A DNA stretch of 32,755 nucleotides from the NCBI GenBank assembly GCA_021323955.1, contig JAJPKC010000552.1, positions 1 through 32,755 on the forward strand, read 5' to 3'. Made by a program: the position numbers and the translations under genes. Below the pieces are notes generated by a model. The model saw only the letters and a program-made list of their open reading frames with translations. It was not told where the DNA came from and ran no database searches. The first letter of the stretch is position 1, and every line of letters starts with the position of its first letter. Below are positions 1 through 32,755 of the stretch, piece after piece. The DNA comes from Oscillatoriales cyanobacterium Centralia_MAG_596. Its GTDB lineage: Bacteria; Cyanobacteriota; Cyanobacteriia; Leptolyngbyales; Leptolyngbyaceae.

Positions 1-526
1 CAAAGCTGCCGACCGCAGAAATCTGCAGAATGTTGATCATGGCGGCTTTTTCGGCTTCGTTGGCAGCCAGGGCTGCATAGGCAGCCGGTTCAACTTCCAT
101 CACATAGAGCGTTTGGCCCGCCAAAATCATTTGTCCACGTCGGCTGCGATTAATAAGCTGGGCATGGTGTGGATCGATGTTACGAATGATTTGGCTAGAA
201 AGCACCCGTGGTTTGAGGCAGTCCTGCCGCCGGACACCAAGCGCATCGAGAATCGCTCGACCAGCCGCCTGGGTTTCGCCCTGGTTGCTGGAGTGTATTT
301 CCAGTAGCCCATACAGTCGTTCGACTACCAGGACACCCGGACGGACAACAGCCGATTTGAGGGCGACATCGGTGATGCGATTGATTTCGATGCCGGGAGA
401 AATTTCGATCCAGAGTGATGCGTCGCCGGGGAGCGGCAGAAACCCAATGGACACTGTGCCCATATATGCTGCATGTTGGGTCTGCAGCCGATCGATATAT
501 ACGTAACTACGAAGGTCTATACCCAA
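1..526 (-). CDS. ccmP: Carboxysome shell protein CcmP (tandem BMC domain), 3' end cut by window edge
   Basis: Reading the minus strand from a TTG at 524-526 gives a frame that stays open to the window edge, about 175 residues. It begins [15 protein letters not shown] and continues with [36 protein letters not shown] and [19 protein letters not shown], which I recognise as CcmP. CcmP is a double BMC-domain protein of about 210 residues that forms pseudohexameric pores in beta-carboxysome facets and is thought to gate larger metabolites. The missing part should be the last 35-40 residues. The TTG start is chosen because known CcmP proteins begin with the same MG-x-x-LRSYVY motif. An internal ATG at 461-463 would remove it. 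No strong Shine-Dalgarno is visible. No other carboxysome gene lies in the window, which fits the usual satellite location of ccmP. Confidence 0.88.
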
Positions 527-689
527 GGTTCTGATGAAGGCTGAATGGCTAAGTTGGTGTCAACTGGTTGCGATCGATCGCGACCTAACGTTGGGTATCC
601 GTCTGCTATTATTCCACTTTCTGGTGACGTTCTGGCAGCGAGTGTCGTGACGAAAGCTATTCGATCGCGTGAGCCTGCCGAAATCTTGA

Positions 690-1082
690 CTATGGCTCTG
701 GTGGCAGCAGTCGATCGACAATACTAGCTAGCCGATTAATGGCTTCTGCTTGACTGCGATTGCTGGCTTCCATAGCAGAAGCGATTCGGTCAATATTAAG
801 GCTTTGCCGCTCCACAGTGTGAGATAACTGCTCGATACGCTCGCCTAGCCTATCGATACGCTCACCTTGTTTGTCGATCGCCGCGGATTGTTTGTCGATC
901 GCCGCGGATTGTTTGTCGATCGCTGCGGATTGTTTGTCGATCGCCTCAAGCTGCTTTTGGGCAGTTGCTGCCTGTGCTTGCACTAGGATTCTGAGTTCTG
1001 TTAGCCCCTCGGTGAAGTGCCCAACTTGATCAATCAGAATATCGAGTTTGTCTGGTGAATGGGATGGTTCGTTGCTGGTCAT
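690..1082 (-). CDS. Small coiled-coil protein with heptad repeats
   Basis: This 130-residue protein has no recognised catalytic domain. Its middle is a tandem run of the heptad AIDKQSA (four AIDKQ copies, roughly residues 47-75), continued by related units (ERIDRLG, ERIEQLS, QSLNIDR). Isoleucine and leucine recur at heptad spacing, so a continuous parallel coiled coil is predicted. No signal peptide or membrane segment is seen, so the protein should be cytoplasmic. Similar short proteins with t-SNARE or tropomyosin-like heptads are common in cyanobacteria and mostly unassigned. The start is an ATG at 1080-1082. It lies between ccmP and speA on the same strand but with 163-bp and 74-bp gaps, so an operon is not certain. 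The repeat number is likely to vary between strains. Confidence 0.7.
   Translation of the reverse strand: MTSNEPSHSPDKLDILIDQVGHFTEGLTELRILVQAQAATAQKQLEAIDKQSAAIDKQSAAIDKQSAAIDKQGERIDRLGERIEQLSHTVERQSLNIDRIASAMEASNRSQAEAINRLASIVDRLLPPEP
867..950. repeat. 21-bp in-gene tandem repeat (three full units plus a decayed fourth)
   Basis: Unit boundaries are 867-887, 888-908 and 909-929. The first two are identical and the third differs at one base. The fourth (930-950) matches only in its first half. Each unit contains CGATCG, the core of the HIP1 octamer, and encodes the heptad AIDKQSA on the minus strand. The unit is exactly seven codons, so copy-number changes keep the frame and lengthen the coiled coil by two helical turns. 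Confidence 0.9.
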
Positions 1083-1156
1083 GGCACTTACTTAGAGGCG
1101 TGCGGGCGTGATCTGCGCGATCGATTTTTAGAGTGTACCCTATGCGTGCGTGAATC

Positions 1157-3277
1157 TCAGGCAGAGAGGTAGGTGTAGCGGCTCAGGCTACGCTCGTAGT
1201 TTTGCAGCAACAGTTGGGAATCTTGCAGGGTGATGCGTTTTTCTTGCAGCGCCAGTTCAGTTTGCTGACGAATGCTTTCGATGAGATCCTCAGAGTCGTA
1301 CTGCACGTAGCCGAGCACCTCAGTCATGGTATCGCCTTTGACGACATGCTCAATCTCGTAGCCTTTGGGCGTCAGATGGATGTGAACGGCGTTGGTATCG
1401 CCAAACAGGTTGTGCAGATTGCCCATGATTTCCTGGTAGGTGCCAACGAGAAACATGCCCAGGTAGTAGGGTTTGTGAGAGGGAGTGGGGAGTGGGGAGT
1501 GGGCAGTAGGGTCGGATGCTTTGCTACTACCTAATGCAGATTCCCTACTCCCTTTTTCCGGTATCAATGGATGCAACTCCAGAACGGGTTTGACATCTTT
1601 CAGGTCGATGAACTGGTCGATTTTGCCGTCGCTGTCGCAGGTGAGGTCAGCAAGGGTAGCGCGTTTAGTCGGTTCTTCATCCAGGCGGTGGATGGGCATG
1701 ATGGGGAAGAGCTGGTCGATCGCCCAGGTATCCGGTGCCGATTGAAAGACTGAAAGATTGATGTAGTAGATCGAGGCCATGATCTTTTCCAGATCTTCCA
1801 GGTCATCGGGAACGTATTCTTGCTGGCGCGCGATCGCCAGGATCTTTTCGCAGCAGAGCCAGTAGAGGCGTTCGGCTCGGGCTCGTTCGGGGAGACTCAC
1901 ATAGCCAAAGTTAAACAGGCTGAGTGCTTCTTCTTTAAACTGAGTGGCGTCGTGATACGCCTCCTGATAGTTCTCGACCGTGATGGACTCGTAGGTTTCG
2001 TAGAGATTGCGGATGATCAGGTGTTCGGTTTCCTGTACGGCGTCAGGCACGCCAGAGGGGACTTCGCTGGTGCTGAGCACATCAAATACAAGAACAGATT
2101 GATGCGACGTGATCGCCCGTCCGCTTTCGCTGATCAGGGTTGGTACGGGCAACTTGCGCTCGTCACAGGCCTCTTTGATTTCAGCAATTACGTCATTCGC
2201 GTAATTCTGCATGTTGTAGTTTTTGGAGGCATAGAAGTTGGTTTTGGAGCCGTCGTAATCCACACCCAGGCCGCCGCCCACATCCAGGTATTTCATGTCT
2301 GCGCCCAGTTTCGCCAGTTCCACATAAATCTGGCTAGCTTCCTGAATGGCCGTTTTAACCACCGCGATCGACGCAATTTGGGAACCAATGTGGTAGTGCA
2401 GCAGTTGCAATGAGTCCAGCATGTTGGCCGCGCTGAGTTGCTCCACTGTGCTGAGAATTTCGGGCACGGTTAAGCCAAACTTGGCGCGATCGCCGGCTGA
2501 AGTCCCCCAATGCCCCATGCCTTTGCTGCTCAGCTTGGCGCGGACACCCAGAATGGGACGAATGCCCAGTTTGCGACCCGCTTCAATCACCAGCGGCACT
2601 TCTTCAATTTGCTCCAGCACAATGATGGGAATTTGCCCCAACTGCTGCGCCAGGATCGCCATTTCGACATATTCCCGATCCTTATAGCCGTTGCAAATCA
2701 GCAGGGCACCAGGAGTCTTGAGCGTGGCCAGAGCGATCATGAGTTCAGGTTTTGACCCTGCCTCTAAGCCAAACTGGTGGGGCTTGCCAAAGCGAACCAA
2801 GGCTTCGACGAGATGCCGCTGCTGGTTGCACTTGACGGGATAGACGCCTCGATATACACCGGGATAGTTGTACCGCGCGATCGCCTTTGCAAACGCCGCG
2901 TTCAACCGTTCGATCCGATCTTCCAAAATGTCGGAGAAACGGATCAGCAAGGGAAGTCCGAGGTTGCGCTGTTTGAGGGCGTTGACCAGATCAAATAGAT
3001 CAAGGGAACCACCGCGATCGCCCTGGGGCGAGACGGTAACGTGCCCGGCAGCATTGATTGAAAAGTATGGTTCACCCCAACCGGTAATGCGATAGAGTTC
3101 CTCACTTTTTTCGATCGTCCAGGATTTTGCCGTTTGGTTACCCTCGATCGCCGCTCCTGAAGTGTGTGTAGGCTGAGCTTTGCTTTTAGTTGCCTGCTGC
3201 TCGCTGCCATTCACGTTCGATTCAGTCGCAACTGCTGTCTCTGCGTTCACTTTTGCAGCCGTTGACCGTCCTCCCAT
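1157..3277 (-). CDS. speA: Biosynthetic arginine decarboxylase SpeA
   Basis: This 706-residue protein is a PLP-dependent decarboxylase that converts arginine to agmatine, the first step of polyamine synthesis in cyanobacteria. The PLP lysine lies in YRGVYPVKCNQQ (Lys149), followed by the alanine-racemase-type barrel, a glycine-rich phosphate-binding loop (VGGGLGVDYDG), the ESGRAITSH segment and a C-terminal beta domain (YYLGMFLVGTYQEIMGN). The first 50 or so residues are a Ser/Thr/Ala-rich extension without conserved motifs, so a later start is possible. Near residues 570-600, just before PYYLGMF, the protein carries about 30 low-complexity residues (RESALGSSKASDP...SPLPTPSHK). These coincide with a GGGAGTG heptamer hairpin in the DNA (1480-1553), so they look like an in-frame repeat insertion in a surface linker. 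Both flanking parts read normally, so the enzyme is probably functional. Confidence 0.96.
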   Translation of the reverse strand: MGGRSTAAKVNAETAVATESNVNGSEQQATKSKAQPTHTSGAAIEGNQTAKSWTIEKSEELYRITGWGEPYFSINAAGHVTVSPQGDRGGSLDLFDLVNALKQRNLGLPLLIRFSDILEDRIERLNAAFAKAIARYNYPGVYRGVYPVKCNQQRHLVEALVRFGKPHQFGLEAGSKPELMIALATLKTPGALLICNGYKDREYVEMAILAQQLGQIPIIVLEQIEEVPLVIEAGRKLGIRPILGVRAKLSSKGMGHWGTSAGDRAKFGLTVPEILSTVEQLSAANMLDSLQLLHYHIGSQIASIAVVKTAIQEASQIYVELAKLGADMKYLDVGGGLGVDYDGSKTNFYASKNYNMQNYANDVIAEIKEACDERKLPVPTLISESGRAITSHQSVLVFDVLSTSEVPSGVPDAVQETEHLIIRNLYETYESITVENYQEAYHDATQFKEEALSLFNFGYVSLPERARAERLYWLCCEKILAIARQQEYVPDDLEDLEKIMASIYYINLSVFQSAPDTWAIDQLFPIMPIHRLDEEPTKRATLADLTCDSDGKIDQFIDLKDVKPVLELHPLIPEKGSRESALGSSKASDPTAHSPLPTPSHKPYYLGMFLVGTYQEIMGNLHNLFGDTNAVHIHLTPKGYEIEHVVKGDTMTEVLGYVQYDSEDLIESIRQQTELALQEKRITLQDSQLLLQNYERSLSRYTYLSA
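1480..1553. repeat. GGGAGTG heptamer repeat with inverted end, inserted inside speA
   Basis: Three perfect GGGAGTG heptamers occupy 1481-1501, followed by one variant (GGCAGTA, 1502-1508). The far end (1541-1553) is the inverse complement of the near end: AGGGAGTGGGGA at 1480-1491 pairs with TCCCTACTCCCT, with one mismatch. The unit therefore resembles a small mobile hairpin. It is consistent with the heptanucleotide repeat (STRR-like) families known from cyanobacteria, which normally sit between genes. Here it is in the reading frame. Confidence 0.75.
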
Positions 3278-3365
3278 TGTTCTTTGCCCCCGCGCACTAT
3301 TTCACGAAATGCCAGTCTATCGTATCCATGGCAATACTGTAGGTAGAGCAAAGCACGCCGTTGCG

Positions 3366-3821
3366 TTATTCAGAATCTAGATCTTCGGTTTTGGGTGCTG
3401 GTGGGGTTGTCGGCTTCAAGGTTGGAGTGGGTGCAGGGGGCTTGGGTGGCGTGGGACTGGCCAGAACTGGTTCGGGCTTATCTTCAATGCCCAACTGCGA
3501 CTTGGCAGTAGAAACCGCACTGGCAACGGCTGTTTTGCTGGCTTGCAGCAGTCCTTGACCCGCATCCTGAGCGAGGCGATCGGGGCTGGGTTTCTCAAAA
3601 TTATTGATCCACTCGCGTGTACTCCAGCCCGTGCGATAGCCCGTCCGCCAAATCCAGTCGCCAAATACCAGCCCTAAACAAACTACTAACCAGAGCAAGT
3701 AACCTGTCTCTTTGAGGATAATCCACGTGGTTGATGCTGTTTGGGTATAGGTTGCCCCTGTCGCTGGGTCTTTAATGATTTGCCAAACCTTAGAAGCTTG
3801 CGATTGAATTTGTTTGCTCAT
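3366..3821 (-). CDS. Single-span membrane protein with proline-rich tail, unknown function
   Basis: This 151-residue protein is not recognised. The start is the ATG at 3819-3821 because GAAGGAG lies just upstream with good spacing. The open frame continues 40 codons further up but without such a site. The N-terminal part is amphipathic, followed by one hydrophobic segment (GYLLWLVVCLGLVFGDWIW, about residues 38-57), a Trp/Arg-rich stretch and a 35-residue tail dominated by Pro, Thr and Lys. The layout suggests an inner- or thylakoid-membrane protein with a soluble disordered C-terminus. Its upstream side holds a MITE-like element, so its promoter may lie inside or next to that element. Confidence 0.7.
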   Translation of the reverse strand: MSKQIQSQASKVWQIIKDPATGATYTQTASTTWIILKETGYLLWLVVCLGLVFGDWIWRTGYRTGWSTREWINNFEKPSPDRLAQDAGQGLLQASKTAVASAVSTAKSQLGIEDKPEPVLASPTPPKPPAPTPTLKPTTPPAPKTEDLDSE

Positions 3822-3890
3822 TGAAAAATCTCCTTCATCTCCTGACTTGGTTGTAAGCGTTGAAGGTCTGCTGTAATCATTACAGATATA

Positions 3891-4074
3891 AGAGGATGTC
3901 TTAAACGTGATTTGGTCATTCTGAGTGAAGCATGGCGTCACGCTGCTCGGCTGCTACAGGCGCGAGCATCCAGGGTTTCAGCGCTTGATCCGTAATATTC
4001 TACGGCACTCACGCAGCCTTACCTCTGGCAAGCCAGCTACAGTGTGACATTTGGGAACTTCTCAGACAGCCTCT
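3891..4074. mobile_element. MITE-like element with 19-bp imperfect terminal inverted repeats
   Basis: The 454-bp gap between the membrane protein and trhO contains no convincing gene. AGAGGATGTCTTAAACGTG at 3891-3909 is matched by the inverse complement of 4056-4074 (AGAGGCTGTCTGAGAAGTT), with 14 of 19 positions identical. The ends resemble insertion-sequence termini of the GAGGATGTnT type often seen in cyanobacteria (my recollection, not a search). The 184-bp body has no coding capacity and holds a central short hairpin (CCGTA at 3990-3994, TACGG at 4001-4005). No clear target-site duplication is visible, so the copy may be old. The rest of the gap (4075-4275) shows nothing certain. Confidence 0.5.
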
Positions 4075-4275
4075 CGGACGTTGGTCTATCTCTAACTACG
4101 ATGCGAGCAATCTTCATCATTTAGGATATCTGAATTAAGTTAAAGATTCGCTGCCATAAGGTAGAAGCTTGACTAACGCCGACCAGTTCAGTTGAATTGG
4201 GGCCGCTGATACGGCGATCGTCCGCAGGGGTGGGCAAAGCGAAGCGACCCAGTTCTTTGAGATTACGATCAAACC

Positions 4276-5154
4276 ATGACTTCAGTTGTCGCTACATTCT
4301 ACAAATTTGTCAAACTGCCGGATTTTGCTGAAAAACGGGAACCGCTGGTGTCGTATTGCACTGAGCAAGCCGTAAAAGGCACAATTCTCCTGGCGAAGGA
4401 GGGGATCAATGGCACCATCGCAGGCTCACGTCCGGGGATTGATGCGGTACTATCGCTGATCCGGAGTGATCCCCGCTTCGCTGATCTAGAGCACAAAGAG
4501 TCGCTCGTCGATACACCCCCATTCGATCGCTTAAAAGTCCGGCTGAAGTCTGAAATCGTGACGTTTGGTCTTCCCGAAGCGGATCCCAGCGTTCAGGTTG
4601 GCACCTACGTAAGTCCGCGAGATTGGAACGACCTCATTGCTGACCCTGCGGTGACGGTCATCGACACCCGTAATGACTACGAAGTAAGCATCGGGAGCTT
4701 TCAGGGGGCAGCCAATCCTCAGACGCGATCGTTTCGCCAGTTTCCAGAGTACGTCCGCACCCATCTCGATCCGGCTCAGCACAAAAAAGTTGCACTCTTC
4801 TGCACAGGCGGCATTCGCTGCGAAAAAGCGACTGCGTTTATGCTGGCTCAAGGCTTCGAGGAGGTTTATCACCTCAAAGGCGGCATTCTGAAATATTTGG
4901 AGGAAGTGCCGACCGACGAAAGCTTATGGAAAGGCGAATGCTTTGTCTTCGATCAACGGGTTGCCGTACAGCATGGGTTAGAACCCGGCACCCACGATAT
5001 GTGCCGCAGTTGTGGACATCCCATTTCTGACGAAGATAAGGCTTCTCCAGCGTATGAGGAGGGGATCGCCTGTCCGTATTGCGTTGACCAACTCACAGAA
5101 GCCAAGCGCATCCGTCAAGAAGCACGACAGCAACACATTAAATTCAGTTTTTAA
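4276..5154 (+). CDS. trhO: tRNA uridine-34 5-hydroxylase TrhO (rhodanese domain)
   Basis: This 292-residue protein matches the YceA/TrhO family, which uses O2 to hydroxylate U34 in the wobble position of a set of tRNAs, the first step toward 5-(carboxy)methoxyuridine. The N-terminal acylphosphatase-like domain has [12 protein letters not shown] (about 39-50). The rhodanese domain carries the active-site loop [11 protein letters not shown] with the expected catalytic Cys176. Beyond it, CRSCGHP and CPYC (Cys243/246 and Cys266/269) form a probable zinc ribbon, as in longer family members. The ATG at 4276 fits the family N-terminus ([11 protein letters not shown]). It stands alone and is convergent with the next gene. 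Its stop codon falls in a 14-bp tandem repeat. Confidence 0.95.
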
Positions 5155-5181
5155 AATTCAGTCTTTAAAATTCAGTTTTTA
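5140..5181. repeat. 14-bp tandem repeat, three copies, bridging two convergent gene ends
   Basis: The units are 5140-5153, 5154-5167 and 5168-5181. The first and third are identical (AAATTCAGTTTTTA) and the second has one T-to-C change. The first unit encodes the last residues (KFSF) of trhO and supplies most of its stop codon. The third contains the minus-strand stop of the glycosyltransferase gene. The array looks like slippage duplication of the trhO 3' end. Confidence 0.9.
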
Positions 5182-6236
5182 GAATTGCCTATAGCTTCTA
5201 CCAACAGGTTTTCACCAGCATGGTTGAGCATCTGCTCTCGCTGACGTGGGGCGTTGTGCCAGTCCCCAATGGCTATATAGTTTAGAATTTTTATTGGATA
5301 AAGATGAAAATCTAAAGTCTGGTGCTCAAGATTGGGATTTTTGCTGTTAAAAACCAGCTTAAATAGTTCAGGCCAGAACATTACTCTTAAGTAGCCTTTT
5401 TTAATATCAAATTGAGGGACGTACAGTCGTTTGATTTGAGTAGACGCGAATCCTAGCGATAGAGAGAAAGTACTCATACCAACGACCAAATTTCTTGCAC
5501 TCAAAATTGTACTCACGTCTTCTTCAAGGCTTGATGCTTGAATTCTAATTTCTGGCATTAACTGCTTTAGCTCGGCGATACAAGGATTTCTAAAGTCGTC
5601 CTGAGTGACAATAACAATATCTTTAAAGTCGAAGGTTTCTATTATTTTTAAGTAAAAGCTTAACGGGGGTTGAATATACGCCTGGTGGATTGAAACATCA
5701 CCAAAAATATCTCCTGATCGAATGTGAATTACGAGTGTCTCGTCAGTAATTGAGCGATCGAGTTGGTGTGGGATAAGCGGCAAGAGTTTATTTTTAAGTA
5801 TTTGCCTGTAATGGGTAAGACGAGGCAAGAAGGGTAGAGTGTCGAAATAGTAATAGTAATACCTGAGCAAAGAGGATTGTTCCTTAACGGGAAACAGCTC
5901 AGAGGGGTTAATATTATTTTGCAGATGATCGATATACCATACATAGCTCAAGGATTTTGTATCTGTTAAAAACTTGTCGGAAGGAATCTCGTGAATTAGA
6001 TAGTTTTTCTCAACTTCCAGAAAAGAATGACGAGGACAATAAACGTCTAAGCCAATTATTTCCGACAGGTGCTCAGCATTCGCAAGCTGAATCAAATTGT
6101 TGCCTAAATCCCCAAACCACGCCCTTACATAAATTGCGTTACAAAAGAATCTTGCATAAATCAGAACTTTCAATAGTCGCAAAAAAGCCATTGCTAAGGC
6201 TTGGATAATTCGATTAGCTTTTTTGAACTGATTCAT
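5172..6236 (-). CDS. Putative fucosyltransferase-like glycosyltransferase
   Basis: This 354-residue protein has two motifs typical of fucosyltransferase-fold enzymes. An N-terminal GDLGNNLIQLANA (about 42-54) resembles the GGLGNQLFQ-type donor-site loop, and HIRSGDIF (171-178) is the HxRxGD motif shared by alpha-1,2/alpha-1,6 and protein O-fucosyltransferases. A hydrophobic stretch near residues 15-37 could anchor it to a membrane. A role in polysaccharide or glycan decoration is inferred and the acceptor is unknown. The gene is visibly more AT-rich than its neighbours and has no HIP1 octamer that I noticed, which suggests recent acquisition. The ATG at 6234-6236 has no clear Shine-Dalgarno, and the internal ATG for MAFLRLLK is an alternative. 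Confidence 0.7.
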   Translation of the reverse strand: MNQFKKANRIIQALAMAFLRLLKVLIYARFFCNAIYVRAWFGDLGNNLIQLANAEHLSEIIGLDVYCPRHSFLEVEKNYLIHEIPSDKFLTDTKSLSYVWYIDHLQNNINPSELFPVKEQSSLLRYYYYYFDTLPFLPRLTHYRQILKNKLLPLIPHQLDRSITDETLVIHIRSGDIFGDVSIHQAYIQPPLSFYLKIIETFDFKDIVIVTQDDFRNPCIAELKQLMPEIRIQASSLEEDVSTILSARNLVVGMSTFSLSLGFASTQIKRLYVPQFDIKKGYLRVMFWPELFKLVFNSKNPNLEHQTLDFHLYPIKILNYIAIGDWHNAPRQREQMLNHAGENLLVEAIGNSKN

Positions 6237-6339
6237 AGTGATGTTGGTGGTTCTGTTTTCTCCCCAATGTTTAGCGGGGTAAGCCTGTGTACCCTGGCGA
6301 TTGTAACAGGGGCGGGAAACTCTTCACTGTTTTCCGATC

Positions 6340-7002
6340 CTAATGCTTTCGTGCCAGGGTTAAGCCATCCCCGATCGGTACCATACTGAGGCTTACCCGT
6401 TCATCTTGATACAGTTTCTGGTTAAAGGCCCGAATAGCCTTCGTGCTGTTATCCTGCACATCGGGGTCTGCGACACGCCCGTACCAGAGGACGTTATCGA
6501 TCGCCACTAATCCGCCCGATCGCACCAGTTGCAGCGATCGCTCATAGTACCCGTCGTAGTTGCTCTTATCCGCGTCAATAAACGCAAAATCAAAGGTGTT
6601 CGCCTGTCCAGCTGCCAGCAGCGCATCTAAGGTTTCTAATGCAGGCGCGAGGCGGAGATCTACTTTGTCCGCGACTCCTGCCTGCTGCCAATAGCGACGG
6701 GCGATCGCCGTGTATTCTTCGCTCACGTCACAGGCAATCACCTTTCCATCAGGTGGCAAGGCTAGCGCGACAGCAAGCGAACTATAGCCAGTAAAGACGC
6801 CCACTTCCAGCGTTTTTTTTGCGCCGATCAACTGGATCAGCAGTGCCATGAATTGTCCTTGTTCTGGCGAAATCTGCATGCGGCTCATGGTATGCTGGGC
6901 CGTTTCTTGCCGTAACTGAGTGAGTACAGTTGGTTCTCGGAGGGAAACCGACTGTAAATAGTGGTAGACCTGCTCGCTCAGGCCGATTGACTGGTTAGAC
7001 AT
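6340..7002 (-). CDS. SAM-dependent O-methyltransferase (caffeoyl-CoA OMT type)
   Basis: This 220-residue class I methyltransferase belongs to the COMT-like family. The SAM-binding motif I is [17 protein letters not shown] (about 65-81), followed by the acidic post-I residues in [10 protein letters not shown]. The metal-binding signature is [15 protein letters not shown] with a later [14 protein letters not shown]. These features predict Mg2+-dependent methylation of a catechol-like hydroxyl. The natural substrate in cyanobacteria is not established. The start ATG (7000-7002) overlaps the end of rsmH by 8 bases, so the two are translationally coupled in one minus-strand transcript. Length and motifs are complete. 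Confidence 0.9.
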
Positions 7003-7945
7003 AGGTAGATTCCGCTTCGCTTACTCTCTCTGCGATCCTCAGTTTCGCCGATCGCGCGCGTATATTTTCCGCGACTTCGTCCTGCTGCGGCAGGATCGGC
7101 TTTTTGGTTAACACGTTTAAATGTGCCGATTCTCGAAAGCGATGTTTGACAATGCGATCTTCTAAACTGTGAAAGCTAATAACGGCAATTTTGCCACCCG
7201 GTTTCAGCCACAGAGGGGCTTTCTCAATGAAGGTTTCGAGCACTGCGAGTTCTTGATTGACTGCGATCCGGAGCGCTTGAAACACACGGGTCGCAGGATG
7301 AATCCGCCCATAGCGGTAGGCTTTGGGAACTGAATAGGCGATCGCATCTGCCAGTTCGGTTGTGGTCTGAAAGGGACGTTGCTCAATAATCCGTCGCGCA
7401 ATGCGACGCGAGAGTCGCTCTTCACCATAGGTGTAGAAGATGTCTGCCAGTTTTGTTTCATCCCAGTGGTTAATCACATCGGCTGCTGTTAGAGCTTGCC
7501 GTTGATCCATACGCATATCCAGCGGGGCTTCCAGTCGAAAGCTAAAGCCACGTTCGGGAATGTCAAACTGGGCCGAACTAACGCCCAAATCGGCCAGAAT
7601 GCCATCAAACTGCTGGTCTCCCGGTTGAAACGCCGCAAAATTACCCCGTTGAAACTGGACACGGCCATTAAATGCTGCCAGTGCTTGTTGGGCCGCCGCG
7701 ATCGCCTGTTCGTCCTGATCGATCGCGGTCACTTGCACATCGGGTGCCACCGCGAGAATCAAGGCGCTGTGTCCACCACCGCCCACCGTTGCATCCAGAT
7801 AATGCCCACCCGGCTGAACGTTCAGACCCATGAGCACCTCTCGATGCAGGACGGGAACGTGAATAAATGGCTGTGTTACAGGCGCAGGCGCTGAATTGGG
7901 TACTGGTTCGGGAGTCATCGGTACATAAAGAGGCGCGATCGACAC
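6995..7945 (-). CDS. rsmH: 16S rRNA (cytosine-1402-N4)-methyltransferase RsmH
   Basis: This 316-residue protein is RsmH (MraW), which N4-methylates C1402 in the decoding centre of 16S rRNA. It shows the family start ([13 protein letters not shown]), motif I ([16 protein letters not shown]), the [10 protein letters not shown] box, [18 protein letters not shown], and the C-terminal [15 protein letters not shown] signature. The frame can begin at a GTG (7943-7945). An ATG nine codons later (7916-7918) is also possible, and neither has a strong Shine-Dalgarno. In many bacteria rsmH sits in the cell-division dcw cluster. Here it is paired with an O-methyltransferase gene and is divergent from ndhH. 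Confidence 0.97.
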
Positions 7946-7997
7946 TACTCTATCGTTTCCCTTACAAAGCTTGATACCGATTTAGCATTGCGGTGGC

Positions 7998-8026
7998 ACA
8001 TTCTTCCGGTGATCAGTCCGTATAAT
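7998..8026 (+). promoter_or_regulatory. Possible ndhH promoter (consensus -10, weak -35)
   Basis: In the 189-bp gap between divergent rsmH and ndhH, a perfect TATAAT lies at 8021-8026 on the ndhH strand, about 109 bp before the start codon. The hexamer 17 bp upstream (7998-8003) is a poor -35, so an activator or an extended -10 may be needed. The leader that follows holds related GTTGTTGG and CCAACAA segments that could pair. Confidence 0.35.
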
Positions 8027-8134
8027 TTAAGAGAACGTAACAGAAGTTGTTGGGGATGCGTTTTAGCCGTTAGACGACCGGATAGCCACCAACAATTAAC
8101 CGCTAACAACTGCTTAGAGGGAGACTGCTCATAT

Positions 8135-9319
8135 ATGTCAATGCTGGAGACAAAAACCGAACCCATGGTGCTGAACATGGGGCCCCATCACCCTTCTATG
8201 CACGGGGTATTGCGGCTAATTGTGACGCTTGACGGGGAAAATGTAGTTGACTGCGAGCCGGTTATTGGATATCTGCACCGGGGCATGGAAAAGATTGCCG
8301 AAAACCGCACCAGCGTTATGTACGTTCCTTACGTCAGTCGGTGGGACTACGCAGCGGGTATGTTTAACGAAGCGGTGACGGTCAATGCACCCGAGAAGCT
8401 TGCCGGGATTGCGGTGCCAAAGCGTGCCAGCTACATTCGTGTCATCATGCTGGAGCTAAACCGCATTGCCAATCACCTGCTGTGGCTTGGGCCTTTCATG
8501 GCTGACGTGGGCGCTCAAACGCCTTTCTTTTACATCTTCCGTGAACGGGAACTAATTTATGATCTGTGGGAAGCCGCAACAGGCTACCGCATGGTCAACA
8601 ACAACTACTGGCGAATTGGTGGCGTCGCCGCTGATCTTCCCTATGGCTGGGTGGACAAGTGCGAAGACTTTTGTGACTACATGCTGCCCAAAGTCGATGA
8701 ATACGAGCGTCTGATTACTGATAACCCCATCTTTCGACGACGGGTAGAAGGCATTGGCACAATTACGCGGGATGAAGCAATTAACTTTGGTCTATCGGGG
8801 CCGATGCTCCGTGCTTCTGGCGTGAAGTGGGATTTACGCAAGGTGGATCACTACGAGTCTTACGATGACTTTGACTGGGATGTGCAGTGGGAAACGGCTG
8901 GCGATTGCTTTGCCCGCTACTTAGTGCGCGTACGCGAAATGCGAGAATCAGTCAAAATTCTGCGGCAGGCACTCAAAGCACTACCGGGTGGGCCATTTGA
9001 GAATCTGGAGGCGAAACGGCTGGCAGCGGGGCCAAAATCAGAATGGAACGGCTTTGATTATCAGTACATCGGCAAGAAAGTTGCGCCCACGTTCAAGATT
9101 CCCAAAGGGGAGCACTACGTTCGTGTGGAGAGCGGCAAGGGCGAACTGGGGATTTATATCATTGGCAATGACAATGTCTTTCCCTGGCGCTGGAAGATCC
9201 GTGCTGCAGATTTCAACAACCTGCAAATCCTGCCCCAATTGCTGCGTGGGATGAAGGTTGCTGATATTGTGACAATTCTGGGCAGTATCGACATCATTAT
9301 GGGATCGGTTGATCGCTAA
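8135..9319 (+). CDS. ndhH: NAD(P)H-quinone oxidoreductase subunit H (NDH-1)
   Basis: This 394-residue protein is the 49-kDa/NuoD-type subunit of the cyanobacterial NDH-1 complex, which takes electrons from ferredoxin to plastoquinone in respiration, cyclic electron flow and CO2 uptake. Recognised segments include [33 protein letters not shown], the quinone-site region [11 protein letters not shown] and the C-terminal [14 protein letters not shown]. As expected for NdhH, the hydrogenase-type nickel cysteines are absent. The ATG at 8135 is preceded by GAGGGAGA about 10 bases upstream and gives the family N-terminus ([11 protein letters not shown]). The frame extends 49 codons further up but without family similarity. 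Arg27 in HGVLRL aligns with the arginine that is methylated in the mitochondrial homologue. The gene is monocistronic, with a strong terminator after it. Confidence 0.98.
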
Positions 9320-9338
9320 CTGTCTTTAAATTCAATCG

Positions 9339-9368
9339 AAAAGCGGGCAATTAAAAGCCCGCTTTTTT
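9339..9368 (+). terminator. Intrinsic terminator of ndhH
   Basis: A 10-bp perfect stem (AAAAGCGGGC at 9339-9348, GCCCGCTTTT at 9357-9366) with an 8-base loop is followed by continued T residues. It begins 20 bp after the ndhH stop codon and is the clearest rho-independent terminator in the window. Confidence 0.93.
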
Positions 9369-9426
9369 GGTGACTTGGGTGTTATTGGTGCAATGACGCC
9401 TGGTCTGGTGCGCCAACAGAGCAATC

Positions 9427-9479
9427 GAGGGATTCACCTGTAACGCTACATGTAGCGCGATCGCCGATCGAATCCCCTC
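9427..9479. other. Nested inverted repeat, possible structured RNA or operator
   Basis: An outer inverted repeat (GAGGGATTC at 9427-9435 with GAATCCCCTC at 9470-9479, one bulge) encloses a perfect 14-bp palindrome CGCTACATGTAGCG (9444-9457) and CGATCG cores. It lies in the 350-bp gap between the ndhH terminator and the 66-aa gene. No protein is encoded here. Function unknown. Confidence 0.5.
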
Positions 9480-9503
9480 AAATATCTCATTTTGTAAAAT
9501 GCT

Positions 9504-9532
9504 TTGCAGTTTGGAGCGTTAACCGCTATCTA
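9504..9532 (+). promoter_or_regulatory. Candidate sigma-70-type promoter for the 66-aa gene
   Basis: TTGCAG (9504-9509) and TATCTA (9527-9532) are separated by 17 bp. The predicted transcript would have a leader of about 130 bases before the ATG at 9671. The match is moderate and there is no experimental support. Confidence 0.35.
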
Positions 9533-9670
9533 TAGTAGTGAAGCAAAGAGAGTAAGACTACATACAGCGTTTTAAGGGTGCGGGTTCACATTTTCTGATT
9601 TAGTGAGATTGACCTCTTCTTGTAGATCTATCCTCTCGCAGTCAAACCATTAGCCAAACCAATTAGCACG

Positions 9671-9871
9671 ATGAGCTATCAACAACAGTTAAGCCCTTGG
9701 GTGATTCACAAGCTACTGCCAAACCTAAAGCATCTCACGGTTACGCGCTTCCGTCGTCGCCCCGATGCTGAAGCTTATCTTAAGGTTTTACGGGAGTCCC
9801 AGCCGCAGTCTCAGTTCGCTATTATCTTTGATTCTGGCCGTACCGATTACGCCGCTTCGGCAGAATCGTAA
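9671..9871 (+). CDS. Conserved small cyanobacterial protein, unknown function
   Basis: This 66-residue basic protein begins MSYQQQLSPWVIHKLLPNL and continues VTRFRRRPDAEAYLKVLR and FAIIFDSGR. The pattern looks like a family of short cyanobacterial proteins that I have seen beginning MSYQQQLSPW (memory, not a search). No membrane segment, signal peptide or metal motif is present. The RFRRR cluster could contact nucleic acid or membrane lipid, but this is speculation. The ATG has no strong Shine-Dalgarno. It lies 155 bp upstream of the MidA-type gene on the same strand. Confidence 0.75.
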   Translation: MSYQQQLSPWVIHKLLPNLKHLTVTRFRRRPDAEAYLKVLRESQPQSQFAIIFDSGRTDYAASAES

Positions 9872-10026
9872 CAAGATTCAGAGACAGTGATAACGCATTT
9901 GGAGTGTGGTGTTGACACAATTGAATAGCTGGAAATGCTGTTTGCGATCGCTGCAAACATCCAATCAATCCGCTGCCTGTCGCAATCCTGATCTGTGTCA
10001 CAATAAAGACCGCTATCAGTGGTGGT

Positions 10027-11238
10027 ATGACAATACAGTTGGACGACAGCAATCAAACTCTCGGTAGTCTGATCTCCGATCGGATTACCGGGAGTTTTCA
10101 GCAGCGCATCACCTTTGCTGAGTACATGGATTTGGTGTTGTACCATCCACTGCATGGGTATTACGCCAGCAACGCAGCAGTGATTGGCAGTAAGGGCGAT
10201 TTTTTTACCTCCCCCCACCTGGGCGCAGACTTTGGTGAACTGCTCGCCGAACAGTTCGTGCAGATGTGGGAAATGATGCAGCGTCCTAGCCCATTTACAC
10301 TCGTAGAGATGGGTGCGGGGCAGGGCCTGTTAGCACTTGACCTGTTGCGTTACCTCCAGCGGTGCCATCCTGAGTTTTTACGATCGCTTGACTATCTCAT
10401 CGTAGAACGCGCTCCTGCCTTCAGGGCGGAACAGCAGCGTCAAATCAACGCTTTATCTATTACCGACATACACGTGCGCTGGTGCACGCTGGATGAAATT
10501 CCCACTGATTCAATTACTGGCTGCTTTTTTTCCAATGAATTAGTGGATGCCCTTCCAGTACATCAGGTCGTGATGGCATCGGGACAACTGCAGGAGGTTT
10601 ATGTGACGGCTAACCCCGATCGTGGGGACGACCGTCAATTTGGCGAGGTGATTGGCGATTTGTCCACCCCACGTCTGGCGACCTACTTTGATTTAGTCAA
10701 CATTAACCTGGCGTCCGATCGCTATCCCAGTCCCTACCGTACCGAGATTAATCTGGCCGCGCTCGACTGGATCGATGCGGTCGCTGATCGTCTGCACCGG
10801 GGGTACGTTCTGACAATCGACTATGGCTATACCAGCGATCGCTACTACAGCCCGACGCGATCGCAAGGAACGCTCCAGTGCTACTACCAGCACGCCCATC
10901 ATTCGGATCCCTACATCCATGTTGGACGGCAAGACATCACAGCGCATGTTGATTTCACGGCTCTGGAGCGCCAGGGTGAACAACGTGGCTTAACATCGCT
11001 TGGATTAACGCCGCAGGGCTTATTTCTAATGGCACTGGGATTAGGCGATCGGATTGCCGCCCTGAGCCAATCGACAGCTACAGATACTCAGGTAATCCAG
11101 GCAATGCTACGGCGACGGGATGCCCTCCACCTCTTGATCAACCCCATGGGATTGGGCAACTTTGGTGTACTGATTCAGACTAAGGGGCTGGCCAGTTCAG
11201 AAAGCGTCTACCCGCTGAAGGGGCTCAGCCTACCCTGA
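10027..11238 (+). CDS. MidA/NDUFAF7-family class I SAM-dependent methyltransferase (DUF185)
   Basis: This 403-residue protein matches the MidA family. It has the family N-terminus ITFAEYMDLVLYHPLHGYYA (about 29-48), GDFFTSP (57-63), motif I VEMGAGQGLLALDLLR (93-108), the NELVDALPVHQV segment and the C-terminal HVDFTALE and LGLTPQGLFL motifs. Mitochondrial NDUFAF7 dimethylates an arginine of NDUFS2 and is needed for complex I assembly. The bacterial role is less certain. The neighbouring ndhH encodes the NDUFS2 homologue, so a similar substrate is a reasonable inference. The ATG at 10027 is preceded by GGTGGT. Length is typical and no residues appear missing. Confidence 0.93.
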   Translation: MTIQLDDSNQTLGSLISDRITGSFQQRITFAEYMDLVLYHPLHGYYASNAAVIGSKGDFFTSPHLGADFGELLAEQFVQMWEMMQRPSPFTLVEMGAGQGLLALDLLRYLQRCHPEFLRSLDYLIVERAPAFRAEQQRQINALSITDIHVRWCTLDEIPTDSITGCFFSNELVDALPVHQVVMASGQLQEVYVTANPDRGDDRQFGEVIGDLSTPRLATYFDLVNINLASDRYPSPYRTEINLAALDWIDAVADRLHRGYVLTIDYGYTSDRYYSPTRSQGTLQCYYQHAHHSDPYIHVGRQDITAHVDFTALERQGEQRGLTSLGLTPQGLFLMALGLGDRIAALSQSTATDTQVIQAMLRRRDALHLLINPMGLGNFGVLIQTKGLASSESVYPLKGLSLP

Positions 11239-11372
11239 CGCTACAGTGATGGAAACAGCGCGGTGAGTAAGGTCTGTGAACCATTTCCGAGTCGTATCTG
11301 GCTGCTGTAAGGTGGAAACGCCAATCGCTTGTGTACAACCCGCGATTGAACATCCCCACCCTACGGCGATCG

Positions 11373-12623
11373 CTAGTTTCCACTAGCCGTTGCTGTCCTG
11401 GCCGTGTTGTCCAAGACATCCAGGCGTACGGGTGCAACGCCGCTCTGGATTAGCCCCAGCACTCGCGCCGCGGCTGTTGAGAGGTCAATGACCCGATCGC
11501 CCGAGTAAGGGCCGCGATCATTGATCCGCACGACAACCGATTGCCCATTGTTCAGGTTTGTCACCAAGACTTGCGTTCCAAACGGTAAGGTTCGATGTGC
11601 AGCCGTCATGGCATTTTCATTAAACGTTTCACCGCTCGCGCTAGGGCTACCGTGGAACCCTGGCCCGTACCATGATGCTAAGCCGCTGAGACTGAGCCGA
11701 ATTGGGCCAACGGCAACGGGTTGAGACCACCCACTTGGCTTACCAGAGACACCGTTTAAGGGCGACGCATTACCCAGTAATCGACGGAGGCGATTGGTCG
11801 CTTGCAGGGCGTCGCTCTCCAGACTTCGGGTGGTGTTTGCCAGCATTGTATTGCGATCAATGATGGCAATCAGGGTCTTGTTGGCTTTGATCGCGTAGCG
11901 TTCGTCAGACGCATTCGATTTGGTGGCTGGCTTGTCCCAGCTGACCGTGATGGACTTGGCATCCACACCATCCCGGTTGAGTTGGTTGATTTTGGCTGCA
12001 ATCGCGGCAGCGCGGAGAACTGGATCACCTTGGGCGACGGCAGCATCAGGGCTTGTTGATGCTGACTCAGAAGATTTTGGCGCGGTGCCTGATGCAGAGG
12101 CCTCGGTTGTGTCGGTGCTGGAGAGCGACTTGTTAACCGTGATCGCGCCGGCGAGCTGTCTACTGCCCATCTTGACCGTTTCGGCGGCGGCTCTGCCAGA
12201 ACCAGTAAACGTCAGAATGGGAATATTGCGAACATAGAGGGTGGCGGCTTTGCGCCCTGCCAATTCATACGCATGCACCTTGGCGATCGCGTCATGGTCA
12301 GGGGTAGCTGCATTGCTGGCTGGAGATTGTTGCTCACCCAGCTTCACCACTGCGTGTGTGAGCTTTAACTCCGGGGTAGAGGGTTGGTTAAAAGCTGTCA
12401 GCTTGCCAGGATGGTTGTCATCCGGAGCGTCTTGCTTCCCAACGTTAACAGCCGTACCGACCTGATTTTGTTCAGGTTGAGCGGGCTGAGGAGAGGCCTG
12501 GTTACGGTCAGTTTCGGCACCCTGGTTAACTGATTTTGGTTGTTCAGCGTTGCCGGCTAGCGGCATACCCAGTGTTGTCATCAACAGAGTAGCAGTCAGA
12601 CCACTAATAACTTTTTGATTCAT
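11373..12623 (-). CDS. RlpA-like exported cell-wall protein (double-psi beta-barrel)
   Basis: This 416-residue protein has an N-terminal signal peptide (MNQKVISGLTATLLMTTLGM, cut near AGNA), a long low-complexity region rich in Ala, Ser, Thr and Gln, and a C-terminal RlpA domain over the last 110 residues. The domain shows GLASWYGPGFHG, TAAHRTLPFGTQVLVTN, VVVRINDRGPY and RVIDLSTAAARVLGL. RlpA proteins are septal lytic transglycosylases or peptidoglycan-binding factors. No SPOR domain is present, as in many cyanobacterial members. The start is the ATG at 12621-12623, because it directly opens the signal peptide. The frame extends seven codons further. A GCTAG/CTAGC hairpin (11372-11387) overlaps the stop codon. 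Confidence 0.9.
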   Translation of the reverse strand: MNQKVISGLTATLLMTTLGMPLAGNAEQPKSVNQGAETDRNQASPQPAQPEQNQVGTAVNVGKQDAPDDNHPGKLTAFNQPSTPELKLTHAVVKLGEQQSPASNAATPDHDAIAKVHAYELAGRKAATLYVRNIPILTFTGSGRAAAETVKMGSRQLAGAITVNKSLSSTDTTEASASGTAPKSSESASTSPDAAVAQGDPVLRAAAIAAKINQLNRDGVDAKSITVSWDKPATKSNASDERYAIKANKTLIAIIDRNTMLANTTRSLESDALQATNRLRRLLGNASPLNGVSGKPSGWSQPVAVGPIRLSLSGLASWYGPGFHGSPSASGETFNENAMTAAHRTLPFGTQVLVTNLNNGQSVVVRINDRGPYSGDRVIDLSTAAARVLGLIQSGVAPVRLDVLDNTARTATASGN

Positions 12624-12904
12624 ACATCCACGTGTGAAGGACACATGTCAAGCGAGGGTGATGCTAGTCGAGCATCTCTCAAGAATTAGTTGAGAATCTC
12701 TCGATTGACACTTCTCATAACTCGTACTCGTTCCGGTTTCACTCCTGGTTTAAGAACTGCAACAGACTATCACGAAGTTTTTGCTTTGGGGATCAGGGAT
12801 CCAACAGAGTCCCCAGGAACTTTATGGAGGCTTCACAGTGATAAAACCCACTCAAATCCAGTCCCAGCAAGGGTGTTGCCATACAATGCGGCTTTTGGAG
12901 CTTC

Positions 12905-12922
12905 ATCAAAACTTTATGTAAA
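12905..12922 (-). promoter_or_regulatory. Partial HLR1-like (RpaB-type) motif
   Basis: Read on the minus strand this is TTTACATA-AA-GTTTTGAT. The first half fits the HLR1 half-site KTTACAWW exactly and the second half fits 5 of 8 positions. HLR1 binds the response regulator RpaB in cyanobacteria. The second half is weak, so this is only a candidate. It lies in the 384-bp gap between rlpA and the next gene. Confidence 0.25.
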
Positions 12923-12933
12923 CTTCATAAATT

Positions 12934-12949
12934 TGTGACTTAGATCACC
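12934..12949 (+). promoter_or_regulatory. Near-consensus CRP (SyCRP1-type) binding site
   Basis: TGTGA-N6-TCACC matches the cyanobacterial and enterobacterial CRP palindrome TGTGA-N6-TCACA at 9 of 10 fixed positions. Its centre is about 66 bp upstream of the proposed start of the downstream membrane protein gene. No other such site was noticed. The rest of the gap holds an AT-rich segment and no gene. Confidence 0.5.
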
Positions 12950-13007
12950 TGATAGGAGGATGGAGAATGCAGGCGATCGCCAATTAGTTTGCACACTAAG
13001 GATGTCT

Positions 13008-13607
13008 ATGGGTGAGCGCAATTTTTTGGGATCAGCGATCGGGGGGACGGTCGGTCTATTGCCGCCTTTGCGTCACTTCCTCCCTCTCCCTTACAATTGG
13101 CGTCATCTGCGTCATTGCTATCGGCGTTCTATGGAGCTAAAACCAAGATTATCGTCGCAACCGCTGAAGTCGCCTGGGGCATTTGCTGCGCCGGAGGAGG
13201 ATGAGTTAAGCGCGCGTAGTCCCCTGGTGTGGCTGTGCAATACAGAGCGATCGCTGCGCCGTAAAACTCTTAGCACCCTCGCACCACTGTTGCCAGAGCC
13301 GTTGGCAATTAACCTGGGTGAAACTTCGCTGGTTGCCGAAGAATCACTGAACCAACTGGCAGAAATTGATTTAGCCGCCATCAGCGCTGCTGACCTGCGA
13401 TCAGCCCGCATTCAAGTCGGTCTGGTCTTTGTCGGTTTCGGAGCGTTGGCAATGGTCTTTCTATTGTTGTATCTATCGACCCTGCACCCTGATCTGAGTC
13501 CTGGACAGCAGGTGCAGCGCTACTGGCACCAGTACGTCTGGTTTGTTTGTTTGGGGGTGGCTGGGCTTTTCATGCTCGGCCGCGAAGCGATGCGTCCACG
13601 CGACTGA
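13008..13607 (+). CDS. Small membrane protein with two C-terminal spans, unknown function
   Basis: This protein is about 199 residues and not recognised. The N-terminal half is soluble and variable. A conserved-looking patch (PLAINLGETSLVAEESLNQL, then LAAISAADLRSARIQ) precedes two hydrophobic spans (LVFVGFGALAMVFLLLYL and YVWFVCLGVAGLFML) near the C-terminus. The frame opens at 12960, but that ATG abuts AGGAGG with no spacing. The ATG at 13008 has AAGGA with a 5-base gap and is preferred. The ATG at 13131 (MELKP) is another option and would shorten the product to 158 residues. A CRP-type site lies just upstream. The end of the gene is part of a 29-bp duplication. Confidence 0.65.
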   Translation: MGERNFLGSAIGGTVGLLPPLRHFLPLPYNWRHLRHCYRRSMELKPRLSSQPLKSPGAFAAPEEDELSARSPLVWLCNTERSLRRKTLSTLAPLLPEPLAINLGETSLVAEESLNQLAEIDLAAISAADLRSARIQVGLVFVGFGALAMVFLLLYLSTLHPDLSPGQQVQRYWHQYVWFVCLGVAGLFMLGREAMRPRD

Positions 13608-13636
13608 GCCGCGAAGCGATGCGTCCATGCGATTAC
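13579..13636. repeat. 29-bp tandem duplication at a gene end
   Basis: Copy one (13579-13607) contains the last codons and stop of the membrane protein gene. Copy two (13608-13636) follows directly and differs only in its last part. The motif GCGAAGCGATGCGTCC resembles palindromic GCGAAGCG-rich repeats scattered in cyanobacterial genomes. A HIP1 octamer follows at once. Confidence 0.8.
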
Positions 13637-13838
13637 GCGATCGCGGATTGGGTCACCACTATCGGATTTCACGCATGGCTGTTGTACTCCTGCAAGTGAT
13701 ACCCTTGAAAAAGTTCTGCCACTGGTTGCCCTGGCTGTAGTAGACGGCTAACGTCACTTTTCCCTACTCCATAGGGTTGCAACCGGTCTCCTGTCCTTGC
13801 ATCGCTGCAGGCTCACTGCATACAGTCAAATTGTACTT

Positions 13839-14711
13839 ATGACCGCGTTATCGTCTGAGTGGCAACACCACTTCGTTGAAACAAATCGCATTCGCTTGCA
13901 TTGTGTAACCCAAGGTGAAGGCGAACTCGTTCTACTTTTACATGGCTTTCCTGAATTTTGGTACTCCTGGCGGTTTCAAATTCCGGCGTTAGCGCGTCAC
14001 TTTAAGGTCGTGGTACCAGACCTCCGTGGTTATAATGAATCGGACAAACCCAGCGGCGGCTATGATCTGGACACGCTTGCGGCCGATATCCGGGGACTGA
14101 TCGAGAGTTTAGGCTACGCAAAGGCCCACATTGTGGGACACGACTGGGGCGGCACGATCGCGTGGCATTTAGCACAGAAGTTTCCGCAGTACCTCAATCG
14201 ATTAGCGATTTTGAGCGCTGCGCCACCGCAACGGTTTCTGCAAGAATTGGTCGTTAATCTGGATCAGCTGCGGCGGAGTTGGTACGTTCTGGCGTTTCAG
14301 GTGCCCGGTATTCCTGAGTGGCTAATCCAGCAGAATTTGAAAGAGTTCGTCAATAGTCTGTTGCAAGGGCAGGCAATTCGTAAAGGCGCGTTCTCCAACG
14401 AAGAGACCCAGCTTTATCAGCGTGCACTGGCAAAGCCTGGTGCGCTGTCTGCGGCGCTCAACTATTACCGCCAAATGCTATCGCCCTGGAACTGGCTGAG
14501 AGACGTTGGACGGACTCCAAATCTTGTCACAGCGCCAACTTTAGTGCTGTGGGGCGAAGAAGATTCCCTGTTGAGTCAAACCATGGCGCAGGAATTTGCT
14601 CAATTGGTTCGGGCTCCCTTCAAGCTCACCTTGATTCCGCACTGTGGTCACTGGGTTCAGCAAGAAGCGCCCCAAACAGTCAATCGTGAACTGCTGGCGT
14701 TTCTTCGCTAG
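13839..14711 (+). CDS. Alpha/beta hydrolase, epoxide hydrolase-like
   Basis: This 290-residue alpha/beta hydrolase shows the epoxide-hydrolase pattern rather than the serine-hydrolase one. The oxyanion segment is LLHGFPEFWYSW, the nucleophile is Asp102 in VGHDWGG, the acid is probably Asp242 in WGEEDSLL, and the base is His271 in HCGHWVQQEAP. Cap tyrosines that activate the epoxide are plausible at Tyr149 and in LNYYR (209/210). Predicted reaction: hydrolysis of an epoxide to a diol in the cytoplasm. A haloalkane dehalogenase is less likely, because those have Trp next to the nucleophile pocket and lack the tyrosines. The ATG at 13839 gives the family N-terminus. The upstream 14 codons are not needed. 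It appears monocistronic. Confidence 0.9.
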   Translation: MTALSSEWQHHFVETNRIRLHCVTQGEGELVLLLHGFPEFWYSWRFQIPALARHFKVVVPDLRGYNESDKPSGGYDLDTLAADIRGLIESLGYAKAHIVGHDWGGTIAWHLAQKFPQYLNRLAILSAAPPQRFLQELVVNLDQLRRSWYVLAFQVPGIPEWLIQQNLKEFVNSLLQGQAIRKGAFSNEETQLYQRALAKPGALSAALNYYRQMLSPWNWLRDVGRTPNLVTAPTLVLWGEEDSLLSQTMAQEFAQLVRAPFKLTLIPHCGHWVQQEAPQTVNRELLAFLR

Positions 14712-15183
14712 TTTTATAACCGCTAAGCGGAATGCCCTTTGCTTTCGATGCCAACCATATGCGCTGACAGTAAGGGGTGTTCTTTGGATGCAATGGTACT
14801 GGTAGGCGTGCCGCTGTAGGCTTAAAATCCCGTATTGTTTGATAGAGTCCACAACAGCGGATGTTGTTTTATCCGCGTTAGTTAAAACGCTTAGTGCAAT
14901 GCGTCATTCATAGGGGGCGAAATCAAACGGCTTCGTCATAAGGCTCTACGGGCATACCAGAAAGGCATTCGTCATTGATGGGGAAAACATGTCAGCATAA
15001 GCCTGAGATATGGGCGTCCAATTTCAAGCTCCTTTAATGGGGACATGCACTTAAGGCAGAACAAACGCTCAATTGCTGAGCGTTGGGCAGATAGTTTGAT
15101 CCGCTGTTGCCATGCGGAGTATGTCGATGGCGATCAGGCGTGGTTTGAACTGTCAGGCACGTTTTTCATTGCGGTTGGTATTG
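14712..15183. other. Intergenic region with two short hairpins
   Basis: No gene could be supported in this 472-bp stretch. It holds GCGGAT/ATCCGC with an 8-base loop (14857-14876) and a stronger AACGCTCA/TGAGCGTT stem with a 5-base loop (15064-15084). Neither is followed by a T tract in the + direction. The second lies about 100 bp upstream of the lipoprotein start and could be part of its leader. Confidence 0.5.
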
Positions 15184-16047
15184 ATGAAAAAAAGTACGCT
15201 TCTGCTGGTGATTTTCCTGATTCTGCTGCCGGGTTGCGTTGCGAAGCCGTTGGACGCTCCGCACGAAGATGTGCAATCCTGTGCCACAGGGGTTGCTCGG
15301 CAGCCGCAGGCAGGAAATCGGCGAATCAAGCCCACTGATTTGAAGGTTGGATTGGATTACAGTACGCCTGTCATCTCTAATGCTCAGAAATTTATTATTC
15401 CCGTCCCGGCGCTTGGTCAGAGCGGAGAACCTTTGGTCTATCCTCACGAGTACGAAAAGGCCGGTCAGCCAATCCTCGACTATACGGGAAAACCCGTGGG
15501 CGATCGCGGGCTGGTCTTTTTTAATGCTAAGGACAAGTCCTGGCAGGCCGTTAAAGGAGATGGCGAGGGTGTCATTATTATTAATGAGGTGACTCAAGCG
15601 CAAGCCCAAAAGCTTTATCAAAAGATTCAAGACTTAAAGCCGGATCCCAATCAACTGACCCTAGGAGAGCTGAAGCAAGTGATTGCGTTTGCACAGAATC
15701 AGCTTGGATTGGCAGACATGTATAATTCTTCCCGCACATTTGTCCAGGAGAAAATGACCCCCGCGATCGCAGGCGCTGCACCCAGGTGGCATGGCAACGA
15801 AATTGTTGCGTATGGATTCAAAAAGAGAGACGATCGAGACGTCAATCAAGCGATCTATATCCCCGGAGAATTTGTATTTGAAGGCCCGGCAGCTAGTCCG
15901 CAAGAGTTTAAAGATGGTGGCGTGATTGTTGAGCAGCAAGGCAAGATGCGCGGTGTGCAACCAGATATTTTTGTGCGTACCTACAAACTAAGTGATGGTC
16001 GTGCCATTACCTCTGTGACTACAGATTTGAAGACCCAATGTAATTAG
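15184..16047 (+). CDS. Predicted lipoprotein of unknown function
   Basis: This 287-residue protein starts with a clear lipoprotein signal: KK, a hydrophobic stretch and the lipobox LLPGC, with lipidation at Cys18 or so. The mature part is soluble and has no domain that I recognise. It contains motifs such as IPVPALGQSGEPLVYPHEYEKAG and DLKPDPNQLTLGELKQVIAFAQ, and a C-terminal half in which FVFEGPAASPQEF and GVIVEQQGKMRGVQPDIF suggest beta structure. The start is the ATG at 15184, because it directly opens the signal peptide. The frame extends 24 codons further. The next gene begins 6 bp downstream, so the two are probably co-transcribed. Location: periplasmic face of a membrane. Confidence 0.8.
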   Translation: MKKSTLLLVIFLILLPGCVAKPLDAPHEDVQSCATGVARQPQAGNRRIKPTDLKVGLDYSTPVISNAQKFIIPVPALGQSGEPLVYPHEYEKAGQPILDYTGKPVGDRGLVFFNAKDKSWQAVKGDGEGVIIINEVTQAQAQKLYQKIQDLKPDPNQLTLGELKQVIAFAQNQLGLADMYNSSRTFVQEKMTPAIAGAAPRWHGNEIVAYGFKKRDDRDVNQAIYIPGEFVFEGPAASPQEFKDGGVIVEQQGKMRGVQPDIFVRTYKLSDGRAITSVTTDLKTQCN

Positions 16048-16053
16048 TTACCC

Positions 16054-16623
16054 ATGGCCAAAGTATTTGACTCAATTACAGACACCCTTCAGAGTTTTAT
16101 TGCCGCACAGCAAATGTTCTTTGTCGCAACGGCCCCGCTTGCGGCGGAAGGGCACGTCAATCTGTCTCCTAAGGGTTTAAACAGCTTTCGCATTCTCTCA
16201 CCCACCCAGGTTGCCTATCTTGATGTGACGGGAAGTGGCAATGAAACATCCGCGCACTTGCAGGAAAATGGGCGGATCACTTTTATGTTCTGTGCCTTTC
16301 AGGAGCCGCCTTCCATTCTGCGGCTGTACGGGCGCGGACAAACACACTTACCTGGTACTCCCGATTGGGAACGGCTTTATGCATTCTTTCCGCCACTTCC
16401 GGGTGGCCGGCAGATCATTCTGGCAGAGATCGATCGCGTCCAGACATCGTGCGGCATGGGTGTACCACTGTATGAGTACGTCGCGCAGCGGGAGTCACTG
16501 GTGGCGTGGGCCGACAAGAAAGGTAGCGATGGGCTGCGCGATTATCAGCAACAGAAAAACTGCGTTAGCATTGACGGATTACCGACTCCTTTGAGTGGGT
16601 TGACGCTCAGAAGCGATACATAA
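16054..16623 (+). CDS. Pyridoxamine 5'-phosphate oxidase-fold family protein
   Basis: This 189-residue protein has the split-barrel flavin-binding fold of the PNPOx-like family. Recognised segments are MFFVATAPLAAEGHVNLSPKG near the N-terminus, VAYLDVTGSGNETSAHL, GRITFMFCAFQEPPSILRLYGRG and the C-terminal SCGMGVPLYEY. Such proteins bind FMN or F420 and their cyanobacterial substrates are unknown. It is not the true PdxH enzyme, which has a different C-terminal substrate-binding motif. It follows the lipoprotein gene by 6 bp, indicating an operon, although a functional link is not evident. Confidence 0.88.
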   Translation: MAKVFDSITDTLQSFIAAQQMFFVATAPLAAEGHVNLSPKGLNSFRILSPTQVAYLDVTGSGNETSAHLQENGRITFMFCAFQEPPSILRLYGRGQTHLPGTPDWERLYAFFPPLPGGRQIILAEIDRVQTSCGMGVPLYEYVAQRESLVAWADKKGSDGLRDYQQQKNCVSIDGLPTPLSGLTLRSDT

Positions 16624-16840
16624 GTCCTGATAACTCTGAGCCCGATCAAATTTGTCATCAATGAAAATAGCATCTGGTTATGTACGGTAGCGTATAGACG
16701 CTGCTCGGAGGGTCATTTATCGTCGATACGCTGAGACCCCGCTCTTCCCTTAGTTGAGCGACATAACCTGCATGAGGTTGGTGTGCGACCCTACCTTCTG
16801 CTGGCTGTTGAGTTTTCTCAGTGCAGCGATTGAAGGAATT

Positions 16841-17566
16841 TTGACTTTGACCAATTCTTCGCTTCGATTAAAAAATCGGCTCCTTGCAGCTTTACCAGAT
16901 GAAGTGTATCAACGCCTGCTGCCCCACTTAGAACCAATAAAGCTATCGATCCACCAGGTTCTCTATGACACGGGCGAACCGATCCAATATATTTACTTTC
17001 CTCACAGTACCGTTGTATCTCTGGTTGCCACGATGGAAGACGGCGCAACGATCGAGATCAGCCTGGTTGGGCGTGAGGGGATGGTTGGCATTCCGGCGAT
17101 TTTGCACAGCGTCAGCTGGACTCATCGGGCGTTTGTCCAGGCGGCGAATGGTGGGGTACGCATCAAAACAGAACATTTAAGGCGTGAGTTTGATCGCGGC
17201 GGCGCATTGCAAACGCTACTCCTGCGCTATGTGATGGCAAGTTACACACAAACGGCGCAAACGGCTGCTTGCAATCGCTTTCATACGATCGAAGAACGAT
17301 TGGCGCGTTGGCTGCTGCTGGTGAGCGATTGTGTCAATGCCGATGATTTTTCACTGACGCAGGAGTTTATTGCAGAGATGTTGGGGACGCGTCGATCGGG
17401 GGTGACAGTAGCGGCGGGCATCCTTCAGCGGGCTGGTATGATTCGCTACACGCGTGGCAAGATCAATATTACCGATCGCGTGGCGCTAGAAGCCACATCC
17501 TGTGAATGCTACCAGGTGATTAAGCGGGTGTTCGATCAATTCCTGAGTGCACCACTCGTGGACTAG
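16841..17566 (+). CDS. Crp/Fnr-family transcriptional regulator
   Basis: This 241-residue protein has a cyclic-nucleotide-binding-like beta barrel (about 20-125) and a winged helix-turn-helix (about 170-215, SLTQEFIAEMLGTRRSGVTV). The phosphate-binding cassette of true CRP (RxGE...RSA) is replaced by SLVGREGMVGIP, so cAMP binding is not expected. No Fe-S cysteine cluster of FNR type is present. A TTG start at 16841 is chosen because GAAGG lies 4 bases upstream and gives the normal family N-terminus. An ATG at 16754 would add 29 residues rich in Cys and Trp that look non-native. The 216-bp gap before it contains an AGCGT/ACGCT hairpin. Target genes are unknown. Confidence 0.88.
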   Translation: MTLTNSSLRLKNRLLAALPDEVYQRLLPHLEPIKLSIHQVLYDTGEPIQYIYFPHSTVVSLVATMEDGATIEISLVGREGMVGIPAILHSVSWTHRAFVQAANGGVRIKTEHLRREFDRGGALQTLLLRYVMASYTQTAQTAACNRFHTIEERLARWLLLVSDCVNADDFSLTQEFIAEMLGTRRSGVTVAAGILQRAGMIRYTRGKINITDRVALEATSCECYQVIKRVFDQFLSAPLVD

Positions 17567-17711
17567 GTGGTTACATTCCAGCTTGCTTTGTCACAGGATC
17601 ACCAGTTCCGGGACTAACGATAGGTGCTGTTGCTGGGCGATCGGTGTTGATGATGGCAGAGGCATGAAGCCCTGAATGAAAAGGCCTGCCACCACTTCTA
17701 CCGCTACTGGA

Positions 17712-18710
17712 TCAGTGAATGAACTGCACAATCAGCCAGAGTGAACTACCGCTGATGCATAGCCACAGCAAGACTCCTTGTAACATTGGCTTCCAGCCCA
17801 CAGCCTTGAGCGTTTGGCGCGATAAACTGGCACCAATGAGAAATAGCGTCAGGGTAAGCCCACTGGTAGATAGCTGCATAACAGTGGGAATAACAGGCAC
17901 GATCGCTGGCACACATGTTCGCACAACTGAGGCCATTAAGAAGAAACCAATAAACCAGGGAATTGAAATGGAACGCCGCCGTTGAGCTGCGAGTGGCAGT
18001 CGCTGTACCATCCCCCCAGCAACCAGACAAACGGGCACAATCCATAATGCACGAGACAGTTTGACAGCGGTTGCCGTTTCTAGCGCATCCAGGCCAAAGT
18101 GGGAGGCCGCTCCAACGACACTCGAAATGTCATGGATCGCTACACCGGCCCATATGCCAAACTGCAGCGGCGATAGGTGGAAGATATGACCCAGCACCGG
18201 AAAGATGTAGAGCGCGATCGCATTCAAAACAAAAACGGTACCCATGGCTATAGAGATCTCGCTTTCTGCGGCACTAATGACAGAACTCACAGCGGCGATC
18301 GCAGACCCGCCACAAATGGCTGTACCGGCAGAAATTAACACCGATGCGGGTACAGGAATGTTAAGCAAACGGCGCAGGCGATCGCCCAACCAAAACGTCG
18401 CCACAATACTACCGGCTGCGAATACGGCACCCTTTGTACCGGCTTCTAAAACAACAGCCAAATTCATGCTCAGCCCGAGCAAAACGACGCACAATTGCAG
18501 CAAATACTTGGCGGCCACTTTGCTGGCAACTGGAAATGGATTTTCGATTGTCAAAGCTGTTAACAGGCCAAACGTAAGGGCCGCGGGTGGCGAAACCCAG
18601 TCCGTTAAGCAGAGTCCCATGATACCCAGAAACATCAGGTGTTGCATGGGCAATCGGATTGGCCATACAGCGGCAACAGGCTCATCAAAAAAGAGTTTAG
18701 GGAGTTTCAT
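17712..18710 (-). CDS. YeiH-family putative sulfate exporter
   Basis: This 332-residue polytopic protein has about ten hydrophobic spans and the YeiH (UPF0324, putative sulfate exporter) signatures: LCVVLLGLSMNL, GTAICGGSAIAAVSSVI (centre) and GVAIHDISSVVGAA. Some members have been linked to export of sulfonates or sulfur compounds, but transport substrates are poorly defined. The ATG at 18708-18710 is preceded by AGGAA with good spacing. The gene is divergent from a LysR regulator gene, the arrangement seen for yeiH/yeiE elsewhere, so control by that regulator is likely. Confidence 0.92.
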   Translation of the reverse strand: MKLPKLFFDEPVAAVWPIRLPMQHLMFLGIMGLCLTDWVSPPAALTFGLLTALTIENPFPVASKVAAKYLLQLCVVLLGLSMNLAVVLEAGTKGAVFAAGSIVATFWLGDRLRRLLNIPVPASVLISAGTAICGGSAIAAVSSVISAAESEISIAMGTVFVLNAIALYIFPVLGHIFHLSPLQFGIWAGVAIHDISSVVGAASHFGLDALETATAVKLSRALWIVPVCLVAGGMVQRLPLAAQRRRSISIPWFIGFFLMASVVRTCVPAIVPVIPTVMQLSTSGLTLTLFLIGASLSRQTLKAVGWKPMLQGVLLWLCISGSSLWLIVQFIH

Positions 18711-18752
18711 TATCTGTATTCCTGCGTTGTTGCCTTTACCTTAAACAGTTCA

Positions 18753-18804
18753 ATAGATAGAAACAAACGTTCTTTCCTTTACTATTGATAGGTAGAAACA
18801 ATCG
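18753..18804. promoter_or_regulatory. Paired direct repeats, candidate LysR operator
   Basis: ATAGATAGAAACAAACG (18753-18769) and ATAGGTAGAAACAATCG (18788-18804) are 17-bp direct repeats with two mismatches, spaced 35 bp start to start. They lie between the divergent yeiH-like and lysR-like genes, closer to the exporter. Confidence 0.45.
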
Positions 18805-18887
18805 GTTGAAACAGGTACCGCTCAGCCTGCCAACCCTTGAGAAAGAGACTGCTAAAAGCTCCTTGGGGCAGAAGGTAGAGGCAACGA

Positions 18888-18913
18888 TGGAACATGCATT
18901 TCGCAACGTTCCA
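18888..18913. promoter_or_regulatory. TGGAAC-N14-GTTCCA inverted repeat upstream of lysR-like gene
   Basis: The two arms are at 18888-18893 and 18908-18913, about 52 bp before the regulator start. It could be an autoregulatory site. The arms are short, so chance is not excluded. Confidence 0.35.
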
Positions 18914-18964
18914 GGTTTTAAGTGCACAATTTGGGCTTAATTCTTTGGGGGAATAGGGAATCCA

Positions 18965-19912
18965 ATGGCCGCCATGACGCTTGACCAGATGCGGATTTTT
19001 CTGGCTGTGGCAGAGTATTTACACTTTACCCGGGCTGCAGAAGCACTCTATATCACGCAACCATCGGTTAGTGCTGCCATCAGCAACCTGGAAACTGAGT
19101 ATGGAGTCAAGCTGTTCAATCGCATTGGTCGTCGTATTGAAATCACTGAAGCGGGCAGATTGCTACAGGTAGAATCTGCGGCAATTTTGCAGCATGTAAC
19201 GTTGACCGAGCGGGGACTACGCGAACTCAACAACTTACAGCGTGGCGAGTTGAGAATTGGTGCCAGCATCATCATTGGTAACTACTGGCTACCCTACAAA
19301 ATTTGCGAATTTAAGCGACAGTACCCCAGCATTAATGTGACGTGCACGTTGGGCAACGCCGAGCAGGTTTGCGCTGGAACCGTGTCCGGTGATTTTGATC
19401 TGGGGCTGGTGACAACGGTGATCAAGCCCTCCCTGCAAACCGATCTGATGCAAGAATCGGTGGGGGTCGATCGCCTACAAATTGTAGTGGGTCGATCGCA
19501 TCCCTGGTTTGGGCGATCAACGGTTTCTGTTGATGAACTACTGACGGCTAATTGGGTAATGCGTGAGCCTGGTTCGGGTGTCCAGCAAGTGCTTGAGCAA
19601 ACCCTGCAAGAATGGGCGATCGATCCAGCCCAACTGAACGTGGATCTTGTTTTAACCAGTAGTGAGATGGTGAAGACAGTGGTGGAGAGTGGTGTTGGGA
19701 TTGCGGCTATCCCATCGCTAATGGTGGCAAAAGAGATCCGGTTTGAAACACTGCACGCTGTACAGGTCGCGAACGCTAACGTACCAGCACGGCCCACCCT
19801 CGAAATTGTGCAGCCAATCTGGAAGCTCAGGCATCGTCAACGGTTTCAGACGAAGCTCTCGATCGCCTTTGAACAATGCCTTAACAGCGATGCAACAACT
19901 GTTGCTCACTAA
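18965..19912 (+). CDS. LysR-family transcriptional regulator
   Basis: This 315-residue protein has the N-terminal winged helix-turn-helix of LysR regulators (FTRAAEALYITQPSVSAAIS, about 22-41, then LETEYGVKLFNRIGR) and a C-terminal substrate-binding domain (GELRIGASIIIGNYWLPYKI onward). The sequence is closest in style to CysB/CbbR/YeiE-type regulators. Its inducer is unknown. The ATG at 18965 has AGGG upstream. A second ATG three codons in (18974) is equally good. Divergence from the yeiH-like gene, with candidate operators between them, implies local control of the exporter. Confidence 0.94.
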   Translation: MAAMTLDQMRIFLAVAEYLHFTRAAEALYITQPSVSAAISNLETEYGVKLFNRIGRRIEITEAGRLLQVESAAILQHVTLTERGLRELNNLQRGELRIGASIIIGNYWLPYKICEFKRQYPSINVTCTLGNAEQVCAGTVSGDFDLGLVTTVIKPSLQTDLMQESVGVDRLQIVVGRSHPWFGRSTVSVDELLTANWVMREPGSGVQQVLEQTLQEWAIDPAQLNVDLVLTSSEMVKTVVESGVGIAAIPSLMVAKEIRFETLHAVQVANANVPARPTLEIVQPIWKLRHRQRFQTKLSIAFEQCLNSDATTVAH

Positions 19913-20034
19913 ACCATGACCGTCAAATCAGCGTCACGGTTTGCCGGTGGCACGTTGGCGGTTCGATTGTCAGGCGGTAGATGTCGAACCCACAATTTTG
20001 GCCAAGCCGAGCACCGATGAACCCAACATACACA

Positions 20035-20061
20035 TCGGGGCACGGCCAAGCCATGCCCCGA
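20035..20061. terminator. GC-rich hairpin between convergent genes, possible terminator
   Basis: TCGGGGCA (20035-20042) pairs with TGCCCCGA (20054-20061). An internal GGC/GCC extends the stem past one mismatch, leaving a CAA loop. It lies between the lysR-like gene and the convergent FKBP gene. A run of A follows on the + strand rather than T, so it is not a classic terminator, though the stem is very stable. Confidence 0.45.
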
Positions 20062-20146
20062 CACAAAAAATGGATTTCCCTTAACCGCGTCGTTTACCCA
20101 TCGCTCTGCTCAACAAGCTAGGGTGACAGAGGCGAGCACAGTGCCT

Positions 20147-20731
20147 TTAACCAACACCAAGCAGCTCTACATCAAATAGCAGCGTTGCATTCGGCGGGAT
20201 GACACCACCAGCACCGCGTGCACCGTAGCCCAACTCCGGGGGAATAATTAGCTGACGCCGACCACCAACTTTCATGCTGCCAACGCCTTCGTCCCAGCCT
20301 TTGATGACCTGACCAACACCAATCTTGAACTTGAAGGGCTGGTTGCGATCGCGTGAGCTGTCAAACTTGGTTCCATCTTCCAGCGTGCCTGTGTAGTGAA
20401 CGGTGACCATCTGTCCCGTTTTGGGAGAATCACCCTTACCTTCCACTAGATCGACATACTTTAGCCCAGAAGGCATCGTGATCACGGCATTGTCTCCTGT
20501 TTTAGGTGGTGTTGTAGACGCATCAGCCAGCAAAATGGGGGCCGCTTCAGAATCACGCTGAGCTGCACTAGCTGGTGCTTGAGACTGACGTTCGATCAGG
20601 GCTGTCGCGCCAGCAGCTTGCGTGCCAAGAGTCTGTGCCAACGCTGCACTCGGCTTACCGCTAATCTGCGACACAATCAACACCAGGACGCATGCAAGCA
20701 TAACGCCCAGACTGACTAAGATTTCCTTCAA
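20147..20731 (-). CDS. Exported FKBP-type peptidyl-prolyl cis-trans isomerase
   Basis: This 194-residue protein has an N-terminal hydrophobic segment ([18 protein letters not shown]) that is a signal peptide or anchor, a 60-residue Ala/Ser/Gln-rich linker, and a C-terminal FKBP domain with [34 protein letters not shown] and [10 protein letters not shown]. It catalyses proline isomerisation in the periplasm or thylakoid lumen. A TTG start (20729-20731) is chosen because GGAGGG sits 8 bases upstream and gives [10 protein letters not shown]. An alternative TTG at 20753-20755 would place that Shine-Dalgarno inside the gene. The HAD phosphatase gene begins 60 bp upstream on the same strand, so co-transcription is possible. 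Confidence 0.93.
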
Positions 20732-20791
20732 AATAAACCCTCCGGTACTCAGCAAGTAGCAGCCATGAGCCGTCGCGCTGCATACAATAGC

Positions 20792-21619
20792 TCATTGTAC
20801 TGGATTTGAGCCTGATGCTAAACCCGATGGTGGACTGTCGCTCTGGGCATTTGACCGGGCACGATCGTGCAAGTCCCGCGCGAGGTGCAAATCAAAGAAC
20901 GTTGCTGTCACGCGATCGTCGGTGATGACCTCGAACGGTAACGCTGGCTCTCCGAGATGACTGAGAACGAGCAACGCACCCGCAAAGTCCTGTTGGCGCG
21001 TATAGCCGTTGACCGTAATCACCGTCGGTAGCCCTGCCTGTCGCGCCGCCTGCAAGCCAGCATAGGAATCTTCGAGCACCAGACAGTCGGAGGGGTTTAG
21101 CTGCATTGTTCGCAGTACATAGTGGTAAATGTCGGGTGCTGGCTTTTTGGCCGGCACCATGTCCCCTGCTGCAATCACCTCAAACCAGGTTGGACTGTCT
21201 GGCGCAAGGGCCGTTTCCAAAAGGGCGGTTACCGTTTCGAGAGCGCTGGTTGTCGCGATCGCCAGTCGGATACCCTGCTCGCGGGCATCCTCAATTAACC
21301 GTTTTACGCCTGGGCGGAGCTGAATCAGGTCTTCTCGCAGGAGTCGCTTAAAATGTTGGGACTTGGCCCGATGCAGAGCGGCGGCCCATGCCGGGAGTGG
21401 TTCGGGTGGCTCAAAATCTGGGCAGTCACTCTGCATGTAATGCTGGATTCGTTCTTTCCCGCCCGCGATCGCGAGCAGTTCACCGTAACGTGCTTCTGTC
21501 CAGTGCCAATCCAACCCTGCGTCTACAAACGCCCGATTAAAGGCAACACGGTGTCCATCCCGTTCGGTATCGGCCAATGTACCATCGACATCAAAGATCA
21601 GCGCTTGAAGGTGAGACAT
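20792..21619 (-). CDS. HAD-superfamily hydrolase, CbbY-like
   Basis: This 275-residue protein has the four HAD motifs: IFDVDGTLADTE (Asp10 nucleophile, Asp12), IATTS, AKKPAPDIY (lysine motif) and CLVLEDSYAGLQAARQAG. The long cap (DWHWTEARYGELLAIAGGKERI) is of CbbY type. CbbY degrades xylulose-1,5-bisphosphate, a misfire product that inhibits Rubisco. That role is plausible for a photosynthetic host but not proven here. The ATG at 21617-21619 is preferred because it opens directly on the DxD motif. The frame runs 64 codons further up, overlapping the intergenic region and the AI-2E 3' end, without similarity. Confidence 0.92.
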   Translation of the reverse strand: MSHLQALIFDVDGTLADTERDGHRVAFNRAFVDAGLDWHWTEARYGELLAIAGGKERIQHYMQSDCPDFEPPEPLPAWAAALHRAKSQHFKRLLREDLIQLRPGVKRLIEDAREQGIRLAIATTSALETVTALLETALAPDSPTWFEVIAAGDMVPAKKPAPDIYHYVLRTMQLNPSDCLVLEDSYAGLQAARQAGLPTVITVNGYTRQQDFAGALLVLSHLGEPALPFEVITDDRVTATFFDLHLARDLHDRARSNAQSDSPPSGLASGSNPVQ

Positions 21620-21680
21620 AGCAAATAGTGGATGAGCGATCGCAAACGTAAAAAATGGGAGGCAAGCAACAGAACAGACT

Positions 21681-22880
21681 TTATTCATCCGCATCATTTT
21701 GGGATGGCTGGTAGCTGGGCCGATTGTTCGTTGGCTCACGATCACTTTGTTGTGCCGTCGCAGATGTTGGCTGCTGCCCACTGTCCGATGCTGCGTCTGT
21801 AGACTGTACATCTGCTGCTTTGACCGTTAATTGGGAAAGGCTGAGGTGCCTGTGGGGTGACATCCCCCATTGATCCATCACGTCTTCGAGCAGCACTCGG
21901 CGGATCCAAATCTGGCTCACAACCGCCAGCGGCAAAGCCAGGGCAAATCCTAAAAAACCGAAGATGGTGGCAAAAAAGACTTGCGCTAATAGTGTCGCCG
22001 CAGGTAGCAGCGAGACTTGTTGCGCCATGACATAGGGCGTCAGTAAGTTGCTTTCAAACTGCTGGATCGCAATATACAGCACAAGCACAAACAGGGGTTT
22101 TACGGGAGAGTCCAGGAGTGCCGTGGCCATGGGCAAAATCACACTGAGTGTCGGTCCAATATTGGGGATGAAATTCAGCAATCCTGCCAGAATGCCTTGA
22201 GCCAGCGCCGCTTTAACGCCTAATAGCGCGAGTCCAATACTGCTGAGAATGCCAACGACACTCATACTAATGAGGGCACCGATGACCCATCGCCCAAGCG
22301 AAAACTCACATTCACTGAGAATACTACTGACGCGATCGCGGTAAAACGCCGGGAACAGACGAATGAAGCCTCGACGGTAGGCCATTGGGTTCAGCAGCAG
22401 CATCAACGCCAAAATTAGTACCAGCAGGATGTTAACCAGCACGCCTAAGGAACTGGAGAAGATGGCAAGGGAACCGCTCAGGAGCCGATTGAGATAGGGT
22501 TGGATCTGCTGCGCGAGGCTATCCAGACTGGGTAGGTAAGCACTGAGCGCCTGTGGCACTAATTGAATCAGATGGTTCGACCAGTCATTGAGTCGATCGA
22601 TGCCAGCGGGCACTAGCACAATGAGTTCCTGAAACTGGGTGGCGAACGGCGGCACAATCAGTAGAAAAAAGATCACCAGCACTGACAGGAAGCAGCCGAC
22701 GGATAGCAACACAGCAACGGAGCGACCGATACCTGCTTTCTGAAACCGCTGTGCCAGCAGATTCAGGCTATTGGCCAGAACCACTGCTGCAAACACCAAC
22801 AGCAGCACCTGACGGATCTGCCAGAGAATATATAGACAAGCCGCGAGCGCTAGAAATCCAATTGACTGACCCAGGTTCAC
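21681..22880 (-). CDS. AI-2E family transporter (TqsA-type permease)
   Basis: This 399-residue protein is a polytopic membrane protein with about eight spans: two at the N-terminus (IGFLALAACLYILWQI, then LLLVFAAVVLANSLN), one near VLLSVGCFLSVLVIFFLLI and the rest after residue 150. The family signature GLLNFIPNIGPTLSVILP lies in the conserved core, followed by IQQFESNLLTPYVM. Family members export small molecules such as AI-2 or act in ion homeostasis. The substrate here is unknown. The GTG at 22878-22880 is preferred, because GGAG lies 6 bases upstream and it gives MNLGQSIGFLAL. The TTG at 22890-22892 would add four residues. The C-terminal 50 residues are hydrophilic and Ser/Gln-rich. Confidence 0.92.
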   Translation of the reverse strand: MNLGQSIGFLALAACLYILWQIRQVLLLVFAAVVLANSLNLLAQRFQKAGIGRSVAVLLSVGCFLSVLVIFFLLIVPPFATQFQELIVLVPAGIDRLNDWSNHLIQLVPQALSAYLPSLDSLAQQIQPYLNRLLSGSLAIFSSSLGVLVNILLVLILALMLLLNPMAYRRGFIRLFPAFYRDRVSSILSECEFSLGRWVIGALISMSVVGILSSIGLALLGVKAALAQGILAGLLNFIPNIGPTLSVILPMATALLDSPVKPLFVLVLYIAIQQFESNLLTPYVMAQQVSLLPAATLLAQVFFATIFGFLGFALALPLAVVSQIWIRRVLLEDVMDQWGMSPHRHLSLSQLTVKAADVQSTDAASDSGQQPTSATAQQSDREPTNNRPSYQPSQNDADE

Positions 22881-22918
22881 AGTGAACTCCAAAGCGAAGG
22901 TGAAGAACGGTGTGAGGA

Positions 22919-23116
22919 TTAGAGCGATTGATTGGAAAGGGCGTTACTCCGACGCCACCGCCAGCCCAGAACTATGGCCAACGTCACGCTGGGAAGCCAT
23001 ATCGCCAGCAGCACATTGGTCAGCGTGGGCGAAATTGACAAGAGTGGCCCACCATACTTGATGCCAAGCGAGAGCAAGAGCGACACACCAAAAACTTTGA
23101 AAATTAAACCAATCAT
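22919..23116 (-). CDS. Small two-span membrane protein
   Basis: This 65-residue protein is mostly hydrophobic, with two predicted spans (VFGVSLLLSLGIKYGG and VLLAIWLPSVTLAIVLGW) and a basic C-terminus (RWRRS). It is not recognised beyond the small membrane protein class common next to transporters in cyanobacteria. It lies 38 bp upstream of the AI-2E family gene on the same strand, so co-transcription and a partnership with the transporter are plausible. Confidence 0.72.
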   Translation of the reverse strand: MIGLIFKVFGVSLLLSLGIKYGGPLLSISPTLTNVLLAIWLPSVTLAIVLGWRWRRSNALSNQSL

Positions 23117-23461
23117 GAGAAATCAGAGCGAATTACAGTCAGCATAGTCGAATGGTTACAGCATTGCTTCGGCGATCTAACCTGCGTCCCGTGATCAGAC
23201 ATGCAAGTGTTCTTGATCCCCATCCAGTACCTTCCTGACTTAGCGTGTGTTCTAGGCTCAGCCTTCGTCAACCCAAATCAGTCTCCACATCGATCGCGCC
23301 GTCTTGGTGGCGTTGTGGTCAACGGAAATGAGCCATCGTAATCCTGATCACTGCTAATTCATTTGGGGCATCCTACCTTTGAAACTTTAGCCAATTTAGA
23401 TAAAGTTGGCGTTGCTTGAATCCGGCGCGTTTGCCCCATACTGCGCATCTTTAGGAGTCCT
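23117..23461. other. Intergenic region without a supported gene
   Basis: No gene or strong promoter pair was found in this 345-bp divergent region. AGGAG lies 4-5 bases before the kinase ATG at 23462 and is its ribosome binding site. An AT-rich patch near 23380-23400 may contain the kinase promoter. Confidence 0.5.
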
Positions 23462-24784
23462 ATGCTGGAGTCATTACAATATTTTCTCGATCCACAGGGG
23501 TTCATCGCACACGGCCATTGCTACCTGTGGCAACCGAACCTGGTCTGGCTTCACGTAATTTCCGATGGCGCGATCGCGCTTTCCTACTTCTCGATCCCGT
23601 TAACGCTGGTTTACTTCGTTTCCAAACGCCGAGACATTCCCTTCAACTGGATTTTTTGGATGTTTGGTTTGTTCATCATTGCCTGTGGTGTTGGGCATGT
23701 CATGGATATCTGGACACTCTGGCACCCCACCTACTGGCTTTCAGGAACCGTGAAGGCATTTACCGCCCTCATTTCTGTCATCACGGCTTTAGAACTGATA
23801 CCGCTAGTGCCTAAAGTGCTGGCACTGCCCAGTCCAGCCCAGTTAGAAGCGGCCAATCGGGAACTGGAAACCACATTGAACCGGCTCCAACAAGCTCAAA
23901 TGCAGCTGATTCAAACAGAAAAGATGTCTAGCCTGGGGCAGTTGGTGGCTGGCATTGCCCATGAGATTAACAATCCCGTCAATTTTATTCATGGCAACCT
24001 GATCCATGCCAACGAATATACGCACAATCTGCTGCAGGTATTAAACGCCTACCAGTTGGCCTATCCTGAGCCTGTTCCAATGGTGCAAGCCGCGATCGAT
24101 GCCAACGATCTGGAGTTCCTCAACGATGATCTGCCCAAAATGCTGTCGTCAATGAGAGTGGGTACTGACCGGATCCGTCAGCTTGTGCTCTCACTTCGAA
24201 CCTTTGCCCGTCTGGACGAAGCGGAGATGAAACCAGTGAAGGTGCACGAAGGCATCGATAGCACTCTGATGATTCTTCAAAGCCACCTGAAACCCAGACT
24301 GGGATGGCCGGGCATCCAAGTTGTGAAAGAGTATGGCAATCTGGCTCCCGTTGAATGCTACGCGGGCCAGCTCAATCAGGTGTTTATGAATGTGCTCAGC
24401 AATGCCATTGATGCTCTGGAAGCTGATCCGAAGTTTTTGTCGTCTGATGCCCAGTTGGGTGCTGAGCCAACGGCATTGCCGACGATTCATATCCGTATGA
24501 CAACGCTCGATTCATCCTGGCTATTGGTTGAAATTACCGACAACGGGCCTGGGATGCCGGAGCACATCAAGTCCCGTATTTTTAACCCCTTCTTTACCAC
24601 CAAATCGGTTGGTAAAGGGACAGGACTGGGACTATCGATTAGCTACCAAATTGTGGTTGAGAAACATAATGGACGACTAGAATGCTCCTCGATCGTGGGT
24701 CAAGGAACCACGTTCCGTATTCATATTCCCATTCAGCGGTGCGCGGAAACCCAGCTGACTCTTACAACCCCGTCTCAGCCATAG
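23462..24784 (+). CDS. Ethylene-receptor-like sensor histidine kinase
   Basis: This 440-residue protein starts with three membrane spans that match the ethylene-binding domain of plant ETR1 and cyanobacterial receptors. At a constant offset of ten residues it keeps every ligand residue known from ETR1: Asp35, Tyr42, Ile45, Pro46, Ile72, Cys75 and His79 (ETR1 25, 32, 35, 36, 62, 65, 69). Cys75 and His79 would hold Cu(I). A short coiled coil (about 127-152) leads to the kinase: H-box AGIAHEINNPVNFI with His167, N-box NQVFMNVLSNAIDAL, ITDNGPGMP and GKGTGLGLSIS. There is no GAF, PAS or receiver domain, and no response regulator gene is adjacent, so it is an orphan. A role in ethylene or light/motility signalling is inferred from Synechocystis. 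Confidence 0.93.
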   Translation: MLESLQYFLDPQGFIAHGHCYLWQPNLVWLHVISDGAIALSYFSIPLTLVYFVSKRRDIPFNWIFWMFGLFIIACGVGHVMDIWTLWHPTYWLSGTVKAFTALISVITALELIPLVPKVLALPSPAQLEAANRELETTLNRLQQAQMQLIQTEKMSSLGQLVAGIAHEINNPVNFIHGNLIHANEYTHNLLQVLNAYQLAYPEPVPMVQAAIDANDLEFLNDDLPKMLSSMRVGTDRIRQLVLSLRTFARLDEAEMKPVKVHEGIDSTLMILQSHLKPRLGWPGIQVVKEYGNLAPVECYAGQLNQVFMNVLSNAIDALEADPKFLSSDAQLGAEPTALPTIHIRMTTLDSSWLLVEITDNGPGMPEHIKSRIFNPFFTTKSVGKGTGLGLSISYQIVVEKHNGRLECSSIVGQGTTFRIHIPIQRCAETQLTLTTPSQP

Positions 24785-25002
24785 CCAGGCCATCGTTTGA
24801 TCGCGGTGGTAATTCATGCGAAGCTAAGAATCGCGTTGGAACGTCCGTAGACTCGCCCTATGAGCGATCGATGCCGTCCTCCGCGATCGAACCAACGCGA
24901 TCATTGGACATCATTTCAAAAATCCTGTTTGGTGCAGTTCAATTTGTGTTATATTTGACAACGGCGTTTGAACCAACGTCCTTACCGAAATTCTATAGTC
25001 AT

Positions 25003-25074
25003 GGGTCGCTAGCTCAGCGGTAGAGCATTCGGCTTTTAACCGACTGGTCCCGGGTTCGAATCCCGGGCGACCCA
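25003..25074 (+). tRNA. tRNA-Lys (UUU anticodon)
   Basis: The sequence folds as a cloverleaf: acceptor arms GGGTCGC (25003-25009) and GCGACCC (25067-25073), D arm GCTC/GAGC, anticodon stem CGG/CCG around loop CTTTTAA (anticodon TTT), and T arm CCGGG-TTCGAAT-CCCGG. The discriminator base is A and the CCA end is not encoded. No tRNA neighbours. Confidence 0.97.
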
Positions 25075-25281
25075 TTTTGATTGAGACAGTTGATTGAAAT
25101 CGTCGGCTTGGTCGTACACTTGCCGTCGATCGACCCTTGTGACGGCACAGGCAACCACTGGCTGTACGCGTTTTGAGCAGGCATAGACGCAGCAGACGGC
25201 TTCTAGAATCCGCCTTAAACTGGCTGCTTTTGCCTTGTGTCTAACCAACGTTCGGAATGAAAGCCATCACCGAAGCCACAG

Positions 25282-27603
25282 CTAGCTATCAGCGGGAGCT
25301 GGTGCTGCCTCCGCGATTGTAACGGTCGTCACTGGAACTTGAAGTGGATGTGCTGGATCGGGGGCAATCCATCGACTGGCCTGGTTAAGAGAATAGAATC
25401 CACCACAGAGCAGCAGCCGATCGCCTCCTTGTAAGTCGCTATCACCATCGGGAAAATGGATGAATTTTCCTTCGCGGCGAATCGCCTGAACCAGGACACC
25501 AAACTGTCGTCGGATGTGAAGCTCAGCCAGCGTTTTTCCAACCACCGGGCTGTGTTCTGGCACCAGTAACCATTGGCAGGAAGCATTTTCTGCTGGGACG
25601 GCCGCTTCCCCCTTTGCTAACTCGTCAAAGGCGGCAATCTCAGTGGTTTCACCCACCACCAGTAGGCGATCGCCCTCTTGCAACAGGGTTTTGACATCGG
25701 GGTAGTCAAGTTCTTCGCCGTTTTCCCGCTGGATCGCCATAAGGCTAACACCAGTCAAGCGACGCAGATCCGTTTCTTCTACCGTCATGCCAATCAGCGG
25801 CGACTCATCTGGCAGCGGATACCAGCGGCTGTTCATATCCTGAGCAGCGGCTTTGAGTTCGCGCGATACCTGGTAAGATGGCCGCTCCGATCGCAGTTCC
25901 AGGTAGTGTGAACTGCGAATCTGCTGCACTTCACGCTGAATTACCGGCAGCGGTAAGCCTAGCTCAGTCAAGAGGTGTGAGGACAGTTCGAGACTGGCTT
26001 CAAATTCTGGCTGAACCACTTCTTTCGCCCCTAATTGATAGAGCAGTTCAATATCCTTATCCTTATTTGCTCGGACTACCACATCGAGGTCAGGGGCCAA
26101 CTCCAACGCGCGCTTCAGGCAAAGTCGAGTGCTCATTGGATCAGGGAGAGTAATGGCCATACCCTGCGCCGTGTCTGCACCCGCTTTTTCTAACACGTGC
26201 AAACTCGCTGCATTGCCATACACATAGGCAATGCCCGCTTCGCGCACTTCCTGGATACGCCGTTCTGACTGGTCAATGACCACCACCGGGTAGTTGTGCT
26301 CCCGCAAGAGCTGCACAATGTTGCGGCCTACCTGCCCATAGCCGCAAACAATCAGGTGATTCTGTTTGGGTAAGTCATCAGATACTTCCAGTGCCACATC
26401 GGTTCGTTCCAGGTAGCTTTTTAGCCAGGGCAAAGATTCTGCCCATGCAAAGACTTGCGGAATCAATCGCAGGACAAAAGGCGTTAACACCAGCGTGACA
26501 GCCGTTGTCCCCAGGATCAGCAAGTAAACCCGCCGGGAAACCAATCCGAGCGCTTGACCTTCGCTCGCCAGCACAAAGGAAAATTCACCAATCTGTGCCA
26601 GTCCAAATCCGGTAATCAGCGCTGTTTTGAGCGGGTACCGGAACACCATCACCAGCGGTGTCACAATCAGGAACTTACCAATGAACACCAGTGTCACCAG
26701 GCCCAGAATCAACTCCAGGTTGTTCCAGAGAAACACGGGATCAATCAGCATCCCGATCGCGGCAAAAAACAGACACGCAAAGATATCCCGCAGTGGCTCA
26801 ACATAGTTCAGGGTTTGGTCGGCGTACTCGACTTCGGAGATCATCAAGCCCGCGACGAATGCTCCCATCTCGATCGAAAGCCCTAAATGCTCCGTGAGCA
26901 GAGCAATGCCCAAACAGATTGCGACTACACCCAATAAAAATAATTCTCGACTCTCAGTGCGCGCGAGCAATCGCAGCAGTGGTGGAATGACCCAGGTTCC
27001 GGCAATAACAGCCCCTAACCCCAGCAGCCCTGTCTGTAGCAGTGCCCAACCAACGGCCAACCCCACTTCTTCTACAGGTTTATCAAGTGCAGGCAGCACT
27101 GCCAGCATTAAACCAAGTGCCAGATCCTGCACGACCAAAATTCCCAGCATCACCTGCCCGTGAGGCGTCCCCGTCTCATTACGCTCCATGAGACACTTCA
27201 GCACCACTGCCGTCGATGAGAGGGACAAAATCGCACCCAGAAATACGCCTTGAGCCGGCGATGTCACCCAACCCATCCCGATCGAGACAATGGCTGTTAT
27301 GGCGATCGTCAGCACGATCTGTAAACCGCCTCCGCCCAGGCTAATACCCTTAACCTTTTTCAGCTCGGAGAAAGAAAATTCGACCCCTAAGGCAAACAGC
27401 AAGAACGCGACGCCAAACTGTGCCAGCGTCTCCACCTGAATGAGTTCCTTGATCAGCCCTAACCCTGCTGGGCCAACAATCATTCCCGCTAGCAAATAAC
27501 CCAATAGAATGGGCTGCCTTAGTATCGCTGCCAGAATGCCGCCTGCCGCCGCTGCCGCCAATACTGTGACCAAGTCAACGATGAGTCTGAAATCTTCTTG
27601 CAC
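25282..27603 (-). CDS. CPA2-family cation:proton antiporter with RCK domains (KefB-like)
   Basis: This 773-residue protein has about twelve membrane spans in its first 390 residues, with the CPA2 signatures PILLGYLLAGMIVGPAGLG and AFLLFALGVEFSFSELK. A cytoplasmic TrkA-N (RCK) domain follows from about residue 405 (NHLIVCGYGQVGRNIVQLL, an NAD-binding GxGxxG). Two TrkA-C domains come next (DESPLIGMTVEE and EHSPVVGKTLAEL). It exchanges K+ or Na+ for H+ and is probably gated by nucleotide and ligand binding. Two TrkA-C domains are more than in KefB of enteric bacteria but common in cyanobacteria. The ATG at 27601-27603 fits the N-terminus. It is divergent from the M23 peptidase gene across 186 bp. 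Confidence 0.94.
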   Translation of the reverse strand: MQEDFRLIVDLVTVLAAAAAGGILAAILRQPILLGYLLAGMIVGPAGLGLIKELIQVETLAQFGVAFLLFALGVEFSFSELKKVKGISLGGGGLQIVLTIAITAIVSIGMGWVTSPAQGVFLGAILSLSSTAVVLKCLMERNETGTPHGQVMLGILVVQDLALGLMLAVLPALDKPVEEVGLAVGWALLQTGLLGLGAVIAGTWVIPPLLRLLARTESRELFLLGVVAICLGIALLTEHLGLSIEMGAFVAGLMISEVEYADQTLNYVEPLRDIFACLFFAAIGMLIDPVFLWNNLELILGLVTLVFIGKFLIVTPLVMVFRYPLKTALITGFGLAQIGEFSFVLASEGQALGLVSRRVYLLILGTTAVTLVLTPFVLRLIPQVFAWAESLPWLKSYLERTDVALEVSDDLPKQNHLIVCGYGQVGRNIVQLLREHNYPVVVIDQSERRIQEVREAGIAYVYGNAASLHVLEKAGADTAQGMAITLPDPMSTRLCLKRALELAPDLDVVVRANKDKDIELLYQLGAKEVVQPEFEASLELSSHLLTELGLPLPVIQREVQQIRSSHYLELRSERPSYQVSRELKAAAQDMNSRWYPLPDESPLIGMTVEETDLRRLTGVSLMAIQRENGEELDYPDVKTLLQEGDRLLVVGETTEIAAFDELAKGEAAVPAENASCQWLLVPEHSPVVGKTLAELHIRRQFGVLVQAIRREGKFIHFPDGDSDLQGGDRLLLCGGFYSLNQASRWIAPDPAHPLQVPVTTVTIAEAAPAPADS

Positions 27604-27789
27604 GGCGATTTAGATTATTAAAAAACGTATCATTCTCTCACTTTCAGAATACAAACTTTTCGGAACCAGCGGGGGTGGTTTTGCGTAAATTTCGCGAGCG
27701 ATCGCGCGATCCCGCAAAGAATCTCGGACTATTTGCCTTAAGTTCTCCCGATCGCACATACTGAGGCTGTAATTTTTCTGATTGACGCC

Positions 27790-28782
27790 ATGCTGACTCT
27801 GCCTCAAATTCTGCGCCGTGGTTTCTGGGGCGTACCTCGATCGCAGCATCCACCATCGTTGTCTTTGTTTGGCCGCAGCCACTCTCGATTTCATCAGCGA
27901 TTGATGGCTCTCTGTGCGTGGTCACCAAAAGCGCGGTTCGGTGTAGCTGTGTTAGCGACCAGCGTCGCGATCGAGACACTGGCGCTACCCGTCAAAGCGA
28001 TGCAGGTTCAAGTGTCACCAAGCACTCCCCAACTGGGTGACACCCTGGCCGTTACGGTCGAATACGATACCCCCGGTGACGCCTCGCCTAAAGTTACGGT
28101 GGGTCAGCGAACCTATCCAGCATTTCCAATCGGTGAAAATCGGTATCGCGCACTGCTGCCAACAACGCCGCTCGATCGACCGGGTACGCTTCAGCTTAAA
28201 GTGCGTGGCGATCGTGAAAGTAGCCAAATTGCCGTCAACCTGCGAAATCGTCGGTTTCCGACCCAGTCGATCTGGTTACCACCTGGAAAAGATGAGGATT
28301 TATCAGATTACGAGTTCAACCGCGTCGATGCGTTTAAGCAACTGGTGACGCCACAAAAATATTGGCAAGGCCCCTTCTTAAAGCCGAATAATGGGCCTGT
28401 TACAACCATTTATGGCGTTCGTCGCTACTACAACGGTAAATTTGCAAATGACTACTACCATCGGGGTGTGGACTATGCGGGCGCTTATGGCTCACCAGTC
28501 ATTGCGCCTGCTGCGGGACGAGTTGCCCTGATTGGACGTGAGGCTAACGGATTTTTAGTGCACGGCAATTGTATTGGGATTGACCACGGACAGGGCGTAG
28601 AAAGCATTTTTCTACATCTCAGCAAAATCCTGGTCAAAGAAGGCGATTTAGTCAAAGCTGGTCAAGTCATTGGTGCCGTGGGCGCAACGGGTGCCGCAAC
28701 AGGCCCACATTTGCACTGGGGACTCTATGTGGATGGTCAGGCGGTTGATCCACAGCCTTGGCGAAGTAAGGGCTTTGAATAA
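27790..28782 (+). CDS. Exported M23-family (LytM) metallopeptidase
   Basis: This 330-residue protein carries a complete LytM domain over the last 120 residues. The zinc site is His224 and Asp228 (HRGVD) plus His309 in GPHLHWGLY, with His307 catalytic. The enzyme should cleave peptidoglycan cross-bridges in the periplasm. Between the signal region and the catalytic domain there is an Ig-like beta domain (about 72-152). The N-terminus is unusual: the ATG at 27790 places a Ser/His/Arg-rich 45-residue stretch before the hydrophobic FGVAVLATSVAIETLALP signal segment. The ATG at 27904 would give a more normal signal peptide. No clear Shine-Dalgarno helps to decide. Confidence 0.93.
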   Translation: MLTLPQILRRGFWGVPRSQHPPSLSLFGRSHSRFHQRLMALCAWSPKARFGVAVLATSVAIETLALPVKAMQVQVSPSTPQLGDTLAVTVEYDTPGDASPKVTVGQRTYPAFPIGENRYRALLPTTPLDRPGTLQLKVRGDRESSQIAVNLRNRRFPTQSIWLPPGKDEDLSDYEFNRVDAFKQLVTPQKYWQGPFLKPNNGPVTTIYGVRRYYNGKFANDYYHRGVDYAGAYGSPVIAPAAGRVALIGREANGFLVHGNCIGIDHGQGVESIFLHLSKILVKEGDLVKAGQVIGAVGATGAATGPHLHWGLYVDGQAVDPQPWRSKGFE

Positions 28783-28883
28783 CTTTTATTTGAAGGCTCA
28801 ATTAAGTTGATACTGAACCTGCATTCTGGGGCAAGATTATTCAAGGCAACTAGTTGCAATACGGCGCTGCATTTGGAGGCATT

Positions 28884-29435
28884 ATGAGTATTGAAAAAAT
28901 CGTGGAGCAGGCGCTGCAAGATGGCTACCTGACTCCTGCGATGGAAGCGGAGGTCGGTCGAATTTGCGACACGGCTTCGGAACTATCGATCGAAGAATAC
29001 ATGGCGCTCGATCGCCTGATGGGTGCTCTATTGACGGGCGAAGTGGTCGCCGTTCCCCGAAAGCAGTTTATCAATGTCATGGAAGAACTCATTCTGACCG
29101 AGGCGATCGCGCGTGTAGCCGAGATTGAGGCGACCAGCGATCGCACCCTCGATTTGGGTGATATTGCCGCCTACGCACTCAACCGTCTACCACCCCTCTA
29201 CGCCACGACTGAAGAAGGTGCGACCTACCAGCGACAGCGAGCCAAAGAAGAACTGCAAGGACTCATTGCACAGCAAGTGGGTGAAGCAATCGCGCGCAAT
29301 CTTGACCGCCCCGAATTCTTCCCCGAACGGCAAGCTCTGGGTAAAAACTCGGGTGATGAAATCTTGACACAAGTCAGCGCTCTGCTCCAGGCTTATGCAC
29401 CCAGCTTCGAGCCTCAGCCCGGTGCATCCAGCTAA
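28884..29435 (+). CDS. ComFB-family protein
   Basis: This 183-residue soluble protein matches the late competence ComFB family, seen in NVMEELILTEAIARVAEIEA and DIAAYALNRLPPLYATTEEG followed by YQRQRAKEELQGLI. Cyanobacterial ComFB proteins have been described as cyclic-dinucleotide (c-di-AMP or c-di-GMP) receptors that affect competence and type IV pili. Whether this one binds such a ligand is inference. The ATG at 28884 has GGAGG with a 6-base gap. The upstream TTG at 28854 is not needed. It lies 101 bp after the M23 gene on the same strand. Confidence 0.85.
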   Translation: MSIEKIVEQALQDGYLTPAMEAEVGRICDTASELSIEEYMALDRLMGALLTGEVVAVPRKQFINVMEELILTEAIARVAEIEATSDRTLDLGDIAAYALNRLPPLYATTEEGATYQRQRAKEELQGLIAQQVGEAIARNLDRPEFFPERQALGKNSGDEILTQVSALLQAYAPSFEPQPGASS

Positions 29436-29445
29436 ACATCCGCAC

Positions 29446-29475
29446 AGACCAAAGGCAAACAGACCAAAGGCAAAC
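29446..29475. repeat. 15-bp perfect tandem duplication
   Basis: AGACCAAAGGCAAAC occurs twice in tandem (29446-29460 and 29461-29475), just after the ComFB-family stop codon. It appears to be simple slippage. Confidence 0.85.
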
Positions 29476-29548
29476 AGATACAGGGATTTGGCGAATCTAC
29501 GTTCAAGCAGCGCATCTAACGACACGTGATTTAATGCTTCGGTTGGCT

Positions 29549-30136
29549 CTATGGTCGGACCTCAACCGTCGTCCCTAGGGCTACCTGGTCATACATCGCC
29601 ACAACATCTTGGTTTCGCATTCGAATACAGCCATGCGAAACGGCCTGACCGATTAAGTCCTCCTGGTTTGTGCCATGAAATCCAACGTGGGTGCGTCCAT
29701 CAATTAAAAAACCAATCCACCGCTGACCGAGCGGATTGTCAGGCCCGGGAGGGATTACTTCCCCTGTAATTGGATGACGCCATTCCGGATTACGTTGCAT
29801 TTCGAAAACGTGGAACGAACCACGCGGAGTTTCCCACCCGGCCTGCCCAATCGCTACGGGATAACTTTTGATCAACTGCTGATCCCGATATAGAGATACG
29901 CGACGTTCGCTCAAACTCACTACTAGTCGAGCGTCACTCCTGGCGATCGCAGCGGCATCTACCCCAGTTTGACTGGTGGCATTTGCTTTGGTTGGCCATG
30001 CTGATCGACGGAGTATTCCGGGCGGATTTTGTGAATTTGCGGCCCAGGCAAACCACTGAATCCCCACTAGCATCAGCGCCGCGCCGACGCAGAGAAACAT
30101 AAAGCTACGCGATAGGCGATCGTCTCGAATGTTCAC
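29549..30136 (-). CDS. L,D-transpeptidase (YkuD family)
   Basis: This 195-residue protein has one N-terminal hydrophobic span (SFMFLCVGAALMLVGIQWFA) that serves as signal or anchor, and a YkuD domain from about residue 69. The catalytic centre is HGTNQEDLIGQAVSHGC, with His154, His168 and Cys170, followed by IRMRN. It forms 3-3 cross-links in peptidoglycan or attaches proteins to it, in the periplasm. A GTG start (30134-30136) gives MNIRDDRLSR. The ATG at 30098-30100 is a less likely alternative because it would cut the basic N-terminus. It is convergent with the ComFB-family gene. Confidence 0.93.
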   Translation of the reverse strand: MNIRDDRLSRSFMFLCVGAALMLVGIQWFAWAANSQNPPGILRRSAWPTKANATSQTGVDAAAIARSDARLVVSLSERRVSLYRDQQLIKSYPVAIGQAGWETPRGSFHVFEMQRNPEWRHPITGEVIPPGPDNPLGQRWIGFLIDGRTHVGFHGTNQEDLIGQAVSHGCIRMRNQDVVAMYDQVALGTTVEVRP

Positions 30137-30759
30137 AGCTATCGTTTTCCGCTTAACAAGCCTATCTCCTAATCTACCCGCTCCACAGGAGTAAGCCTAC
30201 CCTGGCTGGATAATTCCCCATTCGTTTTGCGTACCCGTTGCTCAGTCCGTCTATTGCCGTTCTCGCTTCCACCCCTTCCACCCTGTAACCATCAATTCCT
30301 CTCTCCAGGCTGTACCGCTATCGCCAGCTTATTTGGGGCCAACTAACTGATTGCCGATGGGTAGGCTTGCTTGTGCCTCGTCGCTATCCTGAATAGGGCC
30401 GCGGCTATAGCTACGGCTGTACGCTACCGCGCTGGAGAATCGTGAGATAGGGGTGGAGACACCAGCAAACGCTGCAATCAATGGAGCACGAACAGGTGAG
30501 ATATTGCAAATACCGACAGCCAAAGTGATCCCCGCACTCCGTGAGTATGCGGATGTGGCGGCGTTAAAACCGGCGGTCAAGCTTTACAGTATCTTGATTT
30601 TTTTACTGAAATTCTTTCGCCAGAATGGGCACATTATGGGTGTGAATTTCGTTGAAGTAATTGAGCAGGCTTCTGGAATTCAAAACCAACTGACTGTAAC
30701 TGAACAAAAGTGCTGCAGCAAATCAGAGCACTGTCGTCTGGATGTAGGAGGAGCTGAAT
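30137..30759. other. Long gap with a doubtful HU-like reading frame
   Basis: No confident gene lies here. A GTG-initiated frame at 30453-30767 (+) contains RTGEILQIPTAKVIPAL and ALKPAVK, which recall the C-terminal half of HU-type DNA-binding proteins, but the N-terminal half is absent and an in-frame stop lies a little upstream. It then continues into an unrelated Cys-containing tail (QKCCSKSEHC). This may be a decayed fragment or chance. The rest (30137-30450) shows nothing I can name. Confidence 0.3.
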
Positions 30760-30945
30760 ATGTTTGAAAAGTTGCTACTGGCTGCCACTATCACATTTTC
30801 ACTGAACCTATTTATTGGTCTCAGCACGCAATCAGGAAGACCATCAACGATAACCGCCCAGTCTACGCAACCACCCGTCTCCCATTCGATCTACATCGCC
30901 CGTGTTCTTCACGATCGCCTGTTTCTGCACGATCTGTTTCAATAA
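30760..30945 (+). CDS. Short exported or membrane-anchored peptide
   Basis: This 61-residue product has a clear hydrophobic N-terminus (KLLLAATITFSLNLFIGLS), then a Ser/Thr/Gln-rich middle and ends HDRLFLHDLFQ. The start ATG at 30760 has an excellent GGAGGA with a 7-base gap, which is the main reason to call it. No family is recognised. It may be a secreted peptide or a short single-span protein. It lies 135 bp before the sigma factor gene on the same strand and could be co-regulated. Confidence 0.55.
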   Translation: MFEKLLLAATITFSLNLFIGLSTQSGRPSTITAQSTQPPVSHSIYIARVLHDRLFLHDLFQ

Positions 30946-31020
30946 AGCCACGGCTCTGGCCGGGAGTGACCGATCCTTGCTCCTGCCCATGCCTTGATCG
31001 CAGCGAGCCGCTAAACTGCA

Positions 31021-31049
31021 GGAACTTTGCTCACACCGGCACCGTCCAG
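31021..31049 (+). promoter_or_regulatory. Candidate ECF-type promoter in front of sigma factor gene
   Basis: GGAACTT (31021-31027) is followed after 16 bp by GTCCAG (31044-31049). The -35 is identical to the RpoE-type GGAACTT and the -10 begins GTC as in that class. Its position 32 bp before the sigma factor start suggests autoregulation. No experimental support. Confidence 0.5.
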
Positions 31050-31080
31050 ATAAGTGGCATGTTTGAAAGCAAAGCGATCC

Positions 31081-31740
31081 ATGAACCAGTCCGTTTCTGC
31101 ATCCTGGTCGTCGTTGGGTACAACCAGTTCCGCAACGACCGTGTCCGCCGAAAATCTTTCCAACCTCGATCTTGTCTTACAGTGTCAAGCCGGGAATCGC
31201 CCGGACAAGGCTGCATTTGCAGAACTGCTGCGTCGGCATCAATCTCATGTTGAAAAGGTGCTGTATCACCTGGCTCCAGATTGGCACGATCGCTCCGATT
31301 TGACGCAAGAGGTCTGGATCAGGGTATATCGTAATATTAAGCGCCTCAATGAGCCGATTAAGTTTCGCGGATGGCTGAGTCGGATTGCTACCAACCTCTT
31401 CTATGATGAGCTTCGCAAACGTAAGCGCAACAATTTACCACTGTCGCTCGACACACGTTTGACGGTTGAAGATGGTGAAATGGATTGGGAGATTGCCTCT
31501 GATATGCCTGGCCCCGATGAGGACTTAACGACCCGTGAATTTTATGACCAACTTCAGTTGGCGATCGCTGACCTCCCAGAGGTATTTCGGACCACGATTG
31601 TGCTGCGTGAAATTCAGGGTATGGCGTATGAAGAAATTGCTGAAATGACAGGTGTGTCTTTAGGTACAGTTAAGTCAAGGATTGCTAGAGCGCGCCTACG
31701 GCTGCAATCGCAACTGCAGCGTTACCTTGACGGCAACTAG
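31081..31740 (+). CDS. sigG: ECF RNA polymerase sigma factor, SigG type
   Basis: This 219-residue protein has sigma region 2 (about 45-115, with DLTQEVWIRVYRNIKRL and FRGWLSRIATNLFYDELRKR) and region 4 (about 155-212, with LPEVFRTTIVLREIQGMAYE and GVSLGTVKSRIARARLRL). The spacing and the MDWEIASDMPGPDEDL linker are typical of cyanobacterial SigG, a group 3 sigma factor tied to envelope stress. The start is the ATG at 31081 because it gives the SigG N-terminus MNQSVSASWSSLG. The frame extends nine codons further. Its putative anti-sigma factor gene follows after 176 bp, which is longer than the usual overlap for such pairs. Confidence 0.93.
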   Translation: MNQSVSASWSSLGTTSSATTVSAENLSNLDLVLQCQAGNRPDKAAFAELLRRHQSHVEKVLYHLAPDWHDRSDLTQEVWIRVYRNIKRLNEPIKFRGWLSRIATNLFYDELRKRKRNNLPLSLDTRLTVEDGEMDWEIASDMPGPDEDLTTREFYDQLQLAIADLPEVFRTTIVLREIQGMAYEEIAEMTGVSLGTVKSRIARARLRLQSQLQRYLDGN

Positions 31741-31916
31741 TCACGGAGCTTGAAGTGCAGCCATTGACAATTTTTTCATTAAGGCTGTCGCATAATTACG
31801 GAACTCAGGGTTTACTGGTGACTAGGCTGTATCTTGCTCTCGTTTGTTCGCATCTGAATCCGATCTATTCTTTAAATATCTAAGTGCGTTCTCTCAACAC
31901 ACGACGTGGTGCCGAA

Positions 31917-32510
31917 ATGACCTCTAACTTTAACTCTTCAAACGATAACCGTCAGCCGTCTTCTACGCCCGGTCAAGCGCCCTCTTCATGCTCATCGAAT
32001 CTAGTGCAGCGCGATCGTTTTGAGCTATTGAGTGCTTATCTGGATGGTGAGGTAACAGCAGCCGAGCGAAAGCAAGTAGAGGACTGGTTGGCGAATGACG
32101 AAACCGTACAGCGCCTGCATGCGCGTCTGCTGAAGCTCCGCCACGGGTTACAAACAATGCCCGTGCCTGCAGCCCGGCAGTCGACCGAACAAACAGTCAA
32201 TCAAGTGTTAGCACGCGTTGAGCGGCAACCGCGGTTGTCACTGGTGTGGGGAGGAGCGGCAATTGCAGCCCTATTTATTGGGGCGTTAGTGAGTAGCATT
32301 TTGCCTGGTACCCGATCGCCAGTGCCTCAGATTGCGGAAGGCTCCAAGCAACCGACGATGGAGTCACCCCAGTTAAACAATGCTAATGAAACGTTGCTAG
32401 TCGCGCTGGACAAACCGTTAGTTGCGATCCCGAAGACGCCTGTGGTTGTGCCCAACCCATCGCTTAAGGATGCCTCAAATTCGATGACTCCTGGCGGGGG
32501 GACACACTAG
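31917..32510 (+). CDS. Putative membrane-anchored anti-sigma factor
   Basis: This 197-residue protein has an N-terminal Ser/Asn-rich stretch, an anti-sigma-like helical domain (FELLSAYLDGEVTAAERKQV, then LANDETVQRLHARLLKLR), one membrane span (LVWGGAAIAALFIGALVSSI, about 109-128), and a Pro/Thr-rich periplasmic tail. Zinc-type anti-sigma factors have HxxxCxxC. Here only one Cys exists (Cys25), so this is a zinc-free version. The ATG at 31917 is preferred. The frame starts eleven codons earlier. Position next to sigG and the architecture support the role; binding is inferred. Its end overlaps the opposite-strand gene at the window edge by 47 bp. The 176-bp gap before it holds a second GGAAC motif (31800-31804) and a TTGACA, neither with a convincing -10. 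Confidence 0.8.
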   Translation: MTSNFNSSNDNRQPSSTPGQAPSSCSSNLVQRDRFELLSAYLDGEVTAAERKQVEDWLANDETVQRLHARLLKLRHGLQTMPVPAARQSTEQTVNQVLARVERQPRLSLVWGGAAIAALFIGALVSSILPGTRSPVPQIAEGSKQPTMESPQLNNANETLLVALDKPLVAIPKTPVVVPNPSLKDASNSMTPGGGTH

Positions 32511-32755
32511 GCCCTGATGGCGGATGCCATTGGCCATCGGGTAGCAAGCTGCCCTGGAGATGGTACACCTGCTCACTGGTCATAATGTATGACCAAGCCA
32601 TACCGGGGTTGTGGTCAGCCGCGTCATAGATTTCAATCATTTGGCGATCGTACTGGTACTGGTCGATCGCCAGTTTTGGCATGTGCTGGTGAAAAACGAT
32701 CGGGTCATGCCGCTCAAACTCGTCGAGTGTTGCCAGGATAGCGGCATCGGCAAAC
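32464..32755 (-). CDS. Unidentified protein, 5' end cut by window edge
   Basis: The minus-strand frame is open from the window edge to a stop at 32464-32466, giving 96 C-terminal residues (FADAAILATLDEFERHDPIV... to ...SSNLRHP). I do not recognise it. The sequence is acidic and aromatic-rich (IDQYQYDRQMIEIYDAADHN), with no membrane segment. The last 20 or so residues lie within the overlap with the convergent anti-sigma gene and look non-conserved. The reading frame could also be entered at the internal ATG at 32680-32682, but the open frame continuing upstream makes a longer gene likely. Confidence 0.55.
   Translation of the reverse strand, partial: FADAAILATLDEFERHDPIVFHQHMPKLAIDQYQYDRQMIEIYDAADHNPGMAWSYIMTSEQVYHLQGSLLPDGQWHPPSGPSVSPRQESSNLRHP

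Follow-up and report, generated by a model that had tools for sequence, protein, structure and literature searches.

A predicted ethylene-receptor histidine kinase with direct sensor-to-kinase coupling in an Oscillatoriales cyanobacterium

To our knowledge, all bacterial ethylene receptors characterised so far have further sensory modules interposed between ethylene-binding site and kinase, and these modules blur the route from ethylene binding to the kinase. In plants, ETR1 and ERS1 possess a GAF domain, to which ETR1 adds a receiver, and they act in the membrane of the endoplasmic reticulum. Among the bacterial proteins, the binding domain of AzoEtr1 binds radiolabelled ethylene (PMC11819568), and Cu(I) serves as the cofactor for ethylene binding (PMC11819568, PMC12643061).

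The window studied here is the whole stretch of 32,755 nucleotides of contig JAJPKC010000552.1 from the filamentous organism Oscillatoriales cyanobacterium Centralia_MAG_596. We consider it likely that one of its genes encodes an ethylene receptor kinase that depends on Cu(I), is of the shortest form in the ETR1/SynEtr1/AzoEtr1 family and passes its signal along one uninterrupted helix to an unlinked response regulator. The gene is a sound yet ordinary member of a known receptor family.

Gene, domains and ethylene-binding signature

The gene occupies 23462..24784 on the forward strand, starting with the ATG at 23462, and has full-length orthologues at 60–76% identity. By motif match, the preceding interval (23379..23461, +) holds a ribosome-binding site, AGGAG, a few bases 5' of the ATG, and a possible weak promoter, TTGAAA-16-TAAAGT; promoter matches were no more frequent than in shuffled sequence. 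Pfam analysis of the 440 amino acid product revealed ETR1_N at residues 27–122 (149.7 bits against a cut-off of 27), HisKA at 158–180 and HATPase_c at 303–425 and nothing beyond these, with no match to a GAF, PAS or receiver domain. The ETR1_N profile (PF25487, 149.7–153.5 bits) returned an E-value of 2.9e-44, which excludes a chance match. The ethylene-binding domain (23540..23827, +) has the three-helix membrane organization of this type, as judged from the Pfam match, the model helices and the hydrophobic segments. The canonical kinase motifs are complete: the H-box HEINNP locates the predicted phospho-acceptor His167 at 23960..23962 (+), and NQVFMNVLSNAIDAL, DNGPGM, FNPFFTTK and GKGTGLGLS represent the N, G1, F and G2 boxes, intact in the HATPase_c domain (24368..24736, +). 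Only about 44 residues lie between the end of the sensor (122) and His167, and Pfam bears out the description, in an earlier note on this DNA, of a sensor leading straight to a kinase core without the GAF, PAS or phytochrome parts of characterised cyanobacterial receptors. Its placing of the protein among the ethylene receptors is likewise upheld by the 149.7-bit match and the residue alignment that follows. The protein is thus a member of the ETR1-type family, and its assignment as a receptor is likely.

Residues D35, Y42, I45, P46, I72, C75, H79 and K98 of the window protein correspond to D25, Y32, I35, P36, I62, C65, H69 and K91 of ETR1. The comparison sequence is one which we take to be that of ETR1; Pfam recognised it as ETR1_N (114 bits) plus GAF. 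All seven binding residues align with ETR1, at the one constant offset (+10) that had been claimed, and with AzoEtr1. The residue identities given earlier therefore stand, but the numbers called ETR1's are the window protein's own, those of ETR1 being 10 lower (7 lower for K98). In the AzoEtr1 copy on an Azospirillum brasilense plasmid (L164, 525 amino acids), D35, C75, H79 and K98 are found at identical alignment positions, and it is these positions that are named for AzoEtr1 in PMC11819568. Alignment with a verified receptor at the signature residues had been set beforehand as the test that could refute the reading, and the alignment survived it.

The signature is the family default, which disposes of it both as a special and as a unique feature: all seven residues are kept in 92 of 103 distinct ETR1_N domains (each of at least 90 residues), C75 in 102 and H79 in all 103. 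Among the exceptions are L010 (P46A), L037, in which most binding residues are lost, and four orthologues from a second family, f20, with Asn at position 35 (L193/L225, L226, L227 and L228); Asp35 is retained in the f20 orthologues L223, L224 and L229. Binding by ETR1 requires the equivalent D25, which has been modelled as positioning a copper ligand (PMC11819568), and no report of Asn being tolerated there was found in the literature searched. Either Asn is acceptable at the site, or this part of the clade has drifted in its use of ligand. Elsewhere in the family, Gln takes the place of the helix-3 lysine corresponding to ETR1 K91 in G000:C638 (L161) and on Acaryochloris plasmid pMB01 (L165).

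Linker spacing and helix continuity

The AlphaFold2 monomer model (mean pLDDT 80.7, pTM 0.60, few sequences covering the sensor) places helices at residues 25–55, 62–87 and 91–112, then a short helix and a break, and finally a single helix at 125–200 that carries His167 and has a regional pLDDT of about 67–95. The helix joining sensor and DHp is thus predicted to be continuous from residue 125 to 200. Its first part, the putative signalling helix or coiled-coil linker (residues 125–166; 23834..23959, +), runs unbroken into the first DHp helix in this model and is of fixed spacing. A sequence search found no solved structure of the sensor domain, and the fold-search matches shown were to the kinase core, not to a solved ethylene sensor.

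His79 and His167 are exactly 88 residues apart in all 19 HE[IL]NNP members of that length class examined (the window protein and 18 others), among which linker sequence identity falls to 62%; the same spacing occurs in a Novosphingobium protein (L169). Other short HEINNP-type proteins show spacings of 81, 109 and 116, whole heptads from 88, or of 89, through one additional residue within the linker; this heptad pattern is limited to the short HEINNP type, was recognised post hoc and involves few independent lineages. A strict heptad law for all linkers was rejected, since HEINNP-type lengths of 127, 155 and 173 and several HELRTP-type lengths break it, most HELRTP-type linkers falling outside any one length class. 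The 88- and 89-residue forms are co-resident in G005, G006 and G010, the 89-residue copy of G010 being broken by a stop. Engineered LOV kinases respond to light in opposite directions according to whether the linker length is 7n or 7n+1 (PMC6798134). By analogy with this inversion, as engineered in the light-sensing kinase YF1, the sign of the ethylene response in directly coupled receptor kinases might be set by the coiled-coil register, with the 88- and 89-residue forms responding oppositely as a natural counterpart, a proposal which we regard as tentative and unlikely. The lineage-fixed spacing of 88, the spacings of 81, 109 and 116 elsewhere, that of 89 in the co-resident paralogue group, and Asn35 in four orthologues are the details that are new here.

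Distribution, genomic setting and response regulators

ETR1_N was present in 28 of 39 relatives, in 89 of 386 genomes sampled across the phylum and in 208 of 388 (about half) sampled across the class; the two samples differ in composition, their rates are not contradictory and neither is unbiased. Genomes carry up to nine copies, that of the window seven, and the window copy has one of the highest ETR1_N scores. Full-length orthologues were discovered in four of six sister species (75–76% identity) and in three further genomes of the same family (67–68%), and orthologues occur in eight f20 genomes (61–64%), two of them damaged or partial. The sensor-domain tree, built from few columns and with many unresolved forks, groups the window protein with members of both families. 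The copy in G006 (L148), a genome listed in the window's genus, is identical in its sensor sequence to that of Stenomitos rutilans HA7619-LM2 (L008), which makes the genus of this strain the most likely source of the window. In several genomes of one family, genes with an ethylene-binding domain occur as tandem pairs, spaced by about 1.7 kb, one with a shorter and one with a longer kinase (G146:C1:1395284-1397238, G377:C93:40108-42064, G175:C6:704963-706911 and G246:C161:43519-45468).

Direct coupling had been put forward as a special feature. It recurs in several cyanobacterial families and in Novosphingobium, and directly coupled relatives elsewhere in the tree rule out uniqueness. These include a Nostocaceae group (L009, L176, L200 and L201), and L169 likewise falls elsewhere in the sensor tree than the window protein; a second directly coupled group belongs to the window's own genus and family (L153–L155), and two more have longer linkers (L203/L204 and L189/L209). 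Another directly coupled receptor gene, L011:7941-9325 of Cyanobacteria bacterium RM1_2_2, is frameshifted in helix 1 and may be a recent pseudogene or an assembly error. Alphaproteobacterial relatives lie beside response regulators, in Novosphingobium as an overlapping gene and in Blastomonas as two regulators, the kinase part of the Blastomonas protein being of a different type.

The window gene is flanked by a divergent AI-2E family transporter gene (21681..22892, −; Pfam), on the side of which HAD and FKBP proteins are also encoded, and by a convergent gene for a CPA2 monovalent cation:proton antiporter with TrkA domains (25282..27603, −), with a tRNA-Lys between the latter and the receptor kinase gene. 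From this arrangement, it follows that the receptor kinase gene stands alone. Two sister species (G002 and G003) share the neighbourhood on both flanks; in G010 and G007, its upstream part is kept. A partner was sought through conserved gene order and rejected: the sister-species neighbours are the AI-2E transporter, HAD, FKBP and antiporter genes, with no response regulator. Downstream genes in more distant orthologues vary (FtsH; a permease-kinase fusion), giving no constant partner. The fusion, at L151:10743-13289, joins an amino-acid permease domain to a histidine kinase shortly 3' of the G022 orthologue. L156 and L157, short frames beside REC-PAS kinases, were dismissed as partner cases, since their post-sensor regions differ and they are not direct HEINNP kinases. 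Towards the far end of the window, 31054-32510 holds a gene for a sigma-70-type factor with regions 2 and 4; the gene after it encodes a putative anti-sigma domain resembling zf-HC2.

No Response_reg match was found among the window ORFs scanned by Pfam, in agreement with the earlier report that no response regulator lies nearby. Such an orphan state is hardly unusual: in G010, a related genome, 46 of the 108 HisKA matches on the main contig lack any listed receiver domain within 5 kb, and kinases without such a neighbour are therefore common. "Orphan" describes the window locus and not the architecture, since some directly coupled relatives adjoin response regulators.

Proposed mechanism and known systems

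The reading as a Cu(I)-dependent receptor kinase draws on the ETR1_N match, the complete kinase boxes and the alignment of the seven residues and K98 with ethylene-binding AzoEtr1, together with the fixed spacing of 88, the helix model, orthologues in two families, the kept neighbourhood and the minimal alphaproteobacterial relatives beside response regulators. By analogy with studied relatives, the protein would bind Cu(I) and ethylene, dimerise and carry out phosphotransfer. Within its three membrane helices, C75 and H79 would hold Cu(I), D35 would lie beside them, and the copper would be bound in turn by ethylene. A change in helix 3, on the K98 side, would then pass along the uninterrupted helix 125–200, presumably dimeric in the working protein, directly to the DHp bundle. 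Acting via His167, the kinase would then shift its balance between phosphorylation and dephosphorylation of a response regulator whose gene lies elsewhere.

Copper itself could instead be the physiological signal, the kinase being a membrane copper sensor, as had been suggested. Almost every member retains C75 and H79, and full-length ETR1 becomes more rigid on loading with Cu(I) alone (PMC12643061); yet the kept residues include those that ETR1 needs for ethylene binding, AzoEtr1 and SynEtr1 bind ethylene with the same domain (PMC11819568, PMC6682694), and none of the window proteins scanned was recognised as one that handles copper. Since Cu(I) is a known cofactor for ethylene binding (PMC11819568, PMC12643061), nothing specific favours a copper sensor, which we find very unlikely. 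The domain might also have drifted, through the same copper site, to another small hydrophobic ligand or to a redox state. The window copy itself argues against such drift, keeping all seven residues and K98 and scoring among the highest, although seven ETR1_N copies in one genome suggest specialisation and the site does vary (D35N in four orthologues, K98Q in a paralogue); on balance, we judge this unlikely. That the gene is a decaying or signalling-dead duplicate appears extremely improbable, given its open frame, its intact kinase boxes, four sister-species orthologues at 75–76% identity and a locus conserved in two of these species, even though decay exists in the family, as in the L011 frameshift, an in-frame stop in L229 and the lost binding residues of L037.

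Under the preferred reading of a Cu(I)-dependent ethylene receptor, a natural 440-residue protein with only a helix between sensor and kinase would offer a clean and convenient system for ethylene-to-kinase switching. Comparing it with the paralogues of 89-residue spacing and with the orthologues that carry D35N leads to specific mechanistic predictions that can be tested.

Arabidopsis ETR1 and ERS1 have the same N-terminal domain with the seven binding residues; they differ in their GAF domain (and, in ETR1, the receiver) and their ER membrane location, whereas the window kinase is bacterial and has HEINNP as its H-box. WP_230487955.1 (L169), from plasmid p2 of Novosphingobium sp. ES2-1, is a minimal sensor-kinase with the 88-residue spacing and all seven residues, but is alphaproteobacterial and has a different DHp sequence, HDFNNL; the end of its gene is overlapped by that of a response regulator. 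On this conjugative plasmid, the kinase and regulator genes adjoin a type II Cas9 gene. Like the window protein, SynEtr1, GeiEtr1 and GeiEtr2 join an ethylene-binding domain of cyanobacterial origin to a histidine kinase (PMC6682694). GeiEtr1 has a GAF domain, GeiEtr2 has PAS, GAF and receiver domains, and SynEtr1, which is also a photoreceptor, resembles them in its PAS/GAF arrangement (PMC6682694); all of these parts are absent from the window protein. AzoEtr1 resembles it in the same ethylene-binding domain, a C-terminal histidine kinase and the lack of a receiver domain, but has 525 amino acids, a PAS domain between sensor and kinase and a response-regulator gene just downstream (PMC11819568), and in the L164 copy of AzoEtr1 the spacing between the two histidines is 210.
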